Assembly: GCA_937922655.1 (NCBI GenBank)
Contig: CALAJH010000012.1
Coordinates: forward strand, 62,001 to 126,000
Origin: an uncultured Bacteroidia bacterium
GTDB lineage: Bacteria > Bacteroidota > Bacteroidia > J057 > CALAJH01
Reading direction: 5' to 3'
DNA: 64,000 bases
Of the stretch, positions 1 to 64,000 are shown one piece after another. The translations under genes and the position numbers were made by a program. Within the stretch, counting starts at the first letter, position 1; each line of letters opens with the position of its first letter. The notes under the pieces were generated by a model, which did no database searches, was not told the origin of the DNA, and saw only the letters and a program-made list of their open reading frames with translations.

Positions 1-1
1 G

Positions 2-2338
2 ATTCGTTCCCAATATCCCGCCATCGTATATCCATGGCCTTTTGCCGTTATCAATAAAAATCAAATATCGTTGATGGCCTCGACTTACGAGGTTGTTCGC
101 GATAACGAACCGATATATTATTACTTTGAAATCGATACATCCCATAAATTCAATTCGCCGATGTTTCGGCAATCGGGCGCCGTTCAAGGGACCAGTATTG
201 AAGGCAGTTGGCCGTTGCCTTTTGCGTTGCAAGACAGTACGGTATATTATTGGAAGGTGAAAATATCGTCGGCTTCGGGGGGCGAGTCGTTGTGGGAAAA
301 CGCCTCGTTTCAATACGTTGTCGGGCCGCACGAAGGTTGGGCGCAAGCGCGTCCCCCGCAGTTTTTCGACGATCCCACGCAAACCATTCGTATGGATAGA
401 AACCGAATGCGTTGGGAATTTGAGGATTTAAAAGGCGAAGTTTCTCTTTCCATCGGCAATCAAAATTCCATCATTGTCAATTTAGCGGGTAACACCTACG
501 CCACCCTAACTCAACTTAACGACGTCATTGCCTCGGTCGGCGGTACGTCGATGTTTTATTCGGTGATAGACGGCGTATCGCTTAAACCGATAACTTATAA
601 TTTTGATTTGGGATACTGCGACTGGATACAAGTGCCGGGCAATATGAACCAACTGGTGGCGGCCATAAACAATATGAAAATCGGGGATTATATTGCGATA
701 CTGGCTACGGGTCCGCGCATCAACTTATGGTCGGAAAATCTCAAAGACGCGCTGAGAAGTTGCGGTATGTCGAATCAAATCTTTGGCTTGCCGCCCAACG
801 ATAGATTTTTGTTTGTCGGACGTAAAGGCATGGCTCCGGGAACCGCATGGGAATCCATTGAACGTATTGCTTCGGGGATGCGGCTTAACGTTACGCTTTT
901 TACCAAGAATCCGCGCGGACGCATATTTTCTCCCCAAATCGGTCCTGGGTTGGAGTGGGTGGATTATATTTGGCATTGGAACGGCGCCGAAACCAACGGA
1001 AAAGATTCGGTCAGAACATGGGTCTACGGCGTGGGACAAAACTCACAAAACCAATCCATTGCCGGTCTTGCCAACATCGGTTCGGGGAAATACGACTTTC
1101 CCGAACAAGCCCAACAATTCGACAAACTTCGTCTTGAAGCCTACGCCGCAGACCCACAAAGTTATACCGCGCCGCAGCTAAAACATTGGTACGTATTGTA
1201 CAAACCCGCACCCGAAGCCCTAATCGACCCGTTTACCGATTATCAATTTACGGGCGACATCGAACAGGGAATGGATTTATATTTACGTCTTTATGCACGC
1301 AATATTTCCAACATTGACATGCTTAAGCCGCTTTTGATTCGTTACGAATGGCGAACCCCCAAAGGCGAAACTATATTCTTGGATACGCTCAGAAGAGCGG
1401 TGCTTTTGGCCAATTCCGGTTATTCGTTTGATTATACGATTAGCTCCATTTCCGACAAAATCAAGGCGTATAATATCGAGGGCATGAACACCCTTATCGT
1501 TACCATAAATCCCGACCTTGAACAACCCGAACAGTACTATTACAACAATATTTTTTACCTAAGTTTCAACGTTCGACGCGATAAAATCAACCCGATTCTC
1601 GACGTTACTTTCAACGGAAAACATATCGTTGACGGGGATATTGTTACTCCCAATCCGAATATTCGGGTAATGGTTAACGACGAAAACAAATTTCAAATCA
1701 TCGACGATTCAACGAGTATAGTGGTCAGTATATTTCCCGCCGATTTGCCTTCGTTGATAAGAGATGGCGTAAGAACTTTGCCTTATCCGGGTGACAACGT
1801 CAATTATCGAATCAACAACTATACGTTTACGCCCGCCAAAGGCCCGGAAAACAAAGCCTATATTGAATTTTCACCGGGTAAAATGGAAAACGGAAATTAC
1901 ATATTGGAAGCCAATGCTCGGGACAAATCCGGCAACTTTGCAGGTAACGTCGTTTATCGAATCGGTTTTAAAGTAATCAACGAATCTACGATTACCGACG
2001 TCGTCAATTATCCCAATCCCTTTTCTACTTCCACCCGATTCGTTTATACTTTGACGGGCGAAGAGTTTCCGGAAGTTTTTCAAATTCACATTTACACCAT
2101 AACGGGTAAAATGGTCAAAGTCATAGATTTGATAGAGCTTGGCGAAGTATTTACCGGACAGCACATTACACACTACGCATGGGACGGCACCGACGAATAC
2201 GGAGACCGACTTGCCAACGGCGTATATCTATACCGAGTTTTGCTAAAAATGCCCGGCGACCAAAATATAAAACGCAACGACGAATTGACCCAAAAGTACT
2301 TTAAAAAAGGTTGGGGTAAAATGGTAATCATGCGTTAG
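2..2338 (+). CDS. C-terminal part of PorU2-like T9SS protein (5' partial)
   Basis: The frame is open from base 2 with no start in the window, so this is the last 778 residues of a longer protein. Around residues 155-285 there is a segment that resembles the interleukin-like EMT inducer (ILEI) fold found in the C-terminal half of PorU2-type C25 peptidases (motifs GDYIAILATG and RFLFVGRKG). Long beta-rich domains follow. The end is a type A T9SS sorting domain: YPNPF near residue 672, then GDRLANGVYLYR. The catalytic C25 domain would lie upstream of the window and is not seen, so the PorU2 name is an inference from the C-terminal architecture. The OmpA-family gene follows after 14 nt and is probably co-transcribed. 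Confidence 0.7.
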   Translation: MRSQYPAIVYPWPFAVINKNQISLMASTYEVVRDNEPIYYYFEIDTSHKFNSPMFRQSGAVQGTSIEGSWPLPFALQDSTVYYWKVKISSASGGESLWENASFQYVVGPHEGWAQARPPQFFDDPTQTIRMDRNRMRWEFEDLKGEVSLSIGNQNSIIVNLAGNTYATLTQLNDVIASVGGTSMFYSVIDGVSLKPITYNFDLGYCDWIQVPGNMNQLVAAINNMKIGDYIAILATGPRINLWSENLKDALRSCGMSNQIFGLPPNDRFLFVGRKGMAPGTAWESIERIASGMRLNVTLFTKNPRGRIFSPQIGPGLEWVDYIWHWNGAETNGKDSVRTWVYGVGQNSQNQSIAGLANIGSGKYDFPEQAQQFDKLRLEAYAADPQSYTAPQLKHWYVLYKPAPEALIDPFTDYQFTGDIEQGMDLYLRLYARNISNIDMLKPLLIRYEWRTPKGETIFLDTLRRAVLLANSGYSFDYTISSISDKIKAYNIEGMNTLIVTINPDLEQPEQYYYNNIFYLSFNVRRDKINPILDVTFNGKHIVDGDIVTPNPNIRVMVNDENKFQIIDDSTSIVVSIFPADLPSLIRDGVRTLPYPGDNVNYRINNYTFTPAKGPENKAYIEFSPGKMENGNYILEANARDKSGNFAGNVVYRIGFKVINESTITDVVNYPNPFSTSTRFVYTLTGEEFPEVFQIHIYTITGKMVKVIDLIELGEVFTGQHITHYAWDGTDEYGDRLANGVYLYRVLLKMPGDQNIKRNDELTQKYFKKGWGKMVIMR

Positions 2339-2352
2339 CGATTCATTGCGAC

Positions 2353-4710
2353 ATGAATTTTTTGTACTTATTGTTTTTATTTTCGTTTAAAACTTTGTTT
2401 GGCGCCAAGCCGGTTTGGTACGACGATTTCAAAGACAACCGTCGGGGATGGAAGGAATTTTCAAGTCCCGACGGTAACTTCAAAGTCGAAAACGGCGCGT
2501 ATCATCTGATTTCCGAAAGTCCGGGTTTCAAGACGAGCGTTCAAGACGTTCGCGATTTTTCTCAACCGTTTCGTATATCGGTTTCCATAAAATCGAAAAG
2601 AAGAGAACATTATTCCCGCTTTGTCCTTGTTTGGTCTTACTTAAACGAGGACAATCACATCGGGCTGGAGTTTGTGGACAATCACGTGCAAGCCTATGAG
2701 GTATGCAACGGTGTAAAACATGAGCTTTCGTCGTTAATTGCGTTCCAACTTATGGAAGAAACCCAAATCGATGTTTCCTATTGCGACGCTTACGAGCTTA
2801 AACTTTACTGCCGAAGCATCCGAAAGAAAATGAAATATAGATTTTCGCGAGGTTCTCGTTTTATGGGGGCGGTCCAAGCCGGATTTGGCATATCCGGTAA
2901 ATGCGATGTCGTCGTTCAAAGTATGTTCGTTTATGCCCGAAATTCACCCAATTTGGTTCCGGAAAGCGAACTTTTCCTTTCCAAAACCCGGCTTCCCGAA
3001 ACAATAAACTCAAAATACTCCGAAATCAGTCCGATAATTGCCTCCGATGGAAACGTATTGTATTTCACCGTTCACGGCAGTCCGGAAAATACGGGTTATA
3101 CAAAAAACAAATCCGACCAAGACGTGTATTATTCCGAACAGATAGACGGTAAATGGACGCAAAGAAAAAAGATGAAACTTCCCGTCAATTCAATGTATCC
3201 GAATGCCGTTTGCGGGGTATTGGCCGATAATTCAGGACTGTTGTTGGGAGGAATATATCCTCATTACACCGGTTTGGGGCCTCTGATATCTTATAAAACC
3301 CGCGCCCAATGGGGGGTTCCCCAACCGATATCCATCCCGGGTTTTTACAACGAAGATTCACAGTACGGTTTTGCCGTTTCGCCGGACGGGAACGCCTTGG
3401 TTATGTCGCTTAAAAGAAAGGAGGGTTTGGGAAAAAGAGATTTGTATGTATCGCTAAAAGACGAAAACGGACGATGGACCGAACCCAAGTGGATGGGTCC
3501 AATAATTAATTCACCGAAAACCGAAACCGAACCTTATATATCCGCCGACGGAACAACAATGTATTTCGCATCCGACGGACGCAAAGGTTACGGCAAATGC
3601 GACAATTATGTGACCCGAAGGTTGGACGATTCATGGACAAAGTGGTCGGAACCACTTAATTTAGGACCGAATTTCAACACTCCCAAAGACGAATTTGGCA
3701 TATCCGTCGACGTCATTTCCGGTAAGGCGTATTTTTCTTCTTCGTATAAATCCACGGGCGGAACAGACATATATAGTGTGGAAATACCCGCTTATGCAAA
3801 ACCTCAACCAATAGTGGTTCTTACGGGAAGTATGGATACGGATGCCCCCGTTTCCATTTACGTCTATGACAAAGAAAGAAAACGTTTGTATCATAAATAT
3901 AGCGCCGATACCTCCGTTTACAAAATCGTGTTGCAAACGGGAAAGTCTTATTTTTTGGAATGGATTAGCGACAGTCGCGAAGTATTTATTGGTTATTACG
4001 ACGCAAAAGACCTGCACGAATCCAAATGCGAACAAATGAATGTTTCTTTCAAAGAGTCGTTGCCGCCGTTGCAAACGGTAAAAATAAACGTTGTGGCTTC
4101 GGAAGACGTCGAAAAGCCGATTAAAGCACAAATTTGCACAAAAACATTCGTGGATTCGTTGGAAGGTACGTACACCTTTGATTATTATTCGGGAACGTTG
4201 TCTCTTCAATCTTACGGAAGATTGCCGGTGAATATTCCCGTTCCCTTGTCTCGTTCCGAACCTTATACCATTTGTATGGACCCGGTGGTCGTGCCTCAAT
4301 CTTATTTGGAAAGCGTGGGAGCCGACGTTTTCGAAGCGGTTAAGAAACTGGAAAAAGGACGTTTAATGTTTTCGGGCAACGTCAAGTTTGAATTTGGAAA
4401 AGCGGAACTCAATCACCACGGACGCGACACGATGGATAAATTCTGCCGATTTCTAACAACCAAATGTTTGGACTGTTTGGTATTGGTATTGGGACATACG
4501 GACGACGTCGGAGACAAAAAATACAATCAAGATTTATCCCTCATGCGTTCGAATGCCGTTCGTACTTTCATTAAGCAACGGGTGAATTGGCCCGACGAAA
4601 TGATATACACCTATGCATACGGAGAGACGCGCCCCGCTTTGAATGAAAAAACGAAATTGGCTCGTCGAACCAACCGCCGCGTGGAAGTGTTGTTTTATAA
4701 AACCGGATAA
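2353..4710 (+). CDS. PD40 repeat / OmpA-domain envelope protein
   Basis: 785 residues with an N-terminal signal peptide. Residues about 20-195 look like a LamG/DUF1080-type beta-sandwich. Residues about 215-480 hold WD40-like (PD40) repeats with the typical pattern of a Ser/Asp-rich YFTVHGS or YFASDGR turn. The last 110 residues are an OmpA C-terminal peptidoglycan-binding domain (FEFGKAEL, LGHTDDVGD, NRRVEVLFY). The architecture is that of outer-membrane or periplasmic proteins that tether envelope assemblies to peptidoglycan; PorE and SprF-neighbour proteins of the T9SS have related layouts, but I cannot assign it to one of them. Its position directly behind a T9SS protein gene (14 nt) fits a T9SS-linked role. 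Confidence 0.85.
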   Translation: MNFLYLLFLFSFKTLFGAKPVWYDDFKDNRRGWKEFSSPDGNFKVENGAYHLISESPGFKTSVQDVRDFSQPFRISVSIKSKRREHYSRFVLVWSYLNEDNHIGLEFVDNHVQAYEVCNGVKHELSSLIAFQLMEETQIDVSYCDAYELKLYCRSIRKKMKYRFSRGSRFMGAVQAGFGISGKCDVVVQSMFVYARNSPNLVPESELFLSKTRLPETINSKYSEISPIIASDGNVLYFTVHGSPENTGYTKNKSDQDVYYSEQIDGKWTQRKKMKLPVNSMYPNAVCGVLADNSGLLLGGIYPHYTGLGPLISYKTRAQWGVPQPISIPGFYNEDSQYGFAVSPDGNALVMSLKRKEGLGKRDLYVSLKDENGRWTEPKWMGPIINSPKTETEPYISADGTTMYFASDGRKGYGKCDNYVTRRLDDSWTKWSEPLNLGPNFNTPKDEFGISVDVISGKAYFSSSYKSTGGTDIYSVEIPAYAKPQPIVVLTGSMDTDAPVSIYVYDKERKRLYHKYSADTSVYKIVLQTGKSYFLEWISDSREVFIGYYDAKDLHESKCEQMNVSFKESLPPLQTVKINVVASEDVEKPIKAQICTKTFVDSLEGTYTFDYYSGTLSLQSYGRLPVNIPVPLSRSEPYTICMDPVVVPQSYLESVGADVFEAVKKLEKGRLMFSGNVKFEFGKAELNHHGRDTMDKFCRFLTTKCLDCLVLVLGHTDDVGDKKYNQDLSLMRSNAVRTFIKQRVNWPDEMIYTYAYGETRPALNEKTKLARRTNRRVEVLFYKTG

Positions 4711-4716
4711 TCGCGC

Positions 4717-4724
4717 TATATTTG
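4717..4724 (+). promoter_or_regulatory. -7 element TATATTTG of the acyl-CoA dehydrogenase gene
   Basis: Perfect match to the Bacteroidota -7 consensus TAnnTTTG. It ends 15 nt before the ATG at 4740. A TTG at 4690-4692 is a possible -33 box, but its 24-nt spacer is slightly long. The position of this element argues against the alternative TTG start at 4722, which lies inside it. Confidence 0.65.
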
Positions 4725-4739
4725 CGCAACCAAACGCAT

Positions 4740-5879
4740 ATGAATTTTAGTTTGACCGAAGAACATCTTGCGATACAGCGGATGGCGCGGGACTTTACCC
4801 GCAACGAACTTTTACCCGGCGTTATAGAACGCGACGAAAAACAAGTATTTCCCGAATCGCTTACCCGACGAATGGGCGAACTAGGGTTTATGGGAATGAT
4901 GGTTTCCCCCGAATACGGCGGTGGTGGAATGGACACCGTTTCGTACGTCCTTGCGATGGAAGAGATTTCCAAAGTGGACGCTTCGGCTTCGGTAATTATG
5001 TCCGTCAATAATTCTTTGGTTTGTTGGGGCATAGAAACGTTCGGCACCGAGGAGCAAAAGCGGAAATACTTACCCCGATTGGCAAGCGGAGAGATTATCG
5101 GCGCCTTTTGTCTTTCGGAACCCGAGGCCGGATCCGACGCCACTTCCCAACGCACCACCGCCGAAGACCGCGGCGACCACTACCTGCTCAACGGTACTAA
5201 AAACTGGATAACCAACGGTCAAAGGGCCGGCATATATTTGGTCATGGCACAAACCGACCGTGAAAAAGGACATCGCGGCATCAATTGCCTCATCGTTGAA
5301 AAGGGAATGCCCGGTTTTGAGGTTGGAAAAAAAGAGGACAAATTGGGTATACGGGGTTCGGATACGACGACACTGCTTTTCAATGACGTAAAAGTACCTA
5401 AGGAAAATCGTATCGGCGACGACGGATTCGGCTTCAAATTTGCAATGAAAACGCTGGACGGCGGACGTATCGGCATTGCGTCCCAAGCGCTGGGTATTGC
5501 CGCCGGAGCCTACGAGCTTGCATTAAAATACTCGACGGAGCGCAAGGCCTTTGGCAAAACCATTTCCAACCACCAAGCCGTCGCCTTTAAGCTCGCGAAA
5601 ATGGCCACCGAAGTGCAAGCCGCCCGTTTGCTTTGTCTCAAAGCCGCCCGCGACAAAGACCTTCATCTCAACTACTCCCTTTCGGGTTCGATGGCCAAAC
5701 TTTACGCCTCAAAAATTGCGGTGGACGTTGCCAGAGAAGCGATTCAGATTCACGGCGGATACGGTTACGTCAAAGAATACCACGTCGAGCGTCTTTATCG
5801 CGATGCGAAAATCACCGAAATTTACGAGGGAACCAGCGAAATCCAACGCATCGTTATTTCCCGCGCCGTCGCCGTCTAA
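4740..5879 (+). CDS. acyl-CoA dehydrogenase (short/medium-chain type)
   Basis: 379 residues, the normal length for the family. It is an FAD flavoprotein that oxidises acyl-CoA to enoyl-CoA in fatty-acid or branched-chain amino-acid breakdown and passes electrons to ETF. Visible family motifs are CLSEPEAGSDA near residue 125, the middle domain NGTKNWITN, the C-terminal helical domain GRIGIASQALGIA, and IYEGTSEIQR near the end, which carries the catalytic Glu. The start at 4740 is chosen over TTG 4722 because of the -7 element. The gene stands alone; chain-length preference cannot be read from the sequence. It is most like the bacterial butyryl-CoA dehydrogenase group. Confidence 0.93.
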   Translation: MNFSLTEEHLAIQRMARDFTRNELLPGVIERDEKQVFPESLTRRMGELGFMGMMVSPEYGGGGMDTVSYVLAMEEISKVDASASVIMSVNNSLVCWGIETFGTEEQKRKYLPRLASGEIIGAFCLSEPEAGSDATSQRTTAEDRGDHYLLNGTKNWITNGQRAGIYLVMAQTDREKGHRGINCLIVEKGMPGFEVGKKEDKLGIRGSDTTTLLFNDVKVPKENRIGDDGFGFKFAMKTLDGGRIGIASQALGIAAGAYELALKYSTERKAFGKTISNHQAVAFKLAKMATEVQAARLLCLKAARDKDLHLNYSLSGSMAKLYASKIAVDVAREAIQIHGGYGYVKEYHVERLYRDAKITEIYEGTSEIQRIVISRAVAV

Positions 5880-5882
5880 AAA

Positions 5883-5927
5883 CAAACGGGGTTGCCGCGG
5901 CAGAATGTGCATCGCCAACCCCGTTTG
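5883..5927. terminator. long-armed hairpin between convergent genes
   Basis: A perfect 12-bp inverted repeat, CAAACGGGGTTG at 5883-5894 and its complement at 5916-5927, encloses a 21-nt loop. It fills the gap between the acyl-CoA dehydrogenase and O-methyltransferase stops. There is no long T-run on either side, so it may act as a bidirectional terminator or mRNA 3' stabiliser rather than as a classic intrinsic terminator. Confidence 0.6.
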
Positions 5928-5959
5928 AACCGTTCGACGTTGGTTCGAGGAACTCGGAT

Positions 5960-6598
5960 TTACTTCATCCAAATTGTATGAATTCCGTCGCGTATCGGAA
6001 GCAAAACCGCAAAAACGCCTTCGTCCGCCGCAACTTCCCGTACAAACGACCTTAATCCTTCCGTTTCCGGGTCCGTGTAGGAGGCGTCCGTTACTTTTCC
6101 GCTCCAAAGCACGTTGTCCGCCAAAATCAGTCCTCCGGAACGCATTTTCGGTCGGAGTTTTCGGTAATAGGGGACGTAATTTTCCTTGTCCGCATCGATA
6201 AACGCCATATCCACGGGCGGGTGAATTTCGTCCAACTTCTCAATAGCCGGGCCGACTAAGCGCCGAATTTTATCGGCGTAAGGCGAACGGTCGAAGTGGG
6301 TTTGCGCAAAAAGCGAGTTTTCTTCGTCAACGTCGATAGTGTAAACCGTTCCGTCGTTCGCCAATCCTTCGGCTAAACACAAGGCCGAATAACCGGTATA
6401 GGTACCGATTTCCACAATGGATTTTGGACGCAAAAGCCGGGAAAAAAGAGCGAGCAAACGACCTTGAACATGCCCCGACAACATTCGGGGCATGAGTTTG
6501 TAGAGATGGGTCTGACGCGAAAGTTCGCGCAGATATTCGGGTTCGGGAGCCGAATAGACGGCGGCGTAGTCGGCTATTTCCGGGGCGAGTTCAATCAT
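5960..6598 (-). CDS. class I SAM-dependent O-methyltransferase (catechol/caffeoyl-CoA OMT type)
   Basis: 212 residues, full length for the metal-dependent small O-methyltransferase family. The SAM-binding motif I is VEIGTYTGYSAL around residues 61-72. The metal-binding Asp and Asn are in FIDADKENY (around residue 135) and LADNVLW (around residue 160). The cytosolic enzyme transfers a methyl group from SAM to a catechol-like hydroxyl; the substrate is unknown. Its ATG directly abuts the stop codon of the upstream TPR gene, so the two are translationally coupled. Confidence 0.9.
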   Translation of the reverse strand: MIELAPEIADYAAVYSAPEPEYLRELSRQTHLYKLMPRMLSGHVQGRLLALFSRLLRPKSIVEIGTYTGYSALCLAEGLANDGTVYTIDVDEENSLFAQTHFDRSPYADKIRRLVGPAIEKLDEIHPPVDMAFIDADKENYVPYYRKLRPKMRSGGLILADNVLWSGKVTDASYTDPETEGLRSFVREVAADEGVFAVLLPIRDGIHTIWMK

Positions 6599-7303
6599 TT
6601 AATGATGGTCGATGTGTTTGAGGCAGAAGTCAAGCCGCGGGTCGTGGTCTTCAAGAAATCCGAGCGTTCGCGCTTGGTTCAAGTCTTTGCAGGCGGCGTA
6701 TTTGTCGCCCGCCGCCAACAGCGCCAGCGCCCTTCCGTAATACAGGTCGGGGTCGCTGTTGTCGAGTTCGATGGCGCGATTTAAAGATTCGACCGCGCCT
6801 TTAGCGTCTCCAATTTTAAGTTGTAAACGACTGAGCGAGTAATGATAGACGACGTAGTTAGGGGTGATGGCGATAAGTCGCTTAAAATCCTCGATGGCCT
6901 GTTCCGTTTTTCCTAAATCGTTGAGTACCAAAATTCGGCTTTTGAGGTTTTCAACGTGTTTGGGGTTGGAGGCAAACGCGCGGTTGAAATCCTCCAAAGC
7001 CGCTTCCAAGTCGCCTTTGCCGTATTCTATTTTACCGCGAAAATGAAGGGCGTCGGCATGGTAAGGATTCTTTTTTATCAACATATTAAAATCCTCCAAC
7101 GCTTTGTCGTGTTGGTGCAAATGGTACAACGCCACGCCCCGCCAATAATACGCTTCGTCGGAACGGTCTTTTTCAATGGCCAAATTAAAATCGTATAGCG
7201 CCATGTCGTATTTATGCGCTTCAATGTATTGAATACCGCTCAAAATATGGCTGTTTTGTGCATGTGCCCAAGAGATGAGGGCGGCAATCGTTAGCTTTAA
7301 CAT
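6599..7303 (-). CDS. secreted tetratricopeptide-repeat protein
   Basis: The frame is open back to 7345, but the ATG at 7303 gives a clean signal peptide (MLKLTIAALISWAHAQ), so I prefer it; 7333 is an alternative. About six TPR units follow (for example YYWRGVALYHLHQHDKALEDF and ALHFRGKIEYGKGDLEAALEDF), covering almost the whole mature protein of about 220 residues. TPR proteins are protein-protein scaffolds; here the location should be periplasm or cell surface. It is the first gene of a two-gene unit with the O-methyltransferase. No specific partner can be named. Confidence 0.85.
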   Translation of the reverse strand: MLKLTIAALISWAHAQNSHILSGIQYIEAHKYDMALYDFNLAIEKDRSDEAYYWRGVALYHLHQHDKALEDFNMLIKKNPYHADALHFRGKIEYGKGDLEAALEDFNRAFASNPKHVENLKSRILVLNDLGKTEQAIEDFKRLIAITPNYVVYHYSLSRLQLKIGDAKGAVESLNRAIELDNSDPDLYYGRALALLAAGDKYAACKDLNQARTLGFLEDHDPRLDFCLKHIDHH

Positions 7304-7353
7304 CGCAAATCGTAACGTAATTAAATTATACATAGCAAAACACAAGCCGGATT

Positions 7354-7384
7354 AAAAATAAACGCGCCCCGATTTTGGGGCGCG
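7354..7384 (-). terminator. intrinsic terminator of the Omp28-like gene
   Basis: An 8-bp GC stem, CGCGCCCC at 7363-7370 and GGGGCGCG at 7377-7384, has a 6-nt loop. On the minus strand it is followed by a T-rich tract (complement of 7354-7362). It lies 25 nt beyond the stop at 7409. Confidence 0.85.
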
Positions 7385-7408
7385 AAAATTATAAGACGAT
7401 TTTCAACT

Positions 7409-10000
7409 TTATTTAACCACGTGGATTTTTCTCGAAACGCTTGCCCCATCCATGGAAAGATTGAGCAGGTAAAGGCCTTCACTCAGAGCGTCCACCGGCA
7501 CGTCGTGAATTTGGTCGTCCAAAGTTGTTCGGTAAACAACGTTTCCGCGTACGTCCGTCAAAGTGGCAACCAACGGCATGCCGGTCGCGTCGTTTCGGCG
7601 AATTTCAAATTTGTCGCGAGCGGGATTGGGATAAACGGCAATCGAACGAAGCAGACGTTGGGCCGCCGTCGCGGTGGTATCGGTGTCTTGCGGCGTCTCG
7701 TATATGTCGGAGATGTCGATGGCCAATTCAAATTGGGTTTGAGTACAAGGCTTTCCGTTGATGTAGGCACGGAGGGTAACGGTATAAGCGGCGGTGTCGG
7801 CAAAATCGTGTGAAGCATTGACGCCCGTTGTGGTCTGTCCGTTGCCAAAATCCCATTCAAACGTAACCCCCTGAGTAACGGGAGACGTATTCACAAAATT
7901 GACGCGGTAAGGGCCTTGTCCTTGGTTGAAAACGGTTGTGGATGTGGTGAAGCTCGCTTGTAAAGGCCCCAATATTTGGATATTGAACGGTTGCGAATAG
8001 CTGACGGGATTGGAAGCGGCAACGCGAACTTGATAGTTGGCGCTAGGTTCCAAATCGATGGGAAGGGTAATCGTAACGTTTCCCGAGCCGGCGGGCGTTG
8101 CTATTATGGTCGGCGAAGCAAACGCGCCGGACGGAGAAGAGAGTTGAACTTGATAAGTGTTGCCTTGCGCGGGTTCGCCGTCGACGTCGATGTTCAAGGT
8201 AAAAGACTCGCCCGGGCAATAGGCTCCGTCGCCCGTCGTGGTCGTCGTGATGGTAATGTCGCCGCCGGTGGGGGTGATGTTGTTGGTCAGCCGATTGTTC
8301 GTAGCATTGAGAATCGGACGCTTGAGACGGTCTTGATTGAATCGCATGATGACGGGAACGACCGTAATATCGTTAGCCTTCCATGTTTCGGGGATGGTAA
8401 AGGTGTACGTGCGTTCGTACTGCGTCCCGGGGGTTACGGTTGCGGGAATGCTTTGCGCCGTTCCCCACGAACCGCCCAACATCGCACGCAGCACGTGTTT
8501 GTGGTTGTAACCGACGATGGGATTGCCCAAATTGTAAAACGGCGTGTTCGATTGATTGTTCATGTAGTTGGTTTGGTCGTAACCCGAACCCGTGCCCGTT
8601 ACGTTGTTTTCCACCAAAAATACATTGAAGCGAAAGTCGTCGGTGATTTCCGCGTAAAATTCACCACGAACCGTGATGCGAAACTGGCGGGTAGTCGGGT
8701 CGAATTGTTGTTCAAAGATGGAAACGGAGGCCGGCGACGGTACGTTGCGGTTTTCGTTGACGGCTTGGTTCCAGATGTTTACGCCATAACTGCCGTTGGC
8801 GTCCTCAACGCCGATACCCGTTATCCATGCCCACGGCATCTTGTATCGATTGACGGACAACTGCGGAAACGCATTCAATCCCAATCCCTGCATCGCTTGC
8901 ACGCCTTCGGGGATATCCAGATCGCTGGGACCGGCCATTTCGCCGTGAACGGCGATGGGGATGACGTCCTCGTTTTGGTTCACCACTTGATCCAAGTACA
9001 AGTGTCCCCATGGACAGTAACCGCACGTGTTGCTGGTGTATTCCTCCAAAACGATTTTCTTTTCGGGAATGAAGCCAAGCGCCACCAATGCGCTGCTTAA
9101 TGAATTGTCGTCGGGCGTGGGGTCTTCTTCACCGTTGGGCAACGAAACTCCGACCGTTATGTTGTAGGTTCCGGCGACGGTGATGTTCCAAAAGTTAGGG
9201 TGATTGACGGTGCGTGTTTGGTTGAAGGGAAGGGGTGGGTTGAGGTTAACTACCGCGGTTACGGGGGAGCCGCCGTTAATCGTATAGCTTAGGGTTACGC
9301 TGTTTAAGTTGGTGGAACCCGCGTTGCGAATCGTTGCTTGAATTTGGCGGTTGCCCAAACCGACGTACTCCGTCGTTTGTAAGTTGTAGCTCACCAAACC
9401 GACTTCGTTGGGCTGAGGTTTGAAAATCCTAACGTTGTCTATGGCTATACCGTCGTTCCAAGAATCGCTGTCCGAATAGCGAAAGCGAAAGCGCACGTTC
9501 GCGTTGCCAAGGTAAGCGGACAAATTATAGGATTTGTTTTGCCAGTTGTTGTCATCCTCGTCAAAGTCTTCCACCAGCGTATAATTTTCGCCGCCGTCGA
9601 TACTTACCCAAAGTTGGCCCACTTCGCGTTGTCCGTTGTTATAAAGCGATTTTTTGAAATACAATTGGAAGGTTAGGTAGGCTTCGTCCACGGTGGACAA
9701 ATCCACGGACGGAGTGGTCAGCAGGCATTCGCTGTTGTTTCCGTTTTGTCCCGCGTTGTCGTCGTTGACGGCGGCTACGCCCGAATTGCCCGGGATGGCA
9801 AGATAATTCGACGCCAAGTTGTTGGCCGCCCCAATGCGCCAACCCTGCCATCCGGACGTTACGAACGGCGTTGCCGTCCATCCCGAAGGCACTTGATTGG
9901 GCGTGTCGAAACCTTGCTCGAGCAGTACCTGAGCAGATATTGGCTTCAATTCGACAAAAAGCATTAACGTCAATAATAATGCTTTGTAGTAAATTTTCAT
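7409..10000 (-). CDS. secreted Omp28-related / PKD protein with T9SS type A sorting domain
   Basis: The start at 10000 gives MKIYYKALLLTLMLF, a signal peptide ending near ISAQ; the frame is open to 10042. Domain order of the 863-residue protein: an MAM-like cleaved-adhesin (choice-of-anchor J) domain at about residues 25-190; a CARDB-like domain (200-300); an Omp28-related thioredoxin-like domain starting near residue 310 with a CGYC pair in EEYTSNTCGYCPWG; an Ig-like region; a PKD domain (WDFGNGQTT) near 700; and a C-terminal sorting domain (SIAVYPNPARDKFEIRR). It should be exported by Sec and then T9SS and anchored at the surface. The substrate of the CXXC domain is unknown. A strong terminator follows. 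Confidence 0.88.
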   Translation of the reverse strand: MKIYYKALLLTLMLFVELKPISAQVLLEQGFDTPNQVPSGWTATPFVTSGWQGWRIGAANNLASNYLAIPGNSGVAAVNDDNAGQNGNNSECLLTTPSVDLSTVDEAYLTFQLYFKKSLYNNGQREVGQLWVSIDGGENYTLVEDFDEDDNNWQNKSYNLSAYLGNANVRFRFRYSDSDSWNDGIAIDNVRIFKPQPNEVGLVSYNLQTTEYVGLGNRQIQATIRNAGSTNLNSVTLSYTINGGSPVTAVVNLNPPLPFNQTRTVNHPNFWNITVAGTYNITVGVSLPNGEEDPTPDDNSLSSALVALGFIPEKKIVLEEYTSNTCGYCPWGHLYLDQVVNQNEDVIPIAVHGEMAGPSDLDIPEGVQAMQGLGLNAFPQLSVNRYKMPWAWITGIGVEDANGSYGVNIWNQAVNENRNVPSPASVSIFEQQFDPTTRQFRITVRGEFYAEITDDFRFNVFLVENNVTGTGSGYDQTNYMNNQSNTPFYNLGNPIVGYNHKHVLRAMLGGSWGTAQSIPATVTPGTQYERTYTFTIPETWKANDITVVPVIMRFNQDRLKRPILNATNNRLTNNITPTGGDITITTTTTGDGAYCPGESFTLNIDVDGEPAQGNTYQVQLSSPSGAFASPTIIATPAGSGNVTITLPIDLEPSANYQVRVAASNPVSYSQPFNIQILGPLQASFTTSTTVFNQGQGPYRVNFVNTSPVTQGVTFEWDFGNGQTTTGVNASHDFADTAAYTVTLRAYINGKPCTQTQFELAIDISDIYETPQDTDTTATAAQRLLRSIAVYPNPARDKFEIRRNDATGMPLVATLTDVRGNVVYRTTLDDQIHDVPVDALSEGLYLLNLSMDGASVSRKIHVVK

Positions 10001-10243
10001 TTTATTGTAAATAAATTTTGATTTTTTGGGCTTGATTTCCACCGCTGTTTAAGACCGTAAAATTATGAAAATTTTTACTTTTCACATAACACATTTTAAA
10101 TTTATTCTAGGTCCATGCCTTAAACCTAAATGATGACGGACGGTAAAGCTTTATACTTTTATCGAGAACGCGCCAAGATAATCTTTAAGATTGTTTGCGG
10201 CGGGTAGGGGAGGGGAAAAAACGTTTTTTTTCTTTGTTTTACT

Positions 10244-10251
10244 TATTTTTG
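10244..10251 (+). promoter_or_regulatory. -7 element TATTTTTG of the ABC ATPase gene
   Basis: Matches TAnnTTTG exactly and ends 5 nt before the GTG at 10257. If this is the promoter the mRNA has almost no leader. No clear -33 box is seen at the usual distance; the upstream DNA is a T-rich run. Confidence 0.45.
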
Positions 10252-10256
10252 GCCCC

Positions 10257-11912
10257 GTGACGGAAAAATCCAACGACGTAGTTTTACGTGTCGCGGGCAT
10301 AAGCATCGAAATTTCGGGACGAAAGGTTGTCGAAGACGCAAGTTTTGAGGTTGAAAGGGGTAAAACGACGGCTTTGGTCGGAGAATCGGGAAGTGGAAAA
10401 ACGATGACCGCTTTGTCTTTGTTGGGACTTTTGCCGGCGGGCGGCAAAGTCGTTGCAGGGACGGCCGCCTATTTTGACGAGGGCGTCGAAACGCAATTGA
10501 CTTCTTTGAGGCCAAAAGATTGGCAAAAAATTCGCGGAAAAAAAATTTCCATGATTTTTCAGGAACCCGCCGCCGCCCTCAATCCCGTTTTCACCGTCGG
10601 GCGACAAACCCTCGAAATTATCGCCGCCCACGAACGTCTTCCAAAGTCCGAAGCCTACGAAAGAATTCTTGGTTTGTATGGGGAAATGGGTTTGGAAAAT
10701 CCCCGAAAAATCTTTGAATCCTACCCCCACCAGCTTTCGGGCGGTCAAAAGCAACGGGCCATGATAGCCATGTCCGTTGTCTGTCGCCCTTCGTTGCTTT
10801 TGGCCGACGAGCCAACCACCGCCCTCGACGCCACCGTTCAGCAAAAGGTGTTGGCCCTGCTCCAAGAGCTTCAACGCTCGAGAGAAATAGCCATCGTTTT
10901 TATTTCCCACGACCTTTCGCTGGTTAAGCGGGTTGCCGACAAGGTGGCGGTTTTATACAAAGGGCGAATCGTGGAATCGGGATTGACCGAAGAGCTTTGG
11001 GGCCGGCCGAAACACCCTTACACCCGGGCATTGTTGGCATCTCGTCCGCGTTTGGGTTTTTACCCACGGCGACTGCCCACCGTCGGCGAAGAATTTAACG
11101 TGCTTGAACCCAAATCCACCGCGACGACGCTCCGTCCTCAAACGATTATTGACGTAAAGAACCTAAAAGTCGATTACAAAACGGGCGCCGCTAAGTTTAC
11201 CGCCGTAAACAACGTCTCTTTTGACGTATACCGGGGCGAAACTTTGGGGCTGGCCGGAGAGTCGGGAAGCGGCAAGTCTACGATTGGAAAAGCGTTGTTG
11301 AAACTTGTCCCTGCAACCGGAGGCGTGTATTTTCACGATGCGGACGCGTCCGTGGAACTACTCGCATTGAACGAAAGCAAATTTCGTCCGTATCGTAAGC
11401 GATTGCAAATTATTTTTCAAGACCCTTATGGCTCGCTTAATCCCAAAATGACCGTCGGACAAACCATTGTCGAGCCGATGAGGGTGCATCGCTTGCATGC
11501 CGGCGACAAAACGCGAATGCAAAAGGCGGCGGAGTTGTTGGAAAAAGTGGGAATGAAGGCGGACATGCTCGAACGTTTGCCGCACGAACTTTCCGGGGGC
11601 CAACGCCAACGTGTGGCCATAGCACGGGCGTTGGCGCTCGAACCCGCTTTTATCGTCTGCGACGAATGTGTATCGGCCCTTGACGTTTCCGTTCAGGCCA
11701 CCGTTCTCAATTTGCTCAACGACCTCAAAGACGAATTCGGACTTACGTATCTGTTCATTTCCCACGACCTTGCCGTTTTACGGTACATGTGCGACCGTAT
11801 CATGGTCATGAAGTCGGGGGAAATCGTGGAATCGGGCGCCGCGGACGATGTCGTTTCCCGTCCGCGGCGCCCGTACACGCAATCGCTCGTAAACGCCGCG
11901 CCAAAAGACTAA
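10257..11912 (+). CDS. ABC transporter, two fused ATPase domains (oligopeptide/dipeptide type)
   Basis: 551 residues with two complete ATP-binding cassettes, as in fused DppD-DppF / YejF-type proteins. Domain 1 has GESGSGKT, LSGGQKQR and DEPTTALD; domain 2 has GESGSGKST, LSGGQRQR and DECVSALD (Cys replaces the usual Pro or Ala after DE). Each domain ends with the oligopeptide-type extension (KHPYTRALL, RRPYTQSLV). It powers uptake of peptides or similar solutes, but no permease or binding-protein gene is adjacent. The GTG start at 10257 is chosen because upstream codons encode only low-complexity sequence and a -7 element lies just before it; no ATG precedes Walker A. Its stop overlaps the convergent gene by 4 nt. 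Confidence 0.92.
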   Translation: MTEKSNDVVLRVAGISIEISGRKVVEDASFEVERGKTTALVGESGSGKTMTALSLLGLLPAGGKVVAGTAAYFDEGVETQLTSLRPKDWQKIRGKKISMIFQEPAAALNPVFTVGRQTLEIIAAHERLPKSEAYERILGLYGEMGLENPRKIFESYPHQLSGGQKQRAMIAMSVVCRPSLLLADEPTTALDATVQQKVLALLQELQRSREIAIVFISHDLSLVKRVADKVAVLYKGRIVESGLTEELWGRPKHPYTRALLASRPRLGFYPRRLPTVGEEFNVLEPKSTATTLRPQTIIDVKNLKVDYKTGAAKFTAVNNVSFDVYRGETLGLAGESGSGKSTIGKALLKLVPATGGVYFHDADASVELLALNESKFRPYRKRLQIIFQDPYGSLNPKMTVGQTIVEPMRVHRLHAGDKTRMQKAAELLEKVGMKADMLERLPHELSGGQRQRVAIARALALEPAFIVCDECVSALDVSVQATVLNLLNDLKDEFGLTYLFISHDLAVLRYMCDRIMVMKSGEIVESGAADDVVSRPRRPYTQSLVNAAPKD

Positions 11913-11923
11913 TCGTCTTTTTT
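11903..11923. terminator. hairpin embedding both convergent stop codons
   Basis: AAAAGAC (11903-11909), loop TAATC (11910-11914) and GTCTTTT (11915-11921), followed by more T. The stops of the ABC gene (TAA 11910-11912) and the opposite gene (TAG on the minus strand, 11909-11911) both fall at the loop. The A-run and T-run flanks would let it work in both directions, but the stem is short and AT-rich. Confidence 0.5.
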
Positions 11924-12193
11924 CGGTGCGGAAAGCTCGGTTTGGGCCTTGTGTTTCGGATTGGCGGGCATTGGTTCGGCGGGTTCTTGTTTTTGTTTTT
12001 CGTTCAACACGGTAGACGCCCGAAACTTAGGCTCGTTCAAATTTTCGTTCTTTTCTTCCACAACCACCTCTCGAACCGGTACGTCGATTCGGTCGGAAGC
12101 CCGGTAAAATTTGACGGGTTCGCCACCGGGGTTTTGTGCAAACAACGAACCCGACGTCAAAATTGTTATAAGAATTGCCGATGTCGGTTTCAT
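11909..12193 (-). CDS. small secreted charged protein, unknown function
   Basis: 94 residues: a signal peptide (MKPTSAILITILTSGSLFAQ) followed by a mature part of about 75 residues rich in Glu, Lys and Pro, without cysteines or recognisable domain. It starts 4 nt behind the stop of the 374-residue secreted protein gene, so the two form one transcription unit and probably act in the same place. I do not recognise a family. Confidence 0.7.
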   Translation of the reverse strand: MKPTSAILITILTSGSLFAQNPGGEPVKFYRASDRIDVPVREVVVEEKNENLNEPKFRASTVLNEKQKQEPAEPMPANPKHKAQTELSAPKKDD

Positions 12194-12197
12194 GTGT

Positions 12198-13322
12198 TTA
12201 TTTTTTTATTAATCCTACGGTTAACGAGCAGACGAGGAACGAACCGGGGGCGTAAGCGGCGCCGATGGTATAATTATGCGTCGGCCCCATGTTTTGACTT
12301 CTGATTTCTACGGTATAAGTTCCGGGAGGAATATCGCTTATGTAATACGAAGATACAAAAGATCTTATTCCGCCCACGAGATTGCTGGTATTGTCGACAA
12401 TGGTGGTTATGGCGCGTTGCATGACGCTGTTTACATTGATAATTATCGCCGCTTGAACGCCGATATTGGCGTTGGCAAAGTTTTGCAATTGCGCCGCGCC
12501 ATCGGTGTAAATGTAGAAGTCGTAGTTCGAGCCGTCGGCGGGGACGATAATGGTTTGGGTAAGTCCCGGAATTGCCGCGTTTCCGCCGGGCGCCAAGGTA
12601 ACGCCTCCCGTCGAGAAAACCGTAGAAAAACGTTGGCCTTGGGTGGCGCTGACCCATATCGGCGGCACGCCGGGGCCTTGCGAAACCAAAGCTTTTCCCA
12701 ACGTGCCCGCATTGCCGTTGGGCATCAACGCTCCGCTAAACCGAACGTTTCCTTCGACGTGCAATTTTTCGGCGGGCGTGGCCGTTCCGATACCGACGTT
12801 GCCGCCCGGAGTAATGCGCATGTGTTCGGCGCCGTTGGTACGCAGCGAAAGGGCGACGGGTTCGTTTGTACCGACGTAGTTGAATGCAGGGTCGACGCCG
12901 TCGTTGCCCGTCGTCAGCCAGCTGTCGGTCGTCGGATATACCGAGGACAAACGCCATCCACCGCCCACGTATACGAACGTTGCCATGCCGCCGCCGTGAG
13001 GTATTTTGTATCCGTTGAACATCGCTTGGTCGTCGACGTCGTCGTTGTAAATGGCCAAGCGTTGCCCGTCCGTTGGAGCGCCCAGATAAGTAACGTTAAT
13101 CGTTCCCGCGCCCCCGCCTTCAAGGATGTGAAACGTGGAGTAATTGTTGGGGATATCCACGTCTTGAAATCCGTTGGGATGGGCGGCATAGCTTCTTGCG
13201 GCGTAAGCTCCCGCCACATCGAGCTTTACCGTCGGTGCAACGATACCTATACCGACGTTTTGACCGCTAAGCATCGTTACGGTCGAGCAGACCAGTGTTA
13301 AATATGCATAAAGCTTTTTCAT
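12198..13322 (-). CDS. secreted protein with VGIGT-type tail-fibre-like motifs, unknown function
   Basis: 374 residues with a signal peptide ending near MLSGQ. Two copies of the motif common in Bacteroidota surface and tail-fibre-like proteins are present: NVGIGIVAPTVKLDVAG at residues about 21-37 and NVGIGTATPAEKLHVEG near 178. Between them lies a Gly-rich beta region and after them a C-terminal domain of about 170 residues that I do not recognise. No T9SS sorting motif is visible at the end, unlike most cargo here. It is the first gene of a pair with the 94-residue protein. Confidence 0.75.
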   Translation of the reverse strand: MKKLYAYLTLVCSTVTMLSGQNVGIGIVAPTVKLDVAGAYAARSYAAHPNGFQDVDIPNNYSTFHILEGGGAGTINVTYLGAPTDGQRLAIYNDDVDDQAMFNGYKIPHGGGMATFVYVGGGWRLSSVYPTTDSWLTTGNDGVDPAFNYVGTNEPVALSLRTNGAEHMRITPGGNVGIGTATPAEKLHVEGNVRFSGALMPNGNAGTLGKALVSQGPGVPPIWVSATQGQRFSTVFSTGGVTLAPGGNAAIPGLTQTIIVPADGSNYDFYIYTDGAAQLQNFANANIGVQAAIIINVNSVMQRAITTIVDNTSNLVGGIRSFVSSYYISDIPPGTYTVEIRSQNMGPTHNYTIGAAYAPGSFLVCSLTVGLIKK

Positions 13323-13370
13323 GATAACTGAAATTATGATTGACTACCTTTTTACTTAAAACACATCATA

Positions 13371-13378
13371 CAAAAATA
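13371..13378 (-). promoter_or_regulatory. -7 element (TATTTTTG on minus strand)
   Basis: Exact TAnnTTTG match on the minus strand, 48 nt upstream of the ATG at 13322. A 16-bp palindrome directly abuts it on the upstream side. No TTG box is found at -33. Confidence 0.45.
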
Positions 13379-13394
13379 ATTTCTTTAAAGAAAT
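13379..13394. promoter_or_regulatory. 16-bp perfect palindrome, possible operator
   Basis: ATTTCTTTAAAGAAAT reads the same on both strands and sits where the -15 to -30 region of the 374-residue protein's promoter would be. A related half, TTTCTTTAAA, recurs at 13410-13419. The high AT content makes chance possible. Confidence 0.4.
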
Positions 13395-13761
13395 CGTATA
13401 AAATTTGGTTTCTTTAAAAATAATTTTTAGTTTTTTCGTATGGAACGCAATTTAAGTACGTTTTCGTTTGCAAAAATTATAATTTCGTTAAGTTAAAAAT
13501 AAATTTTTTGGAGTCGTCGATGTTTGCGGCGGGCAATGGCAATCGGGGCGACAATAATTACACAATCGCTCAAAATTTTATTTTTTTCATAGTTAAAAAA
13601 ATATCTTTGGGTTTCAAAACGCCGTCCGTCTAACCGCGCCTTTTTGAAGGGAGAAGCGCTTGAATGCGTCGAGCGTTGCCGACGCGGCAACGAATCCCGT
13701 TCGCCGTCGTTGCGGGGGGGGTCGTACGCTTTATAAAAAACGTCGGCTTAACTCATTACGC
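13395..13761. other. gene-free stretch
   Basis: No credible coding region is seen. The first half is very AT-rich. A hairpin with arms CGTTGCC (13674-13680) and GGCAACG (13686-13692) and a 5-nt loop lies near the downstream end, without a T-run on either strand. Confidence 0.5.
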
Positions 13762-14043
13762 CTAGTCGCGGCCTAAGGGCGAAAACAATGCCGCACACCG
13801 CTCTATTGCTTCGGCCAAAGCGAAATCTTTATTGGTGATTCGGCCTTCCGAGTGGGTGAAAAGGGATATATTAACAACGTTGTAGCAGTTCGACCAATCG
13901 GGATGATGGTCGAACTTTTCGGCATCCAAAGCCACGAGGGTCATGAACGCCCATGCCTGCACAAAATCTTTGAACACGAACTTGGCGTGTAAAGCGCCGT
14001 TTTCAAGCCTCCAACGGTCATGAGATTTCAACCAAGATTCCAT
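13762..14043 (-). CDS. phhB: 4a-hydroxytetrahydrobiopterin dehydratase (pterin-4a-carbinolamine dehydratase)
   Basis: 93 residues, the normal size. The family signature is complete: His46-His47-Pro-Asp-Trp, Tyr54-Asn-x-Val and Thr63-His64, with Asp73 in TNKDF. The enzyme recycles pterin for aromatic amino-acid hydroxylases and also occurs where no hydroxylase is known. The frame is open far upstream (14154), but that part is an Arg-rich shadow of the overlapping gene; the ATG at 14043 gives the usual N-terminus and begins 11 nt after the PurF-like gene ends. No phenylalanine hydroxylase gene is in the window. Confidence 0.9.
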   Translation of the reverse strand: MESWLKSHDRWRLENGALHAKFVFKDFVQAWAFMTLVALDAEKFDHHPDWSNCYNVVNISLFTHSEGRITNKDFALAEAIERCAALFSPLGRD

Positions 14044-14054
14044 ATGAGATACGT

Positions 14055-15983
14055 TTAATATGCGCGACGGGATTTGTTTTCGTAAAAATGAACGAAAGCG
14101 CGATTGGCGACGACGTTGCCTCCGTCGGTGGGATAGTCGCCGTCGAAATACCACGTGCCGTTGTATTCGGGTATGGGTAGGCGGTTTTTGGTCATCGCCG
14201 ATTTTAGCCCGTCAATGGATTGATATATCATAATCAAGGGGATGTTCAAATCCGGCGGGCGTACAAGTTCGGCAATTTTGGCGGACAAGGTTTCGAGGTC
14301 AAACGGAGCGTAAACGGCTTTTACGGCGTTTTCGGTATGGGCTTTTTTTTGGGAGAAAAGTTCTTTGCACCGAAGGTAGGTTTGTTGTATGAGCGTTTCG
14401 TTTCCCGTTTCTTTGAGCAACGCTATCGCCGCCTGAAAAGCGACAAACTTTTCGAGTTGCGACATATCGATGCCGTAACAATCGGGGTAGCAAATGGGAG
14501 GGGCTCCGGAAACGAAAACGATTTTTCTCGGACGCAAACGGGCAAGCATCGTTAAAATCGAGGCTTTGAGCGTCGTTCCGCGAACCACCGAGTCGTCCAA
14601 GCACACAAGATTGTCGATTCCCTCCCTAAGTACGCCCCGGGTTACGTCGTAAACGTGAGCCGCCAGCTCGCCGCGCGACTTGTCGTCGCTGATAAACGTT
14701 CTCAGGTGGGTGTCTTTGACGACCAGCTCCTCGGCGCGAACGTGTTTGTGAAGCAAGGCTTCGAGCTCGTCCGCTTTTATCGTTCCTCCTCTCAAAAGAA
14801 CGGCTTTTTTCTGTTCGTCGAGCCGATGTTCCAAACCTTCGACCAAACCTCGAAACGCGGCGCGGGCGGTGTTCGGAATATAGGTGAATACCGTGTTTTC
14901 GATTTCGACGTGTTTTAGTATAGGCTCGACAAGGGCGGCGCCTAATTTTTTTCGCTCGGCGTAAATTTCGGGGTCGGTGCCGCGAGAAAAGTAAATGCGT
15001 TCAAAAGTACATTTTCTGCTCTGCCGCGCCTCCAAAAATCGAACTTGCGAACTTTGTCCGAAAGGATTGACGACAAGCGCCGTTCCGGGAGGAATTTCCA
15101 CCGTTTCGTCGGGGTGGACGTCCATGGCCGTGGCAATGGCCGCACGTTCGGAAGCGGCAACGATGACCTCGTCGTTTTCGTAGCTGTATGCGGGGCGAAT
15201 TCCATTCGGGTCGCGCATGACAAACAAGTACCCCTGTCCCGTAGCCCCCGCCAATACGTATCCCCCGTCCCAGTATTCGGACGAATCTTCAAGCCAGCTT
15301 TTGACGTCCAACGCCGATTTCATGTATTGAGAAAACGCCACGTTGTCCTTTTTTTCGGGGCGGTCGGCACACCGAACGTCGAATTCGTCAAAGAGGCGTT
15401 CCACTTGTTTTTCAAGAAAATAAGCCATGCGTTCCAATACCATGAACGTATCCGAACGCCGAAGCGGATGTTGTCCTTTACGCACCAGCTTGTGAAACTG
15501 CACGGCGGGGTTGGTTAGGTTGAAGTTGCCCGCAAGCATCAAACTTCGCGAACGCCAATTGCTCGTTTTTAATACGGGATGGCAATTGTCCAACGAGAGC
15601 CCGCCATAGGTTCCGTAGCGCAAATGGCCGACGAGGATTTCACCCGCAAAAGGAAACCGACGGTAGAGTTCGTCGTCGCTTAGATTGGGATGTTTGTCAA
15701 GCAAACGTTGGTAGCGGGCTTCGACGGCGAGGATAAGGGTTTGCCAACAAGGAGGGGGATGGACGACGCGTTTGCGGACCATGAACGGTTTTCCCAACGG
15801 AGCGGCCAAACGCACCGCACCCAAACCCGCTCCGTCTTGTCCCCGATTTTGTTGCTTTTCGAGCAAAAGATACATTCGCCGGAGTCCCCAAAGCGGGGCG
15901 CCGTATTTTTGCCGGTAAAAAGCGTGCGTTTTTTTCAAACGCAAAACGGCAAGGCCGCATTCGTGGCCTAGGCTTTCGGTCAT
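14055..15983 (-). CDS. amidophosphoribosyltransferase-like protein (long Bacteroidota paralogue of PurF)
   Basis: 642 residues, considerably longer than classical PurF (about 470-510). The N-terminus HECGLAVLRL places Cys9 as the expected glutaminase (class II amidotransferase) nucleophile after an eight-residue leader. NRGQDGAG, GHLRYGTYG and AGNFNLTN are further glutaminase motifs. The phosphoribosyltransferase PRPP loop reads CLDDSVVRGTT near residue 470. Extra sequence lies in the glutaminase half and between the domains. It belongs to a group commonly annotated as amidophosphoribosyltransferase in this phylum; whether it does the first step of purine synthesis or another reaction is not decided by sequence. 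It sits between a membrane protein gene (18 nt) and phhB (11 nt). Confidence 0.85.
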   Translation of the reverse strand: MTESLGHECGLAVLRLKKTHAFYRQKYGAPLWGLRRMYLLLEKQQNRGQDGAGLGAVRLAAPLGKPFMVRKRVVHPPPCWQTLILAVEARYQRLLDKHPNLSDDELYRRFPFAGEILVGHLRYGTYGGLSLDNCHPVLKTSNWRSRSLMLAGNFNLTNPAVQFHKLVRKGQHPLRRSDTFMVLERMAYFLEKQVERLFDEFDVRCADRPEKKDNVAFSQYMKSALDVKSWLEDSSEYWDGGYVLAGATGQGYLFVMRDPNGIRPAYSYENDEVIVAASERAAIATAMDVHPDETVEIPPGTALVVNPFGQSSQVRFLEARQSRKCTFERIYFSRGTDPEIYAERKKLGAALVEPILKHVEIENTVFTYIPNTARAAFRGLVEGLEHRLDEQKKAVLLRGGTIKADELEALLHKHVRAEELVVKDTHLRTFISDDKSRGELAAHVYDVTRGVLREGIDNLVCLDDSVVRGTTLKASILTMLARLRPRKIVFVSGAPPICYPDCYGIDMSQLEKFVAFQAAIALLKETGNETLIQQTYLRCKELFSQKKAHTENAVKAVYAPFDLETLSAKIAELVRPPDLNIPLIMIYQSIDGLKSAMTKNRLPIPEYNGTWYFDGDYPTDGGNVVANRAFVHFYENKSRRAY

Positions 15984-16001
15984 GCCTCAAAACTAAGAAC
16001 T

Positions 16002-16403
16002 TTACCGACGCGAATCGCCTTTAAGCGCATATTTCAGCAAATATCCCGAAAGCGCGGACAACCCGCCCGTCAACGCCCCAATCAGCGCCGAAGCCGCAAT
16101 CAACGCCCATGTTCCGGGCAAGGAAAAGACGGGAGCCATTCTTACACCCAAAATTCCCTCGTTAAGCGAGTTAAGATAAGCCGCCGCAGCCAGCCACAAC
16201 AAACCGACCGCCGCCGCGCCCGCCGACAACGCCCGTTGCCACGTCGTCGCCATCAACGCCGAAAATGCAAATGGAAAAATCATGAAACCCCACCACGGCA
16301 AGTAACGGCCCACCGTTACTTCGAACAGTAGGCACGCCCCCAGCGTCAATAAAAACAATCCCATACCCCGTTGTTGGAATGCGAAATTAACAAATCTTTT
16401 CAA
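16002..16403 (-). CDS. small integral membrane protein, unknown function
   Basis: 133 residues from a TTG at 16403, or 120 from the ATG at 16364. Four hydrophobic segments are predicted by eye (GLFLLTLGACLLFEV, WWGFMIFPFAFSALM, AGAAAVGLLWLAAAAY, WALIAASALIGALTGGL), with a basic C-terminus. No family recognised. On the minus strand TAATTTCG at 16380-16387, one base off the -7 consensus, lies between the two candidate starts and would favour the ATG. It is the first gene of the unit with the PurF-like protein and phhB. Confidence 0.65.
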   Translation of the reverse strand: MKRFVNFAFQQRGMGLFLLTLGACLLFEVTVGRYLPWWGFMIFPFAFSALMATTWQRALSAGAAAVGLLWLAAAAYLNSLNEGILGVRMAPVFSLPGTWALIAASALIGALTGGLSALSGYLLKYALKGDSRR

Positions 16404-16755
16404 CCCCTCGATTATCCCAACGCATTCTTTTTTAACGGCGCCGAGTTCTTTTCAAAATTTTTCAGTCGAAACTTATCGGTAAAGCGCTTTCGGGAAAGAA
16501 GATCGGACGCGGCCCGCCAAATTTATTTGTTTTGCTGTTTTATTGTTCTACGTTGAACTATGTCGTCGTCCAAGAATTTTGGTGGGAGAACGGAATAGTT
16601 TGTAGTCGGCAACGAGCGTGTCGATATTGAAGAAACAAAAAAATCGAGAAAAGTTATCAACACTTAAAAAATCTAAATACACAATCAATACAAAAAAATA
16701 AAAAAATTATACTTAAATATAGAATATTTGGTTTATTTTGTCGTATACAACCCGA
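16404..16755. other. divergent intergenic region
   Basis: Holds no credible gene. It is AT-rich in the right half. A minus-strand TAnnTTTG match (complement at 16518-16525) could serve the membrane protein gene from 115 nt away. One DnaA-box-like 9-mer with a single mismatch is at 16654-16662. Confidence 0.4.
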
Positions 16756-16784
16756 TTGCCGATTCAACTTTTTGTGTAGTTTTG
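16756..16784 (+). promoter_or_regulatory. bioB promoter
   Basis: -33 TTG at 16756-16758, 18-nt spacer, -7 TAGTTTTG at 16777-16784. It ends 16 nt before the ATG, with AGGGG just ahead of the start as a weak ribosome-binding site. Confidence 0.65.
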
Positions 16785-16800
16785 CGTCAAGATAGGGGCC

Positions 16801-17796
16801 ATGTTGGATTGGAGAAATTATACGACGGCACGCGGCGATTGGACGCGAGAAGAAATCAAAGAGATATATCATTCTCCGTTATTGGACTTGATATTTGCGG
16901 CGGGCAGCCTTCACCGGGCATTGCATCCCGCCAACGAGGTGCAGGTGTGTACGCTTTTATCGGTGAAAACGGGGGGCTGTCCCGAAGACTGCGCTTATTG
17001 TCCGCAGGCGGCGCGTTACCAAACCGAACTTGAGGTTCACCGCCTCATGGACGTGGACAAGGTGCTTGAAGCCGCACGTGAGGCCAAAGAAGCGGGTTCG
17101 ACGCGATTTTGCATGGGAGCGGCATGGCGCGAGGTGCGCGACAACCGCGATTTCGACCGTATCATCTCCATGATTGAAGGCGTAAACGAAATGGGGCTCG
17201 AAGTCTGTTGCACCCTCGGGATGATTACCGAAGAACAAGCGGTGCGCATGAAGGCCGCCGGCCTTCACGCTTACAACCACAACCTCGACTCCGCCCCGGA
17301 ATTTTACGACAAAATTATTACCACCCGCACGTACCAAGACCGTTTGCGAACCCTCGAAAACGTCCGTAAAGCGGGGATAACCGTTTGTTGCGGGGGCATC
17401 GTCGGCATGGGCGAAAGCGACGATGAAAGAATCGGATTGTTGCACACGCTCTCCAACCTTTGGCCGCATCCCGAATCCACGCCCATCAACGCACTCGTCG
17501 CCGTCGAAGGCACCCCTTTGGGTGACCGTCCAAAAGTCCAAATTTGGGATATGGTTCGAATGATTGCCACGGCGCGTTTGGTTTTACCGAATACGCAGGT
17601 GCGGCTGTCGGCCGGGCGGGTACACATGAGCGACGAACAGCAAGCGTTGTGCTTTTTGGCCGGCGCCAACTCCATCTTTGCCGGCGAAAAACTGCTCACC
17701 ACCCCCAACAACGAACGTGATTCCGACGCCGAACTTTTCGCCCTTCTCGGCCTCGTTCCCCGCGTCCCCAACAAAAAAGAATTGCAACCCGCTTAA
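16801..17796 (+). CDS. bioB: biotin synthase
   Basis: 331 residues, typical length. A radical SAM enzyme that inserts sulfur into dethiobiotin, the last step of biotin synthesis. The radical SAM Cys motif is Cys60-x3-Cys64-x2-Cys67 ([12 protein letters not shown]). The conserved YNHNLDS and the Arg in VRLSAGR, ligand of the auxiliary cluster, are present. Other biotin genes are not in the window. It has its own promoter, and the stop shares TTAA with the convergent kynurenine monooxygenase gene (17793-17796). Confidence 0.97.
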
Positions 17797-19157
17797 ATTT
17801 CGGCAATAGCCGCTTCAATCAACGACATGGCTTCGATATAGTCGTTTTCGTCGAAGTCGACGCGATTTTTGCAAAAATCCGTTAAAATACGGTCTTGAAT
17901 TTCACCGCGTCGCTTGGCTTCGGCGTAAGGTGTGCGATGAAAGGTAACCATGGCGTATTTGGAACGATAGCGTTCGGGAAACTTTTTTTCCAGTTCGAGT
18001 TCGAACAGTCGCTTGCGTCCGAATACGGGGTCGGCGGTGTGGTCGCGCATCTCGACAAAGTTTTGCAAAGCCAAGTCCGCAACCGCGTAAGCGTCGGCAC
18101 GGCGTATTTCGGTGTAGCGTCCAAAAACCTTTTGCCAATCCTCGCCAATTTCATCCAACAAATCCATGAGAACGTCGCAGTCCTCGAAAGCGGCGTTCAT
18201 ACCCTGTCCGTAAAACGGAACGACCGCGTGCGCCGCGTCTCCCAACAACAACACTTCGCCGCCCACATGATAACTTCCGCACCGAACCGTAACCATGTGT
18301 CCGACGGGATTGGCGAAAAATTCCCCGATTAAGTCCGGAAAAAGTGTGGTTACATCCGGGAACTCTTGTGCAAAAAACGTTTCCACCGCCTTTGGTTCGG
18401 ACAAAGTTTCAAACGAAACCGCATCGGAATCAAAGCGTAGAAACAAGGTGCAGGTAAAACTTCCATCGGGGTTGGGAAGGGCGATGAGCATAAAATCTTT
18501 GCGCGGCCAAATGTGCAATGCATTGGCTTGCATCCGAAAACCACCGACCATTCCGGGGTCCGGAGGAAGGTTAAGTTCTTTATAGCCGTATTCGAGAAAA
18601 GTCTGGGAATAATCGAAACGCGGCCTTCGTTGCAACGAATATCTGACGGCCGAAGCGCTTCCGTCCGCACCAAAAATAGGCCGTCCCAAAAACGGAATCG
18701 GCTTGCCTTCGTTGTATTGTAACAATACCGTTTGTGATTCCGGCTCGACACCCAAACAACGATATTGAAAATTAAATTTGACGTCCACAAACTTATCCGC
18801 CGCGTCGATGATAAGGTTGTTTAGTCCCGAACGAGAAATCGAATTAATGTAATAAGAACGGTCGGGACCGTAGGGTTGAAAAACAAGTTCGCCCGATTTT
18901 TGATGAATCATTCTACCGTACATAGGCACGGAAAAGGCCAAAGCTTGCGCCTCCAAGCCCGCTTTGGCAAGTGCGTGAAGACCGCGATTGGAAAGAGCCA
19001 AGTTGATGGAGCGACCGCGTTCCGAAACGTCGATTCTGGGGTCGGCACGACGTTCGAAAACTTTACACCCCAATCCGCGACGCGCCAAAAGCAAGGCCAA
19101 CAACGAGCCGGCGGGGCCTGCTCCAACAATAATCGGTTCGTTCTGCATTGATTCCAT
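17793..19157 (-). CDS. kmo: kynurenine 3-monooxygenase
   Basis: 454 residues from ATG 19157; ATG 19148 ([11 protein letters not shown]) is equally plausible. FAD-dependent hydroxylase of kynurenine in tryptophan breakdown, leading to 3-hydroxykynurenine and onward to NAD or anthranilate-type products. It has the FAD-binding [11 protein letters not shown] at the N-terminus, the family signature [14 protein letters not shown] near residue 47, and the second FAD motif [23 protein letters not shown] near 306. Other kynurenine-pathway genes are absent from the window. The C-terminus may associate with membrane, as in other KMOs, but no clear segment is visible. Confidence 0.95.
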
Positions 19158-19205
19158 ACTTATGGTTTGGATAATTATGAAATAAAAATAAAATAAATGG
19201 GGATT

Positions 19206-19646
19206 CTACCGCCGATTCATAAGGCTTTTTTCTTTGCTTATCCCTTTTTTAGCGCCTTTTTTTGCCAATGAATCCGCTTTATCGTTGAAACGGTCGCCCG
19301 AATGACTTTTGACTTTTTTCCATGTAATGTTTACTCCCGAATTTTGAACGAACTTTTTGTATCTTTGGGTCAAAGATAGGTTTGTTTTCCAAAGTCCGCG
19401 GGCCCACATCTCCACACCCATGTAATCATAATAAATGGTAACGTTGGACACATTGTTGTTTTTACACCATTCTATCGCTTTTCCAACGGCAAAAAGTTCG
19501 CCCGCAACTTGGCGTGCACCCTCGGTGTTGTTTTCGGGAATATGTCCACTCTCTTCGTGAACTTTTTGGTTGTCTTGAACGACGACATAGCCGTAACCCA
19601 CGCTTCCGTTCATCCAAGAACCATCGACGTATATTTCCGTATTCAT
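19206..19646 (-). CDS. rnhA: ribonuclease HI
   Basis: 146 residues. It cleaves the RNA strand of RNA-DNA hybrids. The four carboxylates are visible: Asp8 (YVDGS), Glu50 (GELFA), Asp74 (YYDY) and Asp125 (NDKADSLA), together with the catalytic-loop His115. The basic C-terminal tail is Lys/Arg-rich. The ATG overlaps the DUF58 stop by four bases (ATGA), so it is the last gene of the truA-M3-DUF58-rnhA unit. Confidence 0.93.
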   Translation of the reverse strand: MNTEIYVDGSWMNGSVGYGYVVVQDNQKVHEESGHIPENNTEGARQVAGELFAVGKAIEWCKNNNVSNVTIYYDYMGVEMWARGLWKTNLSLTQRYKKFVQNSGVNITWKKVKSHSGDRFNDKADSLAKKGAKKGISKEKSLMNRR

Positions 19647-20527
19647 GTCAATCTTAGGGTTTGTTTGCGTTTGGAAAAAAGCGATTCGAGCGCCGGCATA
19701 TAATTTTGCGTGACGTCCACCGATATAAAATCCATTTTTAAACGTCGGGAAAGGTCGGATAATTCAAAATCCATAGCTTCAAACTTTTGAAAAACGCTTC
19801 GAGCGCGAAAAGGCGATATCCAACGGTATTTAAGGTTTTCCAAGTCGTATATGGGAACAAATCCGGGAAAATTTTTGGGCGTTTCGGCCGGATGATAGAC
19901 CCGAATCAATACGACTTGGTGCATTTTCGCCAAAGGATAAAGTTCGTTTTCGTATGCCGAATCCAAAAAATCGGAAACAACGAAAATCACCGAACGACGC
20001 ATTTTCATGCCTCGCAAAAATTGCAATGCTTTTTTCAGGTTCGTTTTCAATTTCTCCGCCTCAAATTTATACATCATATGTACGATGTTCAGCCAATGAT
20101 TGCGACTTTTTTGCGGCCAAACAAAGGCGTCGATATTGTCGGTAAAGGCCGCAAAACCGAAATTATCGTTGTTGTTAATGACGCATAGGCTCAACAACCC
20201 GGTGAGTTCAATCGCGGTTTGTCGTTTTTGATTGGCGCCAACTCCAAAATTCATGGACGAACTGGAATCGAAAAGAAAAAAAGTGTTCAGTTCGCGTTCT
20301 TCCCGAAAAATTTTCACGTGTGGGACGGTGGTTTTTGCGGTAACGTTCCAATCAATGGAACGAACATCGTCACCGTATTGATAAGGTCTGACCTCTTCAA
20401 ATTCCAGACCCGAACCGCGAAAAGCCGAACGATACTCGCCCGCCAAACCCGTCGTTAACGTGCGTTTCAGTTTGATTTCCAACGACCTTGCGCGTTGAAT
20501 CAATAATTCCGTATTTTGTTCAAGCAT
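19643..20527 (-). CDS. DUF58 domain-containing protein
   Basis: 294 residues, full length for the short DUF58 type. The N-terminal signature GEYRSAFRGSGLEFEEVRPYQ followed by GDDVRSIDWNVTAKT is diagnostic. A von Willebrand A-like part follows with a MIDAS-type FDSSSSM. DUF58 proteins usually sit with MoxR ATPases and vWA proteins as part of chaperone-like envelope systems; no MoxR gene is next to it here, which is unusual. It overlaps the M3 peptidase gene by 8 nt upstream and rnhA by 4 nt downstream. Confidence 0.92.
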   Translation of the reverse strand: MLEQNTELLIQRARSLEIKLKRTLTTGLAGEYRSAFRGSGLEFEEVRPYQYGDDVRSIDWNVTAKTTVPHVKIFREERELNTFFLFDSSSSMNFGVGANQKRQTAIELTGLLSLCVINNNDNFGFAAFTDNIDAFVWPQKSRNHWLNIVHMMYKFEAEKLKTNLKKALQFLRGMKMRRSVIFVVSDFLDSAYENELYPLAKMHQVVLIRVYHPAETPKNFPGFVPIYDLENLKYRWISPFRARSVFQKFEAMDFELSDLSRRLKMDFISVDVTQNYMPALESLFSKRKQTLRLT

Positions 20528-22220
20528 CTTCGAGTTTGTCGATTTCCGTTTTTAAGAATTCAAAAACCTCCCTCACCGAACTAGGACTAAAATCAAATTT
20601 TATTCCCGCACATTGGTAGATTTCGGGTATTGTTTTCGTGTAACCCAGCGACAAAGCTCGTTTGTACATCGAAAGTGTTTCTTGGGGATTGGATTTGTAA
20701 TTTTTCCAAAGTTGAAGCGCGCCGAGTTGTGCTATTCCATATTCGATATAATAAAAAGGCACCTCGAAAATATGCAGTTGTCTTTGCCATGAACCCTTAC
20801 GGTATTTTTCCAAGCCCGACCAATCCAACGGTTCGCCTTGAAATCGAAACAAAATATCCGACCACGACTTTTCACGTGCTTCATGGTTGTGAAAAGGATG
20901 GTCGTACACCCAATGTTGAAACGCATCTATACAGGCAATCCATATCAAGGTGCGAACGATTCCCGTTAATTCTTCGTATAAAGCCCGTTTAATGTGGTCG
21001 GGGTTCGAATAAAAAGCGTCCCAATAATCGGCGGCAAAAAGCTCCATGGACATCGAAGCAAGTTCTGCAACTTCGGAGGGAGTTTCGGATTGAAAACGAA
21101 ACGGAAGTTCAAAACTTAGAAACGTGTGAAACGCATGGCCTAATTCATGAGTCATCACGGATACGTCGCGATGTTTTCCTGCCGCATTCATAAAAATAAA
21201 CGGGGCGCCGGTTATCGGAAGCGGATAGTTGAATCCGCCGGGCGCCTTGCCGATTCTCGACGAAACATCCAATAAATTGTCCGTCTTCATCTTGGATGCG
21301 TATCGGTAAAATTCATCGTCCATCGTCCGGAAAAGCGACAGGGTTTTTTCGATAAGTTCTTCGCCGGAATCGAAGGGGGTTAGGGGAGGACGTGAATATT
21401 CATCGACTTCCAAATCCCACGGCCTAAGGGATTCGAGTCCCAACTTTCGGCGCCTTTTGGCAAGAATATCCAACCATAAAGGTTTGACAACCGTTTCCAC
21501 GGCGGCGTGAAAATCCTCGCATTCTTTTCTTCCGTAATCAAACCGGCCCAAAGAAAGATAAATATACTCGGTAAAAGAAGAGAAGCCCGCATTGTTTGCA
21601 ATTTGATTTCTCAGTTGAACAAGTTGGTCGAAAATACGGTTGATTTCATCGTAATCGGCCAATCTTCTTTCGGAAAGAAGCGTCCATACGGCTTGACGAA
21701 CGGTACGGTCGGGTTCAAAGAGATAACCCGAAGCCTGTTGAGGGGTAAGCGTTTTGCCATCCCATTCTATCGTCATTTTACCCGTAATTTCCATGTATTT
21801 TGCCGCAAGCTCACTACATTTGGTTTCGATTTCTACATTTTCTTGCCGAAACAGTTTAATCTCTTTTTCGATAATTCTATCGTAATTTTTAAGTGTATCG
21901 TCTATTTGATTTCGAAACGAAGAGTTGTAATACTTGTGTTGAATCTTGTTCTTAAAAATCTGAACATTGGGAAGAATGTTGTTAAGAAAATATTCAAAAG
22001 AATCGGCGGCTTTCTCGTCGTTTGTATCGAGTGATTTGCGAATATAACGCCATGCATGCTCCTCGTCGATGGAAGCGAAAAGTTTATCCACGTTTTGCAA
22101 CCACCGCTCGAAATCGGCGTACGTTGAAAAATGATAACTTAAAATCTTGTCAAAAAGCGGTTGTAAATCTTCCCACTTATTGATGGAAATTTTTTCAGGA
22201 ATTAGTTTTTCCATAAACAA
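20520..22220 (-). CDS. M3 family oligoendopeptidase (PepF/M3 type)
   Basis: 566 residues; starts at ATG 22220 or ATG 22214. Zinc metallopeptidase that degrades oligopeptides in the cytosol. The zinc site is HELGHAFH with the third ligand Glu in the downstream ETPSEVAELASMSMELF helix. The N-terminal helical domain is typical of the group. It overlaps truA by 20-26 nt upstream. Confidence 0.93.
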   Translation of the reverse strand: MFMEKLIPEKISINKWEDLQPLFDKILSYHFSTYADFERWLQNVDKLFASIDEEHAWRYIRKSLDTNDEKAADSFEYFLNNILPNVQIFKNKIQHKYYNSSFRNQIDDTLKNYDRIIEKEIKLFRQENVEIETKCSELAAKYMEITGKMTIEWDGKTLTPQQASGYLFEPDRTVRQAVWTLLSERRLADYDEINRIFDQLVQLRNQIANNAGFSSFTEYIYLSLGRFDYGRKECEDFHAAVETVVKPLWLDILAKRRRKLGLESLRPWDLEVDEYSRPPLTPFDSGEELIEKTLSLFRTMDDEFYRYASKMKTDNLLDVSSRIGKAPGGFNYPLPITGAPFIFMNAAGKHRDVSVMTHELGHAFHTFLSFELPFRFQSETPSEVAELASMSMELFAADYWDAFYSNPDHIKRALYEELTGIVRTLIWIACIDAFQHWVYDHPFHNHEAREKSWSDILFRFQGEPLDWSGLEKYRKGSWQRQLHIFEVPFYYIEYGIAQLGALQLWKNYKSNPQETLSMYKRALSLGYTKTIPEIYQCAGIKFDFSPSSVREVFEFLKTEIDKLEDA

Positions 22221-22983
22221 TTCTTTGTTGATGGTTTGCCAAAAGAATAAATGAATTTTCGGGATATTCTATGGATTTAAGAAAGAGTCCTTTGGGGGAA
22301 ACGCTGTTTGCGATAGGAAGCCTTGTTTCGGAGTTTAAAGCTCGTTTGAATTCGTATTCGGAGACTTTTCCGTTGCCAAACGCCAACATTAATCCGACCA
22401 TTGCTCGTACCATACCCCACAAAAATCGATTGGCGGTAACGGTGAATACCATTCCTGTTTCCGTTTTTGTCCAGCGAGCATAATATATATCGCACGTGGT
22501 AGTTTTGTTGCTCCCATGCTTTTTGGACAATGCGGCAAAATCTTTATACGATCGAATAATCTCTGCGGCATAATTTAATTTTTCTATTGAAACGTCGTTA
22601 AAAATACGGATAGAAAAACGATGTTGAAACGTCGATTTTTGTGTTGTTATATGATATTCGTAAGTACGTCTGAGGGCGTCGAAGCGGGCGTTGATGTGTT
22701 TGTTTGCAAGATAAACCGCTTCAATAGAGATATCGCACGGCAAGATGGAATTACATGCGTCAAAGAATCTGCGGGGTAGGGAAGAGGGGTAATCAAAATG
22801 AGCGAACTGTTGGAATGCGTGAACGCCCGCATCCGTTCTACCCGCTACTATCGTACATATTTTGGCTTTAAGAACGACGGAAAGCGTTTTTTCCACCACT
22901 TCTTGAATGGTGGTTCTATTCGGTTGAATTTGCCAACCTCCATATTGCGTTCCGTCGTAGCTCATTTCCAAAAAATATCGCAT
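22195..22983 (-). CDS. truA: tRNA pseudouridine(38-40) synthase
   Basis: 262 residues, normal length. It modifies uridines 38-40 in the tRNA anticodon stem. The catalytic Asp lies in AGRTDAGVHAF near residue 52. The N-terminus MRYFLEMSYDGTQYGGWQ and the C-terminal FLWGMVRAMVG are typical. First gene of a four-gene unit with overlaps throughout. A minus-strand -7 element ends 7 nt before the ATG, so the transcript should have a leader of only a few bases. Confidence 0.95.
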   Translation of the reverse strand: MRYFLEMSYDGTQYGGWQIQPNRTTIQEVVEKTLSVVLKAKICTIVAGRTDAGVHAFQQFAHFDYPSSLPRRFFDACNSILPCDISIEAVYLANKHINARFDALRRTYEYHITTQKSTFQHRFSIRIFNDVSIEKLNYAAEIIRSYKDFAALSKKHGSNKTTTCDIYYARWTKTETGMVFTVTANRFLWGMVRAMVGLMLAFGNGKVSEYEFKRALNSETRLPIANSVSPKGLFLKSIEYPENSFILLANHQQRIVYGKTNS

Positions 22984-22990
22984 GACGTCA

Positions 22991-22998
22991 CAAAATTA
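22991..22998 (-). promoter_or_regulatory. truA -7 element (TAATTTTG on minus strand)
   Basis: Exact TAnnTTTG match, 7 nt upstream of the truA ATG at 22983. It lies 4 bp from the oppositely oriented -7 element of the adenosyltransferase gene. Confidence 0.6.
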
Positions 22999-23002
22999 TC
23001 AT

Positions 23003-23010
23003 TATATTTG
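23003..23010 (+). promoter_or_regulatory. -7 element TATATTTG of the cobalamin adenosyltransferase gene
   Basis: Exact TAnnTTTG match ending 21 nt before the ATG at 23032. Its -33 region would fall on the truA start, where no TTG is seen. Confidence 0.6.
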
Positions 23011-23031
23011 CGAACGATAAAAACACTTTCA

Positions 23032-23571
23032 ATGAAAGTTTACACAAAAAAAGGCGACGACGGGAAAACTTCTTTGCTTTCGGGAGTTCGAATTCCAAAG
23101 CACGGCCTTAGAATAGAAACCTACGGCACCATAGACGAACTTAATTCGTTTTTGGGACTGCTGTCCGCGAAAACGAATCACCTTAACGATTTCATTATCA
23201 ACATTCAAAATCAACTTTTCGACATAGGGTCTTATCTTGCCGCCGAAGGAATGCATGACAAATACAACTTGAACGGGGTAAACGACGAAGATATTGGCAA
23301 TTTGGAGAAAAGTATCGACGAAATGAGCGAGCAACTGCCGCCGCTACGAAATTTTATTCTACCCGGAAGTTGCGAATTAAACGCGTTGGCTCACATTTGC
23401 AGAACGGTGTGTAGAAGGGCGGAAAGAAAGGCGACTTTATTGTCTGAAAAAGAAACCGTCAAGCCGGAGGTCGTTCGGTATCTTAACCGGCTTTCCGATT
23501 GGTTTTTCGTTTATGCGCGATATATTTCCTTTAAAGAAGGTTTGCAAGATAGGGAGTGGAAAAAGCGTTAG
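23032..23571 (+). CDS. cob(I)yrinic acid a,c-diamide adenosyltransferase (PduO/EutT-like ATR type)
   Basis: 179 residues from the ATG at 23032. The open frame extends to 22798, but that part is antisense to truA and lies upstream of the promoter. It transfers the adenosyl group of ATP to cob(I)alamin. Motifs: YTKKGDDGKTSL at the N-terminus for ATP binding, YGTIDELNSFLG, and CRRAERKA near residue 125. No other cobalamin gene is nearby, so salvage for B12-dependent enzymes elsewhere is likely. The stop shares TTAG with the convergent WD40 gene. Confidence 0.93.
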   Translation: MKVYTKKGDDGKTSLLSGVRIPKHGLRIETYGTIDELNSFLGLLSAKTNHLNDFIINIQNQLFDIGSYLAAEGMHDKYNLNGVNDEDIGNLEKSIDEMSEQLPPLRNFILPGSCELNALAHICRTVCRRAERKATLLSEKETVKPEVVRYLNRLSDWFFVYARYISFKEGLQDREWKKR

Positions 23572-24467
23572 ACATAAGGTTCTATTTTCCATTCAAAGAT
23601 ATTTTTGTCGTCTCCCGCACTGATTAACGTCTCATTTTGTTTATTCCATAACAATGCGTTTACACTAGAAGAGTGTCCGTCGTGACGGGCGCGGTCGATG
23701 ACTTTGATTAGCCTCATGTCATCCGTTTTCCATATTCTTATGGTTTTGTCCATTGAAGCCGAGGCCAAATATTTATCGTTGTAAATCAATTTCAAGTCGT
23801 TAATGGAGAAAAAATGTGCGGGGATGTCGTGCAACAAGCTCATTGTCTCAAAATCGAAGACTTTAATATGTGCATCCCGTCCGGCGGAGTACAGCAACTT
23901 TCCCTCTTTGGAAAATTCCAAGGAGAAAACGGATGATTTATGAGATGCATAAGCTTCGATTTCATGCATATTTGCGCTTTCCAATATGCGAATTATACCG
24001 TCGCTTCCCGAAACGACAACCAAAGGCAAGGTTGGGTGAATTTTTATGCATCTTAGGTTTTCACGACCCAATTTGTGCTCGGTTAGCAACTTCGTTTGGG
24101 CTGTTTCGTAAGCCGAAAAATCTCCTTCTTTACCGATAGATAGAAGGTTGTTTTCCACTAAATCCAATCCAAAGATTGCACCGGGTCTCTGTTCGACAAA
24201 ACCTTTATTTGATAAAATTCGACCGTCGAACGTACCTGCATAAACGGTTTCATTTTTTGATTTAAGGGCGAAGATGGGCGAGTTCGCTATCAAAACCGCT
24301 TTGCCCACCTCGGGTTGATTCAACCCCCAGTGCACAAGGACGCCTTCCGATCCGGCGGAGAAGAAGCCCGTTTTTCCATCCGCCGCCAATCTATAAACGG
24401 CGGCGCGATGTCCCGAATAACTTCTCACGCGCTCAACGTCCGCCAACTTCCGTACGTTGCTTAACAT
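23568..24467 (-). CDS. WD40 repeat protein
   Basis: 299 residues consisting of about seven WD40-type blades, e.g. ASASMDKTIRIWK and YSAGRDAHIKVFD; the first blades are degenerate. No signal peptide is visible, so it is probably a cytosolic beta-propeller scaffold. The gene starts 23 nt after the stop of the aminotransferase gene and could be its operon partner, although no functional link is evident. Confidence 0.88.
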   Translation of the reverse strand: MLSNVRKLADVERVRSYSGHRAAVYRLAADGKTGFFSAGSEGVLVHWGLNQPEVGKAVLIANSPIFALKSKNETVYAGTFDGRILSNKGFVEQRPGAIFGLDLVENNLLSIGKEGDFSAYETAQTKLLTEHKLGRENLRCIKIHPTLPLVVVSGSDGIIRILESANMHEIEAYASHKSSVFSLEFSKEGKLLYSAGRDAHIKVFDFETMSLLHDIPAHFFSINDLKLIYNDKYLASASMDKTIRIWKTDDMRLIKVIDRARHDGHSSSVNALLWNKQNETLISAGDDKNIFEWKIEPYV

Positions 24468-24490
24468 AATGCAAATTATGTAACAAAAAC

Positions 24491-25618
24491 TTATAAGCTA
24501 GCGTTCACAATATCGCAAACGTATTTTACGTCGTCGAGTTCCATCATGGGATACAACGGTAACGACAATTGTCTTTTATAGGCGGTTTCCGTGTTTGGAA
24601 GTTGTGCGATCGACCAACTAAAATTTTGAGCAAATGAAAATTTATGAATGGGTTTAAAGTGTAGAGACGGCTGAACTCCGTTTTCCAATAAATTCGCGAC
24701 CAATTTATCACGCTTATTTTCCGCAACTTCAATGGGTAAAAAATGGTGAGAGCACTGAACGTTTTCATTATAATTTGCAATAATCTTAACTCTTTCGGGA
24801 CATAAAAGTTCTTTGTATAAATTGAATACTTTAACGCGCTTGGCCAGCATCGATTGAATAGAACGCAACTGTACTCTTCCTATTGCCGCTTGTAAATCAC
24901 TCATAATAAATTTGTATCCGGGTTCGAGAATATCGTAATTTCTAAGCGTAAACTTTTCACTTTGTGTAACCGAATCAATATCAATTCCATGGTTCCTTAA
25001 ACGTTTACATTTGTCAATTAGTTCGACGTCTTTGCTGACAATCATCCCACCTTCCGCCGTAGTTATGTTTTTATTTGGATAAAAACTATATACAGACGCA
25101 TCGCCAAAAACTCCGACGCTTTTTCCATAATACTTTGTTTCGATGGCATGAGCGCAATCTTCGATAAGAGTCAAATTATATCTATTGCAAATAGCTTTAA
25201 TGTCCTTTATTTCACAAGGATTTCCGGCATAATGTACAATTACTATCGCTTTGGTATTGTAAGTTATCTTCCGTTCGATATCCAAAGGATTAACACAATA
25301 ATCATCAAGGGAAATATCCGCCAAAACAGGGACGAGGCCCAAATGAATTATTGATAAAACATCGGAAACATAGGTAAAAGCAGGTAAAATTACTTCGGAG
25401 TTTTTAGGAAAATTCATCGCACCAAGCGTTAAATACAAGGCGGAAGTGCAAGAAGAAACCGCAACGGCATTTACATCGTCACCGATAAAGTTTGAGAATT
25501 CTTTTTCAAAAGCCAACACTTCGTTACCGAAAGTCAGCCATCCCGAGCGTAAAACACGAAGTACCGCCTTTTCCTCTTCGATGGATAGGCGGTACTTGTG
25601 AAAGGGTATTTTATACAT
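24491..25618 (-). CDS. DegT/DnrJ/EryC1/StrS family sugar aminotransferase
   Basis: 375 residues, full length. PLP-dependent transamination of a nucleotide-linked keto sugar, used for amino sugars of surface polysaccharide. The PLP lysine is Lys183 in SFYPNKNITTAEGG; the preceding LIEDCAHAIET carries the cofactor-binding Asp. No glycosyltransferase or sugar-nucleotide gene lies beside it, which is unusual for this family. Its ATG overlaps the upstream lipoprotein stop by one base (TAATG). Base composition is AT-richer than the flanking 10-18 kb and 36-58 kb parts. Confidence 0.92.
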   Translation of the reverse strand: MYKIPFHKYRLSIEEEKAVLRVLRSGWLTFGNEVLAFEKEFSNFIGDDVNAVAVSSCTSALYLTLGAMNFPKNSEVILPAFTYVSDVLSIIHLGLVPVLADISLDDYCVNPLDIERKITYNTKAIVIVHYAGNPCEIKDIKAICNRYNLTLIEDCAHAIETKYYGKSVGVFGDASVYSFYPNKNITTAEGGMIVSKDVELIDKCKRLRNHGIDIDSVTQSEKFTLRNYDILEPGYKFIMSDLQAAIGRVQLRSIQSMLAKRVKVFNLYKELLCPERVKIIANYNENVQCSHHFLPIEVAENKRDKLVANLLENGVQPSLHFKPIHKFSFAQNFSWSIAQLPNTETAYKRQLSLPLYPMMELDDVKYVCDIVNASL

Positions 25619-26436
25619 TAATTGACGTTGAAGCCTGTTGAAAGCACTTCCCTACCCTGATAGCTTACGCGGACTTTGTAACTTCCTTTGGCCAAACGTC
25701 CTTGTACTTCGCGCTCAATTGCCGAACAGGATGTTTTTTTACACGCAATGTCAAATTCATCGTACCTGGTTCCATCGGGTTTGTTTACGGTAATTTTTAT
25801 CGCCGACTCTTCGGGCGCTTCAACGCCTTCCGGAACCCCGATATCCAAGGCATAACTAAGTATGTCCGCTCCCGCCTTAATTCTGTTGTTTCGGTAGGTT
25901 TCTCCGTTTTTCTTTTTACCTAAAATGGCCAAGTTGGAAACATAAATCGTCTTATTTAATATTGCTTCCTGCCTTGCCGCAACAACGCTTGTCTTATCGA
26001 GTTTCGATTGTAATTCGGCAATCAATTGATCTTTTTGGGCAAGTTGGTTTCGCAAACCTTCGTTTTCCGCCAACAAAGCATTGTATTTTTCTTGTAAGGC
26101 ATTGTACTCCTTCTGAAGTTTGTCGTACTTTTCTTGAAGCGAATTGTACTTTGCTTTGAATTCCAACATTTGCTTGTTCGAGTCCTTGAATTTGGCCTCA
26201 AACTCTTGTTGGGTTACCTTTTGATTTTTAAGGTCGGCAAGGACTTTGTTCAATGCCTCTTCTTTGGCCGTTAGCGACTGATCCAAGTCTCCTATTTCTT
26301 TTAGTAGGTTGTCGTTTTCGACCTGCAAACTGTCAATTTTTTGCAAAAACTCTTGACTTTTATCGTTTTTGCAAGACTGAGAAAACGCTAGAATCAGCAG
26401 CGCCGATGCCGAAAAAAGCAGAATGTTTTTCTTCAT
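25618..26436 (-). CDS. coiled-coil lipoprotein, unknown function
   Basis: 272 residues from the preferred ATG at 26436 (MKKNILLFSAS); ATG 26451 is the longer option. The signal peptide ends in FSQSC, a plausible lipobox. Residues about 25-155 form a long heptad coiled coil (LQEKYDKLQKEYNALQEKYN). The C-terminal 110 residues are a beta-rich domain with two Cys (ACKKTSC) of the kind that ends in a fibronectin-like strand pattern; I do not recognise a named family. It is probably periplasmic, anchored in the outer membrane. Coupled by TAATG to the aminotransferase gene. Confidence 0.82.
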   Translation of the reverse strand: MKKNILLFSASALLILAFSQSCKNDKSQEFLQKIDSLQVENDNLLKEIGDLDQSLTAKEEALNKVLADLKNQKVTQQEFEAKFKDSNKQMLEFKAKYNSLQEKYDKLQKEYNALQEKYNALLAENEGLRNQLAQKDQLIAELQSKLDKTSVVAARQEAILNKTIYVSNLAILGKKKNGETYRNNRIKAGADILSYALDIGVPEGVEAPEESAIKITVNKPDGTRYDEFDIACKKTSCSAIEREVQGRLAKGSYKVRVSYQGREVLSTGFNVN

Positions 26437-26610
26437 TTTAATTTTAATCATTTTCGATGTTATTAAAATGGATTATTTTTGATGTCATTTTTAATATATT
26501 TTTAGGGCAAAATTGGTAATCTGTTCGTCGATATTGGCGTTTTCTTGTTACCTCGCCCACAATTCCGGAAAAAATTTACTTTGCATAATCTTATTGACCG
26601 CAAAATTAAC

Positions 26611-26618
26611 TAATTTTG
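26611..26618 (+). promoter_or_regulatory. -7 element TAATTTTG of the SOD-like operon
   Basis: Exact TAnnTTTG match, ending 29 nt before the ATG at 26648. TTG at 26594-26596 is a possible but closely spaced (14 nt) -33 box. It would drive the five-gene unit 26648-33908. Confidence 0.55.
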
Positions 26619-26647
26619 CGTATCAAACGGCGCAATAAAAAAAAGTT

Positions 26648-27274
26648 ATGAACAGAAGAGAATTTATTGTTTGCGGCGCCACTCTTGTGGCGACCGGTTG
26701 TATTGAGTTAAAGGCGTGTAACCTCGGTTTAGGCAAAGAGCCAAACGACCTCATGCCTCCTTTTTTTTCTTTGCCCGACCTTTCCCCTCATATCTCATTG
26801 CAAGCCAACCAAATTCATTACAATGAACATTTTGTGCCGGTATCGAATTATGTTCTTAACGAATATCCGTTGGTTTACGATGTTCGGCAATACAATTCGT
26901 ATTTCAATCATTGCCATTATTGGCAGGGATTATCGATAGAACCAAGCATACCCAACAATTTCGTTAAGGAAATAATTAAAGAATCATGGGGAAGTTTTTC
27001 CCGTTTATACAACGCAGTTAAGGAAAAATGTTTTGAAGTTACGGGTTCGGGTTGGCTTGTCGTTAAGGCTTTCGATTCACGCGAAATTGTTATCGATTTC
27101 ATTGGCAACGATGATGAAAAGATGCGTTCAAACTGCTTGATTTCAATAGATATATGGGAGCATGCGTATTACTTGGATTTTCGTTACGACGTGGAAGCAT
27201 ATATCGATTCAATTGTCAATTTAATAAATTGGGAAGTTGTCAACCAACGAGCAATGGCGGCACAATTAACTTAA
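26648..27274 (+). CDS. divergent Fe/Mn superoxide dismutase-like Tat lipoprotein
   Basis: 208 residues. The N-terminus has a twin-arginine motif (NRREF) and a lipobox ending at Cys18 (LVATGC), so export by Tat and lipidation is likely. The body aligns with Fe/Mn-SOD: FSLPDL, SPHISLQANQIHYNEH, NHCHYWQGLS, WGSF, TGSGW, IDIWEHAYYLDF and INWEVVNQR. All four metal ligands are kept: His57, His88, Asp168 and His172. His61 (gateway His30) is kept, but Tyr34 is Val65, and the outer-sphere Gln is absent from both possible sites (Ser84, Asp155). The two ligand histidines of the first domain are 31 residues apart against about 47-55 in normal enzymes, so the helical hairpin is shortened. Activity as a dismutase is uncertain. 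Confidence 0.8.
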   Translation: MNRREFIVCGATLVATGCIELKACNLGLGKEPNDLMPPFFSLPDLSPHISLQANQIHYNEHFVPVSNYVLNEYPLVYDVRQYNSYFNHCHYWQGLSIEPSIPNNFVKEIIKESWGSFSRLYNAVKEKCFEVTGSGWLVVKAFDSREIVIDFIGNDDEKMRSNCLISIDIWEHAYYLDFRYDVEAYIDSIVNLINWEVVNQRAMAAQLT

Positions 27275-27282
27275 CGCATACA

Positions 27283-27855
27283 ATGATTCGCTTTCTACCT
27301 AACTTCCTAAGCGCGACTTTGTGTCTGATTTTTTTATCCTGTTCCACGAATAAAGAGCTTAGTCAAATCGAAGCGGATTTACTGGCTCTTGAATGGGAAC
27401 GTCTTGGAAACGACATAATAAATATGCAGAAAGACCACCTTGTTTTGATTTCTCAAAGTAATAAAATTACCAAAATAATTTCTCCTTCGGGGAGTCAATA
27501 TGTAAACGGAGGATATTTTTCCAACGACTCGCTCAACAATATAATATTTGGATTTCATAGGTCACTGATTGACTTACAAGACTCTACCAATAAAATATAT
27601 AAAAAATATATGGACGAAAGAAAATCGTTTTCCATATATCACAGGAGAATAAAGTCCAATGAGCTGCAAAGCGATAAAAACGCAATGTTGAAATCACATT
27701 ATTACGGAGTTATTCGTCAATTAGATAAAAGCGTTACGAATATTCGAAATCGACTTACATCAACGATTGACGGCTATAACTCCGCTATTGCCATATTGAT
27801 AGAAACGTCTTCAAACGGCTATCAACTTGCCGGAAACAGATTGAAAATTCGATGA
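27283..27855 (+). CDS. lipoprotein, unknown function
   Basis: 190 residues from the ATG at 27283, 8 nt behind the SOD-like gene. The longer open frame to 27154 is antisense-like and lacks a signal. The signal peptide ends in LIFLSC, giving lipidation at Cys20. The mature part is mostly alpha-helical with many Lys, Asn and Ser and no recognised domain. It overlaps the subtilase ATG by four bases, so it belongs to the same operon and compartment (periplasmic face). Confidence 0.75.
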   Translation: MIRFLPNFLSATLCLIFLSCSTNKELSQIEADLLALEWERLGNDIINMQKDHLVLISQSNKITKIISPSGSQYVNGGYFSNDSLNNIIFGFHRSLIDLQDSTNKIYKKYMDERKSFSIYHRRIKSNELQSDKNAMLKSHYYGVIRQLDKSVTNIRNRLTSTIDGYNSAIAILIETSSNGYQLAGNRLKIR

Positions 27856-30800
27856 AGCCTATGAGTATGAAAAAACTTATTATCGGAGGTATCGCACTTA
27901 TTTTTTCCGGCCTCGCCGCAAATTATTCGTCGGCTCAAAAATTTCAATCTTATGAACAGGGTAAGATTGTCGTAAAATTCGTTGAAGATCCAAACCCTAA
28001 AGATTTAGAAAATTTTATCAGCGAGCATGGATTTTCTACTCATAGAAAACTTTTTGATGTGGGAAAAACTTTGCCAAATCATAATTCAAAAAGCAATATA
28101 TTAAGCGGAATATATGAATTCGGATATTCTTACCCGGAGGATCCATTGATACTTACTGAAAAAATTTCTAAACTAAACGAAGTAATTTATGCGGAACCTT
28201 CTTATATTTATTACCCATTTGACGAATACATACCCAACGATCCGTTGCTCAACCAACAGGGTTGGCTCAATAAAATTGAAGCTAAAGCGGGGTGGGCGAT
28301 TGACAAGGGAAATCCGGGTATCGTTATTGCAATTGTTGATGCCGGGATTCATTTTCGTCATCCTGATTTGATAGATAACGTCTATTACAATCTAGCGGAT
28401 CCTATCAATGGAATTGACGACGACGGCGATGGATTGATAGACAACTATCATGGTTGGGATTTGATTGGCGAAAGCAACTTAAATCCATTACCCGACAACG
28501 ATCCGCAACCTGTTGAAGGCGCTACAACTCAAAACATTGGTCACGGAACTTGGGTTGCAGGTATCGCATCGGCTACTCCCGACAATGAAATTGGAATCGC
28601 GGGAACGGGGTTTAACTGTAAGTTCTTGCCGATAAAGACTTCCGCCGATTTTGATTCCGAGGGCTTTGCTAGGATATATCGAAGTCCCGAAGCAATATTG
28701 ATAGCCGCCGAAATGGGTGCAACGATAATAAACTGTTCTTTTGGCAGTGTTGTGTATAGTCAATTAATGCAAGACGTTATAAAAGACGTAACTCTTCGTA
28801 AAAACGCCCTTGTCGTGGCGGCGGCGGGCAATGAACAAGCCGACAAAATCTTTTATCCCGCCGGCTATGATTACGTACTTTCCGTTACGGGAACGGACGC
28901 CAACGATGCGGTACAAACCACAAGAAATTTCAAGGTGGACGTTTCCGCACCGGGTTATGCAATTACAACTTCAGGTGTTGACGGCTATCACACCCAAGGG
29001 ATTTATACCTCGTATTCGGCGCCTATCGTCTCGGGAATTGCCGGAATAATACGTTCTTATTATCCCGGATTAAACGCCGTACAAGTCGCCGAACGCATCA
29101 GAACAACTGCAAAGGATATTGCCGCTGCCAACCCCGATCCGATATTTCAAAACAAGATAGGACGAGGCCAAGCCAATCTTTTTCGAGCCTTAACGATTAA
29201 CGGTCCGGCCATAAGAATAGTAAACTATACGGTTGCCGATGATAACGGAAATCCTATCGACCCGGGGGACAACCTTAATCTCAAATGTACTTTTATCAAC
29301 TACCTAAGTCCTGCAATTAATTTAAATGTCTCCATCTCCGTTTTAAATAATCCCCATGTATCCGTCATTGCCGGCGGAGGAAATATTGGACTTGGCAGTA
29401 TAAATACGTTGGCGACAAAATCGCAAAACAATCCTTTTCGATTGGCTGTTTCCCCAAATGCCCCGCCGGACTTAACCGTTCAAATACGAATTCGGTATCA
29501 GGATGGACTTTATGACGATTTTGAGATTATATCTTTTGTCATTAATCCTACATACCTTGATGTAATTACCACCAATATTCAAACGAGTGTAGGCAGTACG
29601 GGGAAATGGGGATTTAACGATTCTCCAACGAACATGCTTGGCAAGGGATTGGTGATTAACGGAAGAAACTTATTGTATCAAGGAGGAATTATTTTCGGAA
29701 GAAGCACATTGCAGGGAATTACAATCGTTGATAATTTACAGCAAACCTCCACTTCATTAAACAACATCCTTCAGCCAATCCAACTCATTTCAGGTTCTTT
29801 TCCGGGACCAAAGTCCGATAAATATACCATCGCTCGCTTTACGGATAATTTGGCTGATTCCGCAAACAAAATCAATTTAAATATAAAAGACGAGACTTTT
29901 GCATTTGATCGTTCACCGAATGATAATTTTATCATCAAACGATACGTTGTTAGAAATCGAAATCCTTTTTTAATTCAAAATTTCTACGCGGGTTTGTTTG
30001 CAGATTGGAATGTGAATCCTTTGGTCGGTGGAGACAATACGCGTTTTGACGACCAAAATTCTACTCCATACGTTTATGCGTCATCCGGCGAAGACAGTGT
30101 TCATGTAGCTATTGTTTCGTTGGAACATCCGAATAAACTAAACGTATATTTCTCTAAATCCTCGGAATTCGATTTTTCGGATTCGCTTAAGTTTCGTGCG
30201 ATAAGCAACGGTATCAATTTCACCGAATTAAACGGTGAGGATGTTGTCCAAACCGTTGCCGTCGGTCCTTTAAATCTTCTTCCCTTCGATTCAGTTGTCG
30301 TTGCGTTTGCCGTGGTTTGCGGTAATGGAAAAGCGGATTTATTGACAAACGTGAATAGGGCACGGCAAAAATATTACTGTATACTCAATGGTTCGAACAT
30401 AAGCACTACTTTTCCTACCGAATATGCGGCTTGTGATTCCATCGAATTAAACGTCGCAACATCGGGAGCTGTTCGGTATCGTTGGGAAGGCAATAATGTG
30501 GAAAATCCTATGCTCAAGGTATACCAATCAGGCATCTATTCCGTTGTTCTAACCGACGCCAACGATTGCGAAGTACGTAAAGATATTTCGGTCGCCATTA
30601 CCAATTTGCAGCCGAATCCAAACGTTTCTAGAACCGAAGTGGATTTGTCGCAAGCGGACAAGACCGTCGCGGTTTCGGACAGTACCGTCGGTGCGATATC
30701 ATGGCGCTGGGATTTCGGCAACGGATACGGATCGCTAAATTCCAACGCTTCCACAACTTACACCGAACCGGGTTTTTACAATCTAACCCTTGTAGTTTCC

Positions 30801-31097
30801 GATGGAATTTGCGAAAAGACTTTTCAAACCGGAATTACCGTATTTGGTATTAATCAAAGGTTTAATGACGTCAACAACTCGTTATATGTTTATCCCAACC
30901 CCTCCTCGGGTAAATTTACACTGCATTCCCCCTACCCTATTAAACAGGTAAAAGTTAGAAATACAATGGGAATCGAAATTATTTCCGAATGTAATAATTC
31001 TACGATTTATCTTGATAAACAACCTAACGGGCTGTATTTTATGGAAGTTTATTTCAATGAAAGTGTAGTTCATTTTCCAATTATTCTCCAAAAGTAA
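27852..31097 (+). CDS. secreted subtilisin-like serine protease (S8) with PKD and T9SS sorting domains
   Basis: 1081 residues; ATG 27864 is an alternative that shortens the N-terminus by four residues. Signal peptide ending near SSAQ, a propeptide-like region (30-125), then the S8 domain with Asp163 (AIVDAG), His231 (GHGTWVAG) and Ser387 (YTSYSAPIVSG); the residue before TS is Tyr where Gly is usual. The oxyanion Asn lies in IINCSFGS. Long beta domains and a PKD domain (WRWDFGNGYG near 955) follow, then a type A sorting domain (YVYPNPSSGKFTL). It should be secreted through the T9SS. Overlaps the upstream lipoprotein gene by ATGA and precedes a prolyl oligopeptidase by 10 nt. Confidence 0.93.
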   Translation: MKPMSMKKLIIGGIALIFSGLAANYSSAQKFQSYEQGKIVVKFVEDPNPKDLENFISEHGFSTHRKLFDVGKTLPNHNSKSNILSGIYEFGYSYPEDPLILTEKISKLNEVIYAEPSYIYYPFDEYIPNDPLLNQQGWLNKIEAKAGWAIDKGNPGIVIAIVDAGIHFRHPDLIDNVYYNLADPINGIDDDGDGLIDNYHGWDLIGESNLNPLPDNDPQPVEGATTQNIGHGTWVAGIASATPDNEIGIAGTGFNCKFLPIKTSADFDSEGFARIYRSPEAILIAAEMGATIINCSFGSVVYSQLMQDVIKDVTLRKNALVVAAAGNEQADKIFYPAGYDYVLSVTGTDANDAVQTTRNFKVDVSAPGYAITTSGVDGYHTQGIYTSYSAPIVSGIAGIIRSYYPGLNAVQVAERIRTTAKDIAAANPDPIFQNKIGRGQANLFRALTINGPAIRIVNYTVADDNGNPIDPGDNLNLKCTFINYLSPAINLNVSISVLNNPHVSVIAGGGNIGLGSINTLATKSQNNPFRLAVSPNAPPDLTVQIRIRYQDGLYDDFEIISFVINPTYLDVITTNIQTSVGSTGKWGFNDSPTNMLGKGLVINGRNLLYQGGIIFGRSTLQGITIVDNLQQTSTSLNNILQPIQLISGSFPGPKSDKYTIARFTDNLADSANKINLNIKDETFAFDRSPNDNFIIKRYVVRNRNPFLIQNFYAGLFADWNVNPLVGGDNTRFDDQNSTPYVYASSGEDSVHVAIVSLEHPNKLNVYFSKSSEFDFSDSLKFRAISNGINFTELNGEDVVQTVAVGPLNLLPFDSVVVAFAVVCGNGKADLLTNVNRARQKYYCILNGSNISTTFPTEYAACDSIELNVATSGAVRYRWEGNNVENPMLKVYQSGIYSVVLTDANDCEVRKDISVAITNLQPNPNVSRTEVDLSQADKTVAVSDSTVGAISWRWDFGNGYGSLNSNASTTYTEPGFYNLTLVVSDGICEKTFQTGITVFGINQRFNDVNNSLYVYPNPSSGKFTLHSPYPIKQVKVRNTMGIEIISECNNSTIYLDKQPNGLYFMEVYFNESVVHFPIILQK

Positions 31098-31107
31098 ACG
31101 CTATAAA

Positions 31108-33162
31108 ATGTTATTGACATTGCTAACTTTAATAAGTGCAACATACGCACAAAAATTAGAGTATCCTTATACACCCACTCGTCCCTTGGTATATCAGTCG
31201 GCCGGAATTTACATTACCGACCCATACGCATGGCTTGAAGACAAAGAAAGCGCCGAAACCATTGAGTGGTCCAGACAACAACACGACTTTACTCTAAAAT
31301 GGTTGAAGGAAAATGGAACGCGAATAAAAGGTTTACACGAGGAATTAAAGGCGATTATCGACCGGGATTATAAAGGCCCGATACAATTTTACGGCAATCG
31401 TCAATTCTTTTTTTCTCAAAAATCCGGCGAACCTCAAAGAAAGCTTTATACGATAATCGATGGAAAGGAGGTTTTATTGTTTGACCCGGTCGAGATAGAT
31501 CCTACGGGTAATTCCGCAATTACTTATACCGTTTTTTCCAAAAATGGAGACAAAGTAGCCATTGGAGTTCAAACGAAAGGAAACGAAATTTCCGATTGTT
31601 ACATTTATGATACAAAAACCGGACGGCAAATTGGAAATCCTTTGCCGTCCGCCAACTCTTTTAGATGGGCCAACGACGAGAACTATGCGTACATTGTTCG
31701 CAGAACCATGGAAATGATTAAGAAACAACTTCCCTTGCCCGTATACAAACATAAAATCGGTACCGACCCCACTCAGGACGAATTTATTGTTCAACCTAAC
31801 GACGCCAAAGACTTTGCCTCCGTTTTTGAGTTCGAAGATTGTCCTTACACCTTTTTAAGCGCCGGTGATTTTTACAGCACTACATTAAAAATTAGACCCA
31901 CCGATTCCAACGGTGAATGGAAAACGATATACGCGAGCGACAAGTTTTCCGTGTCCCCGTTGGCAAAAAACGGAAAGGTTTACTTTTTCACCAACGACAA
32001 AGCTCCGCTTTTCAAATTAATGGTGGCAAGTTTTGATAGTTTGCAGGCAATGTACTGGGAAGATTTTTTGCCCGAATCCAATACAAAGCTTGAAAATTTC
32101 ACCGTTACAAACGACTATGTTATAGCGCACTATAAATCGGAATTGCAAAGCGTACTTTATGCTTACGATGTAAACACCCGGGTGCCTCGTGAAATCGCGT
32201 TACCCGAAAACGGCGTGGTTTCTTCATTGACTTATCACAAAGAGTCAAACAAAGTTTACCTTGGATTAAATACGTTTACCTCACCCGCAAAGGTATATGA
32301 ACTTGACGGAAAGTCATTGACGTGGAAATTGCATTACGAAGACAAATCCCCCGTAGATTTATCCGATGTGGAAAGTAGATTGGAATATTTTAACTCCAAA
32401 GACGGTACGCGCGTACCTATCTTTATTGTCCATAAAAAAGGTTTGCAACGCAACGGTATGAATCCAACGTTACTGTACGGATACGGCGGCTTTAACATAG
32501 GAATGTCTCCTTCTTATCTTTCCACAATGGCGCCGTTCGTCAAACGAGGTGGGGTTTATGCCATCGCCTGTTTAAGGGGCGGAAACGAATATGGAGAAAC
32601 TTGGCATCAAGCGGGAATGCGTGAAAAGAAACAAAACGTTTTCGACGACTTTATCGCCGCCGCCGATTTTTTGGTTTCCACCAATTATACTTCTTATCAT
32701 TTGTTGGCGTTGCGCGGAGGTTCCAACGGCGGATTGTTGATTGGCGCGGTAACGACGCAAAGGCCCGATATATGCAAAGCCGCCATTTGTGCCGTGCCTC
32801 TCTTGGATATGATTCGCTTTCATAAATTTCTTATTGCCCGGTATTGGATTCCCGAGTACGGCGACCCTGACAATCACAGCGACGCACGTTTCATATTAAG
32901 ATATTCCCCTTATCACAATATACGCATGGGGGTAAATTTGCCAACGATGTTGGTGATTGCCGGTGAAAACGATACTCGCGTTGACCCGCTTCACGCCAAA
33001 AAATTCGTCGCCGCGTTGCAAAACAATGTTGGACAAATCAATCCCATTTTGCTTTACATGGATTACGACAGCGGACACGGTCCCGGAAAATCAACCGCTA
33101 AAACCATAGAAACCGCAGAGGCACAACTCGAATTTATTATGAACCAACTTAACATGAAATGA
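31108..33162 (+). CDS. prolyl oligopeptidase family serine peptidase (S9A), exported
   Basis: 684 residues with a signal peptide (MLLTLLTLISATYAQ), so it acts in the periplasm or outside, unlike the cytosolic enzymes of animals. It cleaves short peptides after proline. An N-terminal cap and seven-bladed propeller (about 70-420) precede the alpha/beta hydrolase domain with Ser539 (GGSNGG), an Asp in AGENDTRVDPLHA and a His in DSGHGPG. Together with the upstream subtilase it forms a protein-digestion pair. The stop overlaps kdsB by ATGA. Confidence 0.95.
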   Translation: MLLTLLTLISATYAQKLEYPYTPTRPLVYQSAGIYITDPYAWLEDKESAETIEWSRQQHDFTLKWLKENGTRIKGLHEELKAIIDRDYKGPIQFYGNRQFFFSQKSGEPQRKLYTIIDGKEVLLFDPVEIDPTGNSAITYTVFSKNGDKVAIGVQTKGNEISDCYIYDTKTGRQIGNPLPSANSFRWANDENYAYIVRRTMEMIKKQLPLPVYKHKIGTDPTQDEFIVQPNDAKDFASVFEFEDCPYTFLSAGDFYSTTLKIRPTDSNGEWKTIYASDKFSVSPLAKNGKVYFFTNDKAPLFKLMVASFDSLQAMYWEDFLPESNTKLENFTVTNDYVIAHYKSELQSVLYAYDVNTRVPREIALPENGVVSSLTYHKESNKVYLGLNTFTSPAKVYELDGKSLTWKLHYEDKSPVDLSDVESRLEYFNSKDGTRVPIFIVHKKGLQRNGMNPTLLYGYGGFNIGMSPSYLSTMAPFVKRGGVYAIACLRGGNEYGETWHQAGMREKKQNVFDDFIAAADFLVSTNYTSYHLLALRGGSNGGLLIGAVTTQRPDICKAAICAVPLLDMIRFHKFLIARYWIPEYGDPDNHSDARFILRYSPYHNIRMGVNLPTMLVIAGENDTRVDPLHAKKFVAALQNNVGQINPILLYMDYDSGHGPGKSTAKTIETAEAQLEFIMNQLNMK

Positions 33163-33908
33163 AAATTTTAGGGGTTATTCCCGCGCGTTACGATTCCCAA
33201 AGACTTCCCGGAAAACCGCTGGCCGATATTTGCGGCAAGTCTTTGATTCTACGTGTGTACGAACAGGCTGTAAAAGCCGAGTCACCCACAAAAATCATTG
33301 TTGCCACCGATGACGAAAGAATTCAACTCGAATGTAGAATGGCCGGCGCCGAGTGCGTAATGACCTCGAAGTCTCATCCTTCGGGAACGGACAGGATTGC
33401 GGAAGTGATGCGTGCGAACGAGGATTTCGATGTTTTTGTCAATATTCAAGGGGATATGCCTTTCATTCCCCCAAAATACATCGATATGCTCTGCAACGCT
33501 TTTCAAAATTCCGATGTATCCATAGCTACGTTGGTTACGCGCGCCGACGACGAAAAATTATTGCAATCGCCCGCAAGTATCAAAGTTGTCCGTGACCATC
33601 AAGGGTTCGCACTTTATTTTAGTCGGTCGGTAATTCCCTTCGCACGCTCGGAAAAACCACGTTATCTTAGGCATATAGGGATTTACGCCTATACACGCGA
33701 TGCGTTGTCAAAGATTTCGAAACTTCCTCCGTCGTCTTTGGAATTGGCGGAATCTTTGGAGCAGTTAAGATGGTTGGAAAACGGCATGAAAATATATGCT
33801 ATTGAGGCGCCCGAAGACACGCCGTCCATAGACACCGCCGATGATTTGATTTTTGCACGGGAATACGCCGCCAACTTTATGGCGCCTTCGTCTCCAGCAA
33901 CGCCTTGA
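33159..33908 (+). CDS. kdsB: 3-deoxy-manno-octulosonate cytidylyltransferase
   Basis: 249 residues, normal length. It activates Kdo with CTP to CMP-Kdo for lipopolysaccharide core synthesis in the cytosol. Signature residues: PARYDSQRLPGKPL at the N-terminus, QGDMPFI near residue 100 and HIGIYAYTRD near 170. It is the last gene of the operon, translationally coupled to the peptidase by ATGA, an unusual partner for a housekeeping LPS gene. Its 3' end overlaps the opposite 71-residue gene by 32 nt. Confidence 0.95.
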   Translation: MKILGVIPARYDSQRLPGKPLADICGKSLILRVYEQAVKAESPTKIIVATDDERIQLECRMAGAECVMTSKSHPSGTDRIAEVMRANEDFDVFVNIQGDMPFIPPKYIDMLCNAFQNSDVSIATLVTRADDEKLLQSPASIKVVRDHQGFALYFSRSVIPFARSEKPRYLRHIGIYAYTRDALSKISKLPPSSLELAESLEQLRWLENGMKIYAIEAPEDTPSIDTADDLIFAREYAANFMAPSSPATP

Positions 33909-34092
33909 CGTAACGCCTCGCCTCGTCCATTTCCCCCGAAAAGCCATGGGTATGGTAACGTTCGGCCATTTCGGCCAGAAAATCTTGAAGCGTAAGTTCG
34001 CGTTGATTGTTGGCGTTTTCTACGACCACACGGTCGGGATAAACCGACAAGCCGACGTTCGACCACGTTTTTAATGGATTGTGGCTGCTCAT
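33877..34092 (-). CDS. small protein, unknown function
   Basis: 71 residues, mixed charge, no signal peptide and no recognised family; the C-terminal half looks helical (LQDFLAEMAERYHTHG). Evidence that it is real: a perfect -7 element on the minus strand ends 20 nt before its ATG, it fills the gap downstream of kdsB, and the composition is protein-like. The 32-nt 3' overlap with kdsB is unusual compared with the 4-nt overlaps elsewhere in the window. Confidence 0.6.
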   Translation of the reverse strand: MSSHNPLKTWSNVGLSVYPDRVVVENANNQRELTLQDFLAEMAERYHTHGFSGEMDEARRYVKALLETKAP

Positions 34093-34112
34093 AGCGATTG
34101 CTTTTCTCTTTG

Positions 34113-34120
34113 CAAATATA
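34113..34120 (-). promoter_or_regulatory. -7 element (TATATTTG on minus strand)
   Basis: Exact TAnnTTTG match, 20 nt upstream of the ATG at 34092. No -33 TTG at the expected distance. Confidence 0.5.
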
Positions 34121-34234
34121 CGGGGATTCCGCGAAAAATGTTCGACTTTTTCGACGTATTATTTTCCATCCAACGTTTTATATCAAATTACGAGCCGGTT
34201 CTTGGAGCCAACGAATACACGACAAACTTATAAT

Positions 34235-35263
34235 ATGAGAATAATAAACAAAAATATAATAAGTTTTTATTATTTGCTATTTTTATGTATTTTTTGCTTG
34301 TATTTATTTTCCTGCAATTCTTCCCAATCCGCTTGCGAACGCGGATTTTACGTTTGGAAAACAATTCTAGACATCGATTCCGTTATGTCGTCCAATTTGC
34401 AATCGTTGAATGTAAAACGTTTGTACGTAAGATATTTTGACGTCGAAAAGGGAAAATCCGGTCCCGAACCGATAGCTCCGATTCGTTTGAATTTCGCGGA
34501 TTCGCTTGATTTTGAGTGGGTTCCCGTCGTATACATTACTCAACCCGCCATGCAATCCATCGCGTACAACGATTCGTTTGCGCACAGAATTTATTCGACG
34601 CTTTGCGCTATGCACGGCGGCAAGCCCGCCGAAGTTCAGTTGGATTGCGATTGGACCGAACGTACGCGCGAACCCTACTTTAACCTTGTTCGTCAATTGA
34701 AAAGGCACGATATCGTCGTTTCAACCACTTTAAGATTGCATCAAATAAAGTACGTTGAATCCGCGGGAGTTCCCCCGGCCGATAGGGCGACTTTGATGTG
34801 CTATCACACTTCGAATCCCGAAAAATACGAAGACAAAAACGCCGTTCTTGACCTTGACGAAGTCAAAAAATATATTTCACGCGACGTTGATTATCCCATA
34901 CCGATAGACGTTGCTTTACCCGTATTTTCTTGGGGGGTTAAATTTAAAAACCGACGGTTTGCGGGAATTATTTCCGGCCTTACACGAACGGACGTGGAGA
35001 AGTCCAATTTTTTTGATAAAACCGGAAAGCACGTTTACATCGCCGAGAAATCAGGTTATTTAAAAGGCGTACATTTTCAAAAGGGCGACGAATTGCGCGT
35101 CGACGAACCCGATGTTAAGCAAATATCCGACGCGGCAAAGTGGCTGTCGCGTCGGATAAAAAACAAGTCGGGACGTGTTTTGTTGTTTGATTTGTCGCTC
35201 GGAAACTTATATCGAATCGGAGTGGAAAATTACGAAAAAATTTTTCGTTCCTGCGAGCCTTAG
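34235..35263 (+). CDS. lipoprotein, possibly a DUF3142-like TIM-barrel protein
   Basis: 342 residues from the ATG at 34235; the open frame to 34079 adds no plausible N-terminus. The hydrophobic signal ends in YLFSC, a lipobox. The mature part has acidic and aromatic motifs suggestive of a glycoside-hydrolase-like barrel: VKRLYVRYFDV, EVQLDCDWTERTRE, TTLRLHQIKY, LMCYHTSNPEKY and DVALPVFSWGVKF. I think it belongs near DUF3142, but this is from memory of the pattern. No catalytic role can be stated. The stop shares TTAG with convergent mqnC. Confidence 0.75.
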   Translation: MRIINKNIISFYYLLFLCIFCLYLFSCNSSQSACERGFYVWKTILDIDSVMSSNLQSLNVKRLYVRYFDVEKGKSGPEPIAPIRLNFADSLDFEWVPVVYITQPAMQSIAYNDSFAHRIYSTLCAMHGGKPAEVQLDCDWTERTREPYFNLVRQLKRHDIVVSTTLRLHQIKYVESAGVPPADRATLMCYHTSNPEKYEDKNAVLDLDEVKKYISRDVDYPIPIDVALPVFSWGVKFKNRRFAGIISGLTRTDVEKSNFFDKTGKHVYIAEKSGYLKGVHFQKGDELRVDEPDVKQISDAAKWLSRRIKNKSGRVLLFDLSLGNLYRIGVENYEKIFRSCEP

Positions 35264-36369
35264 GCTACTTTTGCCGCCTCGGGAATCTCCCGAAAACGAT
35301 AAATTTGGTCTCTTAACCGCGGCTCGAAACCCGCTTCGCGTATGCATTGTTGTATCTCTTGGGCCGTGAATCGGAAAGGCGCGCCGGCGGCCGAAACCAC
35401 GTTCTCTTCTATCATTATCGAACCCATGTCGTTGGCGCCGGCGTGCAAACAAATTTGCGCGGTTTTGGGGCCGACCGTCAGCCAAGAAACCTGAATGTTT
35501 TCGATGTTCGGAAGCATGAGCCGGCAAAGCGCCAACATTCTGACGTATTCCGTCGGCGTAACGGAGTTTCTTACGCCTTTTACCCGTTGCAACAACGTTC
35601 CGTCGTCTTGATAAGGCCACGGAATAAAGGCTTTGAATCCGTCGGCGTCTTGGGGTTTTTCCGATTGCACTTCGCGAATCCAAATGAGATGTTCGAGGCG
35701 TTCGTCGAGGGTTTCGATGTGTCCGAACATCATGGTTGCGCTGGTTGGGATGCGAAGTTTATGGGCGGCCCGCATCACGTCCAACCATTCTTTGCCCGTG
35801 CATTTGCCGTTGGAAATGAGTCTTCGTACGCGGTCGTTGAGGATTTCGGCGCCCGCGCCGGGCAAAGAATCCATACCCGCCGCTTTCAACCTGCTCAGCG
35901 TTTGTTCATAACTTAAACCCGAAAGCTCGGATATGTGTACGATTTCCGGCGGGCCAAGCGCGTGCAAACGTAAATGCGGATACCACGACTTTAGCTTTCT
36001 AAACAACTCCTCGTACCAATCTATGCCTAGTTGCGGATGATGGCCCCCTTGCAACAAAAGTTGGTCTCCGCCCAAAGCGAACATCTCCTCAATCTTTTGG
36101 CGATATTCGTCGTCTTGGGTGATGTAACCTTCGGGGTGGCCGGGCGGACGGAAAAAATTGCAAAACTTGCAGTTTGCCACACAGACGTTGGTCGTATTGA
36201 CGTTGCGGTCGATTTGCCAGGTAACGATTCCGTCGTCGCCTTTGATTTTTTGCCTTAACGCCTGGGCGGCCCGCATTAGCGACGCCGTCGGTGCGTTCTC
36301 GTACAAGTATTTCCCTTCTTCGTGCGTCAAAAAACCGCCCGTTAACGGTTTTTCCAGTAGTTTTTTCAT
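35260..36369 (-). CDS. mqnC: cyclic dehypoxanthinyl futalosine synthase
   Basis: 369 residues from the second of two consecutive ATG codons (36369; the first is at 36372). Radical SAM enzyme that cyclises dehypoxanthinyl futalosine in menaquinone synthesis by the futalosine route. The cluster motif is CVANCKFC, Cys64-x3-Cys68-x2-Cys71 when numbered from the first ATG. LLLQGGHHPQLG, DSLPGAGAEIL and TSATMMFGH are typical of MqnC rather than MqnE. Its -7 element ends 4 nt before the preferred ATG, so the mRNA should be leaderless or nearly so. No other mqn gene is in the window. Confidence 0.92.
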   Translation of the reverse strand: MKKLLEKPLTGGFLTHEEGKYLYENAPTASLMRAAQALRQKIKGDDGIVTWQIDRNVNTTNVCVANCKFCNFFRPPGHPEGYITQDDEYRQKIEEMFALGGDQLLLQGGHHPQLGIDWYEELFRKLKSWYPHLRLHALGPPEIVHISELSGLSYEQTLSRLKAAGMDSLPGAGAEILNDRVRRLISNGKCTGKEWLDVMRAAHKLRIPTSATMMFGHIETLDERLEHLIWIREVQSEKPQDADGFKAFIPWPYQDDGTLLQRVKGVRNSVTPTEYVRMLALCRLMLPNIENIQVSWLTVGPKTAQICLHAGANDMGSIMIEENVVSAAGAPFRFTAQEIQQCIREAGFEPRLRDQIYRFREIPEAAKVA

Positions 36370-36373
36370 CATC

Positions 36374-36404
36374 CAAAATTATCGTGGTTGGGCCGAAATT
36401 GCAA
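36374..36404 (-). promoter_or_regulatory. mqnC promoter
   Basis: On the minus strand: -33 TTG (36402-36404), 20-nt spacer, -7 TAATTTTG (36374-36381). The transcription start should fall at about 36370, between or on the two ATG codons. Confidence 0.7.
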
Positions 36405-36526
36405 CCGTCGGCGGCGCCGCGTTTGTTAATTTCGGGCGGCGAACATGGTTTTTGTTTTTCAACCCGTGGGCAATGTCAATTGGTTCCCTTTGGAGGGCGC
36501 GGCATGGGCGCTGTGGGTAAATCCCG

Positions 36527-36558
36527 TTTGTAGGGGCGGAGGTTCTTGGCTAATTTTG
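36527..36558 (+). promoter_or_regulatory. promoter of the response-regulator phosphatase gene
   Basis: -33 TTTG at 36527-36530, 20-nt spacer, -7 TAATTTTG at 36551-36558, ending 13 nt before the ATG at 36572. Confidence 0.7.
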
Positions 36559-36571
36559 AAAAAATATCGCC

Positions 36572-37831
36572 ATGCAGGAAGAAAGCCCCAAAATTCTTAT
36601 TGTCGACGACAACCCTACGAACATCGACGTACTGCGCGAAACGCTCAAAGTCTACAACTACAAAATCCTTATCGCCGTCAACGGGGCGAAGGCGGTGGCC
36701 GTGGCGCAAAAGGCTCTCCCCGACCTCATCCTCCTCGACATCAATATGCCCGAAATGGATGGTTTCGAGGCCTGTCGGCGGCTGAAAGCCGACCCGCTCA
36801 CCGCCGCCATTCCCGTCATTTTTCTTTCCGCGCAAGACGACGTCGACAGCAAAACCAAAGGTTTCACCCTCGGGGCCGTCGACTACATCACCAAACCCTT
36901 TGAACGCGAAGAGGTCATTAAGCGCGTCGAAATGCAAATGCGCATCTACTTCATGACCAAATCCCTCCAAGAACAAAACGAACTGTTGGAAAAGCAAAAC
37001 GAACTGCTTGAAGCCCAAAAATCCGAAATTTTGCAGGCCAAAGAAATTTTGGCCCAACAGCACGCCGACATCACCGACAGCATTCGCTACGCTTTGCGTA
37101 TTCAACAAGCTCTTTTGCCGCCCTTGGAACTGATAAAAGCGCATTTGCCCGCATCGTTTGTGTTGTATCTGCCCAAGGATATCGTCAGCGGAGATTTTTT
37201 TTGGTTTAAACCCCTCAAAGACGGAAGAATGACGTTGGCGGCCGTCGATTGTACGGGCCACGGCGTACCGGGCGCGATTATGTCCGTAGTAGGCATGACC
37301 CAACTCAAAACCATCGTCGGCGAAAGAAACATCGACCGGCCCGGCGACGTACTCAAAGAGCTTGACGAGGCCGTGCAATACGTCCTGAAACAAGAAAAGC
37401 GCGACGACGGCGAACACGTTTCCCAAGACGGCATGGACGCCGCGTTTTGTACCATAGACCCCAAAAACCGAAAAATTCTTTTTTCCGGCGCCAATTTGCC
37501 CCTTTGGCAACTGACGGCCGCCGACGTCGTTGAATACGCGCCGCAAAAATATCCTATCGGCGGTACACAATTCGAGGGCAAAAATTTTGAAACCGTCGAA
37601 ATCAATTATTCCCCCGGCGACCGGTTTTATATGTTTTCCGACGGTTACGCCGACCAATTCGGCGGCCCCGAATCAAAACGTTTGGGACGGCGACGTTTTC
37701 GTGAAATATTGACCGAACTCCGCCCCGCTCCCGTCGCCAAACAAGACGCACTTCTCAAAACTCTGTTCACCCGTTGGCTGGGAACGGGCAAGCAAGTGGA
37801 CGACGTGTTGGTCATCGGTTTTCAACCTTAG
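36572..37831 (+). CDS. response regulator with PP2C/SpoIIE-type serine phosphatase output
   Basis: 419 residues in three parts. Receiver domain 1-125 with acidic pair Asp12-Asp13, phospho-acceptor Asp56 (LLDINMPEMDG), Ser86 and Lys108 (ITKPF). A heptad-rich linker 128-170 (QEQNELLEKQNELLEAQ). PP2C/SpoIIE domain 180-419 with IVSGDFFW, VDCTGHGVPGA, SGANLPLW, SDGYADQ and DDVLVIGF, carrying the metal-binding Asp residues. Phosphorylation of the receiver probably controls dephosphorylation of a partner such as an anti-sigma antagonist, as in RsbU/HsbR-type proteins; no partner gene or histidine kinase is adjacent. The stop shares TTAG with the convergent gene. Confidence 0.93.
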   Translation: MQEESPKILIVDDNPTNIDVLRETLKVYNYKILIAVNGAKAVAVAQKALPDLILLDINMPEMDGFEACRRLKADPLTAAIPVIFLSAQDDVDSKTKGFTLGAVDYITKPFEREEVIKRVEMQMRIYFMTKSLQEQNELLEKQNELLEAQKSEILQAKEILAQQHADITDSIRYALRIQQALLPPLELIKAHLPASFVLYLPKDIVSGDFFWFKPLKDGRMTLAAVDCTGHGVPGAIMSVVGMTQLKTIVGERNIDRPGDVLKELDEAVQYVLKQEKRDDGEHVSQDGMDAAFCTIDPKNRKILFSGANLPLWQLTAADVVEYAPQKYPIGGTQFEGKNFETVEINYSPGDRFYMFSDGYADQFGGPESKRLGRRRFREILTELRPAPVAKQDALLKTLFTRWLGTGKQVDDVLVIGFQP

Positions 37832-39783
37832 CGAATCACGGTGAGCGTTCCGGTTCTATGTATGGGGCGGCGGTCGCGCGTCACCGCCGTCATGCGGTAA
37901 GCGTAGACCCCTTCGGGAAGAGGTTTGCCCTCCGGGTCGTTGCCCGGCCAAAGAAAATTCGCATCGCGGGTGGCGAACACAACCGTTCCGTAACGATTGT
38001 AAACCGTAAATTGAAAATCGTCGAGCTCGCGAGCGAAAATGCGAAATTCGCGGTTTACGTCGTCGGAGTTGGGGGTAAAAGCGTCGGGAACGACCACGGC
38101 CCATTCCCCTACCCTAATTGTCGTTGAAAACGTATCTCGGCATCCCAAAGAGTCCAAGGTAACGAGTTGGACGAGGTAGGTTCCGGGGAAATAATTTTTT
38201 TGGGGGCGGCGTTCGTCGGCGAAGGTTCCGTCGCCAAAATCCCACAGCCAACGCACGGGCGCAGGCGTATGCGGATAAACAAATTCGACGCTATACGCGT
38301 CCGTAAAGGAGTAATGAAAAGTTGCGGGACGCGGAAGACGGACTCTGGCCCACAGCGAGTCCCGTCGGACGCAAGCGCCGTTTTTTGTTTCCAATACGTA
38401 GCCCGAATCGGCAAAAACGGGCCCGACCTCGAAAATGTTCCTACGCCCTACGGTGCGTCCGTTTTCCTTTTTCCAAACGTAATCGTATCCCGGAGGCAAA
38501 ACAAATTTGTAAGTTTGCCCGTAACAAACCTCGGCGTTTTGGGGCGGCGGCGGACGGGAAAAAATGCGTACGGTATGAACAATCGTCGTTTCGCAACGGT
38601 CGTTAAACAAACGAACCGAAACGTTGTGGTTGCCGGACTCGTTAAAAACGACTTGCGGCGGATAAAAACCGGAATAACTACGGGGTGTGGCGGCGGCGCC
38701 GAAATCCCACTCGGCGTTTGCCGCGTAGTCGTATTGCAGGCCGAAGGACATCGCCTCCCCCGCGCATCCCATCCCCGGGCCCGAAATTGCGCCCTCGGGA
38801 CCCGGATAAACCACCGCCTCGGTTTTCAGCGTCGCAACGTAACGAATGCCCGCGCCTAAATTTTCGTAAACGTCGGCTTCGATTAAATAAACTCCCGTAA
38901 GCGCCGCGACAAACCTTTTCCCCCCGTCCGACAAATTGCCCGCAAAGGTGGGGCCGGACGTACGCCAATCGTAAAAATAATTGTTTATTTGCGGACGAGG
39001 ACGGACTTCAAACGGTGTCGACGTGCAAAGCGTCGCGGGAAAAACTTCCAACCTTCCCTCGTATTTTATAGAATAAACGTGAGATATTCTCAAGCCCCAA
39101 ACGAACAATGCCGAATCCACCCACGGGTCTCCGCCGTCGCGAACGCCAAAGGTCAAAACGCAACGTTTGCCGACGGGAACTTGAACGCGCATGGTTTCGG
39201 GAGACGAATACGCCGAAAAATTAAGCGTTTGAAAAGCGGGATTGAACGGCCCGGTATTGGCCGTCCACTGCCATTGGGGTGAGAATGTTTGGGTTTGACC
39301 GTCGAAGCTTAAAGCAATCGAATAAACGTCGGGGGTGTTCATGAAAAGCGGACCGCCGGGAAAGCGGTCGGGAAACTCGTGGGTCGCGGCCGCGAGAAAC
39401 AGCTCCAGCGTGTCCCCCATGGGGATAAATTCAACACGCAATTGCGCGAAGTCGTGCGGGGCGCCGGCGACGGGAACGCCCGGAACGTAGGCGCACGGAC
39501 GAGCCGCGTCCGTCGCTTTTCCCGTGGAAAGCAACCACCCTTCGGCTTCTTGATTAAATATCCCTCCGTCTTTAAATTTCCCAAACGCCGCCCTCGGCCC
39601 GTCGTACAACAAAAGCGTTTCTTGGGCGCCGGGAATTTCGTCGTTGTCGTCGATGGGAGATACCTCGAAATTTTGCGCCATCGCCCGAAAATACGTCGTC
39701 GCAACCATCAGTGTCGGCAAAAAAAGAAAAAAAAACCCCCAAACAGTTGCGGAATTCGGATATTTTACGTTGGCAAGCCGCAT
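37828..39783 (-). CDS. secreted PKD protein with gliding-motility-associated (T9SS type B) C-terminus
   Basis: 651 residues with a signal peptide ending near RAMAQ. N-terminal beta domain to about 290, PKD-like domains (AEWDFGAAAT near 370; RWLWDFGDGTFADERR near 528), and the gliding-motility-associated C-terminal domain: VPDAFTPNSDDVNREF, FTVYNRYGTVVF, PLPEGVYAYR. This CTD type marks T9SS type B cargo, which is usually attached through PorP/SprF-like proteins. Coupled by TAATG to the upstream 907-residue gene, so both are made together. Confidence 0.92.
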   Translation of the reverse strand: MRLANVKYPNSATVWGFFFLFLPTLMVATTYFRAMAQNFEVSPIDDNDEIPGAQETLLLYDGPRAAFGKFKDGGIFNQEAEGWLLSTGKATDAARPCAYVPGVPVAGAPHDFAQLRVEFIPMGDTLELFLAAATHEFPDRFPGGPLFMNTPDVYSIALSFDGQTQTFSPQWQWTANTGPFNPAFQTLNFSAYSSPETMRVQVPVGKRCVLTFGVRDGGDPWVDSALFVWGLRISHVYSIKYEGRLEVFPATLCTSTPFEVRPRPQINNYFYDWRTSGPTFAGNLSDGGKRFVAALTGVYLIEADVYENLGAGIRYVATLKTEAVVYPGPEGAISGPGMGCAGEAMSFGLQYDYAANAEWDFGAAATPRSYSGFYPPQVVFNESGNHNVSVRLFNDRCETTIVHTVRIFSRPPPPQNAEVCYGQTYKFVLPPGYDYVWKKENGRTVGRRNIFEVGPVFADSGYVLETKNGACVRRDSLWARVRLPRPATFHYSFTDAYSVEFVYPHTPAPVRWLWDFGDGTFADERRPQKNYFPGTYLVQLVTLDSLGCRDTFSTTIRVGEWAVVVPDAFTPNSDDVNREFRIFARELDDFQFTVYNRYGTVVFATRDANFLWPGNDPEGKPLPEGVYAYRMTAVTRDRRPIHRTGTLTVIR

Positions 39784-42506
39784 TAAGGCCTAACAATTTT
39801 GACGAGCGTTGCGTCGTCGGCGCTAAAAACATACACCCCCGTTGGCAAAAACACCTCCGTTTCCCTGAACGGATTTTGGCCTTTCCACACCGTGCGTCCG
39901 TAAAGGTCGTAAACGACGGCGTTTTTCGCTCCGCATCCCCAAGAAATGCTTATCCCCGATTCCGTGGGACGGATTCGAGTAGGGCAGACAGCGGATTCGT
40001 TGCGGCGGTTGAAAAGAAAATTAAAGCCGTCGCTGAATACTTCACACCCCCCGGGTTCGCGGATACGCACCGAAATCAATCCGTCTTGCAGCGACGTCAA
40101 ACGCGAACTTTGGGCTCCGGGAATCGGAACGCCGTTGAAATACCATTGGCATTCCCACGACGAATCAAAAGGTACGATGTACACGGTGTTGAAATACGTT
40201 CGGTCGAAAATTACGGTGTCGGGAAAACCGGAAAGTTTCACGTCCGAAAGCCGAATAAAAACGGGTTGGGGATTGCTGAGGTTGACGCACCCGCCGGCGG
40301 CAAACTCCACGCGGTATTCCCCGCTGATTTTTGCGTACCATTCGTAAACGGGGCCTTCGGACAAGAGTTGGCCGTTTCGGTACCATCGGCAAATCATGCC
40401 GTCCCCGCCGTTGACAAACAAGCGCACCGAATCGCCGGCGCAAACGGAGTCGGGCCATGCCGTATCGCGATAAAGCGTGTCGTTGGCGACGGGGATTCCC
40501 GTGCCGACCCCAAGCGTATCGGAGGCGGTGGCACAACCCGTTCCGGGATAAGCGGCAACGACAAAATACGCTCCGGGATGGCGGACGGTCAAACGATTGC
40601 CGTCGACGTCGGCGAACAGGCTGTCGGGTAAAGTTTCGCCGTTCCAATACCAAACGTATTGATAATTTTGGGCGGTAAAATCGACGATGACGAGCGAGGT
40701 GGCGCTTTGCCCGGGACAAACGGACTCAGGACCGTCGAAAACGACGACGGGCGCGGGCGGGCGCGGTTCGAAAACGACGTTGAACGTCTCGGACTCAATC
40801 CTGCACCCCGTGGCAAGGTCGACGGCGGCGTAACGGTAAGCGGCGTTTTGGGAAACGACGACGAACGTATCCGATGCAACGGCTTCACCGTTGCGATACC
40901 ACAAATACGTTTGTCCGGGGAAGGGATGGAAATAAAGAAAAAGGGCTTGGCCTTCGCACCCAACGGTGGGTCCGAAGAGGGTGGGGAGTTCGGGTTCGGG
41001 AAAACGAAGCGCCTCAAACGGTTGGGAAAGCGTCGCACAACCCGCCGCGTTGATTGCCGCCACGGCATAAAATCCCGATTCATTGACGGCAATGACGGGA
41101 TTGTCGGCGCCGTCCAACGCCGCATCGTCCTTGTACCATTGATAATGCAATCCCGGTACGGGCGTGGTGAGAAGGTTGAGCGTTTCGTTGTAACAAAAAG
41201 GATTCAGACCCTCGAAAAACACCTCGGGAACGGAAGGGTAAGGAACAAAATTAACGGCGGCCTCGAGCGTATCTTCGCAACCCGTAACCACGTCGCGCAA
41301 AGCCAAAAGATAATTTGCGGATTCGTAAACCCAAAATTCGGTTTCGTTCCAATCCCACGCTTCGCCGTTGCGAAACCATGTGAAGACCTTGTTTTCCTGC
41401 AATTCAAAAAACAGCCGCGTGCTGTCGCCTTCGCAAACCACAAAACCGTTGGAGGCGAAAATACCCGTGGCGTTGGGCGGGTGGACGACGACGACTATCG
41501 CGTCGCTGGTATCCCTGCATCCTTGCGTATTTTCCAAAACCAAACGGTACTCGCCGGATTCGGTAACGATGGCGGAATTGACGGCGGCATTGGGGTACGG
41601 AAGCCCGTCTTTGAGCCAAAGGTAAGTCAAAGCTTCGAGGAAAGGGGTGGATAGCACGAGGGTGTCGCCGGTACAAAAGGTTGTCGGGCCGGAAAGATTG
41701 ACGGGGTCGGCGTTGGGGGCGGGCGCCGAAACAAAATTTACGGTATCGGACGTATCCCGACAACCGCCGATGTTAAACGCTTCGACCCAATAACTTCCAC
41801 CGACGGTTACAACGATTTGGTGGGTCGTGGCTCCTTCCAAGACTTGGCCGTTAAGTCGCCATTGATAAGACGCGTCGGGGTCGAAGTTTACGCTTGCGGT
41901 AACGGTCGTACCCGGACAAAGGTTGGTTCCTCCGTCGACGACGATGTTTCCCGTTTCGGGGCGGGGAAAAACATTGACGGAAACGGGGCCGTGGGTTTGC
42001 ACGCAGGCGCCTGCGGGATTGGACGGGTTCAATATGCGCAAAGAGTAGTTGCCCGTGGTTTGGGCGTAAAACACGGTGTCGGTTGCCTCGGGAATTGCCA
42101 CGTCGTTGACGTACCATTGATACAAAAAACCGGTACGTCGTTGGGTAACCAAAGTAACGGTATCCCCGGCGCAAACGGTCGTCGCCCCTAGAATATTGAG
42201 CGGTAAATTGGGCGTTTCATGGACGGTAACGTGGTTTTCAAGCGTCAGCGTATCTTTGAGTCCGGAAACGGTGTTTTCGGCAATGAGTTCAATGGAGTAG
42301 ACGCCCGGCGTGGAATAGATATGGGCGGGATTGACGGCGGTGGACGTGGCGCCGCCCCCCAAACTCCAACGATAACTGTTGGCGTTTTGAGAAAGATTAA
42401 AAAAAACGAGGCTTTGTCCGGTGCAAACGTGGGGTTGAACCGTAAAATTGGCTACCGGTTGCTGTGCCCACAACGCCGTTCCTATCAGCCAAAAAATGAC
42501 GCTCAT
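39783..42506 (-). CDS. secreted PKD / Ig-like repeat protein with atypical T9SS type A-like end
   Basis: 907 residues, signal peptide MSVIFWLIGTALWAQ. An N-terminal PKD domain (YRWSLGGGATS) is followed by about nine Ig-like repeats of 75-90 residues, each with a CxGxT/S start and a YxWYxNG core (e.g. LYQWYVNDV, YQWRLNGQV, YLWYRNGEA). Such repeats act as stalks or adhesin arms. The last 70 residues (ISISWGCGAKNAVVYDLYGRTVWKG ... LPTGVYVFS, quoted in part) resemble a type A sorting domain, but the usual YPNP is missing. First gene of a pair with the type B protein. Confidence 0.88.
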   Translation of the reverse strand: MSVIFWLIGTALWAQQPVANFTVQPHVCTGQSLVFFNLSQNANSYRWSLGGGATSTAVNPAHIYSTPGVYSIELIAENTVSGLKDTLTLENHVTVHETPNLPLNILGATTVCAGDTVTLVTQRRTGFLYQWYVNDVAIPEATDTVFYAQTTGNYSLRILNPSNPAGACVQTHGPVSVNVFPRPETGNIVVDGGTNLCPGTTVTASVNFDPDASYQWRLNGQVLEGATTHQIVVTVGGSYWVEAFNIGGCRDTSDTVNFVSAPAPNADPVNLSGPTTFCTGDTLVLSTPFLEALTYLWLKDGLPYPNAAVNSAIVTESGEYRLVLENTQGCRDTSDAIVVVVHPPNATGIFASNGFVVCEGDSTRLFFELQENKVFTWFRNGEAWDWNETEFWVYESANYLLALRDVVTGCEDTLEAAVNFVPYPSVPEVFFEGLNPFCYNETLNLLTTPVPGLHYQWYKDDAALDGADNPVIAVNESGFYAVAAINAAGCATLSQPFEALRFPEPELPTLFGPTVGCEGQALFLYFHPFPGQTYLWYRNGEAVASDTFVVVSQNAAYRYAAVDLATGCRIESETFNVVFEPRPPAPVVVFDGPESVCPGQSATSLVIVDFTAQNYQYVWYWNGETLPDSLFADVDGNRLTVRHPGAYFVVAAYPGTGCATASDTLGVGTGIPVANDTLYRDTAWPDSVCAGDSVRLFVNGGDGMICRWYRNGQLLSEGPVYEWYAKISGEYRVEFAAGGCVNLSNPQPVFIRLSDVKLSGFPDTVIFDRTYFNTVYIVPFDSSWECQWYFNGVPIPGAQSSRLTSLQDGLISVRIREPGGCEVFSDGFNFLFNRRNESAVCPTRIRPTESGISISWGCGAKNAVVYDLYGRTVWKGQNPFRETEVFLPTGVYVFSADDATLVKIVRP

Positions 42507-42848
42507 TCGGGTTTGTTTTTTGTCTGCGCAACCTCCATGCCAATTTTTCGTACATTAGGGGCGTGCACACGGACAAAGTTACGAAAAATTTCAAAGCGAT
42601 TTTTCCCTCGTTGTTTTGGGCGAAATTATGCGGGCGCCTCGTTTGATGCGGCGGAACCCTTAAACGCCGCGAATGGGTACGCTAATGAATTGGGGGTTGA
42701 AAATCGTTCCAAGCCGCGTGAAAAGATTTGTACGTCGGTCAAGGGATTGTCGTTTTACGCCCGCGAGACGAACTCGGGCATTTCAACCATCGTCGACGAC
42801 CGGACGAACATTTGGTTTGTACAGAGCGATAAAAAATTTAAAAATATT
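42507..42848. other. gene-free stretch before tRNA-Ser
   Basis: No credible gene on either strand. It carries the probable upstream region of the 907-residue protein gene (minus) and ends at the tRNA-Ser promoter (plus). Confidence 0.5.
42574..42581 (-). promoter_or_regulatory. -7 element (TAACTTTG on minus strand)
   Basis: Exact TAnnTTTG match, 67 nt upstream of the ATG at 42506. It has the same eight bases as the -7 element of the giant adhesin gene at 47202. No -33 TTG at the expected spacing. Confidence 0.45.
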
Positions 42849-42879
42849 TTTGCGGATTCGGGCAACGTGCCTAAATTTG
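42849..42879 (+). promoter_or_regulatory. tRNA-Ser promoter
   Basis: -33 TTTG at 42849-42852, 19-nt spacer, -7 TAAATTTG at 42872-42879; the tRNA begins 12 nt later. It is among the best -33/-7 pairs in the window. Confidence 0.8.
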
Positions 42880-42890
42880 CGATACTAAAC

Positions 42891-42980
42891 GGTGAGGTGG
42901 CTGAGCGGTCGAAAGCACCTCTTTGCTAAAGAGGCGTACCGGCAAAACCGGTACCATGGGTTCGAATCCCATCCTCACCA
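42891..42980 (+). tRNA. tRNA-Ser (anticodon GCU)
   Basis: Class II tRNA. The acceptor GGTGAGG (42891-42897) pairs fully with CCTCACC (42973-42979). Anticodon stem CCTCT/AGAGG encloses loop TTGCTAA with GCT. The long variable arm GTACCGG/CCGGTAC identifies serine. T arm ATGGG-TTCGAAT-CCCAT. Position 73 is A rather than the G usual for serine tRNAs, and CCA is not encoded. A terminator follows 4 nt later. Confidence 0.95.
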
Positions 42981-42984
42981 CCCG

Positions 42985-43009
42985 CCGCCCAAGGGCGGTG
43001 TTTTTTTTT
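42985..43009 (+). terminator. intrinsic terminator after tRNA-Ser
   Basis: Stem CCGCC (42985-42989), loop CAAG, GGCGG (42994-42998), then TG and nine T (43001-43009). It ends 4 nt before the ATG of the small lipoprotein gene. Confidence 0.8.
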
Positions 43010-43013
43010 CAAC

Positions 43014-43214
43014 ATGAAATTGCTTGGCGTTGTAGCGTTGGGGATTTTGACGACGGTCTCGGCTTGTCAAAAGTGCGAGGAGTGCAAGCTTTTGGCCCCG
43101 CGTGAAGGACAAGATACGTCGGCGGTGAAGATTTGTGGGCACGACCTCAAAGAATTTAAAAAAATGGCCAAAAATACGGGCGTTCCTTATGAGTGTTTCC
43201 CGATAAAGCAGTAA
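43014..43214 (+). CDS. small Cys-rich lipoprotein, unknown function
   Basis: 66 residues: signal peptide MKLLGVVALGILTTVSAC with lipidation expected at Cys18, followed by only 48 mature residues with four more Cys (Cys21, Cys24, Cys41, Cys61), the first pair spaced as QKCEEC. The C-terminal part VKICGHDLKEFKKMAK looks helical. No family recognised. It lies between the tRNA-Ser terminator (4 nt away) and tRNA-Pro (6 nt away), with no promoter of its own visible, so expression would depend on read-through from the tRNA-Ser promoter. Confidence 0.7.
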   Translation: MKLLGVVALGILTTVSACQKCEECKLLAPREGQDTSAVKICGHDLKEFKKMAKNTGVPYECFPIKQ

Positions 43215-43220
43215 TTTTTT

Positions 43221-43294
43221 CGAGGCGTAGCGCAGTCCGGTAGCGCACCTGCTTTGGGAGCAGGGGGTCGCAGGTTCAAATCCTGCCGCCTCGA
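43221..43294 (+). tRNA. tRNA-Pro (anticodon UGG)
   Basis: 74 nt. Acceptor CGAGGCG (43221-43227) pairs with CGCCTCG (43287-43293), discriminator A. D arm GCGC/GCGC, anticodon stem CCTGC/GCAGG with loop TTTGGGA giving TGG, T arm GCAGG-TTCAAAT-CCTGC. CCA is not encoded. It starts 6 nt after the stop of the small lipoprotein gene, without its own recognisable promoter. Confidence 0.95.
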
Positions 43295-43360
43295 CTAAAC
43301 CATTTTGGGGTATTCTTTGTTTTATGTTGATGGTAAAACATCGATATCGGTTCGACACCC

Positions 43361-43687
43361 ATGATAAGTATTTCACCTAAAGCGGCGGAACACGTCGCCA
43401 AGTTGCGTCAAGAATCCGGATTGTCGCCCGACTACGGACTTCGAGTGTCGGTGGTTGGGGGCGGTTGTTCGGGGTTGTCGTATCAACTCGATTTCGACAA
43501 CGAAGAACAGCCCGGCGACCAAGTCTTTGAGGACAAAGGTCTGAAATTGCTGTGCAATCTTAAAAGTTATCTTTACCTTGCCGGTACGGAACTGGATTAC
43601 TCCGACGGACTCAACGGAAAAGGCTTTCACTTTGCCAACCCCAATGCGAGCCGTTCCTGCGGTTGCGGCGAAAGTTTTGCCGTATGA
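43361..43687 (+). CDS. HesB/IscA family iron-sulfur carrier
   Basis: 108 residues, normal size for A-type carriers (IscA/SufA/ErpA). It accepts an Fe-S cluster from a scaffold and delivers it to apoproteins in the cytosol. The three cluster cysteines are Cys36 (GGGCSGLSYQ), Cys100 and Cys102 (SCGCGESF). No isc or suf gene is adjacent. The stop overlaps the next gene by ATGA (43684-43687), so the two are translationally coupled. Confidence 0.93.
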   Translation: MISISPKAAEHVAKLRQESGLSPDYGLRVSVVGGGCSGLSYQLDFDNEEQPGDQVFEDKGLKLLCNLKSYLYLAGTELDYSDGLNGKGFHFANPNASRSCGCGESFAV

Positions 43688-44604
43688 CCCGAAAAGAGTG
43701 TTTGGATTTTTTTTCTCGTCTGCCTTCGGACGGCTTTCTTGCACTCGATGAAAAAGGCGTGGTCGTCGGCGTTCAATTGCCTTCGTGTTTTGAGGATGAA
43801 AAAGAAATCAATGTTTGGCTCGGTCAAGACATAACCTCTTTTGCCCAACTGCAAAATCCCTTCCAAGACCTCGTTCCCGATTGGAAAAAGGTCTTGGAAA
43901 AAGGATTACCCGCCGGAACAAATCTTGTTGTTGGCAAACACCGCATTGCTTTAAAGCCCGGCCCAACGGTATTCGACCATCCCGACGGCGACGCCACCCT
44001 GTTTTTGATTTTCGACCGTTCATACGAACGTTACTACCAACTTTTGCATCGCTTGAAAGGACATTTTCATTTGTTGTTGGGGTACTTTCATTTGCGGGAA
44101 TGCAACACATCGGCCGACGTCTGTGAATCTTTGGCGTTTTTGGACGCCCGTGCGATAACGACGATAGTTTCCGCATTGGGAGACGCGTACAGACAGTCGA
44201 ACGGGGAAACGTTGCACATTTTTCCTTCGACGGTGTTATTGCCGTTGTTGGAAAGTTTTTCCGGGCGTTGGCAAATCGTCGGTTCAAGAAGCTTTTCTCC
44301 CGAAACGCCCATGCCCGTTCGATTTGTGGAAAAAATAGCGTTTTGGATACACCAAATTTTGGTTTTGGCTTTGCGGCAAAGACCTCAATCCCCCGCTCGA
44401 ATGGAGTGGCTCAATGTCGAACAAGGAATTTACGTTGCTTTTTGCTGTGAAGACGTGGACTGGCACAGGGTTGTGGACGACGCATCGGCGTCGGGAGAAC
44501 TGGCGCGGGCCTATTTGTCCGACCTGTCCGGACAGGTGCGGATAACCGGAGAAAAACTGGCCGCCGATTTCCCCTCGCCCGCACCGTTTCTTGCAAAAAT
44601 ATAG
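43684..44604 (+). CDS. degenerate HisKA_2-type histidine kinase-like protein
   Basis: 306 residues from the ATG at 43684, which overlaps the IscA-family stop (the frame is open to 43663). Residues about 1-112 resemble a PAS-like sensor domain. QLLHRLKGHFHLLLGYFHL (119-137) matches the dimerisation helix of HisKA_2 kinases with His122 at the phospho-acceptor position, though the usual Asn-Asn is Gly-His. The following region has the length of an ATPase domain, but I see no N box or Gly-rich boxes. No transmembrane segment. It is probably a non-ATP-binding signalling remnant or adaptor; the family call is mine and moderate. Confidence 0.6.
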   Translation: MTRKECLDFFSRLPSDGFLALDEKGVVVGVQLPSCFEDEKEINVWLGQDITSFAQLQNPFQDLVPDWKKVLEKGLPAGTNLVVGKHRIALKPGPTVFDHPDGDATLFLIFDRSYERYYQLLHRLKGHFHLLLGYFHLRECNTSADVCESLAFLDARAITTIVSALGDAYRQSNGETLHIFPSTVLLPLLESFSGRWQIVGSRSFSPETPMPVRFVEKIAFWIHQILVLALRQRPQSPARMEWLNVEQGIYVAFCCEDVDWHRVVDDASASGELARAYLSDLSGQVRITGEKLAADFPSPAPFLAKI

Positions 44605-45252
44605 CTAGTATCCCCTAACGAAAGGGTTGTGTTTTTTTTCGTAACCGACGTAAGTTTCGTCCATATGGCCGGGCAAAACTTTGACGTCGTCGCCCAAAGG
44701 AAAAATTTTTTCGCGTATCGAATGAGACAAAACGTTGAAGTCGCCGCCGTCCAAATCCGTTCTACCTATCGAAAGATGAAAGAGTACGTCGCCCGAAACG
44801 AGCAGTTTGCTTTCGGCGTGAAAAAAAGACAAACCGGCCGCCGAATGTCCGGGCGTATCCAAGACTTGCAGTTCGCTTTGTCCAAACTTTACCGCGGTTC
44901 CTCCACTTAGGTCTTGCCCCATTGAGGGAATGGGGGGAAAATCGAGTCCGAACATCGTTAGATATTGGGTGTTTTGTCGTCTACACGATTCACCGTCCTC
45001 AAAACTAAATTGTGGAACCAATCCATATTTTTTATGAACGCCCTCCCAACCCAAAACGTGGTCGAGGTGGCAATGGGTAAGCAAAAGGACTTCGGGTTCA
45101 AGCTTATTGCTTTCGATGAAGGAAAAAAGCGTTGAGTATTCCCGCGTCTCGACCATGCCCGGGTCAATAATTGCACAGCGATGGGTTTCGTCCCATAAAA
45201 CGTAAGTATTGACGGCAAAGGGATTGAAGATGAATTTGCGGTATTGTATCAT
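44605..45252 (-). CDS. MBL-fold metallo-hydrolase (glyoxalase II-like)
   Basis: 215 residues. The metallo-beta-lactamase fold with the di-metal motif THCHLDH near residue 58, further ligands in DTPGHSAAG (near 133), SGDVLF (near 155), and GHMDET near the end. These proteins hydrolyse thioesters or similar substrates; the short length fits the YcbL/GloB-like group. It directly abuts murF on the upstream side and abuts the convergent gene tail to tail (TAG|CTA at 44602-44607). Confidence 0.9.
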   Translation of the reverse strand: MIQYRKFIFNPFAVNTYVLWDETHRCAIIDPGMVETREYSTLFSFIESNKLEPEVLLLTHCHLDHVLGWEGVHKKYGLVPQFSFEDGESCRRQNTQYLTMFGLDFPPIPSMGQDLSGGTAVKFGQSELQVLDTPGHSAAGLSFFHAESKLLVSGDVLFHLSIGRTDLDGGDFNVLSHSIREKIFPLGDDVKVLPGHMDETYVGYEKKHNPFVRGY

Positions 45253-46530
45253 TTATTGAGGAATAAGTTTTTCGATTTGCATGGCCCGCGAACCTTTAAA
45301 GAGCACAACGTCGTAATCGTCGATGAGTTGGTTGAGCTCTTGTCGGGCGGCGTCGATTTCGGGAGCATAGCGAGAGCCCGGACAGGCTTCGTGCGCATGC
45401 CGCATAAGCGGACCGACGAAAAGCGCCTTGACGTCTTTGAGTTTGTGAATGCGTTTTCCGAGGTCGCGGTGTTCGGCGGCGGCGTGGTCTCCGAGTTCGT
45501 GCATGTCCCCCAGCACGGCAAGAACGGGTTTTCCGAAACCGCGTGCCCCTTCCAAGGCCGCACGCATCGACGAAGGGTTGGCGTTGTAAGCGTCGGCCAA
45601 ATAAATTTTGGGGCCGTCCTGAATGATTTGGGAACGGTTGTTTTGGGGAAGGTAGGCCGAAAGCCTTACCGGCGAGAGCTCAAAAGTCATGCAGACGGCG
45701 GCGGCGGCCAAGATGTTTTGGAGGTTGTGTTCGCCCCAAAGCGGTGTTTCGACCCATGCTTTTCTTCCCGAAAACGTTTGCGTAATCTCGACGGTCATTC
45801 CACGAACGCCGGCCTTCACCTGCCGCGCCGTATAGTCCCCTTTGGAGTTGGCCACGCCGTACGTCGTTCTAACGGGGTAACGGTCGGCAAACGGCGCCAG
45901 ATACGCGTCGTCGAGATTGACGAAGAGCATACCGTCGGCGGCGGCTACAAACTCGAAAAGGGCCAATTTCGTCTTGGCGTTTTGGTCCATGTTCGCATAA
46001 TTGCCGACGTGGTCTTTGCCGATGTTGGTGACCAGGGCGTGGGTGGGTCGGGCGATTTCGCACAATGCGGCGATTTCTCCGGGACGGTTGTCGCCCATTT
46101 CCAAAACGGCGTATTGGTGTTCGTCCGTAATTTCCAAAACGCTTAACGGCAAGCCAATGTGGTTGTTGCGGTTGCCGCGCGTAGCATAGGCGTTTTTTCC
46201 CAAACCTACGGCCAAAAGTTCTTTGGTGGTTGTTTTACCGTTCGAGCCCGTCAGTCCCAAAACGGGGATGTTCAAACGGCGACGATGAAACAGGGCCAGT
46301 TTTTGCAAGGTTTCGAGACCGTTTTGAACGTAAAAGACGTTTTCGCCGGCGAGCTCGGGACGGTCGCAAACGGCGTATTTCGCACCGCGTTCCAAGGCTT
46401 GGAGGACGAAGTCGTTGCCGTCGAAATTCGGTCCGCGGAGCGCCCAAAACATTTTGTTTACAACGTCTTTTCGACTGTCGGTTTCGATTCCCGCAGTCGA
46501 TTTAAACGCTTCGTAGATTTTCTCCGTCAT
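45253..46530 (-). CDS. murF: UDP-N-acetylmuramoyl-tripeptide--D-alanyl-D-alanine ligase
   Basis: 425 residues, normal length. It adds D-Ala-D-Ala to the UDP-MurNAc-tripeptide, the last cytosolic step of the peptidoglycan precursor. ATP-binding GLTGSNGKTTTKE near residue 92, the Mur-ligase motifs ATRGNRNNHIG and LEMGDNRPGE, and LADAYNANPSSM near 312 are present. It is not in a dcw cluster but between a thioesterase gene (29-nt overlap upstream) and the MBL hydrolase (abutting), a common Bacteroidota situation for murF. Confidence 0.95.
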   Translation of the reverse strand: MTEKIYEAFKSTAGIETDSRKDVVNKMFWALRGPNFDGNDFVLQALERGAKYAVCDRPELAGENVFYVQNGLETLQKLALFHRRRLNIPVLGLTGSNGKTTTKELLAVGLGKNAYATRGNRNNHIGLPLSVLEITDEHQYAVLEMGDNRPGEIAALCEIARPTHALVTNIGKDHVGNYANMDQNAKTKLALFEFVAAADGMLFVNLDDAYLAPFADRYPVRTTYGVANSKGDYTARQVKAGVRGMTVEITQTFSGRKAWVETPLWGEHNLQNILAAAAVCMTFELSPVRLSAYLPQNNRSQIIQDGPKIYLADAYNANPSSMRAALEGARGFGKPVLAVLGDMHELGDHAAAEHRDLGKRIHKLKDVKALFVGPLMRHAHEACPGSRYAPEIDAARQELNQLIDDYDVVLFKGSRAMQIEKLIPQ

Positions 46531-46936
46531 CCCAATACTTGTCTACGGCCTGCATGAAATACAACGGAGGACGGGCGGGCTTGCGTTCGGGCGCCTTGAG
46601 AAAAGCTAGTATCGTGTAACCTACGGCGACGAGGACGCCGTCGGAACGTTCGACTTCGTGATCGAAACGGATTTTGACTCCGGGTTTGCGTTTAAGATAC
46701 GTTCTGACGACAAGCATATCGTCGTATCGAGCGGGCGCCTTGTATTCGACGTGCGCCTCCACCACCGGCAACAAATAGCCAAAAGTTTCCTCCATTTCCG
46801 AATACGGCACGCCCAAACGCCGAACGAGTTCGGCACGGGCTATCTCGAAGTAAGTCAAATACTGGCCGTAATAGACGTATCCCATTTTGTCGGTTTCGGA
46901 GTATCGCACCCGTATCCGCGTCTCGTCCACTACCAT
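46502..46936 (-). CDS. acyl-CoA thioesterase (4HBT / YbgC type)
   Basis: 144 residues, full-length single hot-dog domain. It hydrolyses acyl-CoA thioesters in the cytosol. The active-site Asp lies in YSETDKMGYVYYGQYLTYFE near residue 16, the YbgC/FcbC signature. It is the first gene of the thioesterase-murF-MBL unit; its 3' end overlaps murF by 29 nt. Confidence 0.9.
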   Translation of the reverse strand: MVVDETRIRVRYSETDKMGYVYYGQYLTYFEIARAELVRRLGVPYSEMEETFGYLLPVVEAHVEYKAPARYDDMLVVRTYLKRKPGVKIRFDHEVERSDGVLVAVGYTILAFLKAPERKPARPPLYFMQAVDKYWDDGENLRSV

Positions 46937-47161
46937 TTCATCTCAATCAAAACTTTTCGATGCAAATAACCGAAAAAACAATGAATATTCTTACGATATT
47001 GTTTTGCTTTATGCACATTGTTGATAATAAAATGATATTATTGGGGGCGATATCCCTTTCTTGAGTCAAGCTTGTCCTGTTCCCGTAATTTGAAAAAACA
47101 CATTAAAAACGCATTTTGAGAATTTGGCGCGAGCGAAAACGAAATCAATCGTTCGACTCGT
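46937..47161. other. upstream part of the divergent intergenic region
   Basis: No credible gene. An 11-bp palindrome, CTTGAGTCAAG, is at 47060-47070. The rest is AT-rich and leads into the adhesin promoter. Confidence 0.4.
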
Positions 47162-47179
47162 AAATTGTCGTGACAATTT
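47162..47179. promoter_or_regulatory. inverted repeat next to the -33 box, candidate operator
   Basis: AAATTGTC (47162-47169), two spacer bases GT, GACAATTT (47172-47179): perfect 8-bp arms, one base before the TTTG -33 box of the giant adhesin gene. The position suits a dimeric activator or repressor. Confidence 0.55.
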
Positions 47180-47180
47180 C

Positions 47181-47209
47181 TTTGTGTTGGCGGAAATTGA
47201 TTAACTTTG
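47181..47209 (+). promoter_or_regulatory. promoter of the giant adhesin gene
   Basis: -33 TTTG at 47181-47184, 17-nt spacer, -7 TAACTTTG at 47202-47209. A leader of roughly 50 nt precedes the ATG at 47263. Confidence 0.75.
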
Positions 47210-47262
47210 CGGCGACGCGTGTCGTGTTTCGCGGCCCGTGTCGTTATTTTAGCAAATACACA

Positions 47263-50200
47263 ATGAATATCGTGCGAAACCCAAGCATCGTCCTCGTTGC
47301 CGCCTTGATGTTGGCGTCGTCGGGGTTGCGGGCCGGCGACCTTTGCGGCTCCCGCCCGTCCGGTTTCCGGCTTTCCGCCGACGCATTCGTCCCCAACGTT
47401 GGTCAGGTTGTTTCCCTTACCAACGAAAAAGTACATTTTTTCGCCTCTATCGACGGCGGACGAGTCTACTTTCTCGACAACAAAGTGGCTTTTGTTTTCG
47501 ATGGTTACGAAACCGACCCGCGAACCGGCGAAGAAGTTCAGACCTACGCTTACCGCACCGACCTTATTTTTCCCGGCGCGTCGGCCCACCCCGCCATTGT
47601 CCCGAACGAAACTTTACCTTACGCTTACCACTATTATCTCTCCGATTTTAAAGCCGAAAACGTTCCCGCCTATGCCTCCGTCGCTTATCGCAATCTTTGG
47701 CCTGGCGTGGACTTGGTTTTCCGACTCAAAGACGGAACTTTAAAATACGATTTTGTCCTTGCGCCCGGCGTTTCCCACAACGTCGTCAAAATTCAATACT
47801 CCGATTACCAATCGTTGAAAATCAACGACGACGGACAAATCGTTTTGACTTATCCCGGTGGTGAATTGCGGGAAATGGCGCCCGTTTCCTGCGTGCTTTC
47901 CGAACGAAAAGGCCAAAAATTGTGCTTGGAGGTCGAGTCCCGGTACCTTATGTCCTCGTCCGGCGAGATTTCTTTCGACGTCAAGGGACGCAAAAAAAAC
48001 AACGCCTTAATCATCGACCCGTTGGTACGGGCGCGGGCGACGTTCTACGGCGGAACCTCCAACGACAACCTTTCCGCCGTCGTCATTGACGGTGAAAACG
48101 CGGTGGTTGCCGCGGGGTTCACCCGTTCGACCAACAACTATCTGACCCAAAACGGTTATCAGCCGGTGCAACGCGGACTTTCGGACGTGATATTGGTGAA
48201 GTTCGATGAAAACGGCGCCCGGCGTTGGGCGACGTTCGTTGGCGGTCCGGGCGACGACGCCGCCTACGCCATCGCCGCCGACCCCTTAGGAAACGTTTAT
48301 TTGACGGGTTCGACGCGCGGCAACGGCTATCCCGAATTCAACCCGACGCAAACCACGGGTCTGGGCAACGAGGACGTCGTCATTTCCTCTTTTGCGCCCA
48401 ACGGCACGATTCGTTTTTCGACCCGCTTCGGCGGTTCCAATTCCGACCGCGGTTTGGGCATTGCCTTCGACCGTCTCAACAACCGCGTCGTCGTTGCGGG
48501 CAACACCTCGTCCGCCAACCTTTACGAAGCCGCCAATGTTTATGGCGGCAATCGCGACGGCTTTGTCGCCGTATTTTCCGACGAGGGTGGATTTTTGTGG
48601 AGCTCTTACTTTGGTTCCGAACGCGACGATAGGGCCAACGCCGTAACCGTCGATGCGGAGGGAAAAATTTACGTCGTCGGAGGAACCGCAAGCAACGCCT
48701 TGCCCGGCATCGACGGCAACTATCAATCCGTAAATGCCGGCGGCACGGACGCTTTCCTTGCCGTGCTTGGAGACGATGGACAAATTCTGCGTTCGACGTT
48801 TTTTGGCGGAGCCGATTTGGACGAGGCGCTTTCCGTCGCATTGACCCCCAACCGTATTGCCGTCGCGGGGCGTACGCGGAGCGCCAACCTGCCCGTTTCG
48901 GGCGACGCCCGTCAAGCCTCCAACAACGGCGGCGGCGACGGATTTTTCACTCTTTTTGACTACGAATTGTCGGGCGTTCCTTATTCGACCTATTTGGGCG
49001 GCGCCGCCGCCGATGAACTTACCTCGGTACGCGCCGTCGGCAACCGGGTCTATTTGGCGGGGAGAACCCTGAGCACCGATTTTCCCGTTCTTGTCAACGA
49101 CGCCACGCCCCCCAATCAATCGAGCAACGCGGGTCTGGAAGACGCACTCTTAGCCGAATTTAATTTGAACGGCCCCTCGCCGTCGCTCGTCAATGCGTTT
49201 TATTACGGCGGGGCGCGTAACGACGCCGCACTCGGTTTGGCCGCCGTCACGTCCTACGTCGCCGTCGTCGGAACGACCCGCTCCATCAATTTTCCCATTA
49301 ATTTCGCTCAATCGCCGTTTAATGCTTTCAAGGGCGTCGAAGACGGATTTTTGGCCGTTTACAACACCGGTTCCTGCCCTCCCCCCGCCGCCATCGCTCT
49401 TGCGGAATACCAAGCTTTTTGCGACAGTGTTCGCCTTCGTTTTTCCGGCGGCACGGCTCCTTACACCGTTCAAATTCTTACGCCCGACAGCGTTTTAAGA
49501 AGTTTTGAGTCCGACCTAAACGGCAGAATACATTTTGTAAATTACGGTACGGGTTTTTACGATTTGGTTTCGATTTTGGACGCCGACTTGTGCGTCGGCG
49601 ATCCGAACGCGGAACAGGGCGGATTCACTTTCAACGCCGACCTACTGCTTTCCGCAGGCGTCGACAACGTGGACAACTTGTTGTGTGCCGGCGATTCCAT
49701 GGGAACCATTGAAGTTTCGGCCTCGGGCGGTACGCCTCCGTACACCTACGAATGGACGGGGCCGAACGGTTTTGTCGCGTTTAACGAAGATATTTCCGGA
49801 CTTTCGGCGGGTATATACGTTTTGACCGTCAGGGATGCGCAAGGTTGTACTTTTGTTTTGAGCGAAAGCGTACAAAGTCCCGAACCTCTCGCGGCCGAAG
49901 TGATTAACAACATCGTCGAGCTCAACTGCGCCAATCCTACGGGCGAGCTTTCGGCCAACGCCATAGGCGGTGCGGGCGGTTACGTTTTCACTTGGCAAGG
50001 CCCCAACAATTTTTCGGCCGCGGGTTCGACCATTATCGTTTCCGAAGGCGGCGCCTATACGCTGTTCGCTTCCGACGCCAACGGTTGTGCGGCCACCGCT
50101 TCGACTCTTGTTTCGGCGGACTTTGGCAATTTGTCCATCGACGCGACAACCAACGCCACTTCTTGCGGCGCCGCCACCGACGGAAGAGTCATTGCCGTCG

Positions 50201-53200
50201 TTACGGGCGGTTCGGCGCCTTACAGCGTTACTCTTGCCTTGCAGCCCAACGGGGATATCTACCCTCTCACTTCCCAAAACAACAACGCTTATACCTTCGA
50301 AAACCTACCCGCCGGTCAGTATCGGATTAGGGTCGTCGATGCCGATGGATGCTCGCGCAGTATATTGCGTGACGTGTTGGTCGGCGAAGGGACGTTAAGC
50401 ATAAACATGGGCGGCGGCCCCGTGGCTTGTTTCGGAGAACTTACCGGCACCGTAAATGCCACGGTCGTCGGCGGAACACCACCGTACATTTACGCTTGGA
50501 CCATCCAAAACGGCGATACGGTATCGGCGGGTCCGGGCGCGCCTTTCAGCCAACTTGTCAATCGCCCCGCCGGCCTGTACCGTGTTACCGTTACCGACGC
50601 GGCGGGCTGTCAAAAATCGGGTGAATTTACCGTTACCCAACCCGACGCGCCGTTGTCGGTGAACATTACCACCCAAGCCAATGTACAGTGTTTCGGTCAG
50701 GCAACGGGGGGACTGGCGATAACCGTTGCCGGCGGCGCCTCGGAATTCAATTATTACGTTTCTTGGACGGGACCGAACAACTTCACATCCACCGCTACGG
50801 CCATTAACGGTTTGCAAGCCGGCGAGTATACGGCACTTGTGACGGACATTAACGGATGTACGGCAACCGCTTCCGCAACCATCACCCAACCTTCCGCTCC
50901 CGTAACCATCAATTTGGGACAAATCGTGCCAAGTATTTGCGGCGGCTCGGGCGGAGCCATATTAATTAACCCTTCGGGCGGGGTGGCGCCTTATACCTAC
51001 CAATGGTCTACGGGTGCGACGACCCAAAATCTTTCCAACGTTCCCGCCGGGCAATACTTCGTTGTCGTTCGCGACGCCAACGGTTGCACCGTCGCCGATA
51101 CGTTCTTGGTCAATCAATTGGGTACAACCTTGCTTGCGACGTTCACTACGCCGGTGGACGCGACGTGTTACGACTTCAACAACGGCGCGGTAAGCATTGT
51201 GGCCGCCGGCGGGCAACCGCCTTACCAATACGCTTGGCGACGCAACGGCCAGCCCGTTTCACTGCTTGGCTCAAGTTTGGTAGGCATTCCGGGCGGGAAT
51301 TATTCGGTTACCGTTACCGACGCTTATGGGTGCTCGTTTGAAATTCCGTTTATTCCCGTGCGTCAGCGTTCGCAAATCGTAATCGAAAATGTCGAGATTA
51401 CCCCCCCATCGTGTTCCGGCGGCGGCGACGCCCAAATCATTTTGGCCAACATATCCGGAGGCAACTACCCGAACGAAAATCCAAACTACCGCCTAAGTGT
51501 TGCGTTTGCCGATACGGTCTTGAATTTTGAGCCCGTTAACGTTGATATTTTCGTTTTTAACTCGGGCGTTGCAGGCTTACCTATCGAAGCGGGAACGTAT
51601 ACGTTGACGGTTGTCGCGCTGTCTCCCGACAGCTGCTCACGAACGTGGCAGATTGAGATACCCCAGACGGAAGCCTTCGGCGTTCAAGCCGTCCGTGCCG
51701 ACGCCACGGGTTGTGGCCCCGACAACTATGGCTCGCTTGCCGTTTCCCCTTTTGGCGGTACTCCCGATTTTTCCGTTCGTGTGTACGGATTGGCCGACAA
51801 TACGTACGACGTTACATTGACGGTAGGCCTAGGCGAAACGGCACCGTTTACCCAAATTCGACCCGGTTTCGTTGCCTTTCGTGCGGACAACGCCGAAGGA
51901 TGCTTCGTAGCGGATACGGTGTTTATCGGCGCCTCCGACGTTCCATTCGACGTCGAAATCGAATTGAGCACTTGCACGAACTCCACGGATGGAAAAATCA
52001 GGGTTTCGAGCGCCAACGCCGTTGTTTATACCCTTTATCGCGACAACGCCACCGTAGTCGAAACTTCGCCTAACGCCGCGAGTTATGAATTTTTGAATTT
52101 GGATGAAGGAACATATTACATTCTTGCCCGCGACGGCGATTGTTTCGGCGCTCAAATCGTTGAATTGGATTTTCCCGAATTCGAGTGGCAAACGCAATTG
52201 ACCAATCCCGCGACTTGCAACCACTCCTTCGACGGAAAGATTCTGACCTTGGCCACGGGCTACAACGACATTCGCTACACCGTTTTGGACACGAACGGCA
52301 CCGTCGTTTTCCCGACTCAAATCGGGGGCGTGTTTGAGGGCGTTCCCGCAGGGATTTACATCGTTCGCGCTTCTCGTCAGTCGCAACCCTCGTGTTTTAT
52401 CGAGTATCGCGATACCGTCGAATACAACATAAAACTCGACATTTTAAGCGTGGAGCCTTCGATTCAATCCTGTTCGGGGGCGGGCGCGGGTTCGATATAC
52501 GTTGAGGCCGTTGTGAACGATAGTGCACAAATCATATATTACACTCTGCTTGAAAACAATGAAATCGTGGCCGGACCGCAAACGAATTCGTGGTTTATTC
52601 CCGTAGCGCCGGGAAATTATACCGTTCGGGTGGGTTTGGATACCACGGGAGTCTGTTACGACGAACGCGAGGCGCAAGTCGGTATCGGAACTTCATTGAC
52701 CTTGACGCTAAGCGACGGCGTCTTAATCCCCGTTCGTTGTATCGCCCCTTACAATTACGATTCCATTATCGCCAACTTAACCATCAACCCGGAGCCTTCC
52801 CCCGTACCCAATATTGATTATACGCTTTATGACGAAAACGACTCGCTGATAATGACTTTGGGGACGGCCTTGGGATTAAATTATACGTTCAACGACCAAA
52901 ACGTAACAAACTACAACAATATTGAACCGGGCGAATACCGCGTTCGTGCGACGGTGGCCGATGGTTTGCTTGCCGGTTGTTATGCCGAAGCGAAATTGGA
53001 AATACGACCGTTTATTTCCGAGCCGGTCGAAGTCTCCGTTAGTGCGGTTACGCCCGCGTTGGCTTGCGGTTACGACAATGCCGACGGCGACGCAAGCGGC
53101 GCCATTGCGGCAATGGCTTCCGGACAATCGAACAATACGAGCGCTGAAATTTGGTATCGTTTGGAAAGCACCGATGGATTTATAGTTCGTCTATGGCAGC

Positions 53201-54432
53201 TGGGACAAGACTTTGAAAATCTTTTACCCGCCAACTACGTGGTACGGGCCGCGTTTTTTACGGGCAATCCAAACGATCCCGAAATCTGCGATGCAGGCGG
53301 GGGGGGATGCGAGGATACGACGCTCGTACGCGTCGGCATCCGAAAACCTCGGGTCTTAGCGCCATTAAACAACGCCTATTCCGTTACGCCTACCACGGGC
53401 GTCGCGCCCTATAACGACATTACAACGCCGAACTTGGGTTCAAACCGTGCAAGAATTTACTGGCGTTCCGACGGAGGATACGAGGGGGGATTTGCGGGTG
53501 AGGGCGGTAACCCGGCACCTGCCGGCGCCTCGAACATTTATCGCATCAGCTATCGGGTTGTTGGTTCCGGGAGTTGGCAATCCGTCGTAGTCCCGAACGC
53601 CAACCTAACCAACACCGTCGCCGACGGCGTAGTGTTGTGGTGGGAATTGACGGGGTTACAACCGCAAACGATGTACGAATACCGAATCCAAACCCGTAGT
53701 TGCAGCTCTTCCGTATTCACTCCCGCATTCACTTCCACATGCGGTCCGCAAACGGGTTCTACGGACGTGGGCGGTATTTTCTCCGAATGGGCGACCGCTT
53801 CGAACTATCGATTTACAACGGGCGTAAGCGCGGCGTGCGACACGGCAAGTTACGTCGAAGTTCAAACCGATGTTGTCGGCGGTTCGAATATCGTCGCCGA
53901 CGTGTTTTGGCCCGGCGACCAGCCCAACGCCACGTGCTATATTTTGGAGCTTAGGTATGAAGGTTCTCCCACAACGTTGAGACGGGTTGCCACGGCATTT
54001 TCGGGGCCGGGCGTACAAAGCTATCGCTTTGAAAATTTGGAAGACGGTACGGACTACGAGGTGCGGGTTTACACGATATGCGGCGGTCCTTGTCCGTCGA
54101 CGAACGTTGCGCCGCCGCCGGCCAATACGCCGAACCGAACGCAAATTTTCACCACCCCGTTTTTCCGCATGGGCCAACGGTCGCTTTCCGGCTTTACGGT
54201 TTATCCCAATCCCAACAAAGGCGAATTTACTTTGAGTTTTGATTCGCAGACGGAAGGGACGGGAACCCTGTCGCTGACCGACGTTACGGGTCGCACGGTG
54301 TTTGTACGCACGCATACGGTGGAACGCGGCCGCAACGTATTCAACGTCTTGGAAAACCTTTCGGCCGGACTCTATCTGGTTCGGTTCAATTTCGGAGACG
54401 CGGTTCTTATTGCGAAAATCAACGTGGAATAA
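47263..54432 (+). CDS. giant SprB-repeat cell-surface adhesin with T9SS type A sorting domain
   Basis: 2389 residues from the ATG at 47263, which gives a clear signal peptide (MNIVRNPSIVLVAALMLASS); the open frame to 47170 crosses the promoter. Domain order: DUF7948-like region beginning with FVPNVGQV (about 35-250); SBBP-type beta-propeller repeats (about 255-690; e.g. FYGGTSNDNLSAVVID, YLGGAAADELTSV); SprB repeats (about 815-1390; e.g. GGTPPYTYEWTGPNGF, GGTPPYIYAW); irregular Cys-containing Ig-like repeats to about 2030; fibronectin III-like domains near 2055-2290 (ELRYEGSP, GTDYEVRVYTICGG); sorting domain from about 2305 (YPNPNKGEFTLSF). SprB repeats are those of gliding-motility adhesins. 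No sprC/D/F or PorP-like partner is adjacent. Confidence 0.93.
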   Translation: MNIVRNPSIVLVAALMLASSGLRAGDLCGSRPSGFRLSADAFVPNVGQVVSLTNEKVHFFASIDGGRVYFLDNKVAFVFDGYETDPRTGEEVQTYAYRTDLIFPGASAHPAIVPNETLPYAYHYYLSDFKAENVPAYASVAYRNLWPGVDLVFRLKDGTLKYDFVLAPGVSHNVVKIQYSDYQSLKINDDGQIVLTYPGGELREMAPVSCVLSERKGQKLCLEVESRYLMSSSGEISFDVKGRKKNNALIIDPLVRARATFYGGTSNDNLSAVVIDGENAVVAAGFTRSTNNYLTQNGYQPVQRGLSDVILVKFDENGARRWATFVGGPGDDAAYAIAADPLGNVYLTGSTRGNGYPEFNPTQTTGLGNEDVVISSFAPNGTIRFSTRFGGSNSDRGLGIAFDRLNNRVVVAGNTSSANLYEAANVYGGNRDGFVAVFSDEGGFLWSSYFGSERDDRANAVTVDAEGKIYVVGGTASNALPGIDGNYQSVNAGGTDAFLAVLGDDGQILRSTFFGGADLDEALSVALTPNRIAVAGRTRSANLPVSGDARQASNNGGGDGFFTLFDYELSGVPYSTYLGGAAADELTSVRAVGNRVYLAGRTLSTDFPVLVNDATPPNQSSNAGLEDALLAEFNLNGPSPSLVNAFYYGGARNDAALGLAAVTSYVAVVGTTRSINFPINFAQSPFNAFKGVEDGFLAVYNTGSCPPPAAIALAEYQAFCDSVRLRFSGGTAPYTVQILTPDSVLRSFESDLNGRIHFVNYGTGFYDLVSILDADLCVGDPNAEQGGFTFNADLLLSAGVDNVDNLLCAGDSMGTIEVSASGGTPPYTYEWTGPNGFVAFNEDISGLSAGIYVLTVRDAQGCTFVLSESVQSPEPLAAEVINNIVELNCANPTGELSANAIGGAGGYVFTWQGPNNFSAAGSTIIVSEGGAYTLFASDANGCAATASTLVSADFGNLSIDATTNATSCGAATDGRVIAVVTGGSAPYSVTLALQPNGDIYPLTSQNNNAYTFENLPAGQYRIRVVDADGCSRSILRDVLVGEGTLSINMGGGPVACFGELTGTVNATVVGGTPPYIYAWTIQNGDTVSAGPGAPFSQLVNRPAGLYRVTVTDAAGCQKSGEFTVTQPDAPLSVNITTQANVQCFGQATGGLAITVAGGASEFNYYVSWTGPNNFTSTATAINGLQAGEYTALVTDINGCTATASATITQPSAPVTINLGQIVPSICGGSGGAILINPSGGVAPYTYQWSTGATTQNLSNVPAGQYFVVVRDANGCTVADTFLVNQLGTTLLATFTTPVDATCYDFNNGAVSIVAAGGQPPYQYAWRRNGQPVSLLGSSLVGIPGGNYSVTVTDAYGCSFEIPFIPVRQRSQIVIENVEITPPSCSGGGDAQIILANISGGNYPNENPNYRLSVAFADTVLNFEPVNVDIFVFNSGVAGLPIEAGTYTLTVVALSPDSCSRTWQIEIPQTEAFGVQAVRADATGCGPDNYGSLAVSPFGGTPDFSVRVYGLADNTYDVTLTVGLGETAPFTQIRPGFVAFRADNAEGCFVADTVFIGASDVPFDVEIELSTCTNSTDGKIRVSSANAVVYTLYRDNATVVETSPNAASYEFLNLDEGTYYILARDGDCFGAQIVELDFPEFEWQTQLTNPATCNHSFDGKILTLATGYNDIRYTVLDTNGTVVFPTQIGGVFEGVPAGIYIVRASRQSQPSCFIEYRDTVEYNIKLDILSVEPSIQSCSGAGAGSIYVEAVVNDSAQIIYYTLLENNEIVAGPQTNSWFIPVAPGNYTVRVGLDTTGVCYDEREAQVGIGTSLTLTLSDGVLIPVRCIAPYNYDSIIANLTINPEPSPVPNIDYTLYDENDSLIMTLGTALGLNYTFNDQNVTNYNNIEPGEYRVRATVADGLLAGCYAEAKLEIRPFISEPVEVSVSAVTPALACGYDNADGDASGAIAAMASGQSNNTSAEIWYRLESTDGFIVRLWQLGQDFENLLPANYVVRAAFFTGNPNDPEICDAGGGGCEDTTLVRVGIRKPRVLAPLNNAYSVTPTTGVAPYNDITTPNLGSNRARIYWRSDGGYEGGFAGEGGNPAPAGASNIYRISYRVVGSGSWQSVVVPNANLTNTVADGVVLWWELTGLQPQTMYEYRIQTRSCSSSVFTPAFTSTCGPQTGSTDVGGIFSEWATASNYRFTTGVSAACDTASYVEVQTDVVGGSNIVADVFWPGDQPNATCYILELRYEGSPTTLRRVATAFSGPGVQSYRFENLEDGTDYEVRVYTICGGPCPSTNVAPPPANTPNRTQIFTTPFFRMGQRSLSGFTVYPNPNKGEFTLSFDSQTEGTGTLSLTDVTGRTVFVRTHTVERGRNVFNVLENLSAGLYLVRFNFGDAVLIAKINVE

Positions 54433-54452
54433 ATCGAAAAATTTATTGACGC

Positions 54453-54488
54453 ACGACCCCGGCCATATCCGCCGGGGTCGTCTTTTTT
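54453..54488 (+). terminator. intrinsic terminator of the adhesin gene
   Basis: 11-bp perfect stem ACGACCCCGGC (54453-54463) and GCCGGGGTCGT (54471-54481), 7-nt loop, then C and six T. It is the strongest terminator in the window, 20 nt after the stop and 15 nt before the next start. Confidence 0.9.
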
Positions 54489-54503
54489 AGTATTTTGTTC
54501 CGG

Positions 54504-55319
54504 ATGACGGAAGGTGTTGAAGGGCGTTGGACTTCCCGCCGGGGGCTGTATTACGGGGATGGACTGTTTGAAACCGTGCGTTACGATGCGCGATGCGGCG
54601 GATATGTTGGTTTGCAAGGGCATCGTCGTCGTTTGAGAAGTGGGGCGCAACGATTGGGCTTGCACATTCCCGACGACGTGTTTTCTCGCTTTGTACCGGC
54701 GACGGAAAAAGCGGCGGTGCGCTGGACGTTTTGGCGACGCGGCCGGCCGCCGTACTATTCTCCCGAAAAAGAAGTCGAATGGACGGCGGAATCCCGTGCC
54801 GTTGTTGGAGAACGGGAGCCGGTGCGTTTGCGCCTTTCATCCGTGAAACTAAGCCCGTCGTCTTTTTCGCGACACAAAACGCTCGGTGCGTTGAATTACG
54901 TTTTGGCGGCCCGTGAAACCTATCCCGACACGGCCCTTTTGCCGTCGATACGAAAATCGGGCGGCGCGGCGCAAGTGGCTTCCGCCGCCGGTTACAATAT
55001 TTTCTTCGTCAAAAACGAACGGGAAATCGTCACGCCGCCGTTAAAAACGGGGTGCATTGCGGGAGTAATGCGCGAATTTATCTTGCGCCATGCCGGCGAG
55101 GCGGAGATGAGCGTCGAGGTCGCGCCCGTCAAATACGATGAAATATTCGATTTTAAGGGCGCGTTTTTAACCAACGCCGTCGTACTTTTTCGTCCCGTCG
55201 TTTCGATAGACGGGCGGGAATTTCAGGAACGGCAAAACGGGCTTTATGCCAAGTTGGAAAGTTTGCTTGTTGCCCACGGCCGGTTGTCCGCCGACGAACG
55301 TAGTTATCTTTTAAAGTAG
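54504..55319 (+). CDS. class IV aminotransferase / aminodeoxychorismate lyase-like protein
   Basis: 271 residues from the ATG at 54504 (TTG 54495 possible). PLP fold type IV: the N-terminal GLYYGDGLFETVRY is diagnostic, and the PLP lysine is in SRHKTLGALNY near residue 125. The later GCIAGVMREFIL matches the PLP-phosphate-binding motif (TPPLKTGCIAG). The family includes branched-chain aminotransferase and 4-amino-4-deoxychorismate lyase (PabC); the short length favours the PabC-like side, but neighbours do not decide. It is separated from the E1 gene by a short gap with a -7 element. Confidence 0.85.
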   Translation: MTEGVEGRWTSRRGLYYGDGLFETVRYDARCGGYVGLQGHRRRLRSGAQRLGLHIPDDVFSRFVPATEKAAVRWTFWRRGRPPYYSPEKEVEWTAESRAVVGEREPVRLRLSSVKLSPSSFSRHKTLGALNYVLAARETYPDTALLPSIRKSGGAAQVASAAGYNIFFVKNEREIVTPPLKTGCIAGVMREFILRHAGEAEMSVEVAPVKYDEIFDFKGAFLTNAVVLFRPVVSIDGREFQERQNGLYAKLESLLVAHGRLSADERSYLLK

Positions 55320-55338
55320 GCATCGTTGAAAAATTGTG

Positions 55339-55346
55339 TATCTTTG
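55339..55346 (+). promoter_or_regulatory. -7 element TATCTTTG of the E1 gene
   Basis: Exact TAnnTTTG match, ending 21 nt before the ATG at 55368. It lies downstream of the alternative start at 55326 and thus supports 55368. Confidence 0.55.
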
Positions 55347-55367
55347 TCGTTGAAAGCGCACAACGCG

Positions 55368-57800
55368 ATGTTGGAAAACTTATTGCAAGAAATTGAAGCG
55401 GCCGGACGTCTGGAAATGGAGTTCGACCGCGACGAAATATTGTCGGATTACCGCACGGCTTATCGTAGCCGTCAGGCAAGCCTTATCGGACGGCGCGAGG
55501 TACTGACGGGAAAAGCGAAATTCGGAATTTTTGGCGACGGCAAAGAATTGGCGCAATTGGCGTTATGGAAGGCCTGTCGCCCCGGAGACCTTCGTTCGGG
55601 CTATTATCGCGACCAAACCTTGATGTTCGCTTCGGGTTCGGCAACGATACGCGAATTTTTTTCCCAACTTTACGCCCATGCGGATATAAAATACGACCCG
55701 TTTTCGGCGGGCCGGCAAATGAACGCACATTTTGCCACCCGCATGCTCGACGAAAACGGCGAATGGCTGGATTTGACGGACAAATTCCACGCTTCGGCCG
55801 ACTCGTCGCCAACGGCCTCGCAGATGCCACGGATGTTGGGTTTGGCGCTGGCCTCCAAGTTTTATCGCAATCATCCCGAACTCGGTCGGCACGAAAAAGG
55901 GTATTTTTCAAAATCGGGCAACGAAATCGTCATTGGAACCATCGGCGACGCCTCGACGTCCGAGGGCGTTTTTTGGGAAACGATGAACGCGGCGGGCGTG
56001 CTACAGGTTCCGCTGTTGATGTCCGTGTGGGACGACAATTACGGCATATCCGTTTCGATAGACTACCAAACGACCAAAGGCTCGATTTCGACGCTGTTTC
56101 AAGGGTTCAAACCCGATTTGCGACACGAGGGAATAGAAGTGTTCGTTGTCAAGGGATGGGATTATGCGGCGTTGTGCGCGACGTACGCCAAAGCCGCCGA
56201 ACGAGTGCGTCGTCATCACGTTCCGGCGCTGGTACACGTAACGGAATTGACCCAACCGCAAGGCCATTCGACTTCGGGCAGCCACGAACGTTACAAGTCC
56301 AAAGGACGGCTGGAATGGGAACGCGAATACGACTGCCTCAACCAAATGCGGAAATGGATTTTGGAAACGGGCTTGGTCGGCGAAGCGGAATTGCAGGCGT
56401 TTGAGGCCGAAGACAAAAAGTTCGTTCAAGACGCACGCAAAGAGGCGTGGGAGCTTTACATCGGGGAAATCAAAAAGGAAATAGCGGAGTTTGGCGAGGC
56501 CTTTGCGCGTTTGGCCCAACATTCGCCGCGTCGGGAAGAAATATTGAACGTAAAGTCGGAGCTGGAAAAACTTGCCGAACCTTTTCGCAAAGACATATAT
56601 TCGGCCCTACGCAAAGTGTTTGTTTTGACGGCGAACGAAAACCACGAGTCCAGAAAGGCTTTGGCCCAATTGAAGCGTTCGCACGACGCGGCGAATTACG
56701 AACGCTACAACTCGCATTTATACGCCGAGAGTTCTCGTTCGGCGTTGTTCGTCGAGGAGGTGCCGGTGCGCTACGGAGTGCCGGCGGAAATCGTGGACGG
56801 ACGTCAGGTGTTGCAGGCGTGTTTCGATGCGGCTTTCGCCCGCGAGCCGCGACTGATGGCTTTTGGCGAGGACTTGGGTCGATTGGGCGACGTCAATCAG
56901 GCTTTTGCCGGTTTGCAACAAAAATACGGCGAGGAGCGCATTTACGACACGGGCATCCGCGAGGCGACCATTATCGGTCAGGGGATTGGCTTGGCCATGC
57001 GCGGCCTTCGTCCCATTGCCGAAATTCAGTATCTGGACTATTTGTTGTACGCCCTACAAATTATTTCCGACGATTTGGCAACGCTTCGTTATCGAACGAA
57101 GTCGGGTCAAAAAGCGCCGCTCATTATCCGTACGCGGGGCCACAGGCTCGAAGGCATTTGGCATTCGGGTTCGCCGATGGGCATGATTATTCACGCTTGC
57201 CGGGGAATCCACGTTCTCGTTCCGCGCAACATGACCCAAGCCGCCGGCTTTTACAACACCCTTCTTCAAGCCGACGAACCCGCACTGATTATCGAGGTAT
57301 TGAACGGCTACCGACTTAAAGAAACCATGCCCGAAAACGTCGGGGAATTTACCGTACCCTTGGGCGTTCCCGAAATCCTGCGCAAAGGCGAAGACATAAC
57401 GCTCGTTACCTACGGCGCGTGCTGCCGCATCGCGATGGAGGCCGCAGAAATTTTGAACGGACTCAACGTCGATTTAGAGGTCGTGGACGTGCAAACGCTT
57501 TTGCCGTTTGACCGCAGGGAAATCATCCTTCAATCGTTGAAAAAAACCAACAGAATAATATTCATGGACGAGGACGTTCCGGGGGGCGCGTCGGCATACA
57601 TGATGCAACAAGTGTTGGAAAAACAAGGTGGGTTTCGCTGGCTGGATTCGGCGCCGCGTACGCTTACGGGCCAACCCCATCGGCCGGCTTACGGTACCGA
57701 CGGCGATTATTTCTCCAAACCGTCGGTCGAGAACGTCGTTGAACTCGCGTTGCAAATGATGGCCGAGGCCGAACCGGGAAGGTACAAAACGTTGTATTGA
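55368..57800 (+). CDS. 2-oxo acid dehydrogenase E1, fused alpha and beta subunits
   Basis: 810 residues from the ATG at 55368. The first 350 residues are the E1-alpha part with a thiamine-diphosphate motif starting GDASTSEG near residue 193 and ending WDDNYGIS. Residues about 465-800 are E1-beta (RQVLQACFDAAF, FGEDLGRLGDVNQAF, DEDVPGGASAYM). It decarboxylates a 2-oxo acid, most likely branched-chain 2-oxo acids or pyruvate, and loads the acyl group on E2 lipoyl domains. Fusion of the two subunits is common in Bacteroidota. E2 and E3 genes are not in the window. Confidence 0.93.
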   Translation: MLENLLQEIEAAGRLEMEFDRDEILSDYRTAYRSRQASLIGRREVLTGKAKFGIFGDGKELAQLALWKACRPGDLRSGYYRDQTLMFASGSATIREFFSQLYAHADIKYDPFSAGRQMNAHFATRMLDENGEWLDLTDKFHASADSSPTASQMPRMLGLALASKFYRNHPELGRHEKGYFSKSGNEIVIGTIGDASTSEGVFWETMNAAGVLQVPLLMSVWDDNYGISVSIDYQTTKGSISTLFQGFKPDLRHEGIEVFVVKGWDYAALCATYAKAAERVRRHHVPALVHVTELTQPQGHSTSGSHERYKSKGRLEWEREYDCLNQMRKWILETGLVGEAELQAFEAEDKKFVQDARKEAWELYIGEIKKEIAEFGEAFARLAQHSPRREEILNVKSELEKLAEPFRKDIYSALRKVFVLTANENHESRKALAQLKRSHDAANYERYNSHLYAESSRSALFVEEVPVRYGVPAEIVDGRQVLQACFDAAFAREPRLMAFGEDLGRLGDVNQAFAGLQQKYGEERIYDTGIREATIIGQGIGLAMRGLRPIAEIQYLDYLLYALQIISDDLATLRYRTKSGQKAPLIIRTRGHRLEGIWHSGSPMGMIIHACRGIHVLVPRNMTQAAGFYNTLLQADEPALIIEVLNGYRLKETMPENVGEFTVPLGVPEILRKGEDITLVTYGACCRIAMEAAEILNGLNVDLEVVDVQTLLPFDRREIILQSLKKTNRIIFMDEDVPGGASAYMMQQVLEKQGGFRWLDSAPRTLTGQPHRPAYGTDGDYFSKPSVENVVELALQMMAEAEPGRYKTLY

Positions 57801-57822
57801 AACCGATATCGTTTGTTTTAGT

Positions 57823-57862
57823 CCCTCCGTGGGGCATGAATGCAAGTCGTCCCCACGGAGGG
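57823..57862. terminator. long-armed hairpin between convergent genes
   Basis: Perfect 12-bp inverted repeat CCCTCCGTGGGG (57823-57834) and CCCCACGGAGGG (57851-57862), 16-nt loop. It lies between the E1 and dsbD stops, with no T-run on either strand. It resembles the 5883-5927 hairpin in size, position and loop sequence. Confidence 0.6.
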
Positions 57863-57892
57863 CTCCTGCCTTGGAAAGATTGCTTCTTTGTT

Positions 57893-59986
57893 TTATCGTT
57901 TCAAGCCTTTTTCCAAAAACGCTCTATAATCCTCGATGTTGGGCGTATAACCCACTCCGGGGCTCAACGTGTTCATTTCCGCATCCACGACGACGTAATA
58001 CGGTTGGGAAATGGTTTTATATTTTGTTTTTTGGAGGTAAATGTATTTGTCGCCAACGGTGCGAAGTTTGTCGCCCTCGGGGGTAACGAGAATGGAGTCC
58101 AATTTCGTTTGTTCGTCCACGTATAGGGAAACGACGACGAACTTTTCGTTCATCAAAGATTTGATTTCGTTTTTAGACCAGACCTTGCGTTCCATTTCGC
58201 GGCAGTTGGCGCAAGTGTGTCCGGTAAAGTCGAGTAGGACGGGCTTGTTTGTTTTCTTGGCATATTTCAAGCCTTCTTCAAGGTCGTAAAACAAACAAAA
58301 ACCGTCGGGAGCGTGTGCGGCGAGTTTGTCGGCGTATTTTCGTTCGAGGGCGCAAATTTCGTTGCGGGAATTGAAATCGGGGGCGTTGTGGGTGTAATAA
58401 GGAGCGATGCGAACGCCGATGGCGTCGTTGGAGGGCGGCAGGAGTCCCGAAAGAGCGTCGAGCGGCGCCCCCCAGAGCCCCGGCGTCAAATACAAGGCGA
58501 AAGAAAAACAGGCGGTAGCCAATAAAAAACGCGGCACCGATACGTATTCCAGCGGGGTATCGTGGGGCAAAATGAGTTTGCCGAGCAGATACACGCCCAG
58601 CAATACGGAAAGTACAATCCAAATGGCCAAAAAGATTTCGCGGTCAAGCAGGCCCAAATGCCAGTACAAGTCGGCTTGGCTTAAAAATTTCAGCGAAAGG
58701 GCCAATTCGAGAAAACCAAGAACGACCTTGACGGAATTGAGCCAACCGCCGGATTTGGGCAAGGCCTTCATCATACCGGGAAAAAGAGCGATAAACGAAA
58801 AAGGCGCGGCAAATCCGATGGCAAAACCCGTCATGCCGACGGTCGGCGCCCACAACGAACCGGTGGCGGCGTCTACCAAGATAAACCCCGCAATCGGCCC
58901 CGTGCAAGAAAACGAGGCGATAACCAATGTCAAAGCCAAAAAGAAAATGCCTATCGTGCCGCCACGGTCGGCGCCGATATTGGCACGCGTCGACCACGAG
59001 CCGGGCAAATTCAATTCAAACGCCCCCAAAAACGATACGCCGAAAACCACCAACAAGGCAAAAAACATCAAATTAACCCACGGGTTGGTTGAAAGACTGT
59101 AAAGCGTCGAGGCGCCGAAAATTACGGTAATCGCCAAACCCAAAACAACGAACATAAACACAATCGAAAAGGTGTAAATCAATGCGTCGCGAACGACGGC
59201 GGCACGACCCGATTTATTGCGCTTGGTGAAAAAACTAATGGTCATCGGCGCCATGGGAAAAACACAAGGCGTTAAAAACGCGGCCAATCCCCCCGCCAAA
59301 GCCCAAAAAAACAACGAAAACAAGCTTTTTTCCTTACGCGAATCGGGGTCGTCGTTGTTATCGACGGTGGTGGGTTCGACAATCGGCGGTTGAAGCCTAC
59401 GTCCCGAATCGACGGCGATATTCGAAGAGTCGGCTCGGAGCGTTTTTTCGTTCTCGGCTTTTGCGTCGGGCTTTTTTTCAGGGGCGGCGGCCGAAAGATT
59501 GAAATCAAATTCGTTGTTTTGGACGACGCATTTGCCCTTTTCGTTGCACGACTGAAATTTAAGATATCCAACGACGCGGGCGTCGGGCGCGGTAATTTTT
59601 ATTTTTTGTTCAAAGTAAGCGTTTTTTTTGAAATAATATTCGTCCACTTCGAAGATATCGTCGTATTCTTTAACAATTTCTCCGAATTCGGTCAAATTTC
59701 CGACGACTTGTATACCGCGGGTGTCTTTTTCGTCAAGGTTGAAGGTAGTGGGAACGGCGCCCATTTTACCCGCCGGTTTGGGACGCACCGAATACAAATG
59801 CCAATGTTCGATTATGGTGGCATTGAAACGCAGGGTTACCACGTCACCTATTTTGTATCCCGAAGCCGGAACGACGACATTGTTCCACGTTACGGGTTTT
59901 TCTTCGGGCAACTGCGCATTCGTCTGCGGTCTTCCGATAAAAACCAATAAAGCCATCAACGCCGGGGAAACCTTTCTCATATACAT
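57893..59986 (-). CDS. dsbD: thiol:disulfide interchange protein DsbD
   Basis: 697 residues with a signal peptide. N-terminal periplasmic domain (about 25-190) with Cys pair FQSCNEKGKC; a Lys/Glu-rich linker; membrane domain of eight or so helices with the redox Cys in TPCVFPMAP and SFSCTGPIAG; and a C-terminal thioredoxin-like domain with HTCANCREM. It moves reducing power from cytosolic thioredoxin across the inner membrane to periplasmic proteins. Transcribed behind cutA with a 31-nt gap; cutA-dsbD neighbourhoods are common in bacteria. Confidence 0.95.
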   Translation of the reverse strand: MYMRKVSPALMALLVFIGRPQTNAQLPEEKPVTWNNVVVPASGYKIGDVVTLRFNATIIEHWHLYSVRPKPAGKMGAVPTTFNLDEKDTRGIQVVGNLTEFGEIVKEYDDIFEVDEYYFKKNAYFEQKIKITAPDARVVGYLKFQSCNEKGKCVVQNNEFDFNLSAAAPEKKPDAKAENEKTLRADSSNIAVDSGRRLQPPIVEPTTVDNNDDPDSRKEKSLFSLFFWALAGGLAAFLTPCVFPMAPMTISFFTKRNKSGRAAVVRDALIYTFSIVFMFVVLGLAITVIFGASTLYSLSTNPWVNLMFFALLVVFGVSFLGAFELNLPGSWSTRANIGADRGGTIGIFFLALTLVIASFSCTGPIAGFILVDAATGSLWAPTVGMTGFAIGFAAPFSFIALFPGMMKALPKSGGWLNSVKVVLGFLELALSLKFLSQADLYWHLGLLDREIFLAIWIVLSVLLGVYLLGKLILPHDTPLEYVSVPRFLLATACFSFALYLTPGLWGAPLDALSGLLPPSNDAIGVRIAPYYTHNAPDFNSRNEICALERKYADKLAAHAPDGFCLFYDLEEGLKYAKKTNKPVLLDFTGHTCANCREMERKVWSKNEIKSLMNEKFVVVSLYVDEQTKLDSILVTPEGDKLRTVGDKYIYLQKTKYKTISQPYYVVVDAEMNTLSPGVGYTPNIEDYRAFLEKGLKR

Positions 59987-60017
59987 GAATTTATTTTCAT
60001 AAAACCGGAAATTCCGT

Positions 60018-60338
60018 TTAAGGGTTCAAAACTTTTCGCATCCAGTCGAGATACTCGGCATTGGCGTCGGATATCGGCAACCGAAGAATGGCCGGAACGG
60101 AATAAGGATGAAGTTCCTTGATTCTTGCGGCCAGCTTGGAAAAGTTTTCGTTTGCGGTCTTTAACAACAAAACTCGTTCCGATTCGACGCAAACCTTACC
60201 CTCCCATTCGTACACCGAAATGCCGGCGGCATAAAGATTGGCACACGCCGCCCATCGCTCGGCAACGGCGGCTTTGGCAATAGCCACGCCCGTTTCTTCG
60301 TCGGGTACGGGTACGTAAACCATGCAAAACTCCGTCAT
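60018..60338 (-). CDS. cutA: divalent cation tolerance protein CutA
   Basis: 106 residues, typical length for the trimeric ferredoxin-like CutA1 family. Conserved core: AERWAACANLY, YEWEGKVCVESERVLLLKT and the LHPYSVPAILRLPI segment. Role in copper tolerance is historical and partly indirect, through dsbD. First gene of the cutA-dsbD unit. Confidence 0.94.
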   Translation of the reverse strand: MTEFCMVYVPVPDEETGVAIAKAAVAERWAACANLYAAGISVYEWEGKVCVESERVLLLKTANENFSKLAARIKELHPYSVPAILRLPISDANAEYLDWMRKVLNP

Positions 60339-60369
60339 TTTTGCTATTCTTTGATGCGAATTTGATTTG

Positions 60370-60377
60370 CAAAATTA
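60370..60377 (-). promoter_or_regulatory. cutA-dsbD -7 element (TAATTTTG on minus strand)
   Basis: Exact TAnnTTTG match, 31 nt upstream of the ATG at 60338. No -33 box at the standard spacing. Confidence 0.5.
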
Positions 60378-60388
60378 GTTAAAATTAA

Positions 60389-60413
60389 AGGTTGTTTTGA
60401 GCATAAACAACCT
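60389..60413. promoter_or_regulatory. 9-bp inverted repeat in the divergent gap
   Basis: AGGTTGTTT (60389-60397) and AAACAACCT (60405-60413) with a 7-nt loop, 12 nt before the ATG at 60426. It could be a leader hairpin of the TIGR02757 gene or an operator shared with cutA-dsbD. Confidence 0.45.
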
Positions 60414-60425
60414 CAAACATTGAAA

Positions 60426-61151
60426 ATGGACTTGAAAGAACTGCTTGAACTTCGAGTAAAAAAATATAAGCGGCGTGAGTTTATTGCCGGCGACCCGATA
60501 TGCGTTCCCCACGAGTTTTCCAAACGCGAAGACGTGGAAATCGCCGGACTGCTAACGGCAACCTTGGCGTGGGGCAGACGGGAACAAATCATTAAAAGCG
60601 CCCGCAAGCTGATGAGTCTTATGGGTTGGGCGCCGTACGAATTCGTGACGCTGGCCACCGAGAACGATATGCATGCTTTCGACGGATTCGTTCATCGAAC
60701 GTTTAACGCCGTCGACGCCGCGGGTTTTTGTCGAATGCTAAAAAAGATTTATTGCGACGGCGGCATGGAAAATCTTTTTGTATCCGAAAATTTAATGGAC
60801 GGCGTGGCGCGTTATCGCGCGGTAGCGGAAAAAGTTTTGCCTCCAAGAAGCCTCAAACACGTTCCCGACGTCGATAGGGGTTCGGCGGCCAAACGCGTAT
60901 TTATGTTTTTGCGCTGGATGGTCAGAAAGGACGAAGTGGACTTGGGTTTGTGGAAAAAAATATCGCCTTCCGGGCTTTACATTCCTTTGGACGTTCACAC
61001 GGGAAACGTGGCGCGTGCCGACGGGCTACTGACCCGCAAAACAAACGACCGCAAGGCTGTGGAAGAACTCACGCATAGACTCAGAACATTTTGCCCCGAA
61101 GACCCGGTGAAGTACGACTTTGCCTTGTTCGCCGAAGGCGTGAACACTTAA
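60426..61151 (+). CDS. TIGR02757 (DUF2400) family protein
   Basis: 241 residues from the ATG at 60426 (a TTG lies two codons upstream). Cytosolic, mostly helical protein. Motifs seen in the family: LLTATLAWGRREQIIKSA near residue 40, KRVFMFLRWMVRK near 160, and PLDVHTGNVARADGLL near 190, which together recall a helix-hairpin-helix DNA glycosylase-like fold. Function is not established. No operon partner; a 25-bp hairpin precedes the start. Confidence 0.88.
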   Translation: MDLKELLELRVKKYKRREFIAGDPICVPHEFSKREDVEIAGLLTATLAWGRREQIIKSARKLMSLMGWAPYEFVTLATENDMHAFDGFVHRTFNAVDAAGFCRMLKKIYCDGGMENLFVSENLMDGVARYRAVAEKVLPPRSLKHVPDVDRGSAAKRVFMFLRWMVRKDEVDLGLWKKISPSGLYIPLDVHTGNVARADGLLTRKTNDRKAVEELTHRLRTFCPEDPVKYDFALFAEGVNT

Positions 61152-61202
61152 ATTTTTATAATTTTGCAAAAACCCGCAACGCAAGGTAAAAAACATGAAA
61201 AT

Positions 61203-61231
61203 ACGGCAAAAACGTTAATTTTTGTGCCGTT
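61203..61231 (+). terminator. possible terminator hairpin
   Basis: ACGGCAAAAA (61203-61212) can pair with TTTTTGTGCCGT (61219-61230) with a two-base bulge; TTTTG-rich DNA follows. It lies 52 nt after the TIGR02757 stop and before ispE. Weak. Confidence 0.35.
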
Positions 61232-61268
61232 TTGAATTTGTAATGCCTAATTGGCGGTCTAAAAAATT

Positions 61269-62054
61269 ATGGACGGAGCGCTCGCACTCAAATGCAACGC
61301 CAAGATAAACATCGGATTGTTTATCAAAGGCAAAAGGCCGGACGGATACCATGAAATTGAGACGGTGTATTATCCGGTCATGGACATGTTCGACGATTTG
61401 ACGGTACAACGGCTCGATAACGCCGATACGCCGGTATTAAAAGTTACGGGTTTGAGTATTCCGGGCGATTTGGAAGATAATTTATGCATCAAAGCATGGA
61501 AGGCGCTCAAAGCGTTGCGTCCCGAAATGCCGGCGGTAACGATGCGGCTTCATAAACGTATACCCGTCGGTTCGGGCTTGGGGGGAGGTTCGTCAAACGC
61601 CGCTTTTGTCCTGCGTGCCTTAAACTTTATTTTCGCCTTAGGTTACAGCCAAGACGAACTCAAAGAAATCGGAGTGAAATTAGGAGCGGACGTACCCTTT
61701 TTTTTGGAAAACCGTCCGCTTTTGGCAAGGGGAATCGGGGATAAATTTTTTGAAATACGTTTCAATTTCCCGTATCGTATTGAAATTATGACCCAACCGG
61801 TTCATTCCGATACTTCGCTGGCCTACAAGGAAATCGACCTACTCAAATGTTCGCTCCATAAAAATCTCGAACGCCTTATCACCACTTTGGACGTCCGTTT
61901 GTGGAAAGACCACATCGTCAACGATTTTGAACCAACGGTTTTCAGGCGGTTTCCCGAGCTTTTGCGCGTCAAAAACTATCTCTACAAAAAAGGGGCCCTT
62001 TACGCGAGCATGAGCGGTACGGGCAGCGCAGTCTATGGAATATTCAAAATGTAG
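61269..62054 (+). CDS. ispE: 4-diphosphocytidyl-2-C-methyl-D-erythritol kinase
   Basis: 261 residues. GHMP kinase of the MEP isoprenoid pathway. The substrate-binding KCNAKINIGLFI at the N-terminus, GYHEIETVYYP, the ATP loop PVGSGLGGGSSNAAF near residue 101, and MSGTGSAVYGIF at the C-terminus are diagnostic. It implies isoprenoids, including the menaquinone tail, come from the MEP route. No other isp gene is nearby. Confidence 0.95.
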   Translation: MDGALALKCNAKINIGLFIKGKRPDGYHEIETVYYPVMDMFDDLTVQRLDNADTPVLKVTGLSIPGDLEDNLCIKAWKALKALRPEMPAVTMRLHKRIPVGSGLGGGSSNAAFVLRALNFIFALGYSQDELKEIGVKLGADVPFFLENRPLLARGIGDKFFEIRFNFPYRIEIMTQPVHSDTSLAYKEIDLLKCSLHKNLERLITTLDVRLWKDHIVNDFEPTVFRRFPELLRVKNYLYKKGALYASMSGTGSAVYGIFKM

Positions 62055-62212
62055 TTTATTCTTATTTATAAGAGATAAAAAATATTGAATTTGAAGTTGT
62101 TTTAAGGTTACATATATCGATACTTATCCTTATTTAAAAGCGGTAAACAACAATCTATTTAAGGCGTTTGTAGAGAAAAATACAATTTTATCGCTTAAAA
62201 AAAATAAAAATT

Positions 62213-64000
62213 ATGTGTGGAATCGTCGGATGGGTAGGGCCGGGAAAATTTGATTCGGAAAAATTCGAAGCCGGGCTAAAAACGTTGTCGCGGCGCGGAC
62301 CGGATTTGCAGGCTATGAAAAAAATGGATGGTGCGATTTTGGGTCATACCCGTCTCGCTATTTTGGACCTTTCTCCCGCCGGCAACCAACCTATGACCGT
62401 TGGCGAATTGACCTTGGTTTATAACGGCGAAATATTCAACTATCCACAAATAGCGGAAGAAATCCGACGTATTCGCCCTGAAATACAATTTCAATCCACG
62501 GGTGACGCGGAAGTTCTGCTTCGTGCATACGAGACGTGGGGCGCAAAATGCGTGGAAAAATTCAACGGTTTTTTTGCGTTTGCGATTTACAACCAAACCA
62601 CCCAAGAACTTTTTGCCGCTCGGGACCCACACGGCATTAAACCCTTTTGGTACGTCCACGACGAACGGGGTTTTTTCTTTGCATCCGAGGCAAAAGCTTT
62701 GTTTGCCGCAGGTTATCGATTCGACCTCAATCCCGTTTCCGTTTATCATTTTTTTCAGCTCAACTACGTACCCCCCGACACTTCGATTTGGAATGGCGTT
62801 TATAAACTATTGCCGGGTTATAGTTTGACGCTTGAAAAAAACACATTGAAACTTGCGCCCTACCCCCCTACCCTACCTTATCCCGAACTTCCCCATCCCC
62901 ATGCAACAACATATCCACAAATACAAGAAAACGTAAAAGCACTGGTGGAAAACGCCGTAAAAATACGGTTGATTTCCGACGTCCCTTTGGGGGTGTTTTT
63001 GTCCGGAGGCATTGACTCGTCGATTGTAGGCGCGATGGCCGCCAAGCACCAACCGGAATTGTTGACGTTTTCCATCGGCTTCGACGACCCGCTTTTCGAC
63101 GAAACCTATTACGCCGAGCTTGTCGCAAAACACATCGGTTCGCGACATACAACGTTCAAATTAAGCTTTGAGGACTTGGCGCAGAGCGTAAACGGATTGT
63201 TGGATTATTTGGACGAACCTTTTGCCGACTCTTCTGCGATTAACACCTATATTTTGTCGGAAAGGGTTTCCAAACATGTAAAGGTTGCCTTGTCCGGCGA
63301 CGGCGCCGACGAACTTTTCGGTGGATATATGAAACACGTCGGTGAGGCGAATGTCCGTGAAAAATCGATGCTTAATCTATTTATTCGAGGACTTTATCCA
63401 TTGATAAAGCATATTCCAAGCCATAGAAACAGCGTAATGGCACGTAAAATATGGCAAATTAAGAAATATGCAGAGGGAATGTTGTTGTCGCCTCAAGAAC
63501 GATATTGGCGTTGGGCAAGCGTACAAGACGACGACTTTTTACGTTCAATGATTAAAACAATTCCTCATAAGGAATTGCTTAATAAAGCGCGTTCGGTATA
63601 CTTGGAACGAATTGACAAATACAACGATATGAACGGCGTATTATCGGCGGATATGTATTTGGTTTTGACGGGTGATATGCTGACCAAAGTGGACATGACT
63701 TCCATGGCGCATTCTTTGGAGGTTCGCCCTCCTTTTTTGGATATACATCTTACGGATTACGTCGAAAAATTACCGGCCGAAATGAAAATAAAAGGTAGCG
63801 ACAGAAAACGGGTATTAAGGGATGCATTTCGGAAATATCTGCCGGAAGAATTATACACAAGACCTAAACAAGGATTTGAAGTGCCGTTGCGAAAATTGTT
63901 TATTGGACCTTTGAAAAACTATATTGAAAAAGAAATCGTCAATCGTGAAAAAATCGAATCTTCGGGATTGTTTCGTTATCCACCGATAGAAAGATTATGG
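62213..64000 (+). CDS. asnB: asparagine synthetase, glutamine-hydrolysing (3' partial)
   Basis: The frame runs open for 596 codons to the window end; a full-length protein is around 600-650 residues, so little is missing. Met-Cys2 (MCGIVGW) gives the class II glutaminase nucleophile after Met removal. Glutaminase motifs: GHTRLAILDLS, VYNGEIFNY. The synthetase domain has the PP-loop SGGIDSS near residue 265 and SGDGADELFGGY near 363. It makes asparagine from aspartate, glutamine and ATP; some members act in surface-glycan gene clusters. An AT-rich gap of 158 bp separates it from ispE. Confidence 0.93.
   Translation, partial: MCGIVGWVGPGKFDSEKFEAGLKTLSRRGPDLQAMKKMDGAILGHTRLAILDLSPAGNQPMTVGELTLVYNGEIFNYPQIAEEIRRIRPEIQFQSTGDAEVLLRAYETWGAKCVEKFNGFFAFAIYNQTTQELFAARDPHGIKPFWYVHDERGFFFASEAKALFAAGYRFDLNPVSVYHFFQLNYVPPDTSIWNGVYKLLPGYSLTLEKNTLKLAPYPPTLPYPELPHPHATTYPQIQENVKALVENAVKIRLISDVPLGVFLSGGIDSSIVGAMAAKHQPELLTFSIGFDDPLFDETYYAELVAKHIGSRHTTFKLSFEDLAQSVNGLLDYLDEPFADSSAINTYILSERVSKHVKVALSGDGADELFGGYMKHVGEANVREKSMLNLFIRGLYPLIKHIPSHRNSVMARKIWQIKKYAEGMLLSPQERYWRWASVQDDDFLRSMIKTIPHKELLNKARSVYLERIDKYNDMNGVLSADMYLVLTGDMLTKVDMTSMAHSLEVRPPFLDIHLTDYVEKLPAEMKIKGSDRKRVLRDAFRKYLPEELYTRPKQGFEVPLRKLFIGPLKNYIEKEIVNREKIESSGLFRYPPIERLW

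Follow-up and report, generated by a model that had tools for sequence, protein, structure and literature searches.

The window analysed here, a stretch of 64,000 nucleotides from an uncultured Bacteroidia bacterium, carries a gene string headed by an ATG-initiated open reading frame for a protein with the metal ligands of Fe/Mn superoxide dismutases (SODs). The features of this locus, in window coordinates, are:

26580..26618 (+): promoter-like TTTG-N27-TAATTTTG (Bacteroidota type), 29 bases ahead of the ATG, its spacer at the long end of the allowed range; a pattern match only
26648..27274 (+): Fe/Mn-SOD-like lipoprotein, 208 aa; ligands H57, H88, D168 and H172, second-sphere sites V65, S84, D155 and S166
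26648..26701 (+): Tat-type lipoprotein signal peptide, N-R3-R4-E-F6 and lipobox V-A-T-G-C18 read in the sequence; TatC in the genome
26798..26911 (+): helical hairpin of reduced length, spanning residues 51-88, with H57 and H88 31 residues apart; PF00081 below cut-off
26960..27250 (+): SOD C-terminal domain, residues 105-201; PF02777, 77.8 bits
27283..27855 (+): small predicted lipoprotein, 190 aa, 8 bases past the SOD-like stop codon; no relatives found
27852..31097 (+): subtilase with a PKD domain and a weak Por_Secre_tail match; ATGA overlap with the lipoprotein gene
31108..33162 (+): prolyl oligopeptidase (S9), the next gene in the string

An open reading frame at 33159, which overlaps the stop of the oligopeptidase gene, we take by eye to be CMP-KDO synthetase-like.

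The region 26648–27274 is open in one frame only, with a normal GC3, and the two alternative frames across it are rich in stops and contain neither a SOD-like peptide nor a hidden hairpin, ruling out a hidden frameshift as the cause of the missing hairpin described below. The protein begins M1-N-R3-R4-E-F6, followed by the lipobox L13-V-A-T-G-C18, so that the NRREF twin-arginine motif and the Cys18 lipobox are both present as the initial annotation of this DNA had them. The RR-x-F motif and lipobox Cys of a Tat lipoprotein are joined by a Tat translocase in the same genome (TatC, 208.7 bits), and the prediction of an exported lipoprotein is well supported by the sequence. Promoter-like patterns of the form TTTG-N(17-27)-TANNTTTG number 14 in the window, where shuffling gives an expectation of 3.9 and 0 of 100 shuffles reached 14.

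No relatives of the 190-aa lipoprotein were found in 60 genomes. Relatives of the subtilase have different neighbours, and a conserved SOD-subtilase operon was rejected, as no SOD-like gene was present upstream of six relatives from the order. A second subtilase paralogue of the same genome (G000:C30:32038-34464) has one in-frame TAA in the matched stretch and is possibly a broken gene. Elsewhere in the window, positions 47170–54432 (+) encode a secreted protein of 2420 aa in which SprB repeats, SBBP repeats and DUF7948 are joined by a Por_Secre_tail sorting domain, resembling a type IX secretion adhesin.

Fold and metal site of the SOD-like protein

Profile searches matched PF02777 clearly (77.8 bits, 7.3e-22, cut-off 20.9), whereas PF00081, the N-terminal alpha-hairpin, left only a trace below threshold (14 bits versus a cut-off of 27). 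The NCBIfam SOD models matched the C-terminal part only, far under their curated cut-offs; a PDB sequence search returned 158 sequences, with SODs making up all of the matches listed, and PHROGs gave no match. An AlphaFold2 model with 46 sequences (mean pLDDT 78.4, pTM 0.74) fell below a pLDDT of 50 in the first 35 residues only and had block means above 80 at the ligands. The model, guided by the SOD alignment, adopted a complete SOD fold in which the shortened hairpin is still present and residues 51–72 form one unbroken helix, and it superposed on Escherichia coli FeSOD (1isa) with a Z of 21.7 at 1.9 Å (167 of 168 model residues in the matched range) and on many solved SODs with Z values of 20–22. 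With its complete fold and the ligands in confident parts, the model does not speak against a single site formed by the four ligand residues. Of the features that mark a SodFM protein by descent, PF02777, the four ligands and the SOD fold are therefore present, and a PF00081 match above cut-off is absent.

The four residues that the initial annotation had equated with the Fe/Mn-SOD ligands, H57, H88, D168 and H172, fall in columns holding H, H, D and H in all or nearly all relatives. The protein also keeps the hydrophobic-cage residues Y91, W92, W136 and W170, the gateway His61 (the His30 equivalent) and the dimer-bridge residues E171, H172 and Y175; thus, of the features expected of a catalytic SOD, the gateway His30, the Trp cage and the Glu dimer bridge are found, but Tyr34 and the water-coordinating Gln/His are not. 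V65 lies at +8 from H57, a column occupied by Tyr in 105 of 105 ordinary relatives. An alternative MAFFT alignment opens a 3-residue gap after His61 and puts F62 in the Tyr column, which lacks Tyr on either alignment (Val65 or Phe62). In ordinary SODs His26, His30 and Tyr34 follow one another at i, i+4 and i+8, and this spacing, together with the unbroken model helix, makes Val65 the better match to Tyr34, in keeping with its original assignment.

The absence of Gln from both the FeSOD and the MnSOD sites, likewise proposed earlier, was borne out. The FeSOD Gln69 site, four residues before H88, is occupied by S84, and N154-D155 is aligned by HMMER under the N-Q of the MnSOD site. A further position, overlooked in the initial annotation, is Ser166, two residues ahead of the Asp ligand, where aligned relatives have Gly, Ala, Thr, Val or Cys. 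The spacing from H57 to H88 is 31, compared with 46–56 in ordinary relatives and 29 in one phage clade, which agrees with the shorter first hairpin noted previously; 15–25 residues have been removed, from a hairpin whose alignment is uncertain.

All five SodFM subfamilies have been described with Gln or His at one of two sites (Sendra et al., PMC10172142). When the diagnostics of SodFM1–5 are applied, namely the Gln/His position and the residue X(D-2), here Ser166, the SOD-like protein fits none of the described combinations. It resembles the Bacteroidota SodFM1 proteins, including the one of its own genome (L001), in fold, four ligands, Trp cage, His30 and Glu/His dimer bridge, and the exported SodFM1 proteins (L005, L022, L025 and L038) in having a signal for Tat or Sec export that includes a lipobox-like Cys. 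By contrast, SodFM1 proteins keep Tyr34, a C-terminal Gln and a spacing of 50–55, where the SOD-like protein has Val, Ser/Asp and 31.

Relatives and tree placement

For a survey of the second-sphere residues, SODs from Bacteroidia genomes and IMG/VR contigs were reduced to 111 non-redundant sequences. Every ordinary relative carries Tyr eight residues beyond the first ligand and fills one of the two water-coordinating sites with Gln or His; the SOD-like protein alone among the 111 lacks both, and no other relative has Asp at the C-terminal Gln site. Among the 25 columns conserved in at least 90% of the 105 ordinary relatives it keeps 17, including all four ligands, W136, W170 and E171, while the losses include Tyr34, the NN motif and the Gly/Gln site. 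At a conservation of 95% or more it keeps 15 of 22 columns, compared with 25% identity over all columns, indicating that retention is concentrated at the metal site. First- and second-sphere residues are kept in 9 of 9 cases at 25% consensus identity, for which the naive chance is about 4e-6.

Three very divergent SOD-like proteins, L035 (about 7689–8423), L036 (about 7734–8372) and L193 (about 1285–1851), have disturbed hairpins and altered HxxxH motifs. A C-terminal-site His is aligned in two of them, L036 and L193, and L035 has one nearby; L035, from Bacteriovoracaceae, has a Tat-like signal and likewise lacks Tyr34. Three genomes of the class have exported SODs that are longer at the C terminus by about 110–130 aa (L006, L007 and L013).

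No close relative came out of a pattern scan of about 85,000 species genomes, where the best hit had 33% identity, and about 800 Bacteroidota genomes held no match to the hairpin and none above 39% identity. Searches of 22 genomes of the order and of overlapping sets of about 395 genomes each from the class, the phylum and the nearest relatives, in which its own genome was the only one of its family, with plasmids and viral contigs, gave no orthologue, none exceeding 39% identity and none having the same hairpin. The best matches were ordinary exported SODs with 31–39% identity over the C-terminal part. A homologue with normal Tyr and Gln close enough to mark this copy as recently decayed was not among them. 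In the tree, the SOD-like protein has no supported place, its long branch making placement unsure.

The short-hairpin phage proteins are L163, L154, L161, L179, L186, L197, L222 and L223 (IMG/VR, about 1150–2010), with 29 residues between the first two ligands, close to the 31 seen here. They form a clade of their own (SH-aLRT 95), keep Tyr34 and a C-terminal His and lack the gateway His30, unlike the SOD-like protein. The latter is scored at 95 bits by the ordinary-SOD profile versus 67 bits by the phage short-hairpin profile and does not join the phage proteins in the tree, so true kinship with them was rejected, with the placement unsure on so long a branch, and the shared short hairpin is probably convergent. 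The one phage short-hairpin protein compared with PHROG, L163, had no match. In other IMG/VR sequences (L066–L138, e.g. L079:1363-3219) an ordinary SOD domain forms the N-terminal part of open reading frames of about 365 to 750 aa, and for L079, the one checked with both Pfam and PHROG, the remainder beyond the SOD domain had no match in either.

Candidate roles of a site lacking Tyr34 and Gln

As the ligands are kept and both metal-cycling residues are lost, the protein probably still holds metal but is no longer a fast dismutase. The explanation that we favour, at even confidence, is a diverged exported Fe/Mn-SOD paralogue, which the sequence and the model suggest to be anchored and metal-binding, with a near redox-inert site, and poor or dead as a dismutase. 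Such a protein would cross the membrane folded, through Tat, become lipid-anchored outside the cytoplasm, dimerise and bind Mn or Fe. Lacking the Tyr34–Gln hydrogen-bond relay, it would hold the metal mainly in the reduced state (M2+), and fast dismutation would then be gone or down by orders of magnitude. Asp155 would have a similar effect, as it accepts a hydrogen bond at a place normally taken by a donor, Gln or His, and the main role would be that of an anchored metal-binding protein. The setting is in line with this explanation: the genome has an ordinary cytoplasmic SOD at another locus, a TatC and no Cu/Zn-SOD, normal lipoprotein-type SODs with Tat signals occur in the order, and the intact gene, with its normal GC3, stands first in a tight string.

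Mutants of known SODs offer the nearest parallels. In the Q69E mutant of E. coli FeSOD the metal potential is strongly raised. The model matches Q69E (2nyb) with the same Z of 21.7 as wild-type FeSOD (1isa), at 2.1 and 1.9 Å, respectively, and both Q69E and, by its predicted position, the Asp155 of the SOD-like protein put a carboxylate near the metal-bound water; by analogy, Asp155 might act like the Q69E carboxylate, though from the other site, as the mutant carries its carboxylate at the N-terminal site and Asp155 sits at the C-terminal one, with Tyr34 absent too. Catalysis is severely disturbed when His30, Tyr34 or Gln143 is mutated (PMC5836015), and in human MnSOD Gln143Asn (9nr0, 9nsj), which like the SOD-like protein has lost Gln with its ligands intact, kcat is down about 130-fold and the metal is frozen in the reduced state (PMC12576686). 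Unlike the protein described here, Gln143Asn is a laboratory mutant, keeps Tyr34, and is tetrameric and mitochondrial. A more specific form of the favoured explanation, in which Asp at the place of Gln keeps the metal divalent in a redox-locked exported lipoprotein with a non-dismutase task, is tentative and seems to us on the doubtful side.

One of the two main alternatives is that the protein still works as an exported dismutase through a rewired proton relay, in which Asp155, His90 or a nearby Tyr (e.g. Tyr68) replaces Gln and Tyr34 and gives a slower but real activity. The retained ligands, cage, gateway His61 and dimer residues would fit such an enzyme, as would its setting: the genome has one ordinary cytoplasmic SOD (L001), and a search for a Cu/Zn-SOD, the other candidate for an exported enzyme, found none, which leaves the SOD-like protein as the only exported SOD-like protein seen there. 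Ordinary SODs exported through Tat or Sec are found widely in the class, among them lipoprotein-type proteins of the same order that have a Tat signal and normal residues (L005, L022 and L025), and the water-coordinating residue has shifted during SOD evolution (Gln N-terminal, Gln C-terminal, His C-terminal; PMC10172142). However, Asp at the Gln site occurs in no other relative, and the cost of Gln143Asn alone is about 130-fold (PMC12576686), whereas here Tyr34 is lost too, making a rewired enzyme unlikely.

The fast evolution and truncated hairpin that count against the favoured explanation also fit decay, the other main alternative, in which a paralogue under relaxed constraint, once an exported SOD and now without that function, gains substitutions and a hairpin deletion before its metal site has worn away. 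The SOD-like protein has the longest branch of the tree, 4.33 changes per column versus a median of 0.33 (13-fold); half of its N-terminal domain is eroded (PF00081 at 14 bits), no searched set contained an orthologue and the gene string is not conserved. Against this, the reading frame is intact with a normal GC3, the gene lies first in a tight string and follows a promoter-like motif, and the losses are concentrated in the relay and the hairpin while every ligand and cage residue survives, so that we regard decay, too, as improbable.

A SOD fold can serve outside simple dismutation, as in the plastid RNA polymerase PAP9/FSD2, which is among the structural matches, and yeast mitoribosomal mS42/mS43 have recruited it for structure; unlike these, the SOD-like protein keeps all ligands and shows no sign of a larger complex. 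A structural or pro-oxidant use, in which the fold partners the co-encoded lipoprotein and subtilase or the metal makes oxidants, fits the tight spacing to the orphan lipoprotein (8 bases) and the ATGA overlap with the secreted subtilase, and an oxidising Bacteroidota enzyme, the lignin-attacking MnSOD of Sphingobacterium T2, which is reported to act through hydroxyl radical (PMC10795516), is also among the structural matches, but it is very unlikely given that the string is not conserved beside subtilase relatives, that the Sphingobacterium enzyme is described with an ordinary SOD active site and that there is no direct sign of interaction.

The favoured explanation, a diverged and anchored metal-binding paralogue, thus retains what the initial annotation had proposed on lipoprotein export, a SOD-type metal site and impaired dismutase activity, all supported by sequence, model and published mutants, while the suggested roles of metal scavenger or oxidant sensor found no positive evidence. 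To our knowledge, Fe/Mn-SODs are held to require the Tyr34–Gln relay, and nearly all work on its role has used laboratory mutants; a literature search on degenerate SOD-fold proteins in bacteria found nothing directly on point. As one sequence from a lineage that is poorly sampled, the protein counts as a lead rather than an established new family. If the redox-locked form of the explanation is true, this protein would be the first natural member of the SOD fold with neither Tyr34 nor any water-coordinating Gln/His. A natural relay-less protein with its metal site and dimer contacts in place would make it possible to ask directly what the site does without the relay, and whether extracytoplasmic SODs were turned to other uses.
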